Assembly: GCA_947494195.1 (NCBI GenBank)
Contig: CANLUC010000003.1
Location: forward strand, 62,001 to 126,000
Origin: an uncultured Nesterenkonia sp.
Lineage (GTDB): Bacteria > Actinomycetota > Actinomycetes > Actinomycetales > Micrococcaceae
Direction: 5' to 3'
DNA length: 64,000 nucleotides
Shown here: one piece after another, positions 1-64,000 of the stretch
Layout of the letters: each line of letters opens with the position of its first letter
How positions within the stretch are numbered: position 1 is the stretch's first letter
The notes under the pieces: model-generated
What the model was told of the DNA's origin: nothing
Seen by the model: only the letters and a program-made list of their open reading frames with translations
The model's database searches: none
Position numbers and translations under genes: made by a program

Positions 1-166
1 CCGCGCCGGGACGGTGCGGGCCAGGGGACTGGTGGGGTATTCCTCCGCCGAACTGCCGCAGATGCTGGGCCGTTCCACCGCGGAGCTGGGTGCGGACCTT
101 GGCCCTGAATATGAACGAGCAGTGATTCACGCAGATGACATCGTCCGCATCGAGACTAGGCTGTGA
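1..166 (+). CDS. proB: Glutamate 5-kinase, C-terminal end (partial)
   Basis: This is the last 54 codons of a gene that begins before the window; the reading frame starts at base 2 and ends with TGA at 164-166. The peptide includes ARGLVGYSSAEL and ERAVIHADDIV, typical of the C-terminal PUA domain of glutamate 5-kinase, which phosphorylates glutamate in the first step of proline synthesis. The gene for the next enzyme, proA, begins at its stop codon, so the two form an operon. The stop overlaps a possible GTG start of proA (GTGA at 163-166). Confidence 0.88.
   Translation, partial: RAGTVRARGLVGYSSAELPQMLGRSTAELGADLGPEYERAVIHADDIVRIETRL
157..162 (+). promoter_or_regulatory. Candidate -10 element for a leaderless proA transcript
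   Basis: TAGGCT lies exactly 12 to 7 bases before the A of the ATG at 169, the spacing expected when transcription starts on the start codon. The same arrangement occurs before several other genes here. It sits in the last codons of proB, so proA may be made both from the proBA message and from its own start. This is an inference from sequence only. Confidence 0.4.
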
Positions 167-168
167 AC

Positions 169-1512
169 ATGGCAGAGGAACAGCAGACCCAGCAGACCGA
201 TCAGGAAGTCGACCAGGACGTTGAGTCAGGCATCCGCGAGGTCACCTCGCGGGCGCGGGCTGCCTCGCGCGGCCTGGGATCCATGGACCGGGAGCACAAG
301 GACCGGACGCTGGCGGACGTCGCGTCCGGACTGCGGGAGTCGGCAGCGTCACTGACCCAGGCCAACGATGAGGACCTGGAGCGCGGCCGTGAGGCCGGGC
401 TCAGCCGCTCGCTGCTGGATCGACTCGCCCTGAGCCCCGAGCGGATCGAGGCTCTTGCCGCGTCCGTGGAAGAGGTCATGGGTCTCAGCGACCCCGTCGG
501 TCGAGTGCTGCAGGGACGGACCCTCCCCAACGGGCTTCGGCTGACCCAGGTCAGCGTCCCGCTGGGTGTCATGGGGGTGATCTACGAAGCCCGGCCCAAC
601 GTGACCGTGGACATCGCGGCGCTGGGCCTGAAGTCAGGAAACGCGGTCATCCTGCGCGGCGGCTCCGCGGCCAAGAGCACCAATGAGATGCTGCTGGCCA
701 TCATCCGCGAGGCGCTGCGCACCACCTCCGTGCCCGTGGACTCCGTGCAGTCCATCGACGCCTATGGCAGGGCCGGCGCCACCGCTTTGATGACCCAGCG
801 CGGCTCCGTGGACGTGCTCATCCCGCGCGGCGGTCACGAACTTATCCAACACGTGGTGCAGAATTCCCGGGTTCCGGTCATCGAGACCGGCGAGGGAAAT
901 GTGCACATCTACATCGACGCCAACGCGAACCCGGAGACCGCCCGGAACATCGTGGTGAACTCCAAGACTTCTCGCCCGAGCGTCTGCAACGCCGCTGAGA
1001 CGCTGCTGCTGCACGCCCAGGCAGAGGACGCAGGCCGTGAGGTTCTGCGCGGGCTGCTGCGCTCTGGAGTGAACCTGCATGTGGATCCCCGGGTGCGGGA
1101 ATGGCTCCCTGCGGAAGAGCCGGCGGACCTCTCGCAGGACCGCGCGCCCTTCGGCACGGTCAGCGAGGCCACCGAGGAAGACTTCGCCACGGAGTTCCAT
1201 GACCTGGAGATGGCGGTCGGCGTGGTGGACTCCCTTGATGACGCGATCAGCCACATCGGCCGGTGGACGACCGGGCACACCGAGGCCATCGTCACCGACT
1301 CGGTGGCCAACGCTGATCGTTTCGTCGCGGAGGTGGATGCGGCGGCGGTCATCGTCAACGCCTCGACGCGCTTCACCGATGGTGGGCAGTTCGGCCTGGG
1401 AGCCGAAGTGGGCATCTCCACCCAGAAGATGCATGCCCGAGGCCCGATGGGCATGGCCGAGCTGACCACCACCAAGTGGGTCGTGCGCGGCGAGGGCCAG
1501 GTCCGTCAATAG
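169..1512 (+). CDS. proA: Glutamate-5-semialdehyde dehydrogenase (gamma-glutamyl phosphate reductase)
   Basis: Reduces gamma-glutamyl phosphate to glutamate 5-semialdehyde with NADPH, the second step of proline synthesis, in the cytoplasm. The 447-residue protein has the usual ProA length plus a short Glu/Gln-rich N-terminus. The family signature VIYEARPNVTVD is present, and the catalytic cysteine is C273 in the context RPSVCNAAETLL. The end FGLGAEVGISTQKMHARGP is also typical. It directly follows proB. Two starts are possible: GTG at 163, overlapping the proB stop, or ATG at 169. I prefer 169 because a TAGGCT element lies 12 bases upstream and no ribosome binding site precedes either codon. 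Confidence 0.95.
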   Translation: MAEEQQTQQTDQEVDQDVESGIREVTSRARAASRGLGSMDREHKDRTLADVASGLRESAASLTQANDEDLERGREAGLSRSLLDRLALSPERIEALAASVEEVMGLSDPVGRVLQGRTLPNGLRLTQVSVPLGVMGVIYEARPNVTVDIAALGLKSGNAVILRGGSAAKSTNEMLLAIIREALRTTSVPVDSVQSIDAYGRAGATALMTQRGSVDVLIPRGGHELIQHVVQNSRVPVIETGEGNVHIYIDANANPETARNIVVNSKTSRPSVCNAAETLLLHAQAEDAGREVLRGLLRSGVNLHVDPRVREWLPAEEPADLSQDRAPFGTVSEATEEDFATEFHDLEMAVGVVDSLDDAISHIGRWTTGHTEAIVTDSVANADRFVAEVDAAAVIVNASTRFTDGGQFGLGAEVGISTQKMHARGPMGMAELTTTKWVVRGEGQVRQ

Positions 1513-1578
1513 TTCCCGTACACTGGGGACCGATAAATCCGCGTTCACATCGTCGTTCATCCCATATGAGGGAGAAGC

Positions 1579-1764
1579 ATGCTCAACCTGCACGTGCTCG
1601 CCACCGTCCTCGGCGCCGAGACTGAAGAACACCACGCGCTGCCGATCGAGGCGCACTGGTACGGCATCATCATGTTCGCCCTGCTGCTCCTGCTGCTGCT
1701 GGTGACGCTGGGCTTCGCCAACAAGGGCCGCGAGCTGCCAGCCCAGGCCCACGGCGACCACTGA
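1579..1764 (+). CDS. Small single-span membrane protein, conserved hypothetical
   Basis: A 61-residue protein with one hydrophobic helix at about residues 30-46 (Met-Phe-Ala then a run of seven leucines), a His-rich N-terminal stretch ([14 protein letters not shown]) and a charged C-terminus. The start is supported by GAGGGAGAAGC just before ATG. It lies between proA and nadD, with nadD beginning 5 bases after its stop, so it is probably in the same transcript. Small proteins of this kind are common between proA and nadD in Micrococcaceae. No function is known to me. A TACACT at 1519-1524 could be a local -10 element. Confidence 0.75.
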
Positions 1765-1769
1765 CGCCG

Positions 1770-2420
1770 TTGGCTCAACGACACCCGCGGGTCGCCGCCA
1801 CCTCTGAGCGCGCGCCCGGTCCGCTCCGACTGGGGATCATGGGTGGAACCTTCGACCCGATCCACCACGGACACCTGGTGGCCGCCAGCGAGGTCGCGAC
1901 GGAGTTCGAGCTCGACGAGGTCATCTTCGTGCCCACCGGACAGCCCTGGCAGAAGGCGGGTCGCGAGGTGGCGGAGGCCGAGCACCGCTATCTGCTCACC
2001 GTGGTGGCCACCGCCGCCAACCCCCGCTTCACCGTCTCGCGCGTGGACATCGACCGAGGTGGGGCCACCTACACCATTGACACGCTGCGGGACTTCCGCG
2101 AGATGTATCCGGATGCCGAACTGTTCTTCATCACCGGGGCAGACGCGATGGCGCAGATCATGTCCTGGAAGAACGTCGATGAGCTCTGGGAGCTCGCCCA
2201 CTTCGTCTCGGTGACCCGGCCGGGCTACATCTCCGAGGACTTCGGACGCACCAACGAGATCTCGCTCATGGAGATCCCGGCGATGGCGATCTCCTCCACC
2301 GACTGTCGAGAGCGCGTGCGGGCCGAGAAGCCCGTCTGGTACCTGGTCCCCGACGGCGTCGTGCAGTACATCGCCAAGCATCGGCTCTATCAGTCGGATT
2401 CCACCTCCTCCGCGCGTTGA
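1770..2420 (+). CDS. nadD: Nicotinate-nucleotide adenylyltransferase
   Basis: Transfers AMP from ATP to nicotinate mononucleotide, giving deamido-NAD in NAD synthesis. The 216-residue protein has the nucleotidyltransferase motif [15 protein letters not shown] (HxGH-type ATP site, about residues 22-36) and the C-terminal [10 protein letters not shown] motif that binds ATP phosphates. The longest frame begins with TTG at 1770, five bases after the preceding stop, which gives an N-terminal extension of about 20 residues before the conserved core; no better start with a ribosome binding site is visible. It sits in the usual actinobacterial order nadD, acidic membrane protein, rsfS. Confidence 0.93.
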
Positions 2421-2547
2421 GCGTGCCGGACCGCCGTGGCGCGACATACGATGGACAGTGGTGCTCCATCGATGAGACCGATCAATTGGCAGGCAATGTT
2501 CTGGCTCGGGCAGCACAGCCTGACCAGGGCCTTCAGGAGGCTGGACG

Positions 2548-3879
2548 ATGACCGCAGAGAACACCGAGTCGACTGACGCCTCGGGCGGAGATGACCTGCG
2601 CGCCAGGTATCTGCCGGTCTCACGCAAGGAGCTGCGCCGCCGCCGAGAGGCCGAGCTCGCTGCCGAACGCGCCGCCACGGGCTCAAACGAGGACAGCGCT
2701 GACCTCCAGACTCCCAGTGGGGCCGATGCGGAAGATCTCGATGACGCGGAGCAGCCACTCCCGTCGGCGGTCTCAGCAGAGACGCCCGGAGGAGCCTTGG
2801 AGTCGGAGGACCGCGAAGACTCCTCAGAAGACCCCGCCGCCCAGGATGCTCCTGAGGCCGAGCCGGAGCCGGAGCCCGAGCCTTGGGGCTTCACCTCACC
2901 GATCCCGAGAGCCTCCGCGACCGCCGGGTCGCCGACGCCGGATCATCAGAACCTCCCGGAAGAGCGGCCCGAGGACTCCGAGAACCACGATGGTGACCAC
3001 GGCGCCGCGGATCTCGATGAGGTTGACCCGGCGGGTGTCGCTGATAACGAAGACATTCCTGAGGCTGACGACACTGTTGACACTGGTGCCGAAGACACTG
3101 TTGACACTGGTGCCGAAGACACTGTTGACACTGATGACGAAGACCTCGCGGATGATGAGAGTGCGGTCGCTGAAGAGGCCCAGCTGGACGAGGAGGAGGT
3201 CTCTGGAGCCGAAGACGCCGGTCTGCCGGAGGATCGTGCGGAGACCGACGAGGAAGAGACCGACGGGCACTCGCTGAGCCTGCCCGAGCCTCCGCGGACG
3301 GACGCCTCCTCCGCGCGCCCGCAGGATCTGCCCGGCACGGAGATCGAAGATGAGGACGAGGCCCCGGTGCCCGCCTCCAGAAAATCCCGTCGCAGCCTGC
3401 GCTTGACCGGCAGCATGTCTGTGCTCTCCCAGGAGAAGCTGGCGGAGCTCAACGAGATCCACCAAACGGTGATCGCCAACGATGACCCGAACCGCGTCGA
3501 CCCTGAGCTGCTGAAGAAGCAGCAGGCGCTGGCCGCCCGCGCCATGCAGGCGAACCAGGAACGCCGCCGGGCGGAACAGGTCGAGGCCGAGCGGGACGAG
3601 CGCATGCGCCGTCGTCGGCTTCTTCCAGAATCCGAGGTGATCACGCGCAAAGCGCTGCGCGCGCATATGGAGTCCGACGAAGCCGAGGAACACACCGACT
3701 ACGCCACCGGGTCCATCGAGCCCATCCAGGCCCGGGGCGCGCACGGCCTCGAGATCGACGCGATGGTCGAGCACAGCACCCGCCAAGGTGCACGTCAGTC
3801 CATGATGGGGTGGCTTGTGATCATTCTCGCGGTGCTGCTGGTGATCGCCGTCGGCGTCGTTCTCTCATTCATCCTCTAA
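2548..3879 (+). CDS. Acidic, tail-anchored membrane protein of unknown function
   Basis: A 443-residue protein starting at ATG 2548 behind CAGGAGG. An N-terminal basic patch (SRKELRRRREAE, about residues 24-35) is followed by about 220 residues very rich in Asp, Glu, Ser and Ala, probably disordered. Then come a basic helical section (about 280-370) and one C-terminal membrane helix (GWLVIILAVLLVIAVGVVL). The acidic part includes three tandem 8-residue units at 3070-3141. The gene sits between nadD and rsfS, as similar proteins do in related genera. The shape suggests a cytoplasmic, membrane-tethered scaffold or envelope-associated factor, but I cannot assign a function. Confidence 0.8.
   Translation: MTAENTESTDASGGDDLRARYLPVSRKELRRRREAELAAERAATGSNEDSADLQTPSGADAEDLDDAEQPLPSAVSAETPGGALESEDREDSSEDPAAQDAPEAEPEPEPEPWGFTSPIPRASATAGSPTPDHQNLPEERPEDSENHDGDHGAADLDEVDPAGVADNEDIPEADDTVDTGAEDTVDTGAEDTVDTDDEDLADDESAVAEEAQLDEEEVSGAEDAGLPEDRAETDEEETDGHSLSLPEPPRTDASSARPQDLPGTEIEDEDEAPVPASRKSRRSLRLTGSMSVLSQEKLAELNEIHQTVIANDDPNRVDPELLKKQQALAARAMQANQERRRAEQVEAERDERMRRRRLLPESEVITRKALRAHMESDEAEEHTDYATGSIEPIQARGAHGLEIDAMVEHSTRQGARQSMMGWLVIILAVLLVIAVGVVLSFIL
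3070..3141 (+). repeat. Three 24-bp tandem repeats inside the acidic protein gene
   Basis: Units at 3070-3093, 3094-3117 and 3118-3141 encode DTVDTGAE, DTVDTGAE and DTVDTDDE. The first two units are identical; the third differs at the codons for residues 6 and 7. The units use ACT and GTT codons, which are uncommon in the neighbouring genes. Confidence 0.92.
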
Positions 3880-3891
3880 GCTGGGACGTCT

Positions 3892-4263
3892 ATGGCTATC
3901 ACCGAACTTGTGCTCACCGAACTCCGCACCGCCGCCTCAGCGGCCGCGGACAAACTCGCCACGAACATCGTAGGACTGGACGTGGGGGAGCGGCTGGGCA
4001 TCACCGACGCCTTCCTGGTCTGCTCCGCACCCTCTGAACGGCAAATCGGCGCCATCGTCGACGAAGTCGAACGTCAGCTCAAAGAGACCCACGGCTCCTC
4101 CCCGCTGCGCCGCGAGGGACGCGGAACCGGCACCTGGGTGCTGCTCGACTATGGTCACATGGTCATCCACGTTCAGCACGAGGAAGAGCGTGCAGTCTAT
4201 GGTTTGGATCGGCTCTACGCCGACGTCGACAAGGTTGATCTCCAGCTTCCCGAAACCGCCTAG
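3892..4263 (+). CDS. rsfS: Ribosome silencing factor RsfS (Iojap/DUF143 family)
   Basis: Binds ribosomal protein L14 and prevents joining of the ribosomal subunits when nutrients are short. The 123-residue length is typical. Family features visible are NIVGLDVGERLGITDAFLV near residues 24-42, the LRREGRGTGTWVLLDYG block in the middle and HVQHEEERAVYGLDRLY near the end. ATG 3892 follows the previous gene by 12 bases. A TAAGCT sequence at 3877-3882 overlaps the preceding stop and could start a short separate message. The gene is followed by a tRNA gene with its own promoter. Confidence 0.95.
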   Translation: MAITELVLTELRTAASAAADKLATNIVGLDVGERLGITDAFLVCSAPSERQIGAIVDEVERQLKETHGSSPLRREGRGTGTWVLLDYGHMVIHVQHEEERAVYGLDRLYADVDKVDLQLPETA

Positions 4264-4326
4264 GTTCGCGGTTAAGCCCCAGGTCAGCGCCTGGGCCACG
4301 GTGGCTTCCGGATACTGCGCGTCGAT

Positions 4327-4356
4327 TTGCACAGCACTTCAGGTTCACAGTACAGT
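4327..4356 (+). promoter_or_regulatory. Promoter of the tRNA-Ala gene
   Basis: TTGCAC at 4327-4332 and TACAGT at 4351-4356 are separated by 18 bases and lie about 55 bases before the mature tRNA 5' end. They fit a housekeeping sigma-70 promoter. The leader between them and the tRNA would be removed by RNase P. Confidence 0.55.
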
Positions 4357-4410
4357 AGGGGAGTTGCCGCGGCCCGGACGATGATCCGGAGGGCAGATGC
4401 ACAACATCAT

Positions 4411-4486
4411 GGGGGTATGGCGCAGCTGGTAGCGCGTCCGCATGGCATGCGGAAGGTCAGGGGTTCGAATCCCCTTACCTCCACCA
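4411..4486 (+). tRNA. tRNA-Ala (anticodon GGC)
   Basis: Full cloverleaf. The acceptor stem pairs 4411-4417 (GGGGGTA) with 4476-4482 (TACCTCC) with one G-T pair. The D stem is GCGC/GCGC, the anticodon stem is TCCGC/GCGGA with loop ATGGCAT (anticodon 4444-4446), and the T arm is AGGGG-TTCGAAT-CCCCT. The discriminator base is A at 4483 and the CCA end is encoded at 4484-4486. Confidence 0.97.
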
Positions 4487-4489
4487 CGA

Positions 4490-4529
4490 GAATCAGGCCC
4501 GAAGTCCACCCGGACTTCGGGCCTGATTC
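4490..4529 (+). terminator. Terminator hairpin after tRNA-Ala
   Basis: A perfect 18-bp stem (4490-4507 with 4512-4529) and a 4-base loop, starting 3 bases after the tRNA CCA end. There is no long T run; CTTTT follows about 20 bases later. Confidence 0.85.
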
Positions 4530-4657
4530 GTCTCCGGACACTTTTCGAGCCGAATCAGCTCATGAATCTGCGGCGTGTGAGACCTGACCTCGGCGGTGAC
4601 TGCTGATCCAGGAGTAGGGTGGGAAGCAACGTCACAGCCAACCCTGGAGGTTCTCCT

Positions 4658-5647
4658 ATGCAGCATCGTGTCCTCGGCCGCACCGGTCGCGAAGTGTCCA
4701 CCATCGGTCTTGGAACCTGGCAGTTCGGCGGCGACTTCGGCCGCGTCGAAGAAGCCGATGCCTATGCCGTCATGGACGCCGCAGCCGAACATGAGGTCAC
4801 CCTGTTCGACACCGCCGACGTCTACGGCGATGGACTCAGCGAACAGCTGATCGGCAAGTGGCTGGCCAAGAACCCCTCCTGGACGGGAATGGTCGCCACC
4901 AAGATGATCCGCCGTGCCGAGGAGCCCAGCCTCGCCTACGCCACAGCGGAGAACTTCCAGGCCTGGATCGATCGCTCCCGGAAGAACCTCGGGATGGACA
5001 CGCTGGACCTGGTGCAGCTGCACTGCCCCACAGATGACGTCTACAGCTCCGATGCGGTGTTCGATCGCCTCGATGCGCTGGTGGAATCCGGCGCCATCGC
5101 CCACTACGGCGTGAGCGTGGAGACTGTCGACCAGGCCCTCACCGCGATCGCGCGGCCCAACGTCGCCTCGGTGCAGATCATTCTCAACGCCTTCCGGCAG
5201 AAGCCTCTCGAGGCTGTGCTGCCCGCGGCCCGGGAGGCAGGAGTGGGCATCATCGCCCGCGTCCCCCTGGCCAGCGGCCTGCTCAGCGGACGCTATACCA
5301 AGGACACCACGTTTGAGGAGACCGATCACCGCAGCTACAACCGCTCCGGTGACGCCTTCGACATCGGGGAGACTTTCTCCGGGGTCGACTTCGCCACCGG
5401 GGTCGACGCCGCCGCCGAGTTCTCCGAGCTTGCCCAGCACGAGGGTCTGAAGCCGACGACGGCGGCACTCGCCTGGATCACCCAGTGCTCCGGCGTCAGC
5501 ACCGTCATCCCGGGAGCGCGCAATCCCGAGCAGGCACGTCAGAACGCGGAGGCCGGGTCCGCCCCGCAGCTCTCCGATTCCTTCCAGCAGGGCGTCAAGG
5601 CGCTCTACGAAGAACGGATCGCGCCAGCAGTGCACGACCGCTGGTGA
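4658..5647 (+). CDS. Aldo/keto reductase
   Basis: A 329-residue protein of the aldo/keto reductase superfamily, which reduces aldehydes or ketones with NADPH on a TIM barrel. The start ATG at 4658 follows CTGGAGG and gives the standard opening MQHRVLGRTGREVSTIGLGTW. The catalytic set is visible: Asp in LFDTADVYGDG with its Tyr, Lys in VATKMIR, and His in LVQLHCP. The late block STVIPGARNPEQARQNAEA is the NADP-binding end of the barrel. The substrate cannot be told. The next gene, an SDR fusion, follows by 28 bases on the same strand and may be cotranscribed. Confidence 0.93.
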   Translation: MQHRVLGRTGREVSTIGLGTWQFGGDFGRVEEADAYAVMDAAAEHEVTLFDTADVYGDGLSEQLIGKWLAKNPSWTGMVATKMIRRAEEPSLAYATAENFQAWIDRSRKNLGMDTLDLVQLHCPTDDVYSSDAVFDRLDALVESGAIAHYGVSVETVDQALTAIARPNVASVQIILNAFRQKPLEAVLPAAREAGVGIIARVPLASGLLSGRYTKDTTFEETDHRSYNRSGDAFDIGETFSGVDFATGVDAAAEFSELAQHEGLKPTTAALAWITQCSGVSTVIPGARNPEQARQNAEAGSAPQLSDSFQQGVKALYEERIAPAVHDRW

Positions 5648-5675
5648 CGCCGTCTGAGAATCCCCAGGAGACCAC

Positions 5676-7274
5676 ATGCGCATCGCCGTCATAGGAGCCA
5701 CCGGCAACGTCGGGACAGCCGTGCTCGAGCACCTGAGCAGCCGCCCCGAGGTGGAGTCCATCCTGGGAGTCGCCCGTCGACTTCCCGACACCGACGCCGC
5801 ACCCTATGCAGCAGCGCAGTGGCATCAGGCTGATATCCAGTACCGCGGGGTCATCCCCGAGCTTGCCCAGGCGCTGCAGGGCTGCGACGCGGTGATCCAC
5901 CTGGCCTGGCTCATCCAGCCCAACAGTGAGCGCAGCCTGCTGCGCCGGGTCAACGTGGACGGCACCCGCCATGTGCTGCAGGCAGCCGCCCGCGCCGGCG
6001 TCCGTCAGGCCGTGGTGGCCTCCTCGGTCGGGGTCTATTCTCCGGCCGAGGATGCCAGCCCGCGCGATGAGAACTGGCCCACCGAGGGGATTCCCGGTTC
6101 GCACTACAGCGTGGACAAGGTCGCCCAAGAACGGGTCATGGACGAGTTTCTCCAGCAGCACCCCGATTTCTCGCTGGCACGGCTGCGACCGGGTCTCGTG
6201 TTCCAACGCGGTGCCGGATCGGAGATCCAGCGCTACTTCGCCGGGGAGCTGGCCCCGGTTCAGCTGCTCCAGGTCCTGAGACCGCCGGTGGTTCCGCTGC
6301 CGGCCGGGGTCCGGACACAGGCAGTGCACGCTGAAGATCTGGCCGCCGCCTATGCCCAGGCTGCGGTGCTGGGGGCGCATGGTGCGTTCAACATCTGCGC
6401 CGACGATCTGCTCGACGGACAGGCCATTGCTCGGGTCACCTCCGGGGCGGGCCCGCTTGCGCTTCAGCTGCCGCTTCCCGCGAACGTGGTCAGGGCGCTC
6501 ATCAAGGCGGCGCACCGCGCGCGGGTGCTCCCGATGGATGAGGGGTGGCTGGACCTGGCGCGTCACGTCCCGGTGATGGACGCGACCAAGGCCCGGGACC
6601 AGCTGGACTGGTCTCCCCGGTACACCGCGGCCGAAGCCCTGGAAGAACTGATCCAGGGCATGGCGGCGGGGGAGGGGAGGCCCTCGGTGCCGCTGCGTCC
6701 GCGCGAACTGAACGCTCGGGACCGCTCTGAGCTGCCTGCGAAGAACCACGAGCTGGACGACCAGGTCGACCCCGTGCTGCTTCGCCACTACATGGCGGAT
6801 CACCTGGCCGGCGCCACCGTGGGGGTCAATCGCATCAAACGGATGTCCGCAGACTACGTGGACACCCCCGTCTTCCCGGAGATCTCGGAGGCCGCAGAAG
6901 CGATCAGGCGTGAACGGGTCTTCCTCATCGAGCTGATGAAGCGACAGGGCTTTCCCCGCGCCATGGGCTCCGCTGCGATGGCATGGGCAGGGGAGCGGGT
7001 GGGAAGACTCAAGCCCAATGGTCGGCTTCCGTTGGACCGTTCACCCTCGACCCTCGTGCTGGAAGCCGAGATGATGCTCTCCGCCGTCACCGGCAAGCTG
7101 CACGGCTGGTCCACGATGAAGGAACATGCCCACGCCCTCGGGGTCGACCCGGCGGTCTTCCAGTCCCTGATCGACGATGCCGAGGTCCAGCGTGACCAGC
7201 TGGAGACCGTGCATCGCTACGCCCGCCGCCGAGCCTTCCGGACCGAGCGCGAGACCTTCGAGAAGACACGATGA
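5676..7274 (+). CDS. NAD-dependent epimerase/dehydratase fused to a C-terminal helical domain
   Basis: A 532-residue protein starting at ATG 5676 (CCAGGAGACCAC upstream). Residues 1 to about 325 form an extended short-chain dehydrogenase: GATGNVG nucleotide loop near residue 7, and YSVDK active-site Tyr144/Lys148. After a linker, residues about 360-532 form an all-helical domain (HYMADHLAGATVGVNRIKRM ... RVGRLKPNGRL ... GKLHGWSTMKEHA). I recall the latter as a stand-alone family of about 170 residues in other actinobacteria, possibly ferritin-like, function unknown. The fusion suggests the two parts act together. It follows the aldo/keto reductase gene. Confidence 0.85.
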   Translation: MRIAVIGATGNVGTAVLEHLSSRPEVESILGVARRLPDTDAAPYAAAQWHQADIQYRGVIPELAQALQGCDAVIHLAWLIQPNSERSLLRRVNVDGTRHVLQAAARAGVRQAVVASSVGVYSPAEDASPRDENWPTEGIPGSHYSVDKVAQERVMDEFLQQHPDFSLARLRPGLVFQRGAGSEIQRYFAGELAPVQLLQVLRPPVVPLPAGVRTQAVHAEDLAAAYAQAAVLGAHGAFNICADDLLDGQAIARVTSGAGPLALQLPLPANVVRALIKAAHRARVLPMDEGWLDLARHVPVMDATKARDQLDWSPRYTAAEALEELIQGMAAGEGRPSVPLRPRELNARDRSELPAKNHELDDQVDPVLLRHYMADHLAGATVGVNRIKRMSADYVDTPVFPEISEAAEAIRRERVFLIELMKRQGFPRAMGSAAMAWAGERVGRLKPNGRLPLDRSPSTLVLEAEMMLSAVTGKLHGWSTMKEHAHALGVDPAVFQSLIDDAEVQRDQLETVHRYARRRAFRTERETFEKTR

Positions 7275-7288
7275 CAGCCTTGTTCTGA

Positions 7289-7300
7289 ATTACTCGTAAT
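7289..7300. promoter_or_regulatory. Operator-like palindrome upstream of katA
   Basis: ATTAC-TC-GTAAT is a 12-bp inverted repeat in an AT-rich patch, about 125 bases before the catalase start and just after the previous gene. Iron or peroxide sensors of the Fur/PerR type bind AT-rich inverted repeats near catalase genes, so this is a candidate site. The match to any known box is weak. Confidence 0.35.
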
Positions 7301-7425
7301 AACAGGGTGAGCTTGCTAAGCTCGGGAGAGTCCACCCCATCAGCCTGCCCATCATGAGGCGGGCCGGTCCGGGCCCCGCGAGTCGTCGAGACTCCGGCGC
7401 CGGACTGCAGCGAAAGGAGACCGAA

Positions 7426-9105
7426 TTGGCACAGACCGATCCGATCCTGACCACTCGACAGGGCCACCCTGTCGCCAATAACCAGAACCAGCGCACCGTG
7501 GGCAACCGCGGACCCGCCACGCTGGAGAACTACCAGTTCCTCGAGAAGATCAGCCACTTCGACCGTGAGCGGATTCCTGAGCGCGTCGTCCATGCACGCG
7601 GTTTCGTCGCCTACGGCGAGTTCGAGGCCACCGGCATGATCGGCGACGAGCCGGCGTCGAAGTACACCCGCGCCAAGCTCTTCCAGGAAGCCGGGAAGAA
7701 GACCGATCTGGCCATCCGCTTCTCCACCGTCATCGGCGGCCGGGACTCCTCGGAGTCGGCCCGTGACCCCCGAGGCTTCGCGGTGAAGTTCTACACCGAG
7801 GACGGCAACTGGGACCTCGTGGGCAACAACCTTCCGGTGTTCTTCATCCGCGACGCGATCAAGTTCCCCGACGTGATCCACTCGCTGAAGCCAGATCCGA
7901 TCACCTTCCGCCAGGAGCCCAACCGCATCCTGGACTTCATGGGCCAGACCCCCGAGTCGATGCACATGCTGACCCATCTCTTCAGCCCGCGCGGCATCCC
8001 GGCGACCTACCGTCACATGGAGGGCTTCGGCGTCAACACCTACAAGATGGTGAACGCCGAAGGCAAGACCGTCCTGGTGAAGTACCACTTCCACCCGCGC
8101 TCCGGCGTCGCCTCCATGACAGAGGCCGAGGCCGCCAAGGTCCAGGGTCAGGACCTCGGGCACGCCTCCAAGGACCTCTTCGAGGCGATCGAACGCGGCG
8201 ACTTCCCGCAGTGGGATGTCCATGTCCAGATCATGGAAGACCACGAGCACCCCGAGCTCGGCTGGGATCCGCTGGATGACACCAAGATCTGGCCCGAGGA
8301 TCAGTTCCCGCTGCGCAAGATCGGCGTGATGACGCTGAACCGCAACGTGGATGACCACCACAACGAGAACGAGCAGATCGCCATGGGCACCGGTGTCCTG
8401 GTCGACGGACTGGACTTCTCGGATGACAAGATGCTGGTCGGCCGGACGTTCTCCTACTCGGACGCCCAGCGCTACCGCGTCGGTGCGAACTACCTGCAGC
8501 TGCCGGTGAACCAGCCCAAGGGCCGCGATGGCCGGGTCTACACGAACCAGCGCGGCGGAGTGATGTCCTTCGGCAACGATGTGCACCCCGAGCAGAACCC
8601 GCACGTGAACTACCAGCCGTCCATCCACAACGGACTGCACGAGTCCCCGGAGCCGCAGCCGAACAACGCGCCGGCCGTGGGTGGCCAGGTGGTGCAGGCG
8701 AACCTGGATCGTCGCAACGACTACCTCCAGGCCCGGGGCCGTTACAACACCATGATGGACTGGGAGCGCGACGAACTGATCAATGTGCTCACCGGAATGC
8801 TGGAGCAGTCCGAGCGGGACGTCCAGGAACGCATCGTCTGGCACTTCTTCATGATCCACGATGACTACGGTCAGCGGATCGCGAAGAACATCGGTCTGAC
8901 GGTGGATGACGTCAAGCACCTGAAGCCACTGGCAGTGCAGAACTTCACCGAGGAGGAGGAGCAGCGTCTCGCGAACCTCGGAAACAATGGGGACACCATT
9001 GATCCTGAGGCGTGGGGGACCTGGACCGCATCCGTGGAGAACCGCCAGGCCTCCGGCGAAGATGTGCTCGCCGGCACGCTGGGAAGCCCCAGCTACAGCC
9101 AGTGA
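7426..9105 (+). CDS. katA: Haem catalase, monofunctional
   Basis: Breaks hydrogen peroxide into water and oxygen. The 559-residue protein shows the distal His in [14 protein letters not shown], the Asn in [11 protein letters not shown], and the haem-ligand Tyr region [19 protein letters not shown]. The frame is open further upstream, but TTG at 7426 is the best start: AAGGAGA lies 7 bases before it and the next residues ([15 protein letters not shown]) match usual catalase N-termini. It is somewhat longer than the small-subunit catalases. A strong hairpin follows. Downstream genes on the other strand (general-stress SDR, zinc dehydrogenase) suggest an oxidative or osmotic stress neighbourhood. 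Confidence 0.95.
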
Positions 9106-9171
9106 GCCAGTTGTTGCTCCGCGGCATGACTCGAGACCTCGAGCCGTGCCGCTGAGCGTGCTTCGCTGAGA

Positions 9172-9217
9172 ACACAGAGATGGCCGGAACCTTGCTGGGT
9201 TCCGGCCATCTCTGTGT
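9172..9217. terminator. Bidirectional terminator between katA and the converging gene
   Basis: A perfect 20-bp stem (9172-9191 with 9198-9217) with loop TTGCTG. It lies between two convergent genes and can act on both strands. Confidence 0.88.
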
Positions 9218-9231
9218 CAGTGCAGGCTGCT

Positions 9232-9489
9232 TCAGTGGTTGCGAAGCATCTCGATCAGGTCATCCTTCTTCATGTCTGAGTATCCGCTGAGGCCAAGTTC
9301 CTTGGCGCGATCCTGCAGCTCAGCCACGGTCCGGTCCTCATAGTTCGAGGCTTCGCCGCCCTTCTCGCCCTCCGCGCTGCGACCCTTGTTCGCCGCCGCA
9401 TTGGCGATGCGCGCTGACTTCTCCTTGGAGTTGCCCTCCTCGCGGAGGCGATCGTAGAGCTCTTCGTCCTTGATCGGGGACCCTGCCAT
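9232..9489 (-). CDS. Small SAP/Rho-N-like protein (DUF7218-like)
   Basis: An 85-residue hydrophilic protein. The C-terminal half ([20 protein letters not shown] then [12 protein letters not shown]) is a typical Rho N-terminal/SAP-like helical fold that can bind nucleic acid. The N-terminal half ([20 protein letters not shown]) resembles small actinobacterial proteins of the DUF7218 type. The start is ATG at 9489, with AAAGGAG upstream. It is the last gene of a leftward group with the SDR and zinc dehydrogenase genes. A role in stress, as a nucleic-acid binder, is an inference from fold and neighbours. Confidence 0.8.
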
Positions 9490-9538
9490 GGGGATCTCCT
9501 TTCTGTGGTTGCGTGCTGATCTTGACTCTGGGTCTGTC

Positions 9539-10429
9539 TCAGAAGCCCTTGCCGCCGGTGACCGGAATGACCGACCCGGAGACGAAGGACGCCTCCTCGC
9601 TGGCAAGATAGACGTAGGCACCTGCAAGTTCCGCCGGCTGTCCTGGGCGACCCAGGGGAGTGTCCTGGCCGAACTCAGCGACGCCGTCGAACCCTGTGGC
9701 AGGAATCAGCGGGGTCCAGATCGGGCCCGGAGCCACTCCGTTGACGCGTATGCCCTTCTCCGCCAGCTCCGCGGCCATGGATTCGATGAATGCCACCTGG
9801 GCGGCCTTGGACATCGCGTAGTCGAACAGCACCGGCTTCGGCTCAGCAGCCTGGATCGAGGTGGTCACGATGATGGAGGCCCCCGGGTTCATGTGCGGCA
9901 CCGCTTCACGGGTGGTGACGATCTGCGCGAGGAGGTTCGTCTCGAAGACCTTGCGCACCTCTTCCGTGGGCACCGAGTCGATCCCTGTGCGGGCCCGCTG
10001 ATAGGCGGCGTTGAGGATCAGCACGTCGATGCCACCGAGGTCTTCCATCGTGCGGCGGACGATTGCTGTAGCGTCCGCCTCGACCGTGATGTCCACCGGG
10101 TAGGTCGCACAGGTGCGACCCGCCTCGCGGACCAGAGCTGCCGTGTCCTGAGCGTCCTGCTCCTCCTCGGGAAGATGAGCAATCGCGACATCGGAGCCTT
10201 CGCGAGCGAAGGCGATCGCTGTCGCCCGGCCGATCCCGGAGTCCCCTCCGGTGATCAGCGCCCGCCTGCCCTGCAGGCGACCGCGACCGACCCAGCTCTT
10301 CTCGCCATGGTCGGGCGAGGGATCCGTGGCTCCGGTGAGGCCCGGCTGAGCGGACTGCTCCTGCTCAGGCAGAGCCTCGTTCCGGTACTTGGTGCGTGGA
10401 TCCTGCATAGCGGTTGGGTCAGTAGTCAT
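9539..10429 (-). CDS. SDR oxidoreductase of the YdaD/YghA general-stress type
   Basis: A 296-residue NAD(P)-dependent short-chain dehydrogenase. The N-terminal tail of about 50 residues ([18 protein letters not shown]) is characteristic of the YdaD/YhdF/YghA group, several of which are sigma-B-dependent stress proteins in Bacillus. The cofactor loop is [10 protein letters not shown], followed by ILNAA and the active-site YAMSK. The end is [13 protein letters not shown]. The start is ATG at 10429, with AAGGGAGA before it. It lies 61 bases after the zinc dehydrogenase gene on the same strand and is probably cotranscribed with it. The physiological substrate is unknown. Confidence 0.92.
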
Positions 10430-10490
10430 ATCTGTCTCCCTTCGGGAAACCTCAGGGCGGACTCTGCCGCGCAGAAACTGGCTCGGAGGT

Positions 10491-11678
10491 TCAGGCGGAG
10501 GCCAGGGTGGGGTCGAGCACGACCTTGATGCAGCCGTCTTCCTTCTTCTGGAACATGTCATAGGCACCCGGTGCTCCGGTGAGCGGCAGGGTGTGGGTGA
10601 TGAAATCGTCGACACCCAGCGGGTCCTTCGGATCCTCGACCAGCGGGAGGATCTTGTCGACCCAGTTCTTCACATTGGCCTGGCCCATCTTCACCGTGAT
10701 CTGCTTGTCGAACATCGTGATCAGCGGAAGCGGGCTGGCAGCTCCGCCGTACACGCCGCTCAGCGAGATGGTGCCTCCGCGACGCACGAGTTCGATCGCT
10801 GAGTACAGGGCTGCCAGCCGGTCGATGCCGACCGTCTGCATCATCGCCTGGCCGACGGCGTCGGGGACGAACTGCGCCGAGATCTGCGCGGCCTTGGCCA
10901 CGGGGGAGCCGTGAGCCTCCATTCCGACCGCGTCCACGACGCCGTCGGGTCCGCGGCCATTGGTGGCTTCGCGGATCTGCTCAATGGACTCCTCGCCGGT
11001 GTCGAAGACCATGATGCCGTGGCGGGCAGCCATCTCGCGACGCTCGGCCACCGGATCGATCGCGTAGACCTTCATGCCGTGATGCTTGGCGATGCGTGCG
11101 GCGAACTGGCCGATCGGGCCGAGTCCGATGATCGCAATGCTGTCCCCGCTCTTCAACCCCGTGTAGGCGACACCCTGCCACGCGGTGGGGATGACGTCGG
11201 AGAGGAAGAGGTAACGGTGATCGGGGAGCTCGTTGCCGACCTTGATCGGGCTGTAGTCGGCGTGAGGCACGCGCAGGTACTCGGCCTGCCCGCCGGGCAC
11301 GGCGCCGTACATGGCGGAGAAGCCATAGAGTGCGGCGCCCATGCCCTGATCGCGGACCTGGGTGACCTCACACTGGGTCTGCAGGCCGCGCTGACACATG
11401 AAGCAGCTGCCGCAGGAGATCTGGAAAGGGACGACGACGCGGTCGCCGGCGGTGAGGTTCGACTCCGGGCCGGCCTCGACCACGCGGCCCATGGGCTCGT
11501 GTCCGAGAATGTCACCCGGTGTCATGAACGGACCAAGCACTTCATAGAGGTGGAGATCCGAGCCGCAGATGGCGGTCGAGGTGATTTCGATGATCGCGTC
11601 GTTGGCCTGCTGGATCTGCGGATCCGGGACCTCCTCGACGCTGACTTTGTGATGGCCCTGCCATGTCACTGCTTTCAC
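10491..11678 (-). CDS. Zinc-dependent alcohol dehydrogenase, FDH-like
   Basis: A 395-residue medium-chain dehydrogenase. The catalytic zinc ligands are in AICGSDLH and LGHEPMG, and four cysteines for the structural zinc are in CGSCFMCQRGLQTQC. The NAD site is GLGPIGQFAARIAK. The long loop ALYGFSAMYGAVPGGQAEYL is shared with glutathione-independent formaldehyde dehydrogenase-like enzymes, including Bacillus AdhB. The frame is open to 11729, but GTG at 11678 is preceded by AGAGGAG at good spacing and gives the normal start VKAVTWQG. It heads a leftward group with the SDR and the small SAP-like gene. The substrate is not known. Confidence 0.92.
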   Translation of the reverse strand: MKAVTWQGHHKVSVEEVPDPQIQQANDAIIEITSTAICGSDLHLYEVLGPFMTPGDILGHEPMGRVVEAGPESNLTAGDRVVVPFQISCGSCFMCQRGLQTQCEVTQVRDQGMGAALYGFSAMYGAVPGGQAEYLRVPHADYSPIKVGNELPDHRYLFLSDVIPTAWQGVAYTGLKSGDSIAIIGLGPIGQFAARIAKHHGMKVYAIDPVAERREMAARHGIMVFDTGEESIEQIREATNGRGPDGVVDAVGMEAHGSPVAKAAQISAQFVPDAVGQAMMQTVGIDRLAALYSAIELVRRGGTISLSGVYGGAASPLPLITMFDKQITVKMGQANVKNWVDKILPLVEDPKDPLGVDDFITHTLPLTGAPGAYDMFQKKEDGCIKVVLDPTLASA

Positions 11679-11774
11679 GATGTGTCTCCTCTTGAAGTCT
11701 CTCGAAGGCAGACCGGGGAGCGCTGTCATTTCTCACTCCGCCACTTACCCTGTCAGACACCACGGTATCGACTC

Positions 11775-12233
11775 CTACCTTGGCGTTTCCTGAATGCCAC
11801 CGCGGGTTTTGCCTTCAATGGACCTGCTGGCTGCGTTCGCGAATCGTGCACTGATGATCCTCCTGCCCAGGAGGAGCACGCCCAGCACTGCGGTTGCCAC
11901 CAGAACGAAGGACCACTGGGCTCCGCCGGTGCCGCTGAGTACCCGAAGGATCATCCCCAGTGCGACAGTGCCCAGGATCACCACCAGGGCATCGGGCCAG
12001 AGTCTCGAGGGGCGGTGCCAGAAGCGCATCGCGAGAGAACTGATCAGCAGTCCCACGAGAAACGGCGTTGCAGTCTGCAGCACATCGGTCACCGCCAGGC
12101 CTGTCGAGTGATTGCGGTTTCCCAACGCGGCGAAGCCGATCACCAGCAGGGAGTCGATTGCCAGCAGCATCCAGGGGAGGACCTCGCGCGGCGAGCCGAG
12201 GTGGTCAGAGTAGGCCGGAGCGGATGAGGACAT
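11775..12233 (-). CDS. DUF3054 family membrane protein
   Basis: About 152 residues with four predicted membrane helices (MLLAIDSLLVIGFAALG, TATPFLVGLLISSLAM, WPDALVVILGTVALGMILRV, SFVLVATAVLGVLLLG). The motif GMILRVLSGTGGAQWSFVLVA is typical of DUF3054. The function is unknown. Two ATG codons lie at 12239 and 12233. I chose the second because a TAGACT element occupies positions -12 to -7 relative to it, as in other predicted leaderless genes of this window, and no ribosome binding site is present. It is divergent from the rRNA methyltransferase gene. Confidence 0.85.
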   Translation of the reverse strand: MSSSAPAYSDHLGSPREVLPWMLLAIDSLLVIGFAALGNRNHSTGLAVTDVLQTATPFLVGLLISSLAMRFWHRPSRLWPDALVVILGTVALGMILRVLSGTGGAQWSFVLVATAVLGVLLLGRRIISARFANAASRSIEGKTRGGIQETPR

Positions 12234-12239
12234 GGACAT

Positions 12240-12245
12240 AGTCTA
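12240..12245 (-). promoter_or_regulatory. -10 element for leaderless DUF3054 mRNA
   Basis: On the minus strand this reads TAGACT and is placed 12 to 7 bases before the A of the ATG at 12233. Upstream, AT-rich sequence at 12260-12285 is the only such patch in this divergent intergenic region. Confidence 0.45.
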
Positions 12246-12423
12246 GGTCTCGTTTGTCTAAGTTGACATAATGTAGATTATCGGCGCTTTGCCGAGCGGA
12301 CTGCGCCGCCAAGCCGAGCTCAGACCGGATCATCGTCCATCGATGCGCAGCGCGGGTGGTCGTCATCGCCAGCCGTGTCCATCAGCGCGCCACCGAGGCC
12401 TGCAGGCCGATACCGTAGACAGG

Positions 12424-13338
12424 GTGAACACGTCTTGGCCGTTGAGCTGCCCCCATTGCGCCATGTCCTTGGAGCCTCGTTCCGCGTCAGGAGATCTTCG
12501 ATCCACACCGATCGGCACTCGCCCTGCAGCACCCGGCAACGTAGACCCGGCTCATGAGGGTGCTCCGCAGGATCGAGCACGAGCCGGCCTCACCTGCGTC
12601 AACGGGCACAGCTTCGATGCCGCACGCCAGGGTTATGTCAACCTGCTGGCAGGACGTGGAACCCGCTTCACCCCGGACACCGCACAGATGATCATGGCCC
12701 GAGAGCGCGTGCAATCCGCCGGCGTGTTCACCGCCCTCAGTGACCTGCTGTCCCAGGTGGAGCTGTCGGGGCCCGCCCCGCTGCTCCTCGACTGCGGCGC
12801 CGGCACCGGGCACTATCTCCACCAGCTGCTCGACACCCACCCGGACGGCCGCGGCATCGCACTGGACCTCTCCACCGCTGGCCTCAAACGAGCAGCCCGC
12901 CACCCGCGGATCCTCGCCCTGGCCTGGGACCTGTGGCAGCCCCTCCCCCTCCACGAGGACAGCGTGGACCTGCTGATCGACGTCTTCGCCCCGCGCAACG
13001 TCAGCGAGTATGCCCGGGTGCTCCGTCCCGGCGGGGCGGCAGTGGTCGTCACACCCCGCCAGGGCCACCTCGCGGAGCTGCGCGACATCGGACTGTTGGG
13101 CATGCAGGGCGAGAAGCTGGACCAGCTCCTGGCCCAGATGGCGCCGGCCTTCGGCGTCCCGGAGTCCACCCAGCGCGTCGCCTCCACGGTCTCGGTGGAT
13201 TCCGACCTGGTCGCTGACCTGGTCTTCATGGGGCCTGCGGGACATCACAGACCCCACGAGGAGCTGCGCGATCAGGCCGAGGTCGCCGGCGTGTCACACA
13301 TCACCGTCGACCTCGACGTGAGCCTGTGGCGCGGATAG
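12424..13338 (+). CDS. RlmA-like 23S rRNA guanine-N1 methyltransferase
   Basis: An S-adenosylmethionine-dependent methyltransferase of about 304 residues. The N-terminal part keeps a CPHC pair and then LTCVNGHSFDAARQGYVNLL, the zinc-knuckle and signature of the RlmA family, which methylates a guanine in 23S rRNA helix 35. The SAM site is LLLDCGAGTGHYLHQL, and later APRNVSEYARVLRPGGAAVVV follows the family. I start at GTG 12424, just before SWPLSCPHC. TACCGT lies at -13 to -8, compatible with leaderless expression; the open frame runs further upstream without family features. In Gram-positives, relatives (TlrB, RlmAII) give macrolide or tylosin resistance, but this is inference only. Confidence 0.85.
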   Translation: MNTSWPLSCPHCAMSLEPRSASGDLRSTPIGTRPAAPGNVDPAHEGAPQDRARAGLTCVNGHSFDAARQGYVNLLAGRGTRFTPDTAQMIMARERVQSAGVFTALSDLLSQVELSGPAPLLLDCGAGTGHYLHQLLDTHPDGRGIALDLSTAGLKRAARHPRILALAWDLWQPLPLHEDSVDLLIDVFAPRNVSEYARVLRPGGAAVVVTPRQGHLAELRDIGLLGMQGEKLDQLLAQMAPAFGVPESTQRVASTVSVDSDLVADLVFMGPAGHHRPHEELRDQAEVAGVSHITVDLDVSLWRG

Positions 13339-13376
13339 GCTGTTGGCAGGGCAACAAGGGCTGACGAGGAGCTGAG

Positions 13377-13892
13377 ATGATCGAGTGGTTCGGAGATAAC
13401 CTCTGGGCGCCGTGGCTCGCACTTGCTCTGGGACTGCTCGTGCTCGAGTCCATCACGCTCGATCTGCTGTTCCTGATGCTCGCGGTCGGCGCAGGTGCCG
13501 CAACGACCGTCGCCCTCGCCGGTGGTGAACCCTGGCTCCAGGTGATCGTGGGCTGCGCGACGGCGCTGCTGATGCTGGGCGCGGTTCGTCCCGTGGCGCT
13601 CAAGCACTTGAAGAAGGGTCCCGAGAACCAGCTCACGAACATCGACCGGGTGGCCGGGATGGATGCCCGCCCGCTGGAGACCATCACCGCAGACTCTGGC
13701 CTCGCCGAGGTCGATGGAGACACGTGGACCGCGCGCACCGCGGGCGACGCCAGGATTGAGCTCGGCATGTCCGCCGTCGTCGAGTCCGTGGACGGGGCGA
13801 CCCTGTACCTGCGCGCAAAGCGGGAGATCGAATGGGACGAGAACAGGCCCGACACTCTGGGGCCTGACAGTCCCCGACCGGAAGGTGCCTGA
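13377..13892 (+). CDS. NfeD-like membrane protein
   Basis: A 171-residue protein with two or three membrane helices in the first 80 residues (LWAPWLALALGLLVLESI, LLFLMLAVGAGAATTVALAG, VIVGCATALLMLGAVRPVAL), then a soluble C-terminal domain of about 60 residues of the OB-fold type found in NfeD proteins. The start ATG follows ACGAGGAGC. It is immediately upstream of an SPFH/stomatin gene, the standard partner of NfeD in bacteria and archaea, where the pair organises membrane domains. A TAGGCT at 13336-13341, overlapping the previous stop, could drive the pair. Confidence 0.9.
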   Translation: MIEWFGDNLWAPWLALALGLLVLESITLDLLFLMLAVGAGAATTVALAGGEPWLQVIVGCATALLMLGAVRPVALKHLKKGPENQLTNIDRVAGMDARPLETITADSGLAEVDGDTWTARTAGDARIELGMSAVVESVDGATLYLRAKREIEWDENRPDTLGPDSPRPEGA

Positions 13893-13931
13893 GAGACCCT
13901 CAGGCGCTGCACACGTATAGATCGGAACGCA

Positions 13932-15164
13932 ATGGAATTCACCGCACTGATAGTTCTCGTGGTCCTGGTCGCGCTCGTGGTGATCATCATCGCCCGCAGC
14001 GTGCGCATCGTCCCCCAGGCCCGTGCCGGCCTGATCGAACGCCTCGGCAAGTACCAGCGCACCCAGGGGCCGGGTCTGACCCTGCTGGTCCCCTTCATCG
14101 ACCGGCTGCTGCCGATGCTTGATATGCGTGAGCAGGTCGTGTCCTTCCCGCCCCAGCCGGTGATCACCGAGGACAACCTCGTGGTGTCGATCGACACCGT
14201 GGTGTATTTCCAGATCACCGATCCCAAAGCCGCCACCTATGAGATCCAGAACTACATCATCGCGGTGGAGCAGCTGACCACCACCACTCTGCGCAACGTG
14301 GTGGGCGGATTGAACCTGGAGGAGGCGCTGACCTCACGTGACCGGATCAACGGCCAGCTCCGCGGCGAGCTGGACAAGGTCACCGGGCGCTGGGGCATCC
14401 GCGTCGCCCGGGTCGAGCTCAAAGCCATCGAGCCCCCACACTCCATCCAGGACTCGATGGAGAAGCAGATGCGAGCGGAACGTGAACGCCGCGCCGCCAT
14501 CCTCACCGCCGAGGGCACCAAGCAGGCAGCGATCCTGACAGCCGAAGGTGAACGCCAGGCCTCGATCCTGGCGGCCGAGGGTGATGCTCAGGCTCGGATC
14601 CTCGGAGCCAACGCCGAGGCGCAGGCCATCGAGACCGTGTTCAACGCAGTTCACGATTCCGAGCCGGGACCGGAGCTGTTGTCCTACCAGTACCTGCAGA
14701 TCCTCCCCGAGATCGCCAAGTCGGAGTCCAACACCATGTGGATGATTCCCGGTGAATTCGGAGACGCACTGAAGAACCTCGCCGGGGCTTTCGGCGGCCC
14801 CGAGTCGACCCAGCCCGGCCTGAGCCTGGAAGATCGTGAGGCCGAACGCGCGGCCCGCACCGAACGGCTGAAACAGCGCCGCCGGGAGAAGGAGCAGGAC
14901 GCCCAGCAGAACAAGGGCAAGCCTGCCATCTCCTCGGCCATCGCTGACCTCGCGGAATCGGCCCGGAGCACCTCCGTGACCGACGAGAACCCGCACTACA
15001 CCAGTCGCGAAGAGATCGAGGGCGAGGCGAAGAAGGCGCAGGTGGGCAACGCCGCCGTGGCCGAGCAGCGCACCGATTCCCCCGCCGAGACGGGTTCAGA
15101 CATGGAGTCGCAGCCGAGGTTCACCCAGCCGGGGCCTGAGCCGATGGGCGAGGAGCAGCGCTGA
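13932..15164 (+). CDS. SPFH/Band 7 (stomatin-like) protein
   Basis: A 410-residue membrane scaffold protein. An N-terminal helix (FTALIVLVVLVALVVIIIA, residues 3-21) anchors it. The SPFH domain follows: VRIVPQARAGLIERLGKYQ, DNLVVSIDTVVYFQITDP, TTTLRNVVGGLNLEEALTSR. Then there is a coiled coil with Glu/Ala/Lys repeats (about residues 175-230), containing three AEG units in ILTAEG/ILTAEG/ILAAEG. The last 130 residues are charged and probably disordered. It follows the NfeD gene by 39 bases. It likely forms oligomers in membrane microdomains. TATAGAT lies just upstream of the start. Confidence 0.93.
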   Translation: MEFTALIVLVVLVALVVIIIARSVRIVPQARAGLIERLGKYQRTQGPGLTLLVPFIDRLLPMLDMREQVVSFPPQPVITEDNLVVSIDTVVYFQITDPKAATYEIQNYIIAVEQLTTTTLRNVVGGLNLEEALTSRDRINGQLRGELDKVTGRWGIRVARVELKAIEPPHSIQDSMEKQMRAERERRAAILTAEGTKQAAILTAEGERQASILAAEGDAQARILGANAEAQAIETVFNAVHDSEPGPELLSYQYLQILPEIAKSESNTMWMIPGEFGDALKNLAGAFGGPESTQPGLSLEDREAERAARTERLKQRRREKEQDAQQNKGKPAISSAIADLAESARSTSVTDENPHYTSREEIEGEAKKAQVGNAAVAEQRTDSPAETGSDMESQPRFTQPGPEPMGEEQR

Positions 15165-15233
15165 GCCGAGCGGCCTCCCTCGCCTCCGGCACGTAGTTTC
15201 GGCCGCAGTGCCGCCGGGCTGGACACCAGTAGG

Positions 15234-15260
15234 GGAATAACTCGGCCGTGCTCTAGAGTT
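15234..15260 (+). promoter_or_regulatory. Candidate SigR-type plus housekeeping promoter of rbpA
   Basis: GGAAT at 15234-15238 and GTT at 15258-15260 are 19 bases apart, close to the GGAAT-N18/19-GTT pattern of the thiol-stress factor SigR of Streptomyces, where rbpA is a known SigR target. TAGAGT at 15253-15258 overlaps it and could serve as a housekeeping -10 element. No sigR gene is seen in this window. Confidence 0.45.
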
Positions 15261-15303
15261 GTACACCGAGAATAAGTCTGCCCATCACACTGGAGGAATA
15301 TCG

Positions 15304-15645
15304 ATGAGCGATCGCAGCCTGCGTGGCATGCGCCTCGGCGCACAGTCCATGGAAACCGAGCAAGGTGTCGAGCCGGCGCCCCGCCAGGAGATCGAGTACC
15401 GCACCGAAGATGGTGAGATCATGCGAGTGATGTTCTCCGCCGAGGCTGAGGTGCCCGCCACGTGGGTCTCCCCCACGGGCAAGGAGGGTCTGCGCGTCGA
15501 TGTGGACCGTCCCGAGGTCGAGCCGCAGAAGGCCGTCCGAAGCCACTGGGACATGCTGCTGGAGCGGCGCTCCACAGAAGACCTCGAGGTGATCCTCGAG
15601 GATCGACTCAAGCTGCTCCGGGAGCGCCGCGGCGAAGCCGCCTGA
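15304..15645 (+). CDS. rbpA: RNA polymerase-binding protein RbpA
   Basis: An actinobacterial transcription factor that binds RNA polymerase and group 1/2 sigma factors and stabilises the open complex. The 113-residue protein has the typical start MSDRSLRGMRLGAQSMETEQ, the basic linker region, and the C-terminal sigma-interacting helix WDMLLERRSTEDLEVILEDR. GGAGGAATATCG precedes ATG 15304, which sets the start (the frame is open upstream). The middle domain has no cysteines, so the zinc site found in Streptomyces RbpA is absent, as I remember for other Micrococcaceae. It is convergent with ppm, an arrangement also known next to rbpA in mycobacteria. Confidence 0.95.
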   Translation: MSDRSLRGMRLGAQSMETEQGVEPAPRQEIEYRTEDGEIMRVMFSAEAEVPATWVSPTGKEGLRVDVDRPEVEPQKAVRSHWDMLLERRSTEDLEVILEDRLKLLRERRGEAA

Positions 15646-15662
15646 CTCTGCGCAGCCCAGTC

Positions 15663-15717
15663 ACAGACAGCGACGGCGTCCACCTCGAACGTGAGGGTGG
15701 ACGCCGTCGCTGTCTGT
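15663..15717. terminator. Bidirectional terminator between rbpA and ppm
   Basis: A perfect 22-bp stem (15663-15684 with 15696-15717) with an 11-base loop, located between convergent genes, 18 bases after the rbpA stop and 13 before the ppm stop. Confidence 0.9.
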
Positions 15718-15729
15718 CTCTGTGTCGGC

Positions 15730-16476
15730 TCAGCTCCCGGTCAGCCGGGACTTCAAGGTCCTGGCCCGCGCGGCGAGGCCCCATCGGGTCACGTTGATCA
15801 TCGCCTCGGCGATGATGTCCGAGCTCATCTTGGACACTCCCTGGGTGCGCTCGACGAATGTGATCGGCACCTCGGCGATGGTCTTGCCCATAGTGGCCAC
15901 GCGGAAGGTCATGTCCACCTGGAAGCCGTAGCCCACCGATTCGATGCTGCTGAGATCGATCTCCTCGAGCACCGAGCGCCGGAAGACCCGGAAACCTGCT
16001 GTGATGTCGCGGACCTTCAGGCCCAGCAGGGTGCGTGAATAGAGGCTGCCGGCACGCGAGATGGCGACGCGATGCAGCGGCCAGTTCACCACCGAACCGC
16101 CCGGCACCCAGCGCGAGCCGATCACGAGGTCGGCCTCATTGATCTTGGCCAGCAGGCTCGGCAGCTGCTCGGGCTGATGCGATCCGTCGGCATCAAGCTC
16201 GACGAGGATGTCATAGCCCGCCTCGAGCCCCCAGCCGAACCCGGCGATATAGGCCCCGCCCAGTCCGTTCTTGGAGGTGCGGTGCAACACGTGGATCTGG
16301 GCATCCTGCCCGCTCAGCTCGTCTGCGAAATCACCGGTTCCGTCGGGGCTGTTGTCGTCGACGATGAGCACATCAGTCTCCGGCACCGCAGCGCGAAGCC
16401 GCTCCACCGTGCCGGGCAGCGCGTCGATCTCGTTATAGGTGGGGATGATCGTCAAGATCTTCACGTGGTGTCTCAA
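15730..16476 (-). CDS. Polyprenol monophosphomannose synthase (GT2 family)
   Basis: Transfers mannose from GDP-mannose to polyprenyl phosphate at the inner face of the membrane, supplying mannose for lipoglycans and protein O-mannosylation. The 248-residue protein has the GT-A fold signatures IIPTYNEIDALPG, VDDNSPDGTGDFA, the ELDADGSHQPEQL metal-binding region, and the VIGSRWVPGG block. It is a soluble DPM1-like domain without the acyltransferase domain seen in mycobacterial Ppm1. The start is TTG 16476 or GTG 16464 (before KILTIIPTYNE); neither has a well-spaced binding site. TAGACT on the minus strand at 16511-16516 is a likely -10 element. Confidence 0.92.
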   Translation of the reverse strand: MRHHVKILTIIPTYNEIDALPGTVERLRAAVPETDVLIVDDNSPDGTGDFADELSGQDAQIHVLHRTSKNGLGGAYIAGFGWGLEAGYDILVELDADGSHQPEQLPSLLAKINEADLVIGSRWVPGGSVVNWPLHRVAISRAGSLYSRTLLGLKVRDITAGFRVFRRSVLEEIDLSSIESVGYGFQVDMTFRVATMGKTIAEVPITFVERTQGVSKMSSDIIAEAMINVTRWGLAARARTLKSRLTGS

Positions 16477-16494
16477 GTCCTTTTCGGGGTAGAT

Positions 16495-16506
16495 GGGACC
16501 GGTCCC
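16495..16506. promoter_or_regulatory. 12-bp perfect palindrome at the ppm transcription start
   Basis: GGGACCGGTCCC lies directly downstream of the TAGACT -10 element of ppm (minus strand 16511-16516), where transcription would begin. The position is that of a repressor site, but no regulator is known to me and GC-rich palindromes of this length also arise by chance. Confidence 0.35.
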
Positions 16507-16536
16507 TGCCAGTCTAAGTGAGCTGCGGCGGAGCCT

Positions 16537-17796
16537 TCAGCTGGTGCGCGGATGCACCTGGGCGCCATCGATGACCGTGGCGCGGAGCACCGGCAGCGTC
16601 TCGCCATCGAGGTACGGCAGCAGCGGTGTGCGCGCACGCACATCGGTGCTCCAGGCGGCGGTCCGGGAATCCGGTGTCTGCACGGCCAGGGAATCCACCT
16701 CCCAGATTCCGTAGGTCGCCCGGGCCCCGGGGTCCAGCTGGGCAGCGGTGGCCGCAGACCCGCTGGCCTCCGGCAGGGACCTGTACGCCCCGCGGGTCTG
16801 GGCGTTGAATCCAGCCCGCACCGAGACCGGATCCTGTGCGTGGTGGACGTGGCGCGTCACCACGGCCCACGGGTTCTCCCCCGGTGAGCCGACTGCACTG
16901 ACCGGCACGCCGACGCTCAGCGCCGTCGCCAGGTGACCGCGATCCCTGATGAGCACCTGGACCCCGGTGTTGAGCAGCGCCTCCCAGTCCTGGCGTTCTG
17001 CGGAGTCGAAGCCGACAAGCACGGTGGGCAGCCCGCCCGGGGTGCTGCGGCGCTGTGCGCGCATCCCCGCGGTGGAGTCCACCAGCGCGGCGACCAGCGC
17101 CGCAGGAGCCGGGGCCTGGGTGCGCGTCGAAGTCGTTCCTTCCTCTGACACACGCAGGAGCAGCTGACGTTTCGCCTGAGCCGCGAGCAGTCGGACCTCG
17201 TGCAGCTGGTCCAGGACCTCAGCGACCAGCAGCTGGACCGCAGCGGGGCGGTCCAGCAGCAGATCCACCGGCTCGAGCAGGGAGAAGACCGTGCCCAGAG
17301 CTGCCAGCGCATCATCGGCGTCGAGCAGACCCAGTTCGGTGAGCGTGACCACCGGGTAGGCGCGCACCGCGTGCGACGCCGCCGCGGAGAAGACCGACTG
17401 AAGCGCCACGGCGGCCGACGGCTCGCTCAGGCGTGCGGCGCTGAGCTCCACGTTCAGCCGCACGGCCCCGCAGCCCTGGACTGCTGCCGCGTCCAGGGCC
17501 TGCACCGCGGCAGCGTCCAGTCCCCGGCCCTTCGCCGTGTCCGTCGCAGCGTCCGCCCCGGACGGGCCGTCACCCACGACGTCCGCCCAACCGACGAAGG
17601 CCGGTGCCACCAGAGCCCGGTCGAGGTCCTGGACCTCCAGGTCGGAACCGTCGAAGGTCTCCGCCGTCTCCGCGGAGCCGACCCAGGCGATCAGCCCGTC
17701 TTCGACGAGCATGGCGTCCGCGTACGGCTCGGCGGGCGAGTGGATCGTGCCGTTGGTCAGCAGCCGCGCGGGGCGTGCGGCACCGTTGTCAATCAT
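16537..17796 (-). CDS. Amidohydrolase-like protein lacking metal ligands
   Basis: A 419-residue protein with the overall plan of the amidohydrolase superfamily: an N-terminal beta-sandwich (RLLTNGTIHSPAEPYADAML), a body, and the typical C-terminal closing segment (ATYGIWEVDSLAVQTPDS). Where true enzymes have PGFVDxHxH, this reads APAFVGWADVVG, so the HxH pair is missing. The later metal-binding His and Asp motifs are also not seen. It is probably a non-catalytic derivative or an enzyme with another function. ATG 17796 is supported by GGAGGAGCC. It overlaps the stop of the helicase gene by 8 bases, so the two are translated from one message. Confidence 0.75.
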   Translation of the reverse strand: MIDNGAARPARLLTNGTIHSPAEPYADAMLVEDGLIAWVGSAETAETFDGSDLEVQDLDRALVAPAFVGWADVVGDGPSGADAATDTAKGRGLDAAAVQALDAAAVQGCGAVRLNVELSAARLSEPSAAVALQSVFSAAASHAVRAYPVVTLTELGLLDADDALAALGTVFSLLEPVDLLLDRPAAVQLLVAEVLDQLHEVRLLAAQAKRQLLLRVSEEGTTSTRTQAPAPAALVAALVDSTAGMRAQRRSTPGGLPTVLVGFDSAERQDWEALLNTGVQVLIRDRGHLATALSVGVPVSAVGSPGENPWAVVTRHVHHAQDPVSVRAGFNAQTRGAYRSLPEASGSAATAAQLDPGARATYGIWEVDSLAVQTPDSRTAAWSTDVRARTPLLPYLDGETLPVLRATVIDGAQVHPRTS

Positions 17797-20700
17797 CTGT
17801 GGGCTCCTCCAGGTTCTGATAGGCCACGGAGGAGTATGCCACCACTCCCCGGCCGATGAGCTCCACTGCTTCATGGCAGCGCGCCGCCAGCTTCGCCGGG
17901 GTATGGGGGATCTTCGCGAGCTGGTCCAAGGTGTCGATGCACTGCTTGGTCCACCGCACGAAGTCCCCGGCGGCCAGCGGTGAATCGTTCAGCGCATTGC
18001 GCAGGCTCTGGCCACCGGCCCAGGCGTACATCGGCAGGACGAGTCCGAGTTCCGGAGCCGCGGTGGGCTCGAGATGGTGGCGCTTCTCCAACGTCTCGAG
18101 TTCAGCATGAACCTCAATGCCGGTCTGGGCGGCCTGGGCGAGACGTTTGGTGGGCATGACCGGCATGGAACCCTCGTCCTCACGCTTGGCCTGGTAGACC
18201 AGCACAGTGACGAACGCGGCAAGCTCCTGGGCGGAGAGCGCTAAGAGCACGCCGCGCTCCATGAGCAGCCCGGTGAAGAGGTCCCGCTCCCCGTAGATCC
18301 GTCGCAGCTGCTGCCCCCGATCGGTCACCGCGAACTCTGCGGCGTACCACTCGTCGTCGGCGGATCCGACACTCTGCGGACCCGGTGCTGCGATCGCGTC
18401 GTGGAGCAGCTCGGGCGGTCCCACCTGGGGCATCAGCTCGGGATCCACGACCTCCATATGACCCAGTTCATGCAGGACCCCGCAGACGCGGTCGAAGATC
18501 TTCGCGATGGAGCCGGTGCGCCGATCGATCTTGACCTTCAGCTGATCGATCTCACGCTGAAGCTTCCACCCTCGCTCTGCCCAGCGCGCATGATCCTCCC
18601 GCTCGCTGCAGCCGTGGCAGGGGTGGCGCCGCAGCTGCGCCAGCAGGTCTTCGAGTGATTCAGAGTCGGGCTGCTCCTCGACGAAGCCGAAGCCCGCGGT
18701 CGGGGCGCTGCTGCGGGCCGGGACCCGCTCGTGCAGCGCCGATCGCATCGATGCGGCGAGGTCACGGCGCACCTTGGGGACCTTGACCTGCGGCTTGCGC
18801 GGAAGTCGGATGCTGGAGATCACCTCGGGAGGCTGCCCGAAGTCCTCTGCGGTGACGTTGCGGAACTTGCCATCGGTGGTGATGACTCCAGGGCGGGGGT
18901 CATGCTCCGGCGCGCTGTGCACCACGAGGGATTCGCCGAAGCCACGCTTGCCCTCCACCTCGATGATGTCCCCGGGCTGCAGGGCAGCCAGCACACGGAT
19001 GATCTCCCGCCGACGCTGCCGGTGCCTCGACTTGGCCTGGTCCTTCTCAGCCTCGTTGAGACGACGGCGCAGCGCCGCATACTCCCGGAAATCGCCCAGG
19101 TGACAGGACATCGCCTCCTCGTAGCCGGCCAGCGACGATTCCCGCTTGGCCACGTCCCGGGCGATGCCGACCACGGATCGGTCGGCCTGGAACTGGGCGA
19201 AGGAGGACTCGAGGATCGTGCGAGCGCGACGCCTGCCGAACTGTGCGGTCAGGTTCACCGCCATGTTGTAGGAGGGCTTGAAGCTCGAATTCAGCGGGTA
19301 CGTGCGTTTGGACGCCAGCCCTGCGACCTGGCGCGGATCCATGCCTGGCTGCCAGACGACGACGGCGTGGCCCTCCACGTCGATTCCGCGCCGGCCGGCG
19401 CGGCCGGTCAGCTGGGTGTACTCCCCCGGCGTGATGTCCACATGGGATTCGCCGTTGAACTTGTCCAGCTTCTCCAGCACCACGGTGCGCGCCGGCATGT
19501 TGATCCCCAGAGCCAGGGTCTCTGTGGCGAAGACGACCTTGAGCAGGCCTTCGGCGTACATGTCCTCGACGAGTTCCTTGAACGGCGGGAGCATGCCCGC
19601 GTGGTGGGCGGCCACGCCATTGATCAGCGCTTCGCGGAAGCTGTCGAATCCGAGGATCGAAAGGTCCTCCGCCGGCAGCTCCCAGCCCATCTGCTCCACC
19701 CGCGACGTGATCTCCGCCGCTTCTTCGCGGGTGGTCAGCACGATGCCGGCATTGAGGCACTGTTCCACGGCCGCCTCACAGCCCACTCGGGAGAAGATGA
19801 AGCCGATGCATGGCAGCAGCCCCTCGCGATCCAGTGCGCGGATCATCTTCGGACGGTTCAGCCGGGGGCGTCCCGCGGCGGACCCGGAGATGCCCGAGAC
19901 TTCCCCTCCCCCGCGCTTGCTGGCGGGGCTGCTGCCCGTCTGACGACGCGGGTCTCCGCCGCGGGAGCGGTCCCCGGACCCGCGGCCCGGCCCTCCGCTG
20001 GGCCCACGGTGGGGTCCGCGGCCGCGCCCGCTGCCCCGGGAGCGGTTTCCGCCGCTGCGCCGGGACATCGGTGCCTGACTGTGGTGGGCCAGCCGCTGAA
20101 GTTCGGGATTGACCAGGGTGCCGGGCGCGCCGTCGTCCTCGGAGACGAAAAGGTCATGGAGCTGGTGGTCCACCAGCATGTGCTGGGTCAGCGGAACCGG
20201 GCGGTGCTCGGAGACGACCACCGAGGTCTCTCCGCGCACCGTGTCCAGCCAGGCGCCGAACTCCTCCGCGTTGGAGACCGTCGCTGAGAGGGCGGCGACC
20301 TGCACATGTTCGGGCAGATGGATGATGACCTCTTCCCAGACGGCGCCACGGAATCGGTCCGCCAGGTAGTGCACCTCATCCATCACCACGTAGCCGAGGT
20401 CGCGGAGGGTCGCAGAGTCCTGGTAGAGCATGTTGCGCAGCACTTCGGTGGTCATCACCACGATCTGTGCCTCGGAGTTGATCGACGTGTCGCCGGTCAG
20501 CAGTCCCACACGCTCGGCGCCGTGATCCTCCACCAGCTCCTGATACTTCTGGTTCGACAGGGCCTTGATCGGCGTCGTGTAGAAGGTCTTGGTGCCGTGG
20601 GCCAGGCCCAGATGAACCGCGAACTCGCCCACGATGGTCTTGCCTGCCCCGGTGGGAGCCGCGACCAGCACGGCTCGACCCGCCTCGAGATGGCGGCATG

Positions 20701-20818
20701 CCTGGAGCTGGAAGTCATCCAGGTCGAAGGCCTGGGACTGGCGGAAGACGCCGAGCTGAGACTTGGCCTCTGCTGCTCGTCGACGTGACTCTGCGTAGCG
20801 CTCGGCCGGTGAACTCAT
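17789..20818 (-). CDS. helY: DEVH-box RNA helicase of the SKI2/MTR4 type (HelY-like)
   Basis: A 1009-residue ATP-dependent helicase, probably acting on RNA. Walker A is APTGAGKT (residues 54-61), Walker B is DEVH (147-150), motif III is SAT (178-180), and motif VI is in YTQLTGRAGRRGID. The C-terminal half holds the DSHCT domain of SKI2/MTR4/HelY helicases. Residues about 251-305, between the two RecA domains, form a Gly/Arg/Ser-rich insert that may bind RNA. A CHGC pair lies near residue 730. The ATG at 20818 is divergent from the MFS gene. The amidohydrolase-like gene overlaps its 3' end. Confidence 0.92.
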   Translation of the reverse strand: MSSPAERYAESRRRAAEAKSQLGVFRQSQAFDLDDFQLQACRHLEAGRAVLVAAPTGAGKTIVGEFAVHLGLAHGTKTFYTTPIKALSNQKYQELVEDHGAERVGLLTGDTSINSEAQIVVMTTEVLRNMLYQDSATLRDLGYVVMDEVHYLADRFRGAVWEEVIIHLPEHVQVAALSATVSNAEEFGAWLDTVRGETSVVVSEHRPVPLTQHMLVDHQLHDLFVSEDDGAPGTLVNPELQRLAHHSQAPMSRRSGGNRSRGSGRGRGPHRGPSGGPGRGSGDRSRGGDPRRQTGSSPASKRGGGEVSGISGSAAGRPRLNRPKMIRALDREGLLPCIGFIFSRVGCEAAVEQCLNAGIVLTTREEAAEITSRVEQMGWELPAEDLSILGFDSFREALINGVAAHHAGMLPPFKELVEDMYAEGLLKVVFATETLALGINMPARTVVLEKLDKFNGESHVDITPGEYTQLTGRAGRRGIDVEGHAVVVWQPGMDPRQVAGLASKRTYPLNSSFKPSYNMAVNLTAQFGRRRARTILESSFAQFQADRSVVGIARDVAKRESSLAGYEEAMSCHLGDFREYAALRRRLNEAEKDQAKSRHRQRRREIIRVLAALQPGDIIEVEGKRGFGESLVVHSAPEHDPRPGVITTDGKFRNVTAEDFGQPPEVISSIRLPRKPQVKVPKVRRDLAASMRSALHERVPARSSAPTAGFGFVEEQPDSESLEDLLAQLRRHPCHGCSEREDHARWAERGWKLQREIDQLKVKIDRRTGSIAKIFDRVCGVLHELGHMEVVDPELMPQVGPPELLHDAIAAPGPQSVGSADDEWYAAEFAVTDRGQQLRRIYGERDLFTGLLMERGVLLALSAQELAAFVTVLVYQAKREDEGSMPVMPTKRLAQAAQTGIEVHAELETLEKRHHLEPTAAPELGLVLPMYAWAGGQSLRNALNDSPLAAGDFVRWTKQCIDTLDQLAKIPHTPAKLAARCHEAVELIGRGVVAYSSVAYQNLEEPTDD

Positions 20819-20904
20819 GCCTCCAGCCTATGACATCGTCACCGGGTGCAGATTTCGGTCACCCCGCACGCACAGCCCTCTCCGGACCGGACCCTCGAGC
20901 TGGT

Positions 20905-20910
20905 TAGACT
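20905..20910 (+). promoter_or_regulatory. -10 element for leaderless MFS transporter mRNA
   Basis: TAGACT is placed 12 to 7 bases before the A of ATG 20917. No ribosome binding site precedes the start, so translation of a leaderless message is likely. Confidence 0.5.
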
Positions 20911-20916
20911 TCAGCG

Positions 20917-22131
20917 ATGACCACTGGTGGTTCCGCGCGACGGCAGATCCTGCTTGGAGCTCTGCTTCCCGCATTCATCTTCAGCATCGGTGTGGGAGCG
21001 ATGATTCCGGTGCTGGCTCCCTTTGCCGTCCAGCGCGGCGCCACACTGGCTGTGGCAGGGATCATCGCGGCCATGCTCCCGGTGGGACAGATCCTCGCGG
21101 ATCTGCCGGCGGGAGCACTGGCGGCGCGTGTGGGCGATCGACGCGCCATGCTGCTCGCCTCGGGCGCGGCCGCTCTCGGATTCCTGGCGGCGGGCCTCGC
21201 ACCCTCACTCATCACCCTGGGAATCGCGATTCTGCTGGTCGGAGCGGCCAACGCGGTCTTCCAGCTCGCCCGACACTCCTATCTGACCCAGGTGACTCCG
21301 GTCCACCAGCGCGCCAGGGTCCTCTCCACCCTCGGCGGGGTGCATCGGATCGGTCAGTTCATCGGTCCCTTCCTCGGGGCGGGAGTGATCGCTCTCGGTG
21401 ACCTCCGTGCAGTGTTCCTCCTGGCGCTGCTCACCGCTCTCGCCGCAGGAGTCACTGTCGTGCTGGCCCCGGAGATGGACACCCAGCCGCTCCGCGCGCC
21501 CGGCCACGCGCGCAAGGGCTTCAGCGCCGTCATCACTGCGCACCGGGAGCTGCTGCTCACCCTCGGCATGGCGTCCATGCTGGTCGGAGCCGTTCGCGGT
21601 GCCCGTCAGCAGGTGATCCCGCTGTGGGGCGAACACATTGGACTGGATCCGACCGCGATCTCGCTGATCTATGGACTCGCAGGCGGGATCGACATGCTGC
21701 TGTTCTATCCTGCGGGCAAGATCATGGACCATTTCGGCCGTCTCTGGATCGGGGTCCCCTCCATGGTCGGTCTCGGCCTGGCGATGGCGCTGGTGCCGCT
21801 CAGCGCCTCAGCGACCGGCCTGGCTCTCGTGGCGGTGCTGCTGGGCATCAGCAATGGCCTCGGCTCGGGCGTGATGATGACCATCGCCTCGGACATCGCC
21901 CCGCCCGAGGACCGTCCGCAGTTCCTCGGGGCCTGGAGGCTGCTTCAGGATCTCGGCATTGCGGCCGGACCGCTGACACTGGCCGCCGGTGCGGCGCTCG
22001 GCACACTCGCAGGCGGCATCTGGGCCGCGTCCCTCATGGGCCCGCTGGCCAGCGCGGCCCTGCTGCGCTGGCTTCCCCGATACTCGGTGCACGCCAGTCG
22101 GCGCACCCGCCGAAGGGCCGGTCTTCCGTGA
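20917..22131 (+). CDS. MFS transporter
   Basis: A 404-residue membrane protein of the major facilitator superfamily with about twelve hydrophobic helices. The loop between helices 2 and 3 reads LAARVGDRRAMLL, a usual MFS signature, and the equivalent in the second half is GKIMDHFGRLWIGVP. The topology resembles drug or metabolite exporters of the DHA1/YajR type. The substrate cannot be predicted. It stands alone, divergent from the helicase and convergent with the LacI gene, whose stop lies 56 bases after its own. The start is fixed by the TAGACT element 12 bases upstream. Confidence 0.9.
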   Translation: MTTGGSARRQILLGALLPAFIFSIGVGAMIPVLAPFAVQRGATLAVAGIIAAMLPVGQILADLPAGALAARVGDRRAMLLASGAAALGFLAAGLAPSLITLGIAILLVGAANAVFQLARHSYLTQVTPVHQRARVLSTLGGVHRIGQFIGPFLGAGVIALGDLRAVFLLALLTALAAGVTVVLAPEMDTQPLRAPGHARKGFSAVITAHRELLLTLGMASMLVGAVRGARQQVIPLWGEHIGLDPTAISLIYGLAGGIDMLLFYPAGKIMDHFGRLWIGVPSMVGLGLAMALVPLSASATGLALVAVLLGISNGLGSGVMMTIASDIAPPEDRPQFLGAWRLLQDLGIAAGPLTLAAGAALGTLAGGIWAASLMGPLASAALLRWLPRYSVHASRRTRRRAGLP

Positions 22132-22186
22132 TGTCTCGGGCCTGCGGCATGCCCGCGGGCGAGGAGCATCCTGCAGCGCGCCGTGG

Positions 22187-23209
22187 TCAGGCCTCGGGCA
22201 GCGGAGGGCGCCTCATGCTGCTGCGCCGGACCAGCAGGTCAAAGGGCAGGTCCACCTTTGACGGCTGGGCGTCGCCGCCCTCGACAGTGGCGAGGATCAG
22301 CGTGGCGGCCAGGGCCCCCTGTCGCTGGGGATGTTGATCAACGGTGGTGAGCTCGAACAGCGCTCCGAGCTCGTGGCCGTCGACGCCCACGACCGAGAGG
22401 TCCTCCGGGACTCTGACCCCCAGCTCCCGTGCTGCGAGGATCGCACCGATGGCCATCTCGTCTGAGGCTGCGACCAGACCGGTCATGCCGCTCCCCGGCA
22501 CCCCCAGCAGCTGTCTCGCGGCGTGGAATCCGCCGGGAATCGTGAAGTCGGCCTCTCCCAGGAGTCCTGGGTCGAGGGAGAGTCCTCGTCGCTGGAGTGC
22601 TCGACAGAAGCCTTCTCGGCGCTGGCTGGGGACCTTGTAGTCGGCGTCGAAGCGTTCGGCGCCGCCGATGAATCCCAGCACCTCGTGACCGAGCTCGAGC
22701 AGATGTGCCGCCGCCAGTTCGGTGATCGCCAGATCGTCGATGGAGACCCCGGGAAGGTTCCCGGAGGTGCCTCCGATGATCACGACCGGGATGCCCAGGC
22801 GCTGAAGCTCCTGCTCCTCCCACTGGCTGAGCTCGAGCGCCACGACCACGACGGCGTCCACGCGCCGCCGCCGGAGGAAGGCGCTGAAGATCTCCCGGCG
22901 CACCTCGGGATCCTCGGTGACGTTGTAGAGGGTCACGTCATAGCCGGAGCGTGTGGCTTCATCGGATATCCCGGTGAGCACCGTGTTGAAGAACCACCGG
23001 TGCAGCTCGGGCATGATCACGCCGAGATTGCGCATCCGCCCGGATGCCAGGCTGGAGGCGGCCGAGGACGCGACATAGCCGAGCTCTCCCGCCACTGTCT
23101 CGATCTTGGCCCGCGTGGACCTCGAGACGTTTCCGCGGCCGCTCAGGGCGCGGGAGACCGTGGCCGCGGAGACGCCCGCGGCTCTGGCTACATCATCGAG
23201 GCTTGTCAC
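22187..23209 (-). CDS. LacI-family transcriptional regulator of the alpha-glucoside locus
   Basis: A 340-residue repressor. Residues 2-46 form the LacI helix-turn-helix (TSLDDVARAAGVSAATVSRA, then LSGRGNVSRSTRAKIETVA with hinge), and the rest is a periplasmic-binding-protein-like sensor domain (LGVIMPELHRWFFNTVLTGI ... GLVAASDEMAIGAILAARELG). GTG 23209 is preceded by AGGAGAG and gives the normal LacI start. It lies 87 bases downstream of the GH13 gene on the same strand, next to malEFG. Two exact palindromic sites TGGAAGCGCTTGCA in the divergent promoter region are its probable operators, released by a maltose- or trehalose-type sugar. Confidence 0.92.
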   Translation of the reverse strand: MTSLDDVARAAGVSAATVSRALSGRGNVSRSTRAKIETVAGELGYVASSAASSLASGRMRNLGVIMPELHRWFFNTVLTGISDEATRSGYDVTLYNVTEDPEVRREIFSAFLRRRRVDAVVVVALELSQWEEQELQRLGIPVVIIGGTSGNLPGVSIDDLAITELAAAHLLELGHEVLGFIGGAERFDADYKVPSQRREGFCRALQRRGLSLDPGLLGEADFTIPGGFHAARQLLGVPGSGMTGLVAASDEMAIGAILAARELGVRVPEDLSVVGVDGHELGALFELTTVDQHPQRQGALAATLILATVEGGDAQPSKVDLPFDLLVRRSSMRRPPLPEA

Positions 23210-23228
23210 GCGCGGCTCTCTCCTGCTT

Positions 23229-23254
23229 CTGGGTGCTGCGGCTGGGTGCTGCGG
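23229..23254. repeat. 13-bp tandem duplication upstream of the LacI gene
   Basis: CTGGGTGCTGCGG occurs twice in direct succession (23229-23241 and 23242-23254), in the 87-base gap between the GH13 gene and the LacI gene. No function is evident. Confidence 0.8.
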
Positions 23255-23296
23255 CTTGGGGGCCGGTGAATGCGGGCGGTACCCGGTCACCACTGT

Positions 23297-25012
23297 TCAG
23301 TCTTCGGGTCGATGCAACCATACTGTGCAGTCCGCAGGCACCTGTGCACCCTGCAGCGGCGAGCTGGAGAGAAGGACCTCATGTCCTGCTGGCAGCGACA
23401 CCGACTGCGTGCCGGTGTTGGCCAGGACGAGCACGTCGCGATTGGTGAAGATCAGCACCGCCTCATCCTCGCTGTGCTGCCAGTGGAGGTTCCCGGTGCC
23501 CAGCCGGCGCTCTGCACGCAGTTCCAGCATGCGCCGGTAGAGGTTCAGCGTGGATTCCGGGGCTGCTCGCTGCACATCGCGCGCCAGCATGTTCCAACGA
23601 TCTGGCTGGGGCAGCCATGGACTCTCCCCCGCGCTGAACCCGAAGGCCGGTGCGTCGGCGACCCAGGGCAGCGGGACACGGCACCCGTCCCTGCCGTAGC
23701 GCTGTCCTGCGGTGCGGAACCAGGTCGGATCCTGGCGGGCGTCGTCAGGCAGGTCATGCACCTCGTCGAGTCCGAGCTCCTCCCCCTGATACAGATACGA
23801 GGATCCCGGCAGAGCGAGCATCAGTGCCGTCGCCGCGGTGGCGCGCTTCAGTCCCGTCTCCCGATCGGGCAGACCGGGATGATCCGGTCCGATGCCGGAG
23901 CCCTGAGGATTCTCACCGGTGAGGGAGAGTCTCGTCGCGTGGCGCACCACATCGTGGTTCGACAGGACCCAGGTGCTCGGCGCACCGACAGCGCTGAAGG
24001 CGCTCAGCGAGTCATCGATGACCCGACGCAGCCTGCCTGCCTCCCAAGGTGTCTCCAGGTACTGGAAGTTGAACGTCTGGTGCATCTCGTCGGGACGCAC
24101 CCACAGCGCGGCCTTCTCGACGGAGGACACCCATGCTTCCCCACAGAGGGCGCGATCACCCTCGTACTCCTCGAGGACCTTGCGCCAGTCGCGATAGACC
24201 TCATGCACTTCAGCCTGCTCGAAATACGGCGCCGGGGTCTCCTCCCCACCCATGGAGGCCGCCTCGGGGTCCGGGGTGTAGTCCGGGAACTCCTGATCCT
24301 TGACCAGTCCGTGGGCGACATCCACACGGAACCCGTCCACGCCGCGATCGAGCCAGAAGCGCAGAATGCGCCGGAACTCCGCCTTGACCTCTTCCTGGGA
24401 CCAGTCGAAGTCTGGCTGGCTGGCGTCGAAGAGATGCAGGTACCACTGCCCGGGTGCCCCGTCTGGCTCCGTGATGCGGGTCCATGCGGGACCGCCGAAG
24501 ATGGACTGCCAGTTGTTCGGCGGTTCGTCCCCCTGTGCTCCCCTGCCGTCGCGGAAGATGTAGCGAGCACGCTCGGGGCTTCCCACCGGGGAGGTCAGCG
24601 CGCGCTGGAACCACTCGTGCTGATCCGAGGAATGGTTCGGCACCAGGTCCACGATCACGCGGAGGCCGAGCTCATGGGCCTGGGCCAGCAGGGCGTCGAA
24701 ATCCGCCAGGGTGCCGAAGATCGGGTCCACGTCGCAGTAGTCCGCGACGTCGTAGCCCGCGTCCTTCTGTGGGGAGGTCATGAAAGGGCTGAGCCAGACC
24801 GCGTCCACACCAAGCTCGCGCAGCTCGCCGAGTCGAGCCGTGATCCCGGGGAGATCCCCCACTCCGTCCCCGCTGGAATCGCTGAAGGAGCGCGGGTAGA
24901 TCTGGTAGATCACCGCGCTGCTCCACCAGTGGCGGGGCTCCTGCCCGAGCTCCTTCTCATCGGGACGGAGGGCAGGGGCGTCCGGAGTGCGCAGGTCATG
25001 ATGAACAGTCAT
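23297..25012 (-). CDS. GH13 alpha-glucosidase (oligo-1,6-glucosidase/AglA type)
   Basis: A 571-residue cytoplasmic glycoside hydrolase family 13 enzyme. It opens with WWSSAVIYQIYPRSFSDSSG. The conserved regions are DLVPNHSS, GFRVDVAHG (nucleophile Asp), GEAW (acid/base Glu) and VLSNHDVVRH (Asp). No signal peptide is present, so it cleaves imported alpha-glucosides to glucose. I start at ATG 25012: upstream residues of the open frame are not family-like, and a TATACT element lies just 9 bases before the ATG, giving a nearly leaderless message. An operator sits in the spacer of this promoter. It is divergent from malE and followed by lacI. Confidence 0.94.
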   Translation of the reverse strand: MTVHHDLRTPDAPALRPDEKELGQEPRHWWSSAVIYQIYPRSFSDSSGDGVGDLPGITARLGELRELGVDAVWLSPFMTSPQKDAGYDVADYCDVDPIFGTLADFDALLAQAHELGLRVIVDLVPNHSSDQHEWFQRALTSPVGSPERARYIFRDGRGAQGDEPPNNWQSIFGGPAWTRITEPDGAPGQWYLHLFDASQPDFDWSQEEVKAEFRRILRFWLDRGVDGFRVDVAHGLVKDQEFPDYTPDPEAASMGGEETPAPYFEQAEVHEVYRDWRKVLEEYEGDRALCGEAWVSSVEKAALWVRPDEMHQTFNFQYLETPWEAGRLRRVIDDSLSAFSAVGAPSTWVLSNHDVVRHATRLSLTGENPQGSGIGPDHPGLPDRETGLKRATAATALMLALPGSSYLYQGEELGLDEVHDLPDDARQDPTWFRTAGQRYGRDGCRVPLPWVADAPAFGFSAGESPWLPQPDRWNMLARDVQRAAPESTLNLYRRMLELRAERRLGTGNLHWQHSEDEAVLIFTNRDVLVLANTGTQSVSLPAGHEVLLSSSPLQGAQVPADCTVWLHRPED

Positions 25013-25020
25013 GGCTCCAG

Positions 25021-25050
25021 AGTATATGCAAGCGCTTCCAACCGCATCAA
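25021..25050 (-). promoter_or_regulatory. Promoter of the GH13 gene with operator in its spacer
   Basis: On the minus strand TTGATG (25050-25045) and TATACT (25026-25021) are 18 bases apart. The spacer contains the complete 14-bp LacI-type operator, so a bound repressor would block RNA polymerase. Confidence 0.6.
25027..25040. promoter_or_regulatory. LacI-family operator 1
   Basis: TGCAAGCGCTTCCA, with the palindromic core AAGCGCTT. It is the exact reverse complement of the second site at 25204-25217, 177 bases away centre to centre. Confidence 0.8.
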
Positions 25051-25063
25051 GGGACGCTACAAC

Positions 25064-25071
25064 CGCTTGCA
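25064..25071. promoter_or_regulatory. Half-operator
   Basis: CGCTTGCA equals the right half of the 14-bp operator and lies between the two full sites. It may be an auxiliary or degenerate site. Confidence 0.3.
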
Positions 25072-25144
25072 GGCAGACAGACCAGGCTCTGTCATGTCCA
25101 CATAAGCCCCATCGTGAGTCATAAATGCACCTCAGGACCTGCTT

Positions 25145-25161
25145 CGCTCGAGATTCGAGCG
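25145..25161. repeat. 17-bp inverted repeat in the malE upstream region
   Basis: CGCTCGA-GAT-TCGAGCG has perfect 7-bp arms. It lies about 15 bases upstream of the malE -35 element and could be an activator site or a small hairpin. Confidence 0.5.
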
Positions 25162-25175
25162 ACAGCAGAAGAGAG

Positions 25176-25204
25176 TTGCGCAGATCACATTCTGTACGCA
25201 TACT
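25176..25204 (+). promoter_or_regulatory. Promoter of malE
   Basis: TTGCGC (25176-25181) and CATACT (25199-25204) are 17 bases apart. Operator 2 begins on the last base of the -10 element and covers the transcription start, which suits repression. Confidence 0.5.
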
Positions 25205-25217
25205 GGAAGCGCTTGCA
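25204..25217. promoter_or_regulatory. LacI-family operator 2
   Basis: TGGAAGCGCTTGCA, identical to operator 1 in the opposite orientation. It overlaps the start point of the malE promoter. Two sites 177 bases apart could allow looping by a tetramer or simply control the two promoters separately. Confidence 0.8.
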
Positions 25218-25267
25218 CTCCAGATGGCGGCGTGACTGACTCCGCTTCTTCACAGAGAGGGACACCG

Positions 25268-26566
25268 ATGACGGTGAACACCAGACGATTGACGGCGATG
25301 ACTGCATTCGTGGGCGCGGGGGCGTTGGCGCTGACCGCATGCGGCTCCGGGGGCGAATCCCCCGGCGCGGCCTCTGCCGAACCGACGGAGACCGCAGACA
25401 CTGCCCAGACCGCAGGCACTGCCCAGACCGCAGACGCTGAGGCCTCAGGAAGTCTCACCGTCTGGGCAGATGCCAACCGCGCGGAGGTGCTCGCGGATGT
25501 CGCCACCGACTTCGAGGCCGACACCGGCATCGCGGTGGAGATCGTGCAGCAGGACTTCGAGGAGATCAGGGACCAGTTCGTCTCCCAGGTCCCCACCGGT
25601 GAAGGGCCGGACATCGCCGTGGGAGCCCATGACTGGCTGGGTGTGCTGGTCGACAACGGGGTCGTGGCGCCGGTGGAGCTGGGTGACGCCGCAGAGGATT
25701 TCGAGCAGATCGCCGTGGACGCGTGGACCTATGAAGGCCAGACCTATGGCCTGCCCTATTCCATCGAGAACATCGCGCTGCTGCGCAACACGGAGCTCGC
25801 CCCCGAGGCGCCGGCCGACTTTGAAGAGATGATCGAGATGGGCGAGGAGGCCGGCACTGAGTATCCGTTCCTGGTCGGCCTGGACCCGAATGAGAGCGAT
25901 CCGTATCACCTCTACCCCTTCCAGACCTCCTTCGGGGCTCCGGTCTTCGGCACCGCCGATGACGGAAGCTATGACTCCACGGAACTGGCCATGGGCGACG
26001 CCGGTGGGGAGGATTTCGCCACGTGGCTGGCGGAGCAGGGTGAAGCCGGCGTGCTGAACCTCAACATCGACGGAGATCTCGCGCAGGAGAGCTTCAACGA
26101 CGGCAGTGCGCCCTTCTTCCTGACGGGACCGTGGAACGTGACCGCCGCGCAGGAGGCCGGCATCGACGTCGCCGTGGATCCGATCCCGGCTGCCGGTGAC
26201 CAGCCGGCTCAGCCGTTCGCTGGGGTCCAGGGCTTCTTCCTCTCCTCTCAGAGCGAGAATGTCCTGGCCGCGAGCAACTTCCTGGTCAACTACGTCGGCA
26301 CCGCTGAGGTCCAGACCGCGCTGTATGAGACGGGTGGACGCGCCCCGGCGCTGAGCGAGTCGTTCGAAGAGGCGCTCGGCGAGGACGAGATCGTGGCCGG
26401 CTTCGGCGAAGTCGGGGCAGAGGCCGTCCCCATGCCCGCCATCCCGGAGATGGGCGCGGTCTGGGACGATTGGGGAGCAAGTCAGGCGGCCATCATCAAG
26501 GGCGACGGTGATCCCGTGGAACTCTGGCAGAAGATGTCTGAGGACATCGCCGCGGCGATCGACTGA
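25268..26566 (+). CDS. ABC transporter sugar-binding lipoprotein (MalE-like)
   Basis: A 432-residue solute-binding protein for maltose-type sugars. A signal peptide with lipobox LTAC (Cys at residue 25) predicts a lipid anchor on the outer face of the membrane. A short Thr/Ala/Gln linker with repeated AQTAxTAQTADA precedes the domain. The body (GSLTVWADANRAEVLADVATDFE ... FLTGPWNV ... AGVQGFFLSSQSENVLAA) follows the MalE fold. The start ATG 25268 is chosen because it gives the proper signal peptide; the weak site GAGAGGGAC lies before it. malF follows 3 bases after its stop. Its promoter overlaps operator 2. Confidence 0.93.
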   Translation: MTVNTRRLTAMTAFVGAGALALTACGSGGESPGAASAEPTETADTAQTAGTAQTADAEASGSLTVWADANRAEVLADVATDFEADTGIAVEIVQQDFEEIRDQFVSQVPTGEGPDIAVGAHDWLGVLVDNGVVAPVELGDAAEDFEQIAVDAWTYEGQTYGLPYSIENIALLRNTELAPEAPADFEEMIEMGEEAGTEYPFLVGLDPNESDPYHLYPFQTSFGAPVFGTADDGSYDSTELAMGDAGGEDFATWLAEQGEAGVLNLNIDGDLAQESFNDGSAPFFLTGPWNVTAAQEAGIDVAVDPIPAAGDQPAQPFAGVQGFFLSSQSENVLAASNFLVNYVGTAEVQTALYETGGRAPALSESFEEALGEDEIVAGFGEVGAEAVPMPAIPEMGAVWDDWGASQAAIIKGDGDPVELWQKMSEDIAAAID

Positions 26567-26569
26567 TCC

Positions 26570-28177
26570 ATGCTGACACCGACCACCACCAGAGCCGATG
26601 CTCGCGCCCTCGACGGCAGACGCGCACGGCGCACCGCCGAGACCGCGAGCCTCGGATGGAAGCTTCTGCTGCTGAAGATCACCGTCCTGGGGCTGCTCAA
26701 CGCGGCCTCCGTCTACGCGGCGATGGTGCTCTTCTTCAACGAGAGGTGGCTCATCGGCACTCTGGTGGTGGTCACCGGTGCCCTGATCACCTGGATCTAC
26801 TTCCAGCGGGGTGCCCTCCCCGCCAAGTACCTGGCCCCGGGGGTGACGTTCCTCCTGATCTTCCAGGTCTTCGTCATCCTCTACTCGGGATACGTGGCCT
26901 TCACCAACTACGGCACCGGGCACAACAGCACCAAAGAGCACGCGATCCACGCGATCATGCTGCAGACTCAGGATCGCGTGCCGGATTCACCCACGTATCC
27001 GCTCACCGTCGTGGAACGGTCCGGGGAGCTGGCCTTCGCGGTCACCGCGCAGGAGGGAGAGGTCCTCGTCGGCTCGGCCGATGCGCCGCTGGAAGCGATC
27101 GACGGCGCCCTCGTCGAGGAGGGACGAATCGTGGACGTGCCTGGCCACACGGTGCTGAGCTTCACCGAGCTCATGGAGCGTCAGCAGGAGCTGAGCACGC
27201 TGGCGGTCCCGCTTGACGAGGACCCCAACGCCGGAGCGCTGCGCACGCAGGACGGGCAGCGCGCCTATGTCTACACCTCGCGGTTCGTCTATGACGAGTC
27301 CTCCGACACCATGACCAACACGGAATCCGGCGAGACCTATACAGACGGAGGCGAGGGCGCATTCGTCACGGAGTCCGGCGAGCAGCTGATGCCGGGCTGG
27401 CGGGTCAACGTGGGTCTGGACAACTTCGTGCGTGCCATCACCGAGGAGTCCATCCGCGGTCCCCTGCTCTATGTCACGGCCTGGACCTTCGCCTTCGCGT
27501 TCCTCTCCGTGGCGAGCACCTTCGTCCTGGGTCTGTTCCTCGCCATCGTCTTCAACGATCCGCGGATGAGGTCCCGCCGGTACTACCGGCTGGTGATGAT
27601 CCTGCCCTACGCCTTTCCCGGGTTCCTCTCCGCTCTGGTCTGGGCCGGGATGATGAACCAGGAGTTCGGCTTCATCAACAGCGTCCTCTTCGGCGGAGCC
27701 GCGATCCCCTGGCTCAGTGACCCCTGGTTGGCGAAGCTGAGCATCCTGATCGTGAATCTCTGGCTGGGCTTCCCCTACATGTTCCTGGTCTGCACCGGAG
27801 CGCTGCAGTCGATACCGGAGGAGCTCACCGAGGCGGCCCAGATGGACGGGGCCAGACCCTTCCAGGCCTTCCGCCAGATCAAGTTTCCGCTGCTGCTGGT
27901 CTCGATCGCGCCGCTGCTGATCTCCTCCTTCGCGTTCAACTTCAACAATTTCAATCTCGTCTACATGCTCACCGGCGGAGGTCCCCGAGACATCGAGGCC
28001 GGCATCAACGTGGGCTCCACCGACATCCTGATCTCGATGGTCTACAAGGTGGCATTCGTCGGAGCACAGAGCGACTATGGACTGGCCAGCGCCTTCTCGA
28101 TCCTGATCTTCTTCATCGTGGGCACGATCTCCGTGATCGCGTTCCGACGCACCCGAGCACTTGAGGAGCTGAACTGA
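26570..28177 (+). CDS. malF: Maltose-type ABC transporter permease MalF
   Basis: A 535-residue membrane protein with about eight helices. It has three N-terminal helices and then, as in Escherichia coli MalF, a large extracytoplasmic loop of about 170 residues (about 115-285) that would hold the binding protein. The ABC-binding EAA loop is EAAQMDGARPFQAFRQIKFP near residue 422. The C-terminal half has the pore helices (NLWLGFPYMFLVCTGALQ). It starts 3 bases after malE and ends 1 base before malG. No ATP-binding gene is present nearby, so a shared ATPase of the MsiK type encoded elsewhere is expected. Confidence 0.95.
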   Translation: MLTPTTTRADARALDGRRARRTAETASLGWKLLLLKITVLGLLNAASVYAAMVLFFNERWLIGTLVVVTGALITWIYFQRGALPAKYLAPGVTFLLIFQVFVILYSGYVAFTNYGTGHNSTKEHAIHAIMLQTQDRVPDSPTYPLTVVERSGELAFAVTAQEGEVLVGSADAPLEAIDGALVEEGRIVDVPGHTVLSFTELMERQQELSTLAVPLDEDPNAGALRTQDGQRAYVYTSRFVYDESSDTMTNTESGETYTDGGEGAFVTESGEQLMPGWRVNVGLDNFVRAITEESIRGPLLYVTAWTFAFAFLSVASTFVLGLFLAIVFNDPRMRSRRYYRLVMILPYAFPGFLSALVWAGMMNQEFGFINSVLFGGAAIPWLSDPWLAKLSILIVNLWLGFPYMFLVCTGALQSIPEELTEAAQMDGARPFQAFRQIKFPLLLVSIAPLLISSFAFNFNNFNLVYMLTGGGPRDIEAGINVGSTDILISMVYKVAFVGAQSDYGLASAFSILIFFIVGTISVIAFRRTRALEELN

Positions 28178-28178
28178 G

Positions 28179-30525
<2,347 letters not shown>

Positions 30526-30915
30526 TCACCCGTAAGACACGGGCTCCAGCTGCTGCGACTCCTCGTCGCTGAACAGCCTCGACCTGATCATGAATCGCAG
30601 CCCGGTGGGGCCTTCGATGCTGAACCCCGCTCCCCGACCGGGCGTGACGTCGATGGTGATGTGGGTATGGGACCAGTACTGGAACTGGGCCTGGGAGATC
30701 CAGACCGGCACAGGCTCCGGTGTTCCAGGCTCCAACCGGCCCAGCAGCACATCTGCTGGGCCGGTCAGAAATGTGCCCTGGGTGAAGCACATGGGCGCCG
30801 AGCCGTCGCAGCATCCTCCAGACTGGTGGAACATCAGCGGTTTGCCGTGGCTCTCCCGCAGCTTGCGCAGCAGGTCGGCCGCGGACTCGGTCACGGCGAT
30901 GCGTGCAACACTCAT
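30526..30915 (-). CDS. DUF779 protein associated with aldehyde dehydrogenase
   Basis: A 129-residue protein of the DUF779 family, found next to aldehyde dehydrogenase genes in many bacteria. Cysteines in HQSGGCCDGSAPMCF are the conserved motif and may bind a metal; the end WSHTHITIDVTPGRGAGFSIEGP is also typical. Its biochemical role is not known; a helper for the dehydrogenase is often assumed. It follows the aldehyde dehydrogenase gene by 10 bases, so it is cotranscribed, and its stop touches that of gdhA on the other strand. Confidence 0.9.
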   Translation of the reverse strand: MSVARIAVTESAADLLRKLRESHGKPLMFHQSGGCCDGSAPMCFTQGTFLTGPADVLLGRLEPGTPEPVPVWISQAQFQYWSHTHITIDVTPGRGAGFSIEGPTGLRFMIRSRLFSDEESQQLEPVSYG

Positions 30916-30925
30916 GATTTCTCCT

Positions 30926-32449
30926 CTAGAAGAATCCCAGTTTGTCTTCGCTGTAGCTGACCAGCATGTTCTTCGTCTGCTGGTAGTGCGAGAGCATCAT
31001 CAGATGGTTCTCCCTGCCGATGCCGGAGTTCTTGTACCCTCCGAAGGCAGCATGCGCCGGGTACTGGTGATAGCAGTTCGTCCAGACGCGCCCGGCCTGG
31101 ATGTCCCGGCCAGCCCGGTAGGAGATGTTCGCCTCGCGTGACCAGACACCGGCGCCCAGGCCGTAGAGCGTGTCGTTGGCGATCTGAATGCCTTCGGCAT
31201 AGTCCTTGAACTCGGTGACCGAGACGACGGGTCCGAAGATCTCCTCCTGAAAGACCCGCATGGAGTTCGAACCTTTGAAGATCGTCGGCTCCACGTAGTA
31301 TCCCTCAGCGAGATCCCCGCCCAGATCGGCGCGACTGCCGCCGGTGAGCACCTCCGCGCCCTCCTGCTGACCGATGTCGATGTAGCTGAGGATCTTCTCC
31401 AGCTGATCGTTGCTGGCCTGGGCGCCCACCTGCGTGTCGGTGTCCAGCGGGTTGCCCTGTCTGACCAGTTTGGTGCGCTCCACAGCGTCGCCGAGGAACT
31501 GCTCGTAGATGCTGGACTGGATCAGCGCCCGGGACGGACAGGTGCAGACCTCGCCCTGGTTCAGCGCGAACATGGTGAACCCCTCCAGCGCCTTGTCATA
31601 GAAGGCGTCATCTTCGCGCGCCACGTCGGCGAAGAAGAGGTTCGGGCTCTTGCCCCCGAGCTCCAGAGTCATCGGAATCAGATTCTGCGAGGCGTACTGC
31701 ATGATCAGACGTCCGGTGGTGGTCTCCCCGGTGAAGGCGATCTTGCGGATCCTGGGACTTGAGGCCAGTGGAGCGCCGGCCTCCGCGCCGAATCCGTTGA
31801 CCACGTTGAGCACGCCCGCGGGCAACAGGTCTCCGATCAGCTCCATCAGCACCAGGATCGACGCGGGGGTCTGTTCCGCGGGCTTGAGGACGACGGCGTT
31901 GCCCGCCGAGATGGCTGGGGCGAGCTTCCATGTCGCCATCAGGATCGGGAAGTTCCACGGAATGATCTGGCCGACGACACCGAGGGGCTCGTGGAAGTGA
32001 TACGCCACCGTGTCGCCGTCGATCTCGCTGATGCCGCCTTCCTGGGCCCTGATGGCCCCGGCGAAGTAACGGAAGTGGTCCACCGCTAGGGGCAGATCCG
32101 CCGCGAGAGTCTCTCGCACGGGCTTGCCGTTCTCCCAGGTTTCGGCCACGGCCAGCATCTCGAGGTTTGCTTCGATCCGATCCGCGATCTTGTTGAGCAC
32201 CACCGCCCGCTCCGCCACCGATGTCTTTCCCCAGGCCGGGGCCGCGCGATGGGCCGCGTCCAGCGCGAGCTCGATGTCTTCCGCGGTGGAGCGCGGCACC
32301 TCGGTGAAGGTCTTTCCGGTGACCGGTGATGGATTCTTGAAGTATTCGCCCTTCACCGGCCGAACCCACTCACCCCCGATGTAGTTCTCGTAGCGCGGCT
32401 TGAAGCTCAGCAGACCACCTTCGGTCCCTGGCTGTGCATAGATGCTCAT
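30926..32449 (-). CDS. NAD-dependent aldehyde dehydrogenase (AldA/ExaC type)
   Basis: Oxidises aldehydes to acids; close relatives act on acetaldehyde and other short aldehydes. The 507-residue protein shows [20 protein letters not shown], the NAD loop [11 protein letters not shown], the general base in [12 protein letters not shown], and the catalytic cysteine in [15 protein letters not shown]. It ends in the typical [17 protein letters not shown]. The open frame runs to 32488, but ATG 32449, with AAGGGAAG before it, begins [11 protein letters not shown] as usual. DUF779 lies downstream, and a GAF regulator is divergent, 152 bases away. Two CRP-like sites occupy the gap. Confidence 0.95.
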
Positions 32450-32495
32450 GAGTCTTCCCTTCTTCTCGGCACTGCTCGCGAGACCCACACCATGA

Positions 32496-32511
32496 GGTGA
32501 TGTGGATCACA
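32496..32511. promoter_or_regulatory. CRP/GlxR-like site 1
   Basis: GGTGA-TGTGGA-TCACA matches the TGTGA-N6-TCACA consensus at 9 of 10 positions. It lies 47 bases upstream of the aldehyde dehydrogenase start, in a position that could act on its promoter. Confidence 0.5.
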
Positions 32512-32557
32512 TACTCCACAGCGTAGACCTGAAGAGGTTGCATGAAGGTTGCAGGAT

Positions 32558-32563
32558 TAGACT
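32558..32563 (+). promoter_or_regulatory. -10 element of the GAF regulator gene
   Basis: TAGACT, giving a leader of about 30 bases that contains the binding site GAGGAG before ATG 32602. The second CRP-like site covers the expected start point. Confidence 0.4.
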
Positions 32564-32578
32564 GTGATCGGCACCACA
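32563..32578. promoter_or_regulatory. CRP/GlxR-like site 2
   Basis: TGTGA-TCGGCA-CCACA matches the consensus at 9 of 10 positions and is a perfect CTGTG/CACAG inverted repeat at its outer arms. It lies just downstream of the regulator's -10 element, where binding would repress. An AGGTTGCA direct repeat lies just upstream. Confidence 0.45.
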
Positions 32579-32601
32579 GAATGCGAGCATGAGGAGCTGC
32601 C

Positions 32602-33804
32602 ATGCAGGCTCTGCCCACCGAGCCGAACACCTGGTCCAGCCTGCCCCCTGCGCTGCGCGAGTCCTGGCACCGGTCGGCGCAGAAGGTGGAGGACCCGGTC
32701 CGAGCTCTGCCTCCGATCGAACTCGATGGTGCAGAGCTGGCCAGCTACCGCCGAAGCCACCCCTTGGGTCTCGTGCTGCCGGTGCTGCGTCGATTGCTGG
32801 TGCAACCGGCCGCTGAGGCCGGTCTGGTCGTGGCGATCGGGGATGCGCGAGGTCGGCTGCTCTGGGTCGATGGGGCTCGTGAGACGCTGCGCCAAGCGGA
32901 GCGATCGGGGTTCCAACCCGGGGCGAACTGGTCCGAGCAGGCGATCGGGACCTCGGCACCCGGGCTCGCGCTGGCTACTGGCAGCGGTGCTCAGGTGCAC
33001 CGCGAACAGCACTTCTCCTACACCGCGCACCGGTTCTCCTGCTCGGCGGCCCCGGTGCGCCATCCCGGCACTGGGCAGCTGCTGGGAGTGGTGGACCTGA
33101 CCGGTGGGGACCACGCCGTGGCGGTGCATTCCCTGCCGCTGCTCTGGGCGGCGATCTCTGCGGCCGAGGCACAGCTCGGAATGCTCCCTGCGGAACACTC
33201 CCCCGTCTGCCTGGACACCCTGGGTCGACGAGCTGCGTCGCTGAGCATCTCCGGCGCGGAGCAGCCGCTCGGCCTGCGCCATGCCGAGATCCTGTTCCTG
33301 CTCAGTTGGCACGGACAGCAGCGCACAGGACACGGGCTCTCCGCCGAGCAGCTGGCAGACCTGCTCTACGGTGAACCTGCCCATGAGGTCGCCGTGCGCG
33401 CCGAGCTGGTGAGGCTGCGTCGCCTCCTGTTGGCCCGAGGTCTGGGCCCGCTCGAGCTGCTCTCGCGTCCCTATCGGCTCAGCGCCCCGCTGAAGCTGGA
33501 TGCTCAGGAGGTCAAAGCTGCGCTCAACGCAGGTGACCGGCAGCGCGCGCTGGAGATCTACTCGGGAGAGCTGCTGCCCGGAAGCGAAGCCCCCGGAGTC
33601 CTCCGCGTGCGCCGCGAGCTCTCCACGCAGCTGAGGGAGAGCATCCTCTCCGACGGAACCACCGCGGAACTCTGGCGGTACCTCCAGCTGCCAGAGGCAG
33701 CGGAGGACCAGGAGGCGATCAGGCTCGCGCTTCGGCTGCTTCCTCCGTCGGCGCCTGAGCGCGCCGCACTCATCGCTGGCGCGGAGGGCGTCGCGGCATC
33801 GTAG
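32602..33804 (+). CDS. GAF-domain transcriptional regulator of the aldehyde dehydrogenase
   Basis: A 400-residue protein divergent from the aldehyde dehydrogenase. Residues about 15-185 match the N-terminal sensor region of AcoR-like activators (RESWHRSAQ ... RLLWVDGARETLRQAERSGF, GANWSEQAIGTSAPGLAL, then FSCSAAPVRHPGTGQLLGVV with the GAF domain). Unlike AcoR there is no sigma-54 AAA+ domain. The C-terminal 180 residues hold a winged-helix-like segment (LGLRHAEILFLLSWH ... LRRLLLARGLGPLELLSRPY) and a helical part (ALNAGDRQRALEIYSGELLPG) resembling the BTAD region of SARP regulators. The start ATG is behind GAGGAGC. Confidence 0.8.
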   Translation: MQALPTEPNTWSSLPPALRESWHRSAQKVEDPVRALPPIELDGAELASYRRSHPLGLVLPVLRRLLVQPAAEAGLVVAIGDARGRLLWVDGARETLRQAERSGFQPGANWSEQAIGTSAPGLALATGSGAQVHREQHFSYTAHRFSCSAAPVRHPGTGQLLGVVDLTGGDHAVAVHSLPLLWAAISAAEAQLGMLPAEHSPVCLDTLGRRAASLSISGAEQPLGLRHAEILFLLSWHGQQRTGHGLSAEQLADLLYGEPAHEVAVRAELVRLRRLLLARGLGPLELLSRPYRLSAPLKLDAQEVKAALNAGDRQRALEIYSGELLPGSEAPGVLRVRRELSTQLRESILSDGTTAELWRYLQLPEAAEDQEAIRLALRLLPPSAPERAALIAGAEGVAAS

Positions 33805-33807
33805 ACT
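33802..33807 (+). promoter_or_regulatory. -10 element of the YigZ-family gene, close to leaderless
   Basis: TAGACT at -13 to -8 before ATG 33815; it overlaps the stop codon of the previous gene. Confidence 0.45.
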
Positions 33808-33814
33808 TCCCGCT

Positions 33815-34513
33815 ATGCCCGAGCACGCTGAGTCCTACACAGTCCTGAGACGCGGCGCGCAGGTTCAGCATGAGATCGTGCGCAAACGGTCCCGTTTCCA
33901 GACGGTGCTCTGCCGCGTCGAAACCCCTGAGGAGGCGCAGCGCGTGCTGTCGGGGCTGCGCCGGGAGAATCCCACGGCGCGACACCACTGCAGCGCCTGG
34001 GTCATCGGTGCCGAGCGCTCAATCCAGCGCGGACACGACGACGGCGAACCCTCCGGCACGGCAGGCGCACCCATGCTCGCAGCGCTGCTGAAGTCCGACA
34101 TGCCCAGCGGCGCGGCTGACCTGAGCGACGTCCTTGCGGTGGTGCTGCGCTGGTTCGGGGGCACCTTGCTCGGAGCCGGCGGGCTGGTGAGCGCCTACTC
34201 GGACTCGGTCCTCGACGCCCTGCACAAGAGCGCCGAGCAGGGCGACCTGGTCACGCGTATGAGCATGCAACGGTTTCAGATCCCTGCTCCCATCACCGAG
34301 TCGGGGCGGTGGGAGAACGATCTCCGGGCCTTCGGTGCCGAGGTGGTGGACACTGACTACAGCTCAGACGGAGCCGCGGCAGAACTGCTGATCGCGGTGC
34401 CGGACTCCACGACACAGATCGCCGAGCTGCACAGGCACGTGGCAAGACTCAGCTCAGGAGCCGCCGTCCCGGAGCCGGCGGGCCATCACTGGGTGGACCG
34501 CAGCGGCTCGTGA
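33815..34513 (+). CDS. YigZ/IMPACT family protein
   Basis: A 232-residue protein of the UPF0029 family, relatives of eukaryotic IMPACT. The N-terminal domain includes RKRSRFQTVLCRVETPEEAQ, HHCSAWVIG, DDGEPSGTAGAPML and VLRWFGGTLLGAGGLVSAYSD, the family signatures. The C-terminal domain is DUF1949-like. A translation- or ribosome-related role is suspected for the family, but no reaction is proven. A short leader and a TAGACT element suggest independent, leaderless expression. It converges with the ANTAR gene, with only 11 bases between the two stops. Confidence 0.92.
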   Translation: MPEHAESYTVLRRGAQVQHEIVRKRSRFQTVLCRVETPEEAQRVLSGLRRENPTARHHCSAWVIGAERSIQRGHDDGEPSGTAGAPMLAALLKSDMPSGAADLSDVLAVVLRWFGGTLLGAGGLVSAYSDSVLDALHKSAEQGDLVTRMSMQRFQIPAPITESGRWENDLRAFGAEVVDTDYSSDGAAAELLIAVPDSTTQIAELHRHVARLSSGAAVPEPAGHHWVDRSGS

Positions 34514-34524
34514 GCACGCACGGT

Positions 34525-35328
34525 CTAGGTGTCGAAGGTTGTCGTGGGGGTCGCACGTCCCACAGAGGACACCAGCTCTTCAGCGAGCACCCGCAGCTTT
34601 ACATTGCGGTGGCTGGAGGCCTGGCGGAGAATGCCGAAGGCCTCTTCCTGGCTGCAGCGGTTCTGCGCCATGACGACCCCTACGGCGATGTCGATCGCGG
34701 TGCGCGACTGCATCGCTGCCTGAAGGTGCTCCACGTTCTCGGAATACGCGGCGAGACGCAGCGCGATGACGCCGACCTTGGAAGCGAGGTCCGCGTACTG
34801 GCGGGCGGCAGCGATCTCTGCGGGCCCGAAGGCCTCCGGCGTGCTGGTGTAGAGGTTCATGGCTGCGCGGGCCTCGGACTGCAGGGTGAGCGGCATGGCG
34901 AGCACGCTGCGCATGCCGAACTTCCGCACCGCGGTCATATATCCCGGCCACCGCTGCTCGGAGCGCACGTCTGACACGCTGATCACCGTGTTGGTGCGCT
35001 GAGCCTCGAGGCACGGTCCCTCGTCGAAGCCGGCCTGGACCTCGTCCAGCCGTTCCGCCTCGGGGCTGCTCGCGGCCACCACCACATTGCGCTTGGACCG
35101 ATCGAGGATGATGCCGCAGAGCACCGGCTGAGTTCCGCTGAATCGCTCTGCGGTGGCTTCGGCCAACCCGCGGAGGAAGCTCGAGATGTCACTGTCCCCC
35201 TGGATGAGCACCTGCAAGTCGGCTGAGACGTTGAGTTCGGCGGCCTCGGTGTCGATGGCATCCAGGACCGCGTCGTCCACGGTGTCCGTGTTCAGAGCAG
35301 CCTCGCTCAACTTCGGCTCTGTGCTCAT
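34525..35328 (-). CDS. GAF-ANTAR RNA-binding antitermination regulator
   Basis: A 267-residue soluble protein. Residues about 45-195 form a GAF domain (VLCGIILDRSKRNVVVAAS ... AGFDEGPCLEAQ ... SVLAMPLTLQSEARAAMNLYT), and the last 60 residues form an ANTAR domain (LQAAMQSRTAIDIAVGVVMA followed by QNRCSQEEAFGILRQASSHRN), which binds paired RNA hairpins and prevents termination. Such proteins sense small ligands or partner kinases. The target RNA is not evident here. ATG 35328 is preceded by CGGAGAC. The gene is divergent from the CBS-domain gene across about 300 bases. Confidence 0.93.
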   Translation of the reverse strand: MSTEPKLSEAALNTDTVDDAVLDAIDTEAAELNVSADLQVLIQGDSDISSFLRGLAEATAERFSGTQPVLCGIILDRSKRNVVVAASSPEAERLDEVQAGFDEGPCLEAQRTNTVISVSDVRSEQRWPGYMTAVRKFGMRSVLAMPLTLQSEARAAMNLYTSTPEAFGPAEIAAARQYADLASKVGVIALRLAAYSENVEHLQAAMQSRTAIDIAVGVVMAQNRCSQEEAFGILRQASSHRNVKLRVLAEELVSSVGRATPTTTFDT

Positions 35329-35634
35329 CGCGTCTCCGATCTGCTAGGGCCGCGGCCATGCAGACCGCGGCGACAGGTGCGAGTTTACTTGACGAACACC
35401 TCCGTGCACTGCGCTCAACGAATGAGGCCTCACCCCTTCTCCCGCAGAAGAGCACTGGCTAGACTGGCGATGGAGTTCAGCAGTGGGCTCGGACCGTCTC
35501 TCCCAGGAGCAGCCATGATACGACCACTGCAGGGCGAGCCACGCGGCATCGCGGCCTCACTTCGCAACGACCTGAGATCACCGGGCGAATCCGCCGCTCA
35601 GACGCCGCGCATCTTCCCCTCCAGGAGAGTGGAT
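35329..35634. other. Intergenic region between the GAF-ANTAR and CBS genes
   Basis: This 306-base gap separates divergent genes. On the minus strand TAAACT (35382-35387) is a possible -10 element for the GAF-ANTAR gene. On the plus strand TAGACT at 35460-35465 is a possible -10 element for the CBS gene, giving a leader of about 160 bases. The CBS frame is open through part of this region with ATG codons at 35470 and 35517, so a longer protein cannot be excluded. I see no RNA gene or repeat in it. Confidence 0.5.
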
Positions 35635-36072
35635 ATGTTCGAGATGGATGAGGTCATGAGCCCGCTGGGGGCGACCATCCTGGGAACCCGATCGCTGGCC
35701 GACGCCGCGCGGGTGCTTGAAAACACCGAGACCGCCGTCGTGCTGAATCTCTCGTACCGTCCGATCGGTCTGATCACCCGAGCGGATCTGCTGCGAGTGC
35801 AGGAGCAGGACCCGCACGGCTGGTCGAGAAAACGCTGTGCCGGGATGGTCCACCCGGGTGATCAGCCGGTTCAGCGGAGCACCTCGATTCGGGAGCTCCT
35901 GCTGAACTCCTCGCTGGATGCCACGCGACCGCTGCTGGTCCTCGACCGGGAGGAGCCTGCCGGGATCGTCTATCCCGAGGCGATCAGCGCCTGGCGGGCG
36001 AGGGCTCAGCCCATCAGCGGCGAGCCGATGAAGGGATCCACCCACAGCCCGATGAACAGCAGGGTGAGGTAG
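35635..36072 (+). CDS. CBS-domain protein
   Basis: A 145-residue protein built mostly of one CBS pair: [37 protein letters not shown] for the first repeat, then [20 protein letters not shown] and [18 protein letters not shown] for the second. CBS pairs bind adenine nucleotides and regulate partners. ATG 35635 is chosen for its binding site CCAGGAGAG at 7 bases; the open frame continues upstream to 35377 without family features. The last 67 bases overlap the 3' end of ctaB on the opposite strand, so the C-terminal tail of about 22 residues is encoded antisense to ctaB. Confidence 0.75.
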
Positions 36073-36977
36073 AGGATCGAGAGGTGGAAGACCTTCATGG
36101 CCTTCTTATCGGTGAGACTTCCATCTCCTGCCTGACGATGCAGGGCGTGGGCCTCGAAGATGAACCAGGCGCCGGCCACCAGGGCGAACGCGGAGTATGT
36201 GATGCCGGCCCAGCCCATCGGGATCAGCAGCAGCGAGCACATCACCGTCGCCCAGGCGTAGAGCACCACCTGGACCGAGACCGTCTGCGCCGTCGCGATG
36301 GCACCCAGCATGGGGACATGCGCGGTCTGGTAGTCCGTGCGGTACTTCATCGACAGCGGCCAGTAGTGCGGCGGCGTCCACAGGAAGATGACCACGAACA
36401 GCACCACTGCGGGCCACTCCAGGGTCTCCCGGACAGCGGCCCAGGCGATCACCACCGGGAAACATCCAGCGATGCCGCCCCAGATGATGTTCTGCTCGGT
36501 CCGGCGCTTCAGAATCATGGTGTAGACGACGACGTAGAAGAAGATGGCGGCGGCGCCGAGACCCGCGGCCAGCGGGTTGGTGCCGAACCAGAGCACCACG
36601 ATCGCGGCGATGCCCAGTGCTGACGCGAAGATGAGTGCCTCGCGAGGACTCAGCTCTCCGGTCACCAGTGGGCGCTTCTTGGTGCGGTTCATCAACTTGT
36701 CCATGTCGCGGTCGATATAGCAGTTGAATGCTCCCGCGGAGCCAGCGGCCATCGCACCGCCCACCAATGTGGCCAGGGCCAGCCAGAAGCTCGGAACGCC
36801 CTGCTGGGCGAAGAACATCGTGGGCAGAGTGGTGACCAGAAGAAGCTCGATGACGCGCGGTTTGGTCAGCGACCAGTAGGCGGCCACCTTGCGTCGCCAT
36901 CGAGGCTGCTCGACCACCGCGCCATCGGCTGCGGGGGCGGCATCGCCGGTCGGGGCGACAGAAGTCTGTTGGGTCAC
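36006..36977 (-). CDS. ctaB: Protohaem IX farnesyltransferase (haem O synthase)
   Basis: Attaches a farnesyl group to haem B, giving haem O for terminal oxidases. The 323-residue protein has about nine membrane helices. The UbiA-family substrate motif is [20 protein letters not shown], and the second Asp-rich region is near [16 protein letters not shown]. The N-terminal 30 residues are a soluble tail. GTG 36977 follows GAGCTGAGAC. The promoter region 37079-37100 has a TATAGT -10 element overlapping a palindrome, leaving a leader of about 110 bases. It is downstream of parE on the same strand, and its end overlaps the CBS gene on the other strand. Confidence 0.95.
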
Positions 36978-37078
36978 GTCTCAGCTCACATTGGGGTCAA
37001 GGTGCACTCGTCGTCGTCGTTCAGTGTACCGGTCGTGGAGGGGGTCATCAGGGCCAACCAGGCTAATGCACGAATTAT

Positions 37079-37100
37079 TTCTACACGCGGTAGAACTATA
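37079..37100 (-). promoter_or_regulatory. ctaB promoter overlapped by a 17-bp palindrome
   Basis: TTCTAC-ACGCG-GTAGAA (37079-37095) is a perfect inverted repeat with 6-bp arms. On the minus strand TATAGT (37100-37095) shares a base with its edge, so the palindrome covers about +1 to +16 or the -10 boundary of a ctaB promoter. The patch is AT-rich against a GC-rich background. It looks like a repressor site; the regulator is unknown. Confidence 0.5.
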
Positions 37101-37154
37101 CGCGTGGCAGGTCTCGTCGGGGATCGCGAGTCGGCGCTGGCGCAGCAGGCAGCC

Positions 37155-39236
37155 TCAGGCGTCGATCCGCTCGCGATCCAACGCCTGCGAGCCTTCAATG
37201 ATGAAGTCCTTTCGCGGCGCGACCACGGACCCCATGAGCAGGTCGAAGACTCGTTCTGCGGCTTCGGCGTCCTGGACCCTGATGCGACGCAGCGCCCGAT
37301 GCTCCGGGTCCATCGTGGTCTCGGAGAGCTGATCGGCGTCCATCTCCCCCAGCCCCTTGTAGCGCTGGATCGGCTCCTTGTAGTTCAGCTTCTGCTCTTG
37401 GAGCTCAGCCAGCAGGCGGTTCAGCTCCGCCTCGGAGTAGGTGTATTTGACCTCGTTCGCGCGGCGGCCAGGATGTATGACCTCCACCCGGTGCAGCGGT
37501 GGGACTGCCGCGAAGACCCTCCCGGCCTCGATCATGGGGCGCATGTAGCGGAAGAAGAGGGTCAGCAGCAGCGTGCGGATGTGGGCACCATCGACGTCGG
37601 CGTCGGTCATCAGCACCACCTTGCCGTAGCGGGCGGCGTCGATGTCGAAGCTGCGCCCGGAACCCGCGCCGATGACCTGCAGCAGCGCTGCGCATTCGGT
37701 GTTCGAGAGCATGTCGGCCACGGAGGCCTTCTGGACATTGAGGATCTTGCCGCGGATGGGCAGCAGCGCCTGGAAGTCTGAGGATCGCGCGAGCTTCGCG
37801 GTGCCCAGAGCTGAGTCGCCCTCGACGATGAACAGCTCGGTCTCCGCGACGCCCTTGGAGCGGCACTCGACGAGCTTCGCCGGCATCGAGGAGGTCTCCA
37901 GCGCATTCTTCCGGCGCTGGGTCTCCTTGTGCATCCTTGCCGAGATCCGGGACTTCATCTCGGCGACGACCTTCTCCAGCACCGCCGACGCTTGCTGCTT
38001 GTCTCCGCGCTTGGTGGAGGCCAGCCGCGATTCCAGCTCCTTGCTGACCACCCGAGAGACGATCTGACGGGCGGCGGGCGTGCCGAGGATCTCCTTGGTC
38101 TGGCCCTCGAACTGTGGTTCGGCGATCCGCACGGTCACCACGGCGGTGAGGCCGGCGAGGACGTCGTCCTTCTCCAGCTTGTCGCTGCCGGCCTTGAGCC
38201 GACGGGCGTTCGCCTCCACGGTCTTGCGCAGGCTCTTCAGCAGGGCCTGTTCGAATCCGGTCAGGTGGGTGCCGCCCTTGGGGGTGGCGATGATGTTGAC
38301 GAAGCTGCGCACGGTGGTCTCGTAGCCGATCCCCCAGCGCAGCGCGATGTCCACCTCGCAGTCGCGCTCCACATCCTGCATGTGGCTGCGCCCGTCCTCG
38401 GCGAGCACCGGGATGCGTTCGGAGAACTTTCCGTGACCCTGGATCCGCCAGATATCGGTCACCGAGGCATCGCTGGCGAGGTGTTCTGCAAACTCGCTGA
38501 TCCCGCCGTCGTACTGGAAGACCTCCTCCAGCGGCTCGGCACCTCGCTCGTCGCGGACGGTGATGCGCAGCCCCGGCACCAGGAAGGCGGTCTGGCGCGC
38601 GCGGTTGGCGATCTCGGTGTCGTCGAATCCAGCGTCCGAGGTGAAGATCTGCCGGTCCGACCAGTAGCGGATGGTGGTGCCGGTGACGCCACGCTTGGCC
38701 TTGCCCACCACGTCCAGCGGGGAACCCTCGGCGGCGGGGGTGAACTCCGCCTCGGGGTCTGGTCTCGTGCCGGCGAAGACACCGGGCTCACCCCTGCGGA
38801 ATGAGAGCTGGTGGACCTTCCCGCCGCGGGTGACCTGGGCGTCCAGCCGGGCTGAGAGGGCGTTGACCACGGAGGCGCCGACTCCGTGCAGGCCGCCGAC
38901 GGCGTTGTAGGAGCCGCCGCCGAACTTCCCCCCGGCGTGGAGCTTGGTGAAGACCACTTCCAGTCCGGAGAGTCCGGTGCGCGGTTCGATGTCCACGGGG
39001 ATGCCGCGGCCGTCGTCGCTGACCTCGACGGAGTCGTCTGGGTGCAGGGTGATCGAGATCGTGGAGGCGTGGCCGGCCAGCGCTTCGTCCACCGAGTTGT
39101 CGATGATCTCCCAGAGGCAGTGCATCAGGCCGCGCGAGTCCGTGGAGCCGATGTACATGCCGGGACGCTTGCGGACAGCCTCTAGGCCTTCCAGCACCGA
39201 TAGGTGCCGGGCGTCGTACTCGGAGCGCTGGGCCAC
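37155..39236 (-). CDS. parE: Type II topoisomerase subunit B (ParE/GyrB family)
   Basis: ATPase subunit of a type II DNA topoisomerase, 693 residues. The GHKL ATP site shows EIIDNSVDEALAGH, DDGRGIPVD and GGLHGVGASVVNALS. The TOPRIM part holds the EGDSALG and MTDADVDGAHIRTLLL metal motifs. The C-terminus is YKGLGEMDADQLSETTMDP. The position beside sigA, away from dnaA-recF-gyrA, favours topoisomerase IV subunit B over GyrB, but sequence alone does not settle it. No parC is in the window. GTG 39236 has AGGAGG upstream; TACGAT on the minus strand at 39272-39277 is a likely -10 element. Confidence 0.9.
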   Translation of the reverse strand: MAQRSEYDARHLSVLEGLEAVRKRPGMYIGSTDSRGLMHCLWEIIDNSVDEALAGHASTISITLHPDDSVEVSDDGRGIPVDIEPRTGLSGLEVVFTKLHAGGKFGGGSYNAVGGLHGVGASVVNALSARLDAQVTRGGKVHQLSFRRGEPGVFAGTRPDPEAEFTPAAEGSPLDVVGKAKRGVTGTTIRYWSDRQIFTSDAGFDDTEIANRARQTAFLVPGLRITVRDERGAEPLEEVFQYDGGISEFAEHLASDASVTDIWRIQGHGKFSERIPVLAEDGRSHMQDVERDCEVDIALRWGIGYETTVRSFVNIIATPKGGTHLTGFEQALLKSLRKTVEANARRLKAGSDKLEKDDVLAGLTAVVTVRIAEPQFEGQTKEILGTPAARQIVSRVVSKELESRLASTKRGDKQQASAVLEKVVAEMKSRISARMHKETQRRKNALETSSMPAKLVECRSKGVAETELFIVEGDSALGTAKLARSSDFQALLPIRGKILNVQKASVADMLSNTECAALLQVIGAGSGRSFDIDAARYGKVVLMTDADVDGAHIRTLLLTLFFRYMRPMIEAGRVFAAVPPLHRVEVIHPGRRANEVKYTYSEAELNRLLAELQEQKLNYKEPIQRYKGLGEMDADQLSETTMDPEHRALRRIRVQDAEAAERVFDLLMGSVVAPRKDFIIEGSQALDRERIDA

Positions 39237-39295
39237 GCAGTGTCCTCCTGTGGTGGGGGTGAATCTCTCATATCGTAGTGGCGCGCCGAGGCGCG

Positions 39296-39313
39296 GCGGC
39301 GCAGAAGCGCCGC
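39296..39313. repeat. GC-rich inverted repeat upstream of parE and the DUF7455 gene
   Basis: GCGGCGC-AGAA-GCGCCGC, a perfect 7-bp stem with a 4-base loop, inside the 231-base gap between divergent genes. Its role is unknown. Confidence 0.6.
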
Positions 39314-39467
39314 AGCGGCTACGCGCACAGCGAAAGCTCGCCGCTTCTGGGGCCTTCCTGCGAATGAAACGCCGTGCTTCGTGGTTCTATGGAACACCAA
39401 GAGATCCTGAAGCGGGACACTCCGCTCGGCGGACCTCTGGAGTATTCACCCTGAGGAGGCGAAGAGC

Positions 39468-39683
39468 ATGACCGGAACAACTGGCACCCTGGAAAATCAG
39501 CCGACAACCCTGACTGCCCTTGACCGTTGCGACCGCTGTGGGGCACAGGCCTATGTGCGAGCGGCCCTGCCGTCCGGCGTTCTGCTCTTCTGCAACCACC
39601 ATGCACGGCAGGTCGAGGATTCGCTGCGGCCGAAGACCGTCGAGTGGATCGACGAGTCGGATCGACTGGTCACCGCCAAGTAG
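39468..39683 (+). CDS. Small DUF7455-like zinc-binding protein
   Basis: A 71-residue protein with CDRCGAQAYVRAALPSG followed by LLFCNHHARQVEDSL. The Cys-x2-Cys and Cys-x2-His sets probably bind one zinc. Such small proteins lie near sigA in many actinobacteria and are classed as DUF7455; the function is unknown. The start ATG follows GAGGAGGCGAAGAGC. It converges with sigA, and a strong hairpin separates the two. Confidence 0.88.
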   Translation: MTGTTGTLENQPTTLTALDRCDRCGAQAYVRAALPSGVLLFCNHHARQVEDSLRPKTVEWIDESDRLVTAK

Positions 39684-39736
39684 GTCACCAGCTGGCCGGG
39701 CGGCGCTGTGAAGCAGTGCCGCCCAGCAGTCTTCAG

Positions 39737-39783
39737 CGACAAGAGGGGTGGCCCGGAGAATATCCGGGCCACCCCTCTTGTCG
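39737..39783. terminator. Bidirectional terminator between the DUF7455 gene and sigA
   Basis: A perfect 21-bp stem (39737-39757 with 39763-39783) and loop GAATA, between convergent genes and 15 bases beyond the sigA stop. Confidence 0.9.
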
Positions 39784-39797
39784 TCTGAACGTGTTGC

Positions 39798-41222
39798 TCA
39801 GTCCAGGTAGTCCCGCAGCACCTGGGACCTGCTGGGGTGGCGCAGCTTGGACATCGTCTTGGACTCTATCTGCCTTATACGTTCGCGGGTCACACCGTAG
39901 ACCTTGCCGATCTCGTCCAGGGTCTTGGGCTGACCGTCGGTGAGTCCGAATCGCATGGCGACGACGCCGGCCTCACGCTCGGCCAGGGTGTCCAGGACCG
40001 AGTGCAGCTGCTCCTGGAGCAGCGTGAAGCTCACGGCATCCGAGGGGACCACGGCTTCCGAGTCCTCGATCAGATCGCCGAACTCGGAGTCTCCATCCTC
40101 ACCGAGCGGTGTGTGCAGCGAGATCGGCTCGCGGCCGTACTTCTGCACCTCGACGACCTTCTCCGGGGTCATGTCCAGCTCCTGGGCCAGCTCCTCCGGA
40201 GTCGGCTCACGGCCCAGATCCTGGAGCATCTGGCGCTGCACGCGGGCAAGTTTGTTGATGACCTCGACCATGTGCACGGGGATGCGGATCGTGCGTGCCT
40301 GATCAGCCATCGCACGGGTGATGGCCTGGCGGATCCACCAGGTGGCGTAGGTAGAGAACTTGAAGCCCTTGGTGTAGTCGAACTTCTCCACCGCGCGGAT
40401 CAGCCCGAGGTTGCCCTCCTGGATCAGGTCGAGGAAGAGCATCCCACGCCCGGTGTAACGCTTGGCCAGCGAGACCACCAGGCGGAGGTTGGCCTCGAGC
40501 AGATGGTTCTTGGCGCGTTTGCCGTCCGCGACGACGAGCTCGAGGTCGCGGCGCAGTCGCTTGTCCTTGATGTCTTCGCGGGCCAGCTTGTGATCTGCGA
40601 ACAGACCGGCCTCGATGCGCAGAGCGAGGTCGACCTCCTGCTCCGCGTTGAGCAGCGCGACTTTTCCGATCTGCTTGAGGTAGTCCTTGACCGGATCGGC
40701 CGTGGCGCCGGCGGAGACGACCTGAATGGCGGGGGCATCATCCTCATCGGCATTCGAGATGACGAATCCGCTGCCCTTGGACTCTTCCTCGTCATTGTCC
40801 TTGGGCTTGGTGCCGTCCTCCGCGATCGCCTCTGGGTCTTCTCCGTCAGCGACCGCCTTGGCGACGGCCTTCTCCAGGGCTGCTGTCGGCGCCGCCTGCT
40901 CTTCGGCGTCTACTTCGGCCAGCACCTCATCGACTGGGTCTGCGGCCTTCTTGCGACCACCGGTCTTCTTCGCCGGAGGCTTGGTCGCCGCGGCAGCCGG
41001 GGCCTTCTTGGCGGCGGCACCCTTGGTGGGGGCGGCCTTTGCCGGAGCCGTCTTGGCGGCAGCGGTCTTCTTCGTCGCAGCACCGGCGGTGCTCTTCTTC
41101 GCCGCAGTGGACGTGGCGCTGCTGGCACCGCGCGCGGCGGTGCCCTTCTTGGCGGGCGCCTTCTTCTCCGCTTCGGCAGCGGCCGCGTTCTCTTCAGTGG
41201 ACTTGGACGCAGTAGTGGGCAC
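39798..41222 (-). CDS. sigA: Principal RNA polymerase sigma factor
   Basis: The housekeeping sigma-70 factor, 474 residues. Region 1.2 begins near [17 protein letters not shown], region 2 includes [16 protein letters not shown] then [18 protein letters not shown] and [18 protein letters not shown], and region 4 ends with [20 protein letters not shown]. The first 95 residues are rich in Ala, Lys and Thr (AAKK-type units, histone H1-like) and replace a folded region 1.1; similar tails occur in actinobacterial HrdB/SigA. GTG 41222 follows GGAAGGTCACC. Upstream, a TTGACA lies inside a 20-bp palindrome. It is convergent with the small zinc protein gene. Confidence 0.96.
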
Positions 41223-41321
41223 GGTGACCTTCCGACTTGGACATATGAAGCAGATGCGTTGAACTTGATGGTCAACACACCTATGACCCTGTCAAGGCCA
41301 TAATTGAAGTCACAACCGCTG

Positions 41322-41341
41322 GGGAGCTGTCAACAGCTCCC
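41322..41341 (-). promoter_or_regulatory. Palindrome containing a TTGACA -35-like element upstream of sigA
   Basis: GGGAGCTGT-CA-ACAGCTCCC has perfect 9-bp arms. On the minus strand its centre reads TTGACA (41333-41328), a perfect -35 hexamer facing sigA, about 106 bases before its start. A second TTGACA lies on the minus strand at 41295-41290. Binding of a dimeric regulator here would block or modulate the promoter. Confidence 0.5.
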
Positions 41342-41419
41342 GCACTCGGTGTGATCCCAACAATGGTTGCAGGGTCTCAGTGGTTGACAACATAGCGTGT
41401 TCGGCTCGCATTCCCAATC

Positions 41420-41436
41420 TGAGAAAAAATCTCAGC
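41420..41436 (-). terminator. Short hairpin at the end of the DUF4192 gene
   Basis: CTGAGA-AAAAA-TCTCAG, a 6-bp stem whose right arm on the plus strand includes the stop codon region of the DUF4192 gene (41432-41434). It is weaker than the other terminators here and may be chance. Confidence 0.3.
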
Positions 41437-42685
41437 CGCCCGACTGAGCCTGGTTCTGTGCCCAGGACCAGCTGTGCTTCTTGACTCGAGCCCAGAGACA
41501 GACGCCCTTCAGCTGCATGAGCCGGTCGATCAACCGGCTGAACTGGTTCTCGGGAAACTCCGCGAGACATTGATCGATGAACGATCCTGCGGCGGTGCCA
41601 CGGCCTCGGGCCCATTCGATCCATGCCATGAGGCAGAGCAGATTCTCGCGCTCGGATCCCACCACATAGGGCACCAGCGCACCGAGCACGTGCTCGAGGG
41701 CATCGACACGGTCCCAGTCCGGTCGACGACCGGTCTCTCCGAGGAAGCAGGACGCATAGTCGGCCAACAGCTGCTCCTGTGCGGGACCGCGCGGTCCACG
41801 TGCGTCACTGTGGTCTGCCTGCAGCCCTGCGAGCGTGGCGGGCAGCCCCACGGTGGCCAGCGGGATGAGCAGGTCTCTTGAAGATGCGGTGCGCAGCTGC
41901 TTCAACAGCTCCGGGACCTCGTCAGCAGTGGGGCTCCCGGAGCCTCGGAGGAGAGCCTGCAGAACCACGTCCCAGCGGTGGAGCAGTCGCTCAGCCGCTG
42001 CTGCATCCAGCCGCCTTTCCTGGGTTCGACGAGCCTGTTGAACCCGATCCAGCACCGTCGCCTCCGGGGCCGGGGCCTGCTGCAGGAAACGCTCTGCGGC
42101 GTCACGCAGGGGCCTGCGGCCTGCGGGTCCGGTGCCTCCGGGGCGCCCGGAGTGCTCATCCGGGTGGCCCAGCAGCTCATGGAGCGGCTGGCCCGGGAGC
42201 TTGCAGCAGGAGTGTTCGGTACAGGCCGGGTCGCGGATCCGCCCCGCAGCGAGGAACCAGCACTGCACGATGCGCACGCAGTACTCCGCTTCCAGGATCA
42301 GCCCCAGTGCTTCGAGACAGCTGCTCCACGCGGCGTCCTGCTCCGGCGACGTGGGTGCTTCGCCGATGAGCATGACCATCGCCGCTTCCGGTGCTGGTTC
42401 GGCGCCGGGTCCGGCGAGGCATTCAGCGATCATCCGGGCCGCGGCGAACGGGTCAGCCAGGGCGGGGCCGAGGTTGATCCGCATGTGTCCACCGGTGAAT
42501 CCGCCCAGCAGCCCAATGACGATCAGCGAGTCGCTCGGAAGGCAGCCGAAGGTGTGCTCCACGAGTCGCGCTGAATCCCCGGGCTGCTGAATGTCCATCC
42601 GGGAGGAGCCGGTTCGTTCGGCTGGCGCTGCTGCCGGGGCGTGGGGGCCGTCTAAGGGGTGCGCCGCAGGTATCGCTGAATCCAT
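41432..42685 (-). CDS. DUF4192 family protein
   Basis: A protein of about 417 residues belonging to DUF4192, a family seen almost only in actinobacteria near sigma factor genes. Visible traits are FGCLPSDSLIVIGLLGGFTGGHMRINLG at the start of the domain (about residues 45-72), a central region with RLLHRWD, and the C-terminal block ENLLCLMAWIEWARGRGTAAGSF with EFPENQFSRLIDRLM. The function is unknown. The start is uncertain: ATG 42685 (MDSAIPAAHP) or ATG 42598 (MDIQQPGD), neither with a binding site; the frame is open to 42754. It follows the PAC2 gene on the same strand. Confidence 0.85.
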   Translation of the reverse strand: MDSAIPAAHPLDGPHAPAAAPAERTGSSRMDIQQPGDSARLVEHTFGCLPSDSLIVIGLLGGFTGGHMRINLGPALADPFAAARMIAECLAGPGAEPAPEAAMVMLIGEAPTSPEQDAAWSSCLEALGLILEAEYCVRIVQCWFLAAGRIRDPACTEHSCCKLPGQPLHELLGHPDEHSGRPGGTGPAGRRPLRDAAERFLQQAPAPEATVLDRVQQARRTQERRLDAAAAERLLHRWDVVLQALLRGSGSPTADEVPELLKQLRTASSRDLLIPLATVGLPATLAGLQADHSDARGPRGPAQEQLLADYASCFLGETGRRPDWDRVDALEHVLGALVPYVVGSERENLLCLMAWIEWARGRGTAAGSFIDQCLAEFPENQFSRLIDRLMQLKGVCLWARVKKHSWSWAQNQAQSGG

Positions 42686-42726
42686 GGACCAAGACTGCAG
42701 GCGGAGGTGCCGACGAGACCTGAGCC

Positions 42727-42754
42727 GTGCCCGCCCTGTGGACGAGGCGGGCAC
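42727..42754 (-). terminator. Possible terminator after the PAC2 gene
   Basis: GTGCCCGCC (42727-42735) pairs with GGCGGGCAC (42746-42754) around a 10-base loop, 64 bases past the PAC2 stop. There is no T run. Confidence 0.35.
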
Positions 42755-42817
42755 CTTCGGATCCAGGGTGTCCCCTGGGGAAAACCCGCCAGTTCGTCAG
42801 CGGTCCTGCGGGGGATC

Positions 42818-44020
42818 CTAGTCGGTCTCGCCATCGTCGGTCGGGCGATCAGTCGGGTCTGCGCCCGGCTCCTGCGGCGTGCCGGAACCGTCCTGCGTCT
42901 CGGAATCGTCCTGCGCCTCGGACGGACCCGAGGGCCCTGGTGAACCCCAAGACTCCGAGGCGCCGAGCGCCGCGGGGCTGTCCGGGGCCTCGTCGTCCGC
43001 GGCGGCAGCGGCGTCCTCGGCCGGGTCATGGTGGCGCAGGTAGGCCTCCACGGCGGCACCGAGCTCCTCGGCGTCGGGGACGGCGTCGTCGTCCTTGACC
43101 AGAAGCGAGCGCTGCTGCGGCGTCGCGTACTCGTCGAAGTTGCGCTCCAGGCGTTCGACCATGCCCTCGATCTCGGAGTTCTGCCGCACCTGGCGCGAGA
43201 TGTCCTGTTCCACCAGCCGGGAGGCTTCACGGAGCTCCTCGGTGGGGAGCATGAGCTCCAGCGCCGCGCCTGCGTACTCCATCGCAGCCACGGCGACGTG
43301 AGGGAACTTCCCGCCGGCGAGGTAATGCGGCACGTGCAGGGTGTAGCCGACGACGTCGCGCTCCGCCTCAGTCATGCGCAGCTCCAGGAACTGGCTCAGA
43401 CCAGCCTCGATCTGGGCGCTGGGTCCCCAGGTGGAGATCCCCTCGATGAGGTCCTGCCGGTTGCCGTGGGCGGTGACGCCGATCGGGCGGGTGTGCGGAG
43501 TGGGCAGGCCGAGGGCGTCCACCAGGACGACCAGCTTCACGTCGAGACGGTCGACGAGCTGCAGCACTGCGGTGGAGACACGTTCCCACTGGTAGTCCGG
43601 TTCGTCTCCGGTGAGGAAGAGGAACGGGTGACCCAGGGCATCGCGGACCTCGTAGAGGTCCAGTGCAGGACTCTTGTAGTCGCTGAACTGATTGTCGGTG
43701 AAGGTGATCTGAGGGCGCCGTGATCGGTAGTCGAAGAGCTCGTCCACGTCGAAGCTGGCGAGGCGGTGGTGCGGAAGCGAGCTGAGCAGCGATTCGGAGA
43801 GCTGTTCGCTCAGGCTGCCAGCATCCGTGTGACCGGACCAGGAGACCAGCATGCTCAGGCTCCGCGCGGGTCCCTGGTCCTCACGCAGCACCAGCGCACC
43901 ACCCTCGGCACTGACCGTGGACTCCGGCGCCGCCAGGCTGCCCAGGTTCACGGAGGAGTCGGGCTCCTCGTTCGCATCGGCTGCGGGGTGGACGTGCAGC
44001 AGATCCAGGGGGTCCTTCAC
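42818..44020 (-). CDS. PAC2 family protein
   Basis: A 400-residue protein with a PAC2 domain (proteasome assembly chaperone 2-like fold), about residues 50-290: SMLVSWSGHTDAGSLSEQL, FDVDELFDYRSRRP, FLFLTGDEPDYQWERV, DALGLPTPHTRPIGVTAHG and HVPHYLAGGKFPHVAVAAMEY. The last 90 residues are acidic, rich in Ser, Pro and Asp, and probably disordered. GTG 44020 is selected because AGAGGAG precedes it at 7 bases; an in-frame TTG lies at 44038. The function in bacteria is unknown; the family is conserved in actinobacteria. It is divergent from pepA. Confidence 0.9.
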   Translation of the reverse strand: MKDPLDLLHVHPAADANEEPDSSVNLGSLAAPESTVSAEGGALVLREDQGPARSLSMLVSWSGHTDAGSLSEQLSESLLSSLPHHRLASFDVDELFDYRSRRPQITFTDNQFSDYKSPALDLYEVRDALGHPFLFLTGDEPDYQWERVSTAVLQLVDRLDVKLVVLVDALGLPTPHTRPIGVTAHGNRQDLIEGISTWGPSAQIEAGLSQFLELRMTEAERDVVGYTLHVPHYLAGGKFPHVAVAAMEYAGAALELMLPTEELREASRLVEQDISRQVRQNSEIEGMVERLERNFDEYATPQQRSLLVKDDDAVPDAEELGAAVEAYLRHHDPAEDAAAAADDEAPDSPAALGASESWGSPGPSGPSEAQDDSETQDGSGTPQEPGADPTDRPTDDGETD

Positions 44021-44168
44021 CGGACGGCTCCTCTTCAATGTCGGGGCTGGGAGGGCGAGACCGGAGAATGTCCAGTGCTGCCGACCCAGAGAGTCATAGG
44101 TACAACAGGATGCCAGCTGCGGGCATTCCCGCGCGGATTGTGGTTAGGATCGATGGTCGAGAACCACC

Positions 44169-45806
44169 ATGACGACTTTGCAGATTCCGTCACCCTCGGA
44201 ATCAGATGGGATAGATGTGATCAACGATTTTCAGCCCAGCCTCTCCACCGTATCGACCTCGGTCGAGAAGACCGCGACCGACGCCCTCGTGCTCGGCGTC
44301 GCGAAGAGCCCCCAGGGCCCCATCCTGCTTCCCAACCCATTGGCCGATGAAGCCGCCAAGGGAGTCGCCGACTCGCTGAAGGCGCTGGGAGCCACCGGTG
44401 CTCCGGATCAGCTGCTGCGACTGCCCGGCATGGACGGCTTCAGCTCCGAGACGCTGGTCCTGATCGGTGTGGGGCCGCTGACCGGTGAAGCCACTGGCGG
44501 CATCACGCTGGAGGCCCTGCGCCGCGCCGCGGGTTCCGCGGTCCGCCAGCTGGGCAGCATCGAGTCCGTGGCCATCGCCCTGCCCGCCTCCACGGTGGAG
44601 CAGGTCGGCGCCATCGCCGAGGGTGCCGCGATCGGCGCCTACTCCTTCAATCACTTCCGCAGCTCCGAGGAGGCTCGCACCTCGACTCCGGTGCGCGACG
44701 TGCAGATCCTGACCGAGCTCAAGGAGAAGCAGACCCGGGCGGCGCTGGACCGCGCCGCCGTCGTCGGCTCCGCCGTGCGGGCGACCCGCGACCTGGTCAA
44801 CACTCCCCCCAGTCACCTGTTCCCGGAGAGCTTCGCGGACATCGTCACCGAACTCTCGGATCGCACCAAGGCCCCGGCGCACGGCGGCGGCTCGGCGCGC
44901 GCCGCCAAGGTCAAGACCAAGGTCTGGGGAGAGAAGGAGCTGGCCCGGGACGGGTTCGGCGGCATCCTGGGCGTGGGCAGCGGCTCCTCCCGCAAGCCCC
45001 GGCTGGTCCGCATGGAGCACTCCCCCGCGAAGCCGATCGCGCACATCGCGCTGGTCGGCAAGGGCATCACCTTCGACTCCGGCGGGCTCTCGCTCAAGCC
45101 CGCCGCGGCGATGACCACGATGAAGCTGGACATGGGGGGCGCAGCCACAGTGGCCGCCGTCGTGCGCGCCGTCGCTGATCTGAACCTGCCGGTCAAGGTC
45201 ACCGGCTGGCTCTGCCTGGCCGAGAACATGCCCTCGGACACCGCCCAGCGTCCTGAAGACGTGATCACCATCCACGGCGGCAAGACCGTCGAGGTGCTGA
45301 ACACCGACGCCGAGGGTCGCCTGGTTCTCGCCGACGGCCTGGTGGCCGCGTCGGCCGAGCAGCCCGATGCGATCATCGACGTCGCGACGCTGACCGGCGC
45401 TCAGATGATCGCTCTGGGCGTCCGGACCTCCGGGGTCATGGGCAACGAGGATCTGCGCGAGGCCCTGGTGATGGCGGCCGACGATGCAGGCGAGAGCCTG
45501 TGGCCCATGCCGATCCCGGAGGAGGCGCGCGCCGGCTTCGATTCCGAGGTCGCCGACCTGACCAACCTGGGTGACCGCTTCGGCGGCATGATGAACGCCG
45601 CCGCCTTCCTGCGCGAGTTCGTGGGCGACCGCGCCGGGGCTTCGGCCGAGGCTCTGGACCCGGAGACCAGCCGCATCCCGTGGGCGCACGTGGACATCGC
45701 CGGCCCCGCGTTCAACGAGAAGGGCGCCTACGGATACACGCACAAATCGGGCACCGGCGTGATGGTGCGCACATTGATCAGCTACCTCGAGGGCCTGACC
45801 CGCTGA
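44169..45806 (+). CDS. pepA: Leucyl aminopeptidase (M17 family)
   Basis: A 545-residue cytosolic metallo-aminopeptidase with two metal ions. Metal and catalytic residues are in VGKGITFDSGGLSLKPAAAM (Lys and Asp), KLDMGGAATVAAV, and the family signature NTDAEGRLVLADG. The N-terminal domain of about 200 residues contains VNTPPSHLFP at its junction to the catalytic domain. ATG 44169 lacks a clear binding site; TAGGAT at 44145-44150 suggests a very short leader. A GTG at 44217 is an alternative. It may belong with lpdA downstream, although a hairpin separates the two. Confidence 0.94.
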   Translation: MTTLQIPSPSESDGIDVINDFQPSLSTVSTSVEKTATDALVLGVAKSPQGPILLPNPLADEAAKGVADSLKALGATGAPDQLLRLPGMDGFSSETLVLIGVGPLTGEATGGITLEALRRAAGSAVRQLGSIESVAIALPASTVEQVGAIAEGAAIGAYSFNHFRSSEEARTSTPVRDVQILTELKEKQTRAALDRAAVVGSAVRATRDLVNTPPSHLFPESFADIVTELSDRTKAPAHGGGSARAAKVKTKVWGEKELARDGFGGILGVGSGSSRKPRLVRMEHSPAKPIAHIALVGKGITFDSGGLSLKPAAAMTTMKLDMGGAATVAAVVRAVADLNLPVKVTGWLCLAENMPSDTAQRPEDVITIHGGKTVEVLNTDAEGRLVLADGLVAASAEQPDAIIDVATLTGAQMIALGVRTSGVMGNEDLREALVMAADDAGESLWPMPIPEEARAGFDSEVADLTNLGDRFGGMMNAAAFLREFVGDRAGASAEALDPETSRIPWAHVDIAGPAFNEKGAYGYTHKSGTGVMVRTLISYLEGLTR

Positions 45807-45855
45807 TCCAGTGGCTGATGCCTGCGCACAAGCGATAGGCTGAACGCAGTGAACA

Positions 45856-45907
45856 CCTGTGGCGCGCCGAGAGCGGGTCGAACGTCCCGCCCCCGTCGCG
45901 CCACAGG
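45856..45907 (+). terminator. Hairpin between pepA and lpdA
   Basis: CCTGTGGCGCG (45856-45866) pairs with CGCGCCACAGG (45897-45907), an 11-bp perfect outer stem. An inner GCGGG/CCCGC pair extends it. There is no T run. It probably ends part of the pepA transcripts. Confidence 0.5.
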
Positions 45908-45949
45908 CGAAATCAAGAAACTTCACGTCTCACTCGATGCAAGGGAGCA

Positions 45950-47329
45950 ATGACAGTGGCCGACCAGCCTCAGGAATTCGACGTACTCGTTCTCGGCGGA
46001 GGCAGCGCAGGCTATGCTGCGGCGCTGCGCTCGGTCCAGCACGGCCTCACCGTAGGCCTCATCGAGAAGGACAAGCTCGGCGGCACGTGTCTGCACTGGG
46101 GCTGCATCCCCACGAAGGCCTACCTGCACGCTGCTGAGCTCGCCGACGAGGCGCGCTCCTCCGAGAAGTACGGCGTCAAGACCACTTTCGAGGGCGTGGA
46201 CATGGCCAAGGTCCGCGAGTACAAGGACGGCATCGTTGCCGGAAAGTACAAGGGCCTCACGGGTCTGCTGAAGATGCGCAAGGTCACGGTCGTCTCCGGC
46301 GAGGGAAAGCTCGTGTCCGAGAACGAGATCGAGGTGGACGGCACCCGGTACACCGGCAAGAACATCGTGCTGGCCACCGGCTCCAGCTCCAAGACGTTCG
46401 GCCTGCCGCTGAGCAAGAAGATCATCACCTCCACCGAGGCGCTGGAGATGGACTCCACCCCGAAGTCGGCCATCGTGCTCGGCGGCGGCGTCATCGGCTG
46501 CGAATTCGCCTCCGCGTGGACCTCCTACGGCACCGAGGTCACCATCATCGAGGGCCTGCCCTCCCTGGTGCCCAACGAGGATCCCTCCATCGTCAAGCAG
46601 CTTGAGCGCACCTTCAAGAAGCGCGGCATCACCTTCAACACCGGGACCTTCTTCAACGAGGTCAAAGAGACCGACGACGGCGTCAAGGTCACCCTGGAAG
46701 ACGGCAAGACCTTTGAGGCCGAGATCTGCCTGGTCGCCGTCGGGCGCGGACCGGTCACCGAGGGCTTCGGCTTCGAAGACGCAGGAATCACCCTGGATCG
46801 CGGCTTCGTCATCACCGACGAGCGGCTGCACACCGGCGTCGGCAACATCTACGCGATCGGGGACATCGTCCCGGGACTGCAGCTCGCCCACCGCGGGTAC
46901 CAGCAGGGAATCTTCGTCGCCGAGGAGATCGCCGGAAACAACCCGATGATCGTCGAGGACATCAACATCCCCAAGGTCACCTACTGTGACCCGGAGATCA
47001 TGTCGGTGGGCTACACCCAGCCCGCGGCCGAAGAGAAGTACGGCAAGGACGAGATCGAGATCACCGAGTACAACCTCGCTGGCAACGGCAAGTCCTCCAT
47101 CCTGGGCACCGGCGGCATGATCAAGATGGTCGGCGTCAAGGGCGGTCCGATCGTCGGAGTCCACGGCATCGGCACCCGCATCAGCGAGCAGGTCGGCGAG
47201 GCCCAGCTGATCGTGAACTGGGAGGCCTACCCCGAGGACGTCGCCTCCCTGGTCCACGCCCATCCCACGCAGAACGAAGCCATGGGCGAGGCTGCGATGG
47301 CGCTCTTCGGCCACCCGCTCCACGGCTGA
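45950..47329 (+). CDS. lpdA: Dihydrolipoyl dehydrogenase (E3)
   Basis: Flavoprotein that reoxidises dihydrolipoyl groups with NAD in the 2-oxo acid dehydrogenase complexes. The 459-residue protein has the FAD site VLVLGGGSAGYAAAL, the redox disulfide in GGTCLHWGCIPTK (the two Cys near residues 47 and 52), the NAD site VLGGGVIGCEFASAW, and the C-terminal dimer-interface His-Glu in HAHPTQNEAMGE. ATG 45950 is preceded by GCAAGGGAGC. It is followed by the lipoyl E2 gene 101 bases downstream, and then lipB/lipA; the group assembles lipoyl-dependent complexes. Confidence 0.96.
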   Translation: MTVADQPQEFDVLVLGGGSAGYAAALRSVQHGLTVGLIEKDKLGGTCLHWGCIPTKAYLHAAELADEARSSEKYGVKTTFEGVDMAKVREYKDGIVAGKYKGLTGLLKMRKVTVVSGEGKLVSENEIEVDGTRYTGKNIVLATGSSSKTFGLPLSKKIITSTEALEMDSTPKSAIVLGGGVIGCEFASAWTSYGTEVTIIEGLPSLVPNEDPSIVKQLERTFKKRGITFNTGTFFNEVKETDDGVKVTLEDGKTFEAEICLVAVGRGPVTEGFGFEDAGITLDRGFVITDERLHTGVGNIYAIGDIVPGLQLAHRGYQQGIFVAEEIAGNNPMIVEDINIPKVTYCDPEIMSVGYTQPAAEEKYGKDEIEITEYNLAGNGKSSILGTGGMIKMVGVKGGPIVGVHGIGTRISEQVGEAQLIVNWEAYPEDVASLVHAHPTQNEAMGEAAMALFGHPLHG

Positions 47330-47430
47330 TCCACCCCTCCCGGACCGCCGGGGCCCTTCCAGTACCGCCCGTTGAGACAATGCTCCAGCCGTGAGGCTGC
47401 GTCGAACTTTGAGAGTAGGAGTCGGACACC

Positions 47431-49398
47431 ATGTCTGAAACCGTGAACCTTCCAGCCCTTGGTGAATCAGTCACCGAAGGCACCGTGACCCGCTGGCTCG
47501 TAGAGGTCGGTGACACCGTCGAGGTCGACCAGCCGCTGCTGGAGGTCTCCACCGACAAGGTGGACACCGAGGTGCCCTCCCCCGCCGCCGGCACCATCGA
47601 GGAGCTCCTCGTGGCCGAGGACGAGACCGTGGAAGTAGGTGCGCCGCTGGTCAAGATCGGTGACGGCTCCGGCTCCGGCGATGACTCCTCCGACGACTCC
47701 GAAGCGCAGAGCGGGGAGGCGGAGGCATCCGCCGACAGCGATTCCGGTGACAGCGACTCCGATGAGGAGCAGGCACAGGACGACGCCCCCGAGGCTGATG
47801 CCGAAGAGGCTGAAGATGCCGCCACCGAGGCTGAGCAGCCAGAGGCCACCGAGGAGGCTGCCGAGGAGAAGGCGCCCCAGCAGGACGAGGGCAGCTCCGA
47901 AGGCAGCGACGGCGGCTCTGAAGGCGGAGGTTCGGGCGGTGACACTCAGGAGGTCACGCTCCCGCAGCTCGGTGAATCCGTGACCGAAGGCACCGTGACC
48001 CGCTGGCTCGTCGAGGTCGGTGACACCGTCGAGGTCGACCAGCCCCTGCTGGAGGTCTCCACCGACAAGGTCGACACCGAGGTGCCCTCCCCCGTGGCAG
48101 GCACGATCCAGGAGATCAAGGTCTCTGAGGACGAGACCGTCGAGGTCGGGGCGGTCCTCGCACTCGTCGGGTCCGGCAGCGGCGGATCCTCCGCGCCCGA
48201 GCAGAGCGAACCCGAGCAGGATTCAGAATCCTCCAGTGACGGAGGTTCCTCCGATCAGGGATCCTCCGAAGACGAGTCCGCCGAGTCCGAAGAGCCCGCT
48301 GAGGAGAAGTCGGAACCTGCGGAGGAGCCCGCCCCCGAGGAGCGCACCGAAGACTCGTCGTCGAAGTCCGAGAAGTCCGAGGCCCCCGCGAAGTCTGAGA
48401 AGTCGAGTGATTCCGGGTCTTCCGCAGCGAAGTCCGACTCCTCCGATTCCTCGGCCGAAGGCTATGTGACTCCCCTGGTGCGTCGACTCGCCAAGAAGGA
48501 GGGCGTCGACCTCTCGGACGTGAAGGGCACGGGCGTCGGTGGTCGCATCCGCAAGCAGGACGTCGTCGATGCCGCCGAGGCGAAGAAGTCTGAGTCCACG
48601 TCCTCCGAGAAGGCTCCGGCCGCCGGCGCGGCAGAGAAGTCCGCCCCCAAGGTCGAGGCAGACACCACCAAGCGTGGGTCTACCGAGAAGGCCCCGCGCA
48701 TCCGCCAGGTCATCGCTCAGCGGATGAACGAGTCGCTGGACATCTCTGCTCAGCTCACCCAGGTCCACGAGATCGACATGACGCGCATCGTGAACCTGCG
48801 GGCCAAGGCCAAGGTCTCGTTCCGCGAGCAGAACGGCGTGAATCTGACCTACCTGCCCTTCATCGGCACCGCCGTCACCGAGGCGCTCAAGCAGCACCCG
48901 AAGCTGAACGCCGAGTACGACGAGACCAACCAGCAGATCACGTACCACGACAGTGAGCACCTGGGCCTGGCCGTGGACACCGAAAAGGGCCTGCTGGTCC
49001 CCGTCATCAACGACGCCGGAGATCTGAGCATGGCCGGGCTGGCCAAGAAGATCGTCGACGTGGCCGACCGGACGCGCAAGTCCAAGATCGGCCCCGGAGA
49101 GCTCTCCGGGGGCACCTTCACCATCACCAACTTCGGGTCCGTGGGCGCGCTGTTCGACACCCCGATCATCAACCAGCCGCAGGTGGCGATCCTGGGCACC
49201 GGCGCGATCGTGAAGCGTCCGATGATCGTCGAAGATGGGGATGGCAATGAGACCATCGGCATCCGGCACATGATGTATCTGTCGCTGACCTACGATCACC
49301 GTCTGGTGGACGGGGCCGACGCCGGACGGTTCATGCAGACGCTGAAGGCGCGGCTGGAAGGCGGAAACTTCGAGGCTCAGCTGGGTCTCGAAGGCTGA
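47431..49398 (+). CDS. sucB: 2-oxo acid dehydrogenase E2 acyltransferase with two lipoyl domains
   Basis: A 655-residue E2 core enzyme. Lipoyl domains at about 1-77 and 173-250 carry the modified lysines K43 and K213 in STDKVDTE. Acidic Ser/Glu/Ala-rich linkers follow each. The E3-binding domain starts near residue 345 ([20 protein letters not shown]), and the catalytic domain occupies about 420-655, with H623 and D627 in [14 protein letters not shown]. Annotation pipelines call this SucB, but in Corynebacterium the equivalent protein serves as pyruvate dehydrogenase E2 (AceF), because OdhA carries its own E2 domain. GTAGGAGTC precedes ATG. It follows lpdA. Confidence 0.94.
47461..47584 (+). 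repeat. Lipoyl-domain DNA repeat, copy 1
   Basis: This 124-base segment and the one at 47971-48094 agree at 119 positions by my count. All five differences fall at third codon positions and are silent. Confidence 0.9.
47971..48094 (+). repeat. Lipoyl-domain DNA repeat, copy 2
   Basis: Second copy, 510 bases downstream of copy 1 in the same reading frame. It encodes the same 41 residues. Confidence 0.9.
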
Positions 49399-49418
49399 CC
49401 AGCAACACTGCGTGATTC

Positions 49419-49462
49419 CGCGAGAAGAGGGCACGTCCATCAGGACGGGCCCTCTTCTCGCG
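49419..49462. terminator. Terminator after the E2 gene
   Basis: A 14-bp stem (49419-49432 with 49449-49462), one mismatch, then a further 5-bp stem (CGTCC/GGACG) and loop ATCA. It lies between the convergent E2 and kinase genes. Confidence 0.85.
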
Positions 49463-49505
49463 TCCAGGCCCCGGTCGCGATCGCCCACGATGGTCATCCA
49501 CCGGC

Positions 49506-51095
49506 TCAGTCGGGTTCATCGACGCTGTTCAACAGCCACGCCCCGTCGTGCCGCTGCAGTCCCAGCACCACCTGTTGGGTCTGCGTCGGTCCGTCCTGAA
49601 GCCCCGCGGCCGTGACGCTGACCTGGAGTCTGGCGTCGCCAGAGACCTCGCGAGCAGCGTGCTGCCGGTCCGGCCGCATCACGATCTCGAGTGCCCGGCC
49701 CTCATAGCTCAGCCCCCGCGCACGAAAAGTCCGGATCAGCTCCTCATCGGCCAGCCGGGCGGGTGAGTCCTCCACGGTGTAGCGACGCACCAGGCCGGGG
49801 TCGGCGCGCCGCAGCGCCTGGGTCCTGAGCATCGCGATTCCGTCCAGAGCCGCAGCCGGGTCCTCGCGGCGCAGCAGCGTCTCAGCGTCCGGAGTCTGCG
49901 GCGGCTCTGCGGAACCTGTCGGGGCGGTGGATCCGGTCGGAGTAGCGGTCGGTGTGGCGGATCCTGTCGGACCCGGTGCGGCTGAGGCCTGCATCGCAGA
50001 TGTGACGCCAGGGTCGCCGTCGTCGTGCTGTGGGGCGAGAACCACGGCCCCGACCCCCGCGCCCAGCAGCGTCAGTGCGACGGCGAGGGCCGCGCCACGT
50101 CGAGGGTGCGGTGATCTCTGGTTCACCGAGGGAAGCTCCGGCACCGCATCCTCATCCACGTAGGGAGTCAGGTCCAGAGGCGTGGGCACCACCGCTCGAA
50201 AGAGCGCCGCCGCGAAGTCCCCCGCTTCGGGACGCAGCTGCGGATCATCCTGCAGTGCGGACTCCAGCAGCTGGACGAGGGCGGTGGGAACCTCGGGTCG
50301 CAGGGCCTGCAGCGGAGCCCGGTACTGCGTCCGTGCGGGCACCGCGCCGCAGAGCGCGAACCAGGCCACAGCGGCGAGTGAATAGACATCGGACTCGACA
50401 CGAGGCAACGGCGATCGCTGCCTCGCCCTGCCCGTGCCGGGACTGCTCCACCGGTTCGACAGCGCCTCTGGGGCGATGAATCCCTCGGTCCCGGTGCGTG
50501 CCCCCGGCAGGCCGAGCGCCTGGGCGTCGGCGAGATCGCCCAGAGCTGGCTTCCCGTCCGGAGCGAGAAGGATGTTCCCGGGAGAGACGTCACCGTGCAC
50601 GACGCCTTGCTGGTGGAGACTCTCCAGCGCGGTGGCGATGGGGGTGAGCACGGTGACCAGCTCGCCTGTGCTCAATCGCCCGGCCCTGCGAAGCACCGCT
50701 CCCAGAGAACCTGCGCAGTAGGGTTCCAGCATGAGTCCGAGACCGTGCGAGGTCTCCACGGCTCCGTACGCGCGCACCAGATGTTCGTGACGCAGCCAGT
50801 CCAGCGCGCGGAGTTCCTTGGCCGCCGTCGTCGCAGCCGGACGACGCAGACCCGCCACGTGCGGCAGCTTGACGGCGAACCGCGAAGGAGGCACCGCATC
50901 GACCAGGTGCCAGTCAGGCGCAGCTGAACCGTCCCAGCTTGCCAGCCACACCGTGCAGGAACCTCCGACGCCGAGGATCCGCTCTACCGTGATCCCCGCG
51001 GCCCGTGGACGTTCGGAGCGCCGCCCGGCGAGGGGTGACGACGAGTCAACGCTCGTCTGAACCGCATCCTGACTGACCAGCTGCATACACATCAT
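49506..51095 (-). CDS. Receptor-type Ser/Thr protein kinase-like protein with altered motifs
   Basis: A 529-residue protein. Residues about 35-300 form a protein kinase domain: Gly loop GVGGSC (42-47), Lys in FAVKLP (K76), catalytic loop HGDVSPGNIL (D169, N174) in place of HRD, and LGDLADAQ (D187) in place of DFG. Because the Asp and Asn are kept, activity is possible, but it is a non-RD kinase with an altered activation segment. One membrane helix (GAALAVALTLLGAGVGAVVLA, about 333-353) leads to a Pro/Thr/Ser linker and an extracytoplasmic domain of about 130 residues without a recognised sensor. The start is one of the ATGs at 51095-51086. Confidence 0.82.
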   Translation of the reverse strand: MMCMQLVSQDAVQTSVDSSSPLAGRRSERPRAAGITVERILGVGGSCTVWLASWDGSAAPDWHLVDAVPPSRFAVKLPHVAGLRRPAATTAAKELRALDWLRHEHLVRAYGAVETSHGLGLMLEPYCAGSLGAVLRRAGRLSTGELVTVLTPIATALESLHQQGVVHGDVSPGNILLAPDGKPALGDLADAQALGLPGARTGTEGFIAPEALSNRWSSPGTGRARQRSPLPRVESDVYSLAAVAWFALCGAVPARTQYRAPLQALRPEVPTALVQLLESALQDDPQLRPEAGDFAAALFRAVVPTPLDLTPYVDEDAVPELPSVNQRSPHPRRGAALAVALTLLGAGVGAVVLAPQHDDGDPGVTSAMQASAAPGPTGSATPTATPTGSTAPTGSAEPPQTPDAETLLRREDPAAALDGIAMLRTQALRRADPGLVRRYTVEDSPARLADEELIRTFRARGLSYEGRALEIVMRPDRQHAAREVSGDARLQVSVTAAGLQDGPTQTQQVVLGLQRHDGAWLLNSVDEPD

Positions 51096-51176
51096 TGTGG
51101 ACCCGGCGGCAGCCCGGCATATGAGTTATCCACAGGACTCGTCCGACACGTTCCCCGTCGAGGACAGATCTGGGTC

Positions 51177-51182
51177 TAGGCT
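51177..51182 (+). promoter_or_regulatory. -10 element for leaderless lipB mRNA
   Basis: TAGGCT lies at -12 to -7 relative to ATG 51189, with no ribosome binding site. This would drive the lipB-lipA pair. Confidence 0.5.
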
Positions 51183-51188
51183 GGGCTC

Positions 51189-51956
51189 ATGGAGCTCGCT
51201 TTCACGCGCCTGGGTTTCGACCCCAAGCTTCTCGACTACTCCGAGACGCACGCCGTCCAGCAGCGGCTGCACGCCGCCGTGCAGGGCGGCACGGCGCCCT
51301 CGACCGTGCTGCTGCTCGAACACGCAGACGTGTACACCGCCGGACGGCGCACCGAGCCACAGGATCGCCCCAAAGACGGGACCCCGGTGCTCGACGTCGA
51401 CCGCGGGGGCAAGATCACCTGGCACGGCCGCGGCCAGCTCGTCGGGTACCCGATCCTGCATCTCCGTGACCCCTCCCTGGTGAGGGACTATGTCTGCGTT
51501 CTGGAAAAGATGCTGATCAACCTGCTCTCCGAGGACTTCGGAATCCACGGGACCCAGGTCGAGGGCCGGTCCGGGGTGTGGCTGATCGACGGCGAGGGTC
51601 AGCGCAAGATCGCGGCCATCGGTCTGCGGGTCCACCATTCGGTGACCATGCATGGATTCGCACTGAACTGCTCGAATGATCTCGCTCCCTTTGCGAACAT
51701 CATTCCCTGCGGAATCAGCGACGCCGGCACCACCAGCATCAGCGCAGAGCTGGGACGCTGGGTCACACCCGAGGAAGTCGCCGACAGCGTGACCTCCCGT
51801 CTCCAGTCCGTCCTGCCTCCCCTGCTCAGGAGCACACCCTCGTCCGCTCCCCTGGCTCATGCACGAGGTTCAGCAGGGGCTGCCGACTCCCCCGACGCAC
51901 GTGTCAGCCAGCGCGGCTGCGACATCTCTCGAACAACAGAAGGAGTCCCACAGTGA
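51189..51956 (+). CDS. lipB: Octanoyl-ACP:protein N-octanoyltransferase
   Basis: Moves octanoyl groups from acyl carrier protein to lipoyl domains, the first step of lipoate synthesis. The 255-residue protein includes [36 protein letters not shown] (the family signature), KIAAIGLRV with the catalytic Lys, and the nucleophile Cys in NIIPCGI. The C-terminus is about 30 residues longer than usual and low in complexity. Its TGA overlaps the GTG start of lipA (GTGA at 51953-51956). A TAGGCT element 12 bases upstream of ATG predicts a leaderless message. Confidence 0.95.
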
Positions 51957-52960
51957 CTGTGGCACCGGAAGGTCGACGCATGCTGCGCGTCGAAGCACGA
52001 AACGCCTCGATTCCAGTGGAGCGCAAACCCGAATGGATGCGCACCAAGGTCAAGATGGGCAATGAGTTCGCCGCAATGAAGAAGCGGGTCGGCGAGAAGG
52101 GGCTGCACACGGTCTGCGAAGAGGCGGGCTGCCCCAACATCTTCGAGTGCTGGGAGGACCGCGAGGCCACCTTCCTCATCGGCGGCTCTGCCTGCACTCG
52201 ACGCTGTGATTTCTGTGAGATCGACACTGGTCGGCCGGGCGCCGTCGACGAGTCCGAGCCGCTGCAGGTGGCCCAGTCCGTGCAGGAGATGCAGCTGCGC
52301 TATGCCACCGTCACCGGGGTCGCTCGCGATGACCTCCCGGATGAGGGCGTGTGGCTCTACGCCGAGACGATCCGCAAGATCCACGAGCTGAACCCCGGCA
52401 CCGGCGTCGAGATCCTCATCCCGGACTTCTCCGGTCGCGAGGAGAACATCGCCGGGATCTGCGAGGCGGCTCCCGAGGTCTTCGCCCACAACGTCGAGAC
52501 GGTGCCGCGCATCTTCCGCCGCATCCGTCCGGCCTTCCGCTACGAGCGGTCCCTGGACGTGCTCACCCAGGGCCGGGCGCACGGCATGATCACCAAGTCC
52601 AACCTCATTCTGGGCATGGGTGAGACCCGTGAAGAGGTCTCCGAGGCGCTGCAGGACCTGCACGACGCCGGATGCGATCTGCTGACCATCACCCAGTATC
52701 TGCGTCCCACCCCGCGCCACCTTCCGGTGGATCGCTGGGTCAAGCCGCAGGAGTTCCTGGACATCTCCGAAGAGGCCGAGGAGATCGGTTTCCTCGGCGT
52801 CATGTCGGGGCCCCTGGTCCGCTCCTCGTACCGGGCCGGCTCGCTCTGGGCCAAGGCGATGCAGAAGAAGGGCTGGGAGATCCCGGCCGCTCTGGCGCAC
52901 ATCGAACCTTCGGGAGCCACCAAGCAGGAGGCCTCGACTCTGGTCGCGGCGGGCTTCTGA
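51953..52960 (+). CDS. lipA: Lipoyl synthase (radical SAM)
   Basis: Inserts two sulfur atoms into octanoyl groups, using two 4Fe-4S clusters. The 335-residue protein shows the auxiliary-cluster cysteines in [13 protein letters not shown] and the radical SAM cysteines in [13 protein letters not shown]-binding and lipoyl-synthase blocks are [13 protein letters not shown] and [15 protein letters not shown]. It starts at GTG 51953, overlapping the lipB stop by 4 bases, which couples their translation. AGAAGGAGT lies upstream of the GTG. It modifies the E2 domains encoded just upstream and the lipoyl domains of the glycine system. Confidence 0.97.
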
Positions 52961-52983
52961 GCCTGCGGTAGACTGGGGTCACT

Positions 52984-53781
52984 ATGGCACCAGCTGACAC
53001 CACTCCACCGGTCTCCTCCAAGGCGGAGGCGAAGACCGCGCTCAAGAACCTCAAGGCCCAGCAGAAGGCGGAGAAGCAGGACCGCAAGGCCCGCAAGAAG
53101 GCCAATAAGCAGGACGGCTTCTTCGCTCGGATCAAGCAGGTCTTCTCGATGACCCGCTCCTATGACCCGAACATCGGGTGGTGGATGGCGCTGGCGTTCT
53201 TCGCCACGTTTGCGGTGATCTTCCTGATCGTCACGCTTCTGCTGAACTGGGTCACCGGACTTCTGATCGCTCTGCCGCTGGCTCTGCTGGCGGCGATGAT
53301 TCTGATGAATCGACGCGCTGAGAAGGCGGCCTTCTCCCGCATCGAGGGCCGCCCCGGTGCTGCGGCCGCCGCGCTGAGCACGCTCAAGCGCGGCTGGATC
53401 GTCACGGAGGAACCTGTGGCCATGGACCCGAAGACTCAGGACGCGATCTTCCGCGTCGTGGGCAAGCCTGGACTGATCCTGGTCACCGAGGGTCCCTCGC
53501 ACCGGGTGAGCAAGCTGGTGGCGAAGACGCGCAAGCGCTTCAGCCCCATCCTGCGCGACACGGGAGTCCCCATCCACGTCATCCAGGCCGGTCGTGGAGA
53601 CCAGCAGGTGCCGCTGCAGAAGCTGAACCGGGCGATCAAGAAGCTGGACAAGAAGCTCACGAAGCACGAGGTCAACGCCGTCGAGCGTCGCCTTGCCGCC
53701 CTCCCGATTTCCCGGCCCCCGATCCCCAAGGGCGTCGATCCCTACCGCACTCGTCCTGACCGCAAGGCGCTGCGCGGCTAG
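52984..53781 (+). CDS. DUF4191 membrane protein
   Basis: A 265-residue protein of DUF4191, an actinobacterial family found directly after lipA. A Lys/Ala-rich N-terminal coil (residues about 12-42, AEAKTALKNLKAQQKAEKQD) is followed by two adjacent membrane helices (WWMALAFFATFAVIFLIVTLLL and LLIALPLALLAAMILM), then a soluble domain of about 150 residues (FRVVGKPGLILVTEGPSHRV ... RKRFSPILRDTGVPIHVI). The function is unknown. TAGACT at 52969-52974 lies 10 bases before the ATG; expression may be partly separate from lipBA. A hairpin at 53806 ends the unit. Confidence 0.9.
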   Translation: MAPADTTPPVSSKAEAKTALKNLKAQQKAEKQDRKARKKANKQDGFFARIKQVFSMTRSYDPNIGWWMALAFFATFAVIFLIVTLLLNWVTGLLIALPLALLAAMILMNRRAEKAAFSRIEGRPGAAAAALSTLKRGWIVTEEPVAMDPKTQDAIFRVVGKPGLILVTEGPSHRVSKLVAKTRKRFSPILRDTGVPIHVIQAGRGDQQVPLQKLNRAIKKLDKKLTKHEVNAVERRLAALPISRPPIPKGVDPYRTRPDRKALRG

Positions 53782-54082
53782 ACTTCTCCAGCATTCCACA
53801 GCTTCCAGAACCCTGATCATCCTGGTGATGATTGGGGTTCTGCTGTCCCCGATGCTAGGCTGTTGTGCTGTCTGGCAGGCCTCGCATGTCAAGAGAAGAT
53901 CCTGCATTCGGACATCCCCCTCAGAACGTCGATGGGGCTGCCGTGTGCCGATGCGAGGTCGCAGTGATGTGAGCTTTCGGCAGCTCACGCTCTCCGGTTC
54001 TGGGATCCCGGAGGCCAGGTACCTGATCGTTTGTCGCGATCAGGGTTAAACATCAATCGCCGACAAGACAGAAAGGCAGTCA
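53782..54082 (+). other. Intergenic region and probable structured leader of rpsD
   Basis: A 301-base gap. It starts with the terminator of the previous gene. TAGGCT at 53856-53861 with TTGGGG at 53832-53837 (18-base spacer) is a candidate rpsD promoter, giving a leader of about 215 bases. The leader holds hairpins at 53969-53988 (GTGAGCT/AGCTCAC with loop TTCGGC) and 54022-54044 (CCTGATCG/CGATCAGG, 7-base loop). S4 represses its own mRNA through leader structures in other bacteria, so this leader is a candidate for the same. No small gene with a convincing start is visible. Confidence 0.5.
53806..53842 (+). terminator. Terminator after the DUF4191 gene
   Basis: A 16-bp stem (53806-53821 with 53827-53842) with two G-T pairs and a 5-base loop, 25 bases after the stop. 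No strong T run follows. Confidence 0.75.
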
Positions 54083-54715
54083 ATGCCCACATCACCATTG
54101 CGCAGTCGTCGGACTGTGAAGGCATCGCGTGCCCTTGGCATCGCGCTGACCCCCAAGGCTCAGAAGTACCTGGACCGCCGCCCCTACGGCCCCGGCCAGC
54201 ACGGGCGTACGCGTCGTCGGCAGGACTCCGACTACGCCGTGCGTCTGAAGGAGAAGCAGCGTCTGCGCGCGCAGTACGGAATCCGTGAGGCGCAGATGAC
54301 GCGCTACTACGAAGAGGCCAAGCGCATCCACGAGGGCCTGACCGGTGAGAACCTCATCGAGCTGCTCGAGTCCCGGCTCGACGCCCTGGTTCTGCGTTCA
54401 GGCTTCGCCCGCACCATCGCTCAGGCGCGCCAGTTCGTGGTGCACCGCCACATCACGGTCAACGGCAAGCGCGTGGACCGTCCGTCCTTCCGCGTGAAGC
54501 CGGGTCAGATGATCGCGGTGCACGAGCGCTCCGAGAGCTTCGAGCCCTTCCAGGTGGCCGCCGCAGGCACCCACCAGGACGCGCTCCCCGCAGTTCCCGG
54601 CTACCTCACCGTGGAGATCGAGAAGCTTCAGGCGACTCTTTCCCGCAAACCCAAGCGTGAAGAGGTCCCCGTGACCTGCGAAGAGCAGCTCGTGGTCGAG
54701 TACTACGCACGCTGA
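54083..54715 (+). CDS. rpsD: 30S ribosomal protein S4
   Basis: Primary 16S rRNA-binding protein of the small subunit. The 210-residue protein has the basic N-terminus (SRRTVKASRALGIALTPKAQ), RRPYGPGQHGRTRRRQDSDY, and the S4 RNA-binding motif LVLRSGFARTIAQARQFVVH with ITVNGKRVDRPSF. It lacks the N-terminal zinc cysteines. ATG 54083 is preceded by GAAAGGCAGTCA. As in other actinobacteria of this group it stands apart from the rplQ-rpoA operon. A long leader precedes it and a strong terminator follows. Confidence 0.97.
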   Translation: MPTSPLRSRRTVKASRALGIALTPKAQKYLDRRPYGPGQHGRTRRRQDSDYAVRLKEKQRLRAQYGIREAQMTRYYEEAKRIHEGLTGENLIELLESRLDALVLRSGFARTIAQARQFVVHRHITVNGKRVDRPSFRVKPGQMIAVHERSESFEPFQVAAAGTHQDALPAVPGYLTVEIEKLQATLSRKPKREEVPVTCEEQLVVEYYAR

Positions 54716-54754
54716 TCTTCCACAGATCAACCAGAACACACACGTTCTGACATC

Positions 54755-54803
54755 CACAGAGCCCGCTGCGCTCCCCCACGGGGAGACCGCAGCGGGCTCT
54801 GTG
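54755..54803 (+). terminator. Terminator after rpsD
   Basis: A perfect 16-bp stem (54755-54770 with 54788-54803) with a loop that can itself form a CTCC/GGAG helix, followed by TTTG. It lies 39 bases past the rpsD stop. Confidence 0.88.
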
Positions 54804-54898
54804 TTTGAACTAAGCTGGTCCCGGCGCAGATCCACCCAGGTCACAACACCAGGGCGGCCGACTCGCAGCGACCATCAGCAGGAGGATCCCAGAATCTC

Positions 54899-57598
54899 AT
54901 GAAGACCGAGGACATCGCCCGGACGTGGTACGACTACTTCGCCGCCCAGGGGCATGAGCGCGTCCCCAGCGCATCACTGATCTCACCGGACCCCTCGGTG
55001 CTGTTCACCATCGCCGGGATGGTTCCGTTCATCCCCTACTTCATGGGAACCGAGAACCCGCCCTATTCACGTGCGGTGTCCGTGCAGAAGTGCATCCGGA
55101 CCGCGGACATCGAAGAGGTCGGCAAGACCGCCCGCCACGGCACGTTCTTCCAGATGTGCGGAAACTTCTCCTTCGGGGACTACTTCAAGGAGAAGGCCAT
55201 TCCGATGGCCTGGGAGCTGCTGACCAACCCCACCTCGGGCGACCCTGCCACCGGCCTGCGCGGCTATGGACTGGACCCTGAGCGGCTCTGGGTCACGGTC
55301 TACCAGGACGACGACGAGGCGTACGCCATCTGGCGCGATGAGGTGGGTGTGCCCGAGGCGCGGATCCAGCGCTTCGGCCCCGAGGACAACTATTGGAACA
55401 CCGGTCAGGCGGGGCCGGGCGGGCCCTGTTCCGAGATCTACTATGACCGGGGACCCGCCTACGGCATCGAGGGCGGCCCGGCGGCCGATGAGACCCGGTA
55501 TGTCGAGATCTGGAACCTGGTCTTCATGCAGTACCGGCTCTCTGCCGTGCATTCCAAGACCGAGTTCGAGGTCGCCGGCCCGCTGCAGAACAAGAACATC
55601 GACACCGGTCTCGGCCTCGAACGCCTGGCCATGGTGCTCCAGGGCGTGGAGAACATGTATGAGACCGACCAGGTCCGCCCCGTGCTGGACCGAGCCGCCG
55701 CTCTCGCCGGAATCAGCTACACCTCCACCGAGGATCCCGCCGATCCCGCCCATGCCAATGATGTGCGCCTGCGCATGATCGCCGATCATGTGCGCAGCTC
55801 GCTGATGCTGATCTCCGACGGCGTGCGCCCCTCCAACGAAGGTGGCGGCTTCGTGCTGCGGCGTCTCATTCGACGGGTCATTCTGGCGATGCGGCTCATG
55901 GGCGTGGAGCAGCCGGTCTTCGGTGACCTGGTCTCTGTGTCCAAGGACGCGATGAAGGGCGTCTACCCAGAGGTGGAGACCGGCTTCGAGAAGATCCACG
56001 CCACCGCGGTGAAGGAGGAACAGGCCTTTCTGCGGACCATCTCCGCGGGCACTGCCAAGCTGCAGTCCGCCGTGTCCTCCGCGCAGACCGCCGGGGCGGC
56101 CGTCACGGGTGCCGACGCCTTCGCCCTGCATGACACCTACGGGTTCCCCATCGACCTCACTCTGGAAATGGCAGCAGAGGCCGGAGTCAGCGTCGACGAG
56201 ACCAGCTTCCGTGCCCTGATGACCGAACAGCGGGAACGCGCTCGGGCCGACGCGAAGGGCAAGAAGTCCGGCCACGCCGACACCGGGCTGTATCAGCAGC
56301 TGCGCGCGGACTCCCCGACCCGCTTCACGGGGTACACCGAGCACACCACGGAGTCGACGGTGCGTGGGCTCCTCGTGGACGGCGAGTCCCGGCGCAGCGT
56401 CTCCGCCGGTGAAGACATCGAGCTGGTCCTCGACGCGACCCCCTTCTACGCCGAATCCGGCGGACAGGCACCGGACACCGGACGGGTCACCGGCGACGGC
56501 TTCGAACTCGAGGTGCTCGATGTGCAGTCCCCCATCAGGGGACTCTCGGTGCACCGAGCGCGAGTCCTCTCCGGTGAGGTGCCGGTGGGAGCTGCGGCTC
56601 TCGGTGCGATCGACGTGCGGCGCCGACTGGACGCGCAGAAGGCGCACACCGGCACCCACCTGATCCATGCCGCGCTGCATGACGTGCTGGGCCCCGAAGC
56701 CGTGCAGGCAGGCTCCTTCAACAAGGAGGGCTACCTCCGCTTCGACTTCACCGCCGAGGAGGCGATGAGCGCCGGCGCCCGACAGGAGCTCGAGGAAGCC
56801 GCGAATGTCGCCATCCGCGACAACTACGAGGTGATGACTCGAGTCACCTCGTTGGAAGAGGCTCAGGCCATGGGCGCGATGATGCTCTTCGGCGAGAAGT
56901 ACGGCGAAGAAGTCCGCATGGTGGAGATCAACGGCGCCTGGTCGCGTGAACTCTGCGGCGGCACCCACGTCGGTGCCACGGCTGAGATCGGGACGCTGGC
57001 CCTGATGTCGGAGGCCTCGGTCGGTTCAGGCAACCGCCGTGTAGAAGCCCTCGTCGGTCTCGACGCCTTCAACCACTTCGCAGCAGAGCGCACGCTGGTG
57101 AACCAGCTCACCGAGATGCTCAAGGTCCCCGCGGACCAGGTGCAGGATCGGATCGCTTCCACGCTGACCAAGCTCAAAGAGGTCGAGCGTGAGCTGGAGA
57201 AGCTGCGCAGCGCCCAGCTGCGCGCGAAGGCCTCCGAGCTGCTCTCCCAGACCGTGGATGCTGGCGGGATCGACGTGCTGGCCCACGACGCCGGAGCGGT
57301 GTCCAGCGCAGATGATCTGCGCGGTCTTGCGCTGGACCTGAGGGGCCGGCTGGGCTCGCGCTCCGCAGTGGCAGCAGTTGCCGGCGTGGCCAAGGGACGC
57401 CCAGTGATCGTGGTCGCCACCACCGAGGCGGCGCGGCAGCAGAACGTCTCTGCCGGAGACCTGGTCAAGCTCGCCTGCGGCGTGCTCGGAGGCGGAGGCG
57501 GAGGCAAGTCCGACCTCGCCCAGGGCGGCGGGCAGGACCCCACCAAGATCACGGAGGCACTCAACGTCGTCCTCGCAGCGGTCGGACAACGTGGCTGA
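54899..57598 (+). CDS. alaS: Alanyl-tRNA synthetase
   Basis: Charges tRNA-Ala and edits mischarged Ser/Gly. The 899-residue protein has the class II catalytic core at the N-terminus (SASLISPDPSVLFTIAGMVPF, TFFQMCGNFSFGDYFKEKAI), the editing domain with HTGTHLIHAAL and the CGGTHVGAT zinc motif, and the C-terminal domain with a coiled coil (KLKEVERELEKLRSAQLRAK). The start MKTEDIARTWYDYFAAQGH is that of the family. The binding site AGGAGG is 13 bases away from ATG, unusually far. TAAGCT at 54811-54816 is a possible -10 element. ruvX overlaps its last 8 bases. Confidence 0.96.
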   Translation: MKTEDIARTWYDYFAAQGHERVPSASLISPDPSVLFTIAGMVPFIPYFMGTENPPYSRAVSVQKCIRTADIEEVGKTARHGTFFQMCGNFSFGDYFKEKAIPMAWELLTNPTSGDPATGLRGYGLDPERLWVTVYQDDDEAYAIWRDEVGVPEARIQRFGPEDNYWNTGQAGPGGPCSEIYYDRGPAYGIEGGPAADETRYVEIWNLVFMQYRLSAVHSKTEFEVAGPLQNKNIDTGLGLERLAMVLQGVENMYETDQVRPVLDRAAALAGISYTSTEDPADPAHANDVRLRMIADHVRSSLMLISDGVRPSNEGGGFVLRRLIRRVILAMRLMGVEQPVFGDLVSVSKDAMKGVYPEVETGFEKIHATAVKEEQAFLRTISAGTAKLQSAVSSAQTAGAAVTGADAFALHDTYGFPIDLTLEMAAEAGVSVDETSFRALMTEQRERARADAKGKKSGHADTGLYQQLRADSPTRFTGYTEHTTESTVRGLLVDGESRRSVSAGEDIELVLDATPFYAESGGQAPDTGRVTGDGFELEVLDVQSPIRGLSVHRARVLSGEVPVGAAALGAIDVRRRLDAQKAHTGTHLIHAALHDVLGPEAVQAGSFNKEGYLRFDFTAEEAMSAGARQELEEAANVAIRDNYEVMTRVTSLEEAQAMGAMMLFGEKYGEEVRMVEINGAWSRELCGGTHVGATAEIGTLALMSEASVGSGNRRVEALVGLDAFNHFAAERTLVNQLTEMLKVPADQVQDRIASTLTKLKEVERELEKLRSAQLRAKASELLSQTVDAGGIDVLAHDAGAVSSADDLRGLALDLRGRLGSRSAVAAVAGVAKGRPVIVVATTEAARQQNVSAGDLVKLACGVLGGGGGGKSDLAQGGGQDPTKITEALNVVLAAVGQRG

Positions 57599-58100
57599 GC
57601 CGACTTCCTCGTCCCCTGCGGCACCTCGCGCCGGGGTCCGCCTCGGCGTCGACGTCGGAGAAGCGAGGGTGGGGCTGGCGGCATCAGACCCCGACGCGCT
57701 GGTCGCCACACCGGTGATGACCCTCCGCCGCGACCACAATCGAGCCTCCGACCTGAAGATGCTGCTCAAGATCGTTCGTGAGCGAAACGTCGCTGCGATC
57801 TACGTGGGCCTTCCGCTCTCGCTCTCCGGGACCGAGACCCTGTCCACGCAGAAGGCTCGCGATTATGCGCAGCAGCTGGTCCAGCTTCTGCAGGAGGCCG
57901 AGGTCGCGGCCGGGGTCTATCTCGTGGATGAGCGACTCTCCACCGTCTCGGCCGCTGAGAAGATGCGGGCCTCCGGGGTGACCGCACGGGAGCAGCGGGA
58001 TCGCATCGATCAGGCGGCCGCCGTCGAGATTCTCACCCACGCCATGGACCTGCGTCAGGCCTGGGGTCGGGAACCGGGCGCCGCCGTCGCCGCGAACTGA
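57591..58100 (+). CDS. ruvX: Putative pre-16S rRNA nuclease / Holliday junction resolvase RuvX (YqgF)
   Basis: A 169-residue RNase H-fold nuclease of the YqgF family, which trims the 5' end of 16S rRNA. The catalytic Asp is in RLGVDVGEARVGLAASDP. Further family blocks are VGLPLSLSGTET and VYLVDERLSTVSAAEKM, with DQAAAVEIL at the end. GTG 57591 lies within the last codons of alaS, an overlap of 8 bases, showing translational coupling. In many actinobacteria mltG and aroE follow; here an unrelated hypothetical gene and then the converging rel gene come next. Confidence 0.93.
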   Translation: MAEPTSSSPAAPRAGVRLGVDVGEARVGLAASDPDALVATPVMTLRRDHNRASDLKMLLKIVRERNVAAIYVGLPLSLSGTETLSTQKARDYAQQLVQLLQEAEVAAGVYLVDERLSTVSAAEKMRASGVTAREQRDRIDQAAAVEILTHAMDLRQAWGREPGAAVAAN

Positions 58101-58263
58101 ACGACGACCACGACTCCCTGCGGGCCCCGAGACCTGTTGGTGCGTGGCGACGAGGCTGCTCAGCTTCTCCACAGCCGACCGCGCCGGCGTCGGACCCTGC
58201 CGGATCTCCACAGCCTGGGTCTGACTCGTCGCAGAGACATCGCGACTGCCGCAAGCTTGGGTC

Positions 58264-58947
58264 ATGACCCCACGAACTGCGGCGCACATGCCCGAAGGAC
58301 TCTACCGAGCGGGTCCGCAGTTCAGCGCTGCCGAGCTCCAGGTCCTCGTCCATGAGGGAGCACTCCGCCCGTTGGTCGCGGACGTCTATGCGTCGGTGCG
58401 ACTGCCGGACTCCCCCGGCCTCCGTGCCCTCGGCTGCCGTGAGCTTCTTGCCCCTGGACTGCGTGCGGGGGCCGTGCTCTGCGGAGAGACGGCAGCCTGG
58501 GTCCACTTGGGAGGCACGGTCCGGCCCGAGAAGGTCTCGGTGATCACCGACGGGGTCTTCCGCCGCACGACCGCGGCCTTCACCGGTTGGCAGGTACATC
58601 AGATGCCGCTGGAGCCTGGTCACGTGGTCCATCTGCATGGGATCGCCGTGACCTCTCCACTGCGTACGGCCGCGGACGTCTTTCTGGGCATCGGCACCTC
58701 GGCAAGCAGGAGCGCGCTCGATCAGTCCGCCCAGCAGCCGGAAGCCGCCGACAGGGAGAACACCCGAGCGTCCGCTCGTCGGTGGGAGCTGATCCGGCGC
58801 CTGGCGGACGCAGACCCCGAGGCGGTCTCAGCGCACCGGCTCACTGCCCAGATCGTCCACCAGCTGCGTGGAAGAACCGCGGTGCCGCGTCGGCAGGAGC
58901 AGATCTCCGCCCTGCTGAGGTCACGGGTCTTCGGCGTCCGTTTATGA
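58264..58947 (+). CDS. AbiEi-antitoxin-like hypothetical protein
   Basis: A 227-residue protein. The first 60 residues look like a small winged-helix (FSAAELQVLVHEGALRPLVADVYAS), followed by a domain with RAGAVLCGETAAWVHLG and a later ITVTSPLRTAAD-like block (IAVTSPLRTAADVFL). This is the pattern of AbiEi-type proteins and their DUF559-associated relatives in Micrococcales. No partner AbiEii nucleotidyltransferase is adjacent, so a toxin-antitoxin role is not supported. ATG 58264 has no binding site; a 163-base gap with no gene separates it from ruvX. Its stop is 12 bases from that of the convergent rel gene. Confidence 0.7.
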   Translation: MTPRTAAHMPEGLYRAGPQFSAAELQVLVHEGALRPLVADVYASVRLPDSPGLRALGCRELLAPGLRAGAVLCGETAAWVHLGGTVRPEKVSVITDGVFRRTTAAFTGWQVHQMPLEPGHVVHLHGIAVTSPLRTAADVFLGIGTSASRSALDQSAQQPEAADRENTRASARRWELIRRLADADPEAVSAHRLTAQIVHQLRGRTAVPRRQEQISALLRSRVFGVRL

Positions 58948-58958
58948 GCCGACTACGC

Positions 58959-61313
58959 TCAATGCTCGCGGCGTTTGCCCACCGTTCGGTAGACGTCATA
59001 GACCCCGTCGATGCGCCGGACCGAGTTCAGCACATGGTTCAGGTAGCGCGGGTCGCCCATCTCGAAGGAGAAGCGTGACAGCGCCACCCGGTCGCGGGAG
59101 GTCTGCACACTGGCCGAGAGAATGTTGACCTGAGACTCGGCCAGGATCCTTGTGACGTCCGAGAGCAGCGACTTGCGGTCCAGCGCCTCGACCTGGATCT
59201 CGACCAGGAAGACCGAGGACTTCGTCGGTGCCCATTCCACCTCCACGAGCCGGCCGGGCTGGTCCCGCAGCTGCTCCACGTTGCGGCAGTCCGCACGGTG
59301 GACCGAGACGCCCTGTCCGCGGGTCACGAACCCCTCGATCTCATCGGGGGGCACCGGCGTGCAGCAGCGCGCCAGCTTCACCAGCACATTGCCGGCGCCC
59401 TTGACGATCACTCCGGCATCGGAATACTGGTTCGCCGGCGTCACCGGCGAGGTGATCGGGGTGGTGTCGTGCTCCTCGGACTCCTCCTCTTCGGGCTCGA
59501 AGAGCGCAATGAGGTGCTCGATGACGTTCTGGGTGGAGACATGGTCCTCCCCCACCCCGGCATAGAGTCCCGCCACTTCGGTGTAGTGCAGCTGCTTGGC
59601 GACTGTGTCGAGGACCTCGGGATTCATCACCTTCTGCAGCGGAAGCTGAGACTTCCGGATGGCCTTGGTCAGGCTCTCCTTGCCCCGCTCGATGGACTCC
59701 TCGCGACGCTCCTTGGAGAACCAGTGCCGGATCTTGTTCCGCGCGCGGGCGCTGTTGACGAACTGCAGCCAGTCGTTGCTGGGGCCCGCGGTCTCGGACT
59801 TGGAGGTGAAGATCTCCACCCAGTCCCCGTGCTGAAGCTCCGAGTTCAGCGGCACCAGCTTGCCGTTGACGCGCGCTCCGATCGTCTTGTGCCCGACGTC
59901 GGTGTGGATTGCGTAGGCGAAGTCCACCGGGGTGGACCCCGCGGGCAGAGACATGACTTCGCCCTTGGGCGTGTAGACGAAGACCTCTTTGGCGTTGATC
60001 TCGTAGCGCAGCGAATTCAGGAACTCGTCGGGGTCCTTGGTCTCGGACTGCCAGTCCACCAGCGATCGCAGCCAGCCGATGTCCTCGGTGGCCTGGGACT
60101 GCTGGGTGGCGGTGCCGGCGAGGGAGCCGCCAGCTGGCGGCGCTGAGGAGGCCTGCGGAGCCGAGAAGTCCTGCTTGTACTTCCAGTGGGCGGCCACGCC
60201 GTACTCGGCACGTCGATGCATCTCATGGGTCCGGATCTGAATCTCCACCGGCTTGCCGGCAGGTCCCAGAACCGTGGTGTGCAGCGACTGGTACATGTTG
60301 TACTTCGGCATCGCGATGTAGTCCTTGAAGCGCCCGGGCAGCGGATTCCAGCGGGCATGCAGAGCTCCGAGCACCGCATAGCAGTCACGGATCGTGTCCA
60401 CCAGGACGCGGACACCCATCAGATCATGGATGTCGTCGAACTCTTTTCCGCGCACGATCATCTTCTGATAGATCGAGTAGTAATGCTTGGGGCGTCCCGT
60501 GATGGTCGCGGAGATGCTCGCCTCGTTGAGGTCGTCGGCGATGGTCTCCCGCACCTCGGAGAGGAACTTCTCCCGCTGCGGTGTCCGGTCCCCGACAAGA
60601 CGCACGATCTCCTCGTAGACCTTGGGGTAGAGCGCAGCGAAGGAGAGGTCCTCGAGTTCCCATTTGATGGTGTTCATCCCGAGCCGGTGCGCCAGCGGGG
60701 AGAAGATCTCCAGGGTCTCCTTGGCCTTGCGTGCGCTGGACTCCGCGGCGACGTAGCGCCAGGTCCGGGCATTGTGCAGCCGGTCCGCAAGCTTGATCAT
60801 CAGCACACGGATGTCCTTGGCCATGGCGAGGACCATCTTGCGGACGGTCTCGGCCTGCGCCGCGTCCCCGAACTTCAGCTTGTCCAGCTTCGTGACGCCA
60901 TCGACGAGCAGGGCGATCTCTGCGCCGAACTCCTCGGTGAGCTGTTCCAGGGAGTAGGAGGTGTCCTCGACGGTGTCATGCAGCAGCGCCGCCGCCAGAG
61001 TGGACCCGGTGAGCCCGAGCTCGGCGAGGATGGTCGCGACCGCCACCGGATGGGTGATGTAGGGATCGCCGCTCTTGCGCTTCTGGTCCCGGTGATGGTG
61101 ATTGGCCGCCGCGAACGCACGCTCGACCAGCGGGAAGTCCTGCTGGGAGTCATTGGCTCGCATGGCGCGCAGAAGCGGCTCGAGCAGCGGGGAGGACGAT
61201 GCCTCGTCGCTGACCACACCCACCGCGCGCGCTCGCCTGACCACGGGCGGTGAGGCTGCACTCGCTGCCGCGAGCTGCGTGGTGCCCTCTGGAGCCGGGC
61301 GATCCTCGTTCAC
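58959..61313 (-). CDS. relA: Bifunctional (p)ppGpp synthetase/hydrolase
   Basis: Makes and degrades the stringent-response alarmone. The 784-residue protein has the HD hydrolase domain ([29 protein letters not shown]), the synthetase domain ([27 protein letters not shown]), a TGS domain ([20 protein letters not shown]), the [10 protein letters not shown] region and a C-terminal ACT domain. The synthetase carries RFKD rather than EFDD, the mark of bifunctional Rel enzymes. The frame is open to 61394, but TAGAAT on the minus strand near 61375 looks like the -10 element, so GTG 61313 is the likely start. It follows secF, as usual in actinobacteria. Confidence 0.94.
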
Positions 61314-61402
61314 CAGTGCGGACCTGCTTTCCCTTGAGCGGAATCGGGATGCCGAAGACGGCGTGTCGGCAATTCTAGCCCCATTCCAGGTCACCCCGTG
61401 AC

Positions 61403-62530
61403 TCAGTGCTCGTGCGGCGCCTGAATGATGACCTGGTACTCGTCGTCGTCTTCCATCTCGCCCTCCGGCTCAGGCTCCGGAAGCGGCGGGAACACGGTCG
61501 GCTGGCCGGCTGCGTCCAGCGCCATGCCGGAGGAGGTCACCGCATGGACCCCGCGCTGCTCGCGCAGGGCGAGCACCTCTGCAGTGTGGGACCTGATCTC
61601 TGCATCGTTGCGCCGCATCCGGGCATACAGCGGCGCCTGGATGAAGATCGTCGCCAGGGTGCCCACAATGATGCCCACGAACAGAGACAGCGAGATGTCA
61701 CGCAGCGTCCCGGCGCCGAGCAGCAGCGAGCCGATGAACAGGATCGAGCCGACCGGGAGGATGCCCACCACGGAGGTGTTGATCGAGCGCACCAGGGTCT
61801 GGTTCACGGCCAGGTTGACTCGCTCGGTGAAGGTCTGGTCCCGCTGGGAGCGCAGCCCGTCGACGTTCTCGCGAATCTTGTCGAAGACGACCATGGTGTC
61901 GTAGAGCGCATAGGACAGGATGGTCAGGAAGCCGATGATGGCGCTGGGGGTGACCTCGAACCCGGTCGCGGCGTAGATCCCCACGGTCACGATGACCACG
62001 AAGCCCAGGCCCAGCATCGCCGCCATGGACATGGTCCAGGTGCGGAAGTAGAAGGCCATGTACAGCGCGACCAGGACCACGAAGATGATCAGCCCCAGCA
62101 GCATCTGCTCGGAGATCTGCTCTCCCCAGACGGGGCCGATGAAGGTGGAGCTGACCTGTTCGGCCGAGACGCCATAGCCCTGCTGCAGCGCATCGGCGAC
62201 CTCGAGCGTCTCGGTGTCGCTGAGCTCTTCGGTCTGCACGCGTACCGTCCCCGGAGCCACGTTCGTGACGATGGCCTCCTGCCCGGAGACCTCCTCCACT
62301 GCGTCCTGGCCCACGGCGATGTCCGTGTTCTCTGTCTGCGAGACCGTGAACTCGGACCCGCCGGTGAACTCGATGCCCAGATTGAAGCCGCCCCGGAAGA
62401 ACGGCACGGCGATCGATGCCAGGATGAGCACCGCGGCGAGGATGAACCACAGGTTGGATCGCTGGATGAACGGATAGGCCCGCTCGCCCGTGTAGAGCTG
62501 GTTGCCTGCCTTGGCGAAGTTCGCAGCCAT
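61403..62530 (-). CDS. secF: Protein translocase subunit SecF
   Basis: A 375-residue membrane protein that, with SecD, uses proton flow to help protein export through SecYEG. It has six membrane helices. The first helix and periplasmic start are [20 protein letters not shown] and [16 protein letters not shown], and the second half holds [30 protein letters not shown], the RND-type core. The C-terminal tail is acidic. ATG 62530 overlaps the secD stop by one base (TGATG), so translation is coupled. rel follows 89 bases downstream. Confidence 0.95.
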
Positions 62531-64000
62531 CAGCGCCCCTCCTCGGTCTCGTCGGTGTCCTGCTGACGTGACGCAGCGGCACGCGCCCGGCGCCGTTCGG
62601 CGATGGTCATCTGGGACCACTCACTCTCAGAGATCTGCGGAACCTCTTGGACGCGGTCCTCACGGGCGTCCCCTGCTGTGCCCGCCGAAGGCCGCAGCGG
62701 GGAGCTCGGCAGGCTGCTCGCGGAGAGGCCGGCGAAAGCTGGTGCGGGACCGCCCTGAGCGGCGGTCTCAGTGCTCTCGCTCGCCTCGCGACGCCTGAAT
62801 CGCCCCGAGCCCCGGTAGAGCACGTCGACGCCGAGTTCCTTCTCGGAGAGCCCGGAGAATTTCTTTCCAGCTGCGAAGAACTTCCTGCGGGCAATCAGCT
62901 GCATCAGCGGATGGGTGAACAGGAAGACCAGGATGACGTCGATGACAGCGGTGAGGCCCAGCGTGAAGGCGAATCCGCGGACGTTGCCCACGGCCACCAG
63001 GTAGAGGACGACGGCGGCGATCACGTTGACCGCCTTGGAGGCGAGGATCGTTCGCCGGGCACGCGACCAGCCGGCCTCGACGGCACCCGGAAGAGATCTG
63101 CCTTCGCGCAGCTCGTCCTTGATGCGCTCGAAGTAGACGATGAAGGAGTCGGCGGTCAGACCGATGGCGACGATCAGGCCCGCGATGCCGGCCAGGGAGA
63201 GGCGGTAGCCGTCGCTCCAGCCCAACAGCGCGATGGCCCACCAGGTCATGACGCCGGCGACGACCAGGGAGACGATCGTGACCAGGCCGAGCGTGCGGTA
63301 CTGGAAGAGCGCGTAGCCCGCGACGAGCGCCAGCCCGATGACGCCGGCAAGCAGGCCGAGTCGCAGCTGCTCCTCACCGAGGGTCGCAGAGATCTGCTGT
63401 TCCGACTCGATCTCGAAGCTGATCGGCAGCGAGCCATAGCGCAGCTGTTCGGAGAGGCTCCGCGCCTCGTCCTCGCTGAAGTCGCCGGTGATCTGCGGAC
63501 GCCCGTCGACGATGGCTGCCTGCGTGGTGGGGGCTGAGATGACCTGTCCGTCGAGCATGATGGCGAACTGGTTTCGCGGAGCCTCCAGACCCAGCAGCCG
63601 GGTCGTCGTGTCGCTGAAGGCCTCGGTGCCTTCGGCGTCGAAGTTGATCGTCACGGCCCACCGCCCGGTGGACTGGCCGGCTCCGGACTGCTCCATGCCG
63701 AAGCTGGAGTCTTCGATGTTGGTCCCGGGCACTGCCACGGGCCCCAGCAGATACTTCATGCCGCTCTCAGGGTCGCAGGAGACCAGTGGTTCATCCGGCG
63801 AGGATTCTGCTCGATCCTCAAGACTGATCTCGGTGCTGCACTCGAAGTTCGCGAAGTCTGCTGCGATCTCGGGGGTGATCCAGTTGGGGTCCGAGCCGTT
63901 TTCGGACTCAGCGGTGGGCTCTTCAAAGTCTTCGGGCTGCGCCTGTTCCTCATCCTCAGCGCTGCCGAGCTGCTCCTCAAGAGCCTCCGCGTCCTCCTCG
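62530..64000 (-). CDS. secD: Protein translocase subunit SecD (partial, 5' end outside window)
   Basis: The C-terminal 489 or so codons of SecD, continuing in frame to the right edge. From the edge, an acidic stretch (EEDAEALEEQLGSAEDEEQ) lies in the P1 periplasmic region, then SGMKYLLGPVAVPG, the typical SecD joint ADNGMKYLLGP-like motif. Five of the membrane helices and GLIVAIGLTADSFIVYFERIKDE, the RND signature with its conserved Asp, follow. A basic and disordered C-terminal tail of about 110 residues ends the protein. It is cotranscribed with secF. Confidence 0.94.
   Translation of the reverse strand, partial: EEDAEALEEQLGSAEDEEQAQPEDFEEPTAESENGSDPNWITPEIAADFANFECSTEISLEDRAESSPDEPLVSCDPESGMKYLLGPVAVPGTNIEDSSFGMEQSGAGQSTGRWAVTINFDAEGTEAFSDTTTRLLGLEAPRNQFAIMLDGQVISAPTTQAAIVDGRPQITGDFSEDEARSLSEQLRYGSLPISFEIESEQQISATLGEEQLRLGLLAGVIGLALVAGYALFQYRTLGLVTIVSLVVAGVMTWWAIALLGWSDGYRLSLAGIAGLIVAIGLTADSFIVYFERIKDELREGRSLPGAVEAGWSRARRTILASKAVNVIAAVVLYLVAVGNVRGFAFTLGLTAVIDVILVFLFTHPLMQLIARRKFFAAGKKFSGLSEKELGVDVLYRGSGRFRRREASESTETAAQGGPAPAFAGLSASSLPSSPLRPSAGTAGDAREDRVQEVPQISESEWSQMTIAERRRARAAASRQQDTDETEEGR

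Follow-up and report, generated by a model that had tools for sequence, protein, structure and literature searches.

The locus behind helY

The window, a stretch of 64,000 nucleotides, belongs to a Nesterenkonia genome of 2.78 Mb (Micrococcaceae). Its minus strand carries an ATG-initiated gene of 419 codons and a stop (16537..17796), whose frame reads unbroken from 17796 to 16537. The gene overlaps the 3' end of a helicase gene (17789..20818, minus strand) by 8 bp (ATGATTGA, 17789..17796, minus strand), in agreement with the translational overlap with an SKI2-type helicase described in the initial annotation. A Shine-Dalgarno-like GGAGGAG lies within the same 3' end, 7 nt before the ATG (17804..17810, minus strand). 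The helicase contains DEAD, Helicase_C and DSHCT domains (Pfam), and from this make-up we take it to be HelY, a Ski2/Mtr4-like RNA helicase. The next gene along the conserved locus codes for a glycosyltransferase, presumably Ppm1 (15730..16476, minus strand), and a convergent gene, which we assume to be that of RbpA (15259..15645, plus strand, start codon provisional), ends the locus; both were assigned by locus comparison.

The Pfam search with the window protein yielded a single match below threshold, to the composite domain PF22039 (20 bits vs. a cutoff of 25.5), and the gathering score of PF07969 was not reached. No family was found in NCBIfam, and the PDB sequence search gave one chance-level match (E 1, a Rieske subunit). 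The scan of genome contigs matched a single relative, the ortholog of Nesterenkonia sp. Act20, and a structure prediction from the two-row alignment of these proteins had a mean pLDDT of 35. Searches of open-licence literature listed no paper on the gene or on any inactive amidohydrolase linked to a helicase. Among the full-length relatives at this locus, two matched PF07969 (8.7e-67 and 1.6e-59), and one matched PDB 3icj at 2.2e-32. Judged from the common locus and from the profile match of the Nesterenkonia group (E 1e-46), the window gene is an ortholog of this full-length YtcJ-type amidohydrolase of the PF07969 lineage.

Genera and families are coded g and f (g1 being Nesterenkonia), and loci and genomes L and G. 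The search across the family gave a match in 291 of 295 genomes; in Nesterenkonia, 23 of 23 genomes matched over most of the length. Three of the four non-matching genomes (g11) carry a full-length copy behind helY; in the fourth, G271, the helicase piece was also unmatched. The survey set consists of 103 helY-side loci from 103 genomes and 32 genera, drawn from 112 loci and covering roughly one in three of the 295 genomes: g1 with its full 23, every other genus with one or more, and extra ones of g3, g4, g6 and g14. Second copies of genomes represented by another locus (L024-L028, L030, L031 and L052) were left out, as was L100 (G133), which begins inside the gene at a contig end. Copies over 500 aa were classed as full-length and those under 500 aa as trimmed; the resulting 59 trimmed and 44 full-length copies are not a frequency, because the sampling is uneven across genera.

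The end of helY lies just upstream in all 103 loci, within 230 nt of the chosen start. A Ppm1-like gene is found downstream in 101 loci and an RbpA-like gene in 97, with short flanks among the misses. The order of helY, the gene and ppm1 is common to the window gene and the full-length copies of other genera. The start codon was taken as the one nearest to the helY stop, a rule that makes overlap counts approximate and accounts for three artefactual full-length starts at -63. By this rule, the gene overlaps helY in 22 of the 23 Nesterenkonia loci, in 37 of the 59 trimmed copies and in 10 of the 44 full-length ones. The chosen start falls after the helY stop in trimmed copies of g3 (5/5), g14 (7/8) and g6 (8/11). 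Thus, the overlap is no general mark of trimmed copies.

Loss of the metal ligands and shrinkage of the middle

The six ligand positions (HxH, bridging Lys/Asp, two His and the final Asp) were set on the full-length copy L038 by motif and by sequence alignment to PDB 3icj. All six are occupied in each of the 44 full-length copies (H, H, Asp, H, H, D), and the initial annotation's statement that relatives keep the HxH pair therefore holds for the full-length members of the family. None of the six is present in the window protein. Its HxH region reads PAFVGWADV vs. PGFVDSHAH in L038 (lost site APAFVGWADVVG, residues 64-75, 17572..17607, minus strand), and alignment places the lost final-Asp site at VSAVGSPGENPW (16867..16902, minus strand), where the relative L028 has VCLGSDAPVTEQSPW. 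The absence of metal ligands first noticed in the window protein extends to the genus: HxH is missing from 23 of 23 Nesterenkonia copies, 22 of which have no ligand at all and one a single chance match. The 59 trimmed copies together hold no ligand position in 49 cases, one in 7 and two in 3. As a separate observation, the bridging position is Asp (GDLxxDG) in 44 of 44 full-length copies, e.g. L038:2970-4655, vs. Lys (VKLFVDG) in 3icj, which would be unusual if real.

By the start rule, the full-length copies measure 531-613 aa (n=44) and the trimmed copies 331-454 aa (n=59), and none of the 103 loci has a copy between 455 and 530 aa. Lengths and conserved columns delimit an N-terminal conserved part in the window protein (residues 1-68, 17593..17796, minus strand) and a C-terminal one (residues 293-419, 16540..16920, minus strand). 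Across the survey these parts span 57-118 aa (with start-codon noise) and 117-149 aa, respectively, and their lengths fail to separate the two forms. The stretch from the HxH site to the last-Asp site, the former barrel region (16921..17592, minus strand, from length comparison and profile alignment), has 224 aa in the window protein vs. 339-372 aa in full-length copies, a loss of at least 115 residues; in trimmed copies overall it has 138-239 aa. The fold plan, initially described as kept from end to end, is thus preserved at most in part: the N- and C-parts hold their lengths, and the ligand-bearing segments are cut.

Profile comparisons showed that each of the eight trimmed groups matches the full-length profile end to end (E 1e-41 to 1e-72), with 171 template columns unmatched for the Nesterenkonia group. 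Most of the unmatched columns fall into three zones, with borders that are approximate and least sure for g3 and g21. The first lies after HxH at template columns ~77-208 in five groups, is aligned further along in g21 and g3, and is in pieces in g15, where it is trimmed only in part. The second lies somewhere in columns 253-312, around the bridging-Asp loop, and the third at columns ~389-417. Alignments of close relatives within g6 and for g15 showed that the GWDES...RVDVHS segment, the DGxxGSRTA...PYxD loop and the FDAxWGGxxGLYxxRLG loop have disappeared or become shorter, with the flanking segments and the C-part retained. In each of the eight groups, the segments that bore the ligands have shrunk or vanished. 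By these alignments, the cuts fall in broadly similar segments across groups, and the ligands carried there suggest that the cut zones are on the active-site side. Unlike the YtcJ-like amidohydrolases (PF07969, Amidohydro_3; PDB 3icj and 3igh), to which its likeness is homology by descent, the window protein has no ligands, a shorter middle and no PF07969 match at the gathering score, and it carries a WSTD insertion.

The reduced barrel could have acquired a different active site in Nesterenkonia. Six His, Asp and Glu residues are invariant among the 23 Nesterenkonia copies (H19, D264, E272, H288, H316 and D385), and H288, H316, D264 and E272 speak for such a new enzyme. However, columns conserved to at least 93% among the trimmed copies are confined to the N-part or to Trp310 onwards, with none between, which, together with the reduction of the ligand-carrying segments in every group, makes a new enzyme unlikely.

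Recurrence and direction of the loss

The HelY tree, built from 60 family members and 4 outsiders by a quick method without bootstrap, needs at least four changes for the trimmed state, in a clade of g1, g2, g4, g14, g16 and g21 (SH-aLRT 96) and in g3, g6 and g15. The loss, which the initial annotation regarded as specific to one lineage, is therefore common to a six-genus clade and recurs outside it, and a loss in Nesterenkonia only is rejected. A constraint that unites all 29 trimmed rows carries a cost of 179.5 log units (p-AU 1.7e-6), or 114.1 log units (p-AU 1.8e-6) when g15 is omitted; the groups were known before this constraint test, which weakens the p values. A tree of the gene itself, based on the columns of the N- and C-parts (71 rows, 168 columns), needs at least five changes. 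It groups the trimmed copies of g6 with the intact ones of that genus (99/95) and separates the Nesterenkonia clade (97/98); g3 and g15 branch from an unresolved fork in which most copies are intact. More than one loss is well supported by these sequence trees, and the exact number of losses is unsure because some branches are long.

The broadly similar places of the cuts in the eight groups are what would be expected if the trimmed form arose once and then spread between lineages by locus exchange, and the fork in the gene's own tree leaves the nearest relatives of g3 and g15 unsettled. However, the five changes in that tree, the placement of trimmed g6 and of the Nesterenkonia clade, and the only partial trimming of the first zone in g15 argue against a single origin. 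We consider it very unlikely, and the constraint test on the HelY tree rejects it both with and without g15.

In other families of the order, the 1.5 kb downstream of 25 helY loci contain a relative in 7 (three of f7, three of f8 and one of three of f15) and none in 18. The relative lies directly behind helY in f8 and further along in f7 and f15. HxH is retained in both f7 copies that extend to its position, in two of the three f8 copies and in the f15 copy. Since these copies keep HxH, the full-length form is most probably ancestral. The remaining f8 copy (L213, G301) is of full length with DAHVR in place of HxH; its second His is gone and the remainder is kept, possibly an early step of loss.

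Two further observations concern the locus. In L157 and L170, which are from families without the gene, helY is followed by another gene, which we take to resemble an apolipoprotein N-acyltransferase; tblastn with the L170 piece gave no match within the window. In g6 (L032-L034, L041, L044, L056, L086-L092, L106 and L107), the host genomes measure 3.6-3.9 Mb for the four intact copies and 2.3-3.4 Mb for the eleven trimmed ones, as if loss accompanied smaller genomes; the small-genome genera g12 and g13 are intact nonetheless.

Constraint and a possible role without catalysis

The dN/dS ratios were estimated by the simple Nei-Gojobori method for the three closest pairs per genus with a synonymous difference of 0.02-0.62, giving 13 trimmed and 16 full-length pairs. 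The middle has ratios of 0.25-0.86 in the trimmed pairs and of 0.07-0.36 in the 16 full-length pairs. The ratio of the C-part is below that of the middle in all 13 trimmed pairs and amounts to 0.08-0.28 in 12 of them; only a g3 pair whose synonymous sites are almost saturated goes higher (0.52). For the N-part, 12 trimmed pairs gave a value, which is smaller than that of the middle in 8 and larger in 4. All 23 Nesterenkonia copies and all 59 trimmed copies can be read through from N-part to C-part in a single open frame, and the internal stops flagged for some Nesterenkonia matches are their terminal stops.

A gene that has lost catalysis and is drifting towards a pseudogene would show a middle that evolves fast and varies in length, as that of the trimmed copies does. 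However, the open frames, the constrained C-part and the retention of the gene by all six genera of the Nesterenkonia-holding clade in the genomes examined make such decay very unlikely, and a simple pseudogene is rejected on the intact frames and the constraint. Thus, the intact frame of 419 codons was rightly taken to speak against a decaying pseudogene. Alignment with Micrococcaceae homologues, the check proposed in the initial annotation, confirmed the ligand loss and revealed no frame damage in the 59 trimmed copies.

The C-part contains a family-specific insertion motif, WSTDVRARTPLLP (16615..16653, minus strand), defined by conserved columns and motif counts; VQ...WSTDxRAxTPxLPxL is among the columns at least 93% alike. 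WSTD is found in 58 of 59 trimmed copies, with FSTD in the remaining one (g16), and in 37 of 44 full-length copies; the looser pattern (W/F)S(T/S)DxR(A/S) covers 59/59 and 41/44, respectively. Copies of other families show WSTD in one intact f7 copy, WNPEAR in three f8 copies and nothing alike in the f15 copy. The motif in the intact f7 copy and its altered form in f8 indicate that it probably precedes the loss. It is absent from three intact g11 copies (L078, L082 and L083), the C-terminus of L078 being strongly divergent. Since these copies and the f15 copy do without it, the motif is not essential everywhere. Among 30 amidohydrolase loci from 18 genomes, five represent the helY-linked gene, all with the motif, whereas none of the 19 paralogs with a frame judged readable has it, the other six being in the wrong frame and uninformative. 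The host genome has further amidohydrolases, one of them full-length at 178 bits.

The gene might also be kept for reasons of expression, with translation through it linking the expression of helY and ppm1, and its protein product being of little importance. The frequent overlap with helY in Nesterenkonia and the nearly constant Ppm1-like gene next to it would suit such coupling. However, the concentration of amino-acid constraint in the motif-bearing C-part is left unexplained, and the gaps to helY and to ppm1 vary widely in size; we regard expression coupling as quite improbable.

Inactive relatives of amidohydrolases are known in other systems. According to PMC7053772, the aspartate transcarbamoylase of Pseudomonas needs an inactive amidohydrolase-type homolog, the pseudo-dihydroorotase (pDHO), and the fungal pDHO domain keeps its size and fold without zinc ligands. 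Like pDHO, the window protein is an amidohydrolase-type homolog free of metal ligands and is predicted to be inactive; unlike in pDHO, whose partner is proven and whose fungal domain is of full size, its middle is cut and its partner is a guess. CRMP-4 is described in PMC4051505 as having two of six metal residues left and no dihydropyrimidinase activity seen, with both termini forming a beta-sandwich. By analogy with the CRMPs, which have likewise lost metal residues, the termini of the window protein are expected to build such a sandwich; unlike the window protein, the CRMPs are eukaryotic, related to dihydropyrimidinase and keep a typical barrel. The assignment of the N-part to the N-half of a composite beta-sandwich draws on the weak PF22039 match and on this amidohydrolase architecture (PMC4051505) and is provisional. 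With its ligands lost and its frame and constraint kept, the window protein is, as judged from sequence, a pseudoenzyme of the pDHO and CRMP kind.

The same loss occurring several times at one locus suggests a job without catalysis, and the repeated loss of catalysis in a gene that is always present suggests a bifunctional ancestor whose sandwich and insertion bind something. A retained and possibly non-enzymatic role, as initially proposed, is the best reading of the sequences. We favour, with rather more confidence than doubt, an enzyme that, besides its catalysis, had a binding role independent of it; the catalysis would have been shed repeatedly, and the trimmed descendants would now serve as a binding partner or scaffold. 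A working YtcJ-type amidohydrolase would have become fixed behind helY in the family ancestor, and this enzyme would also have had a binding role through the composite beta-sandwich of both termini and the WSTDxRAxTPxLP insertion. Its hydrolase activity may have turned dispensable in the window lineage and separately elsewhere. The metal ligands and the segments on the active-site side would then have been lost, selection would have held the sandwich together with a diminished core of the barrel, and the present function would be performed without catalysis.

HelY is the first candidate for the partner because of its adjacency and, in Nesterenkonia, the overlap. A partnership with the co-translated RNA helicase would fit the conservation of the locus and is the leading guess, held at well under even odds; that ppm1, too, is a neighbour counts against it. 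Excerpts of PMC7157823 list HelY among ribosome-associated proteins in Streptomyces, and those of PMC7157823 and PMC8931766, on HelY in Streptomyces and Mycobacterium, mention no amidohydrolase partner. A bolder and more doubtful version would turn the helY-linked amidohydrolase into a subunit or regulator devoted to the Ski2/Mtr4-like helicase, docking by the beta-sandwich and WSTDxRAxTPxLP, with the hydrolase shed in parallel at least four times to leave a minimal helicase adaptor. If this adaptor were real, the cut surfaces would show which part of the enzyme mattered.

The protein is a trimmed pseudoenzyme whose descent is known; what is new is that losses took place in parallel at a single locus linked to a helicase. 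In the pDHO and CRMP precedents, a single inactive relative stands next to active ones. In this bacterial family, by contrast, apparently live and dead forms share one locus, with several separate losses and broadly similar cuts. The label 'amidohydrolase' would mislead for the trimmed copies. These losses amount to a deletion series made by nature, which indicates where the non-catalytic work is done, and, if HelY is the partner, the protein would be a bacterial cofactor for a Ski2/Mtr4-like helicase.
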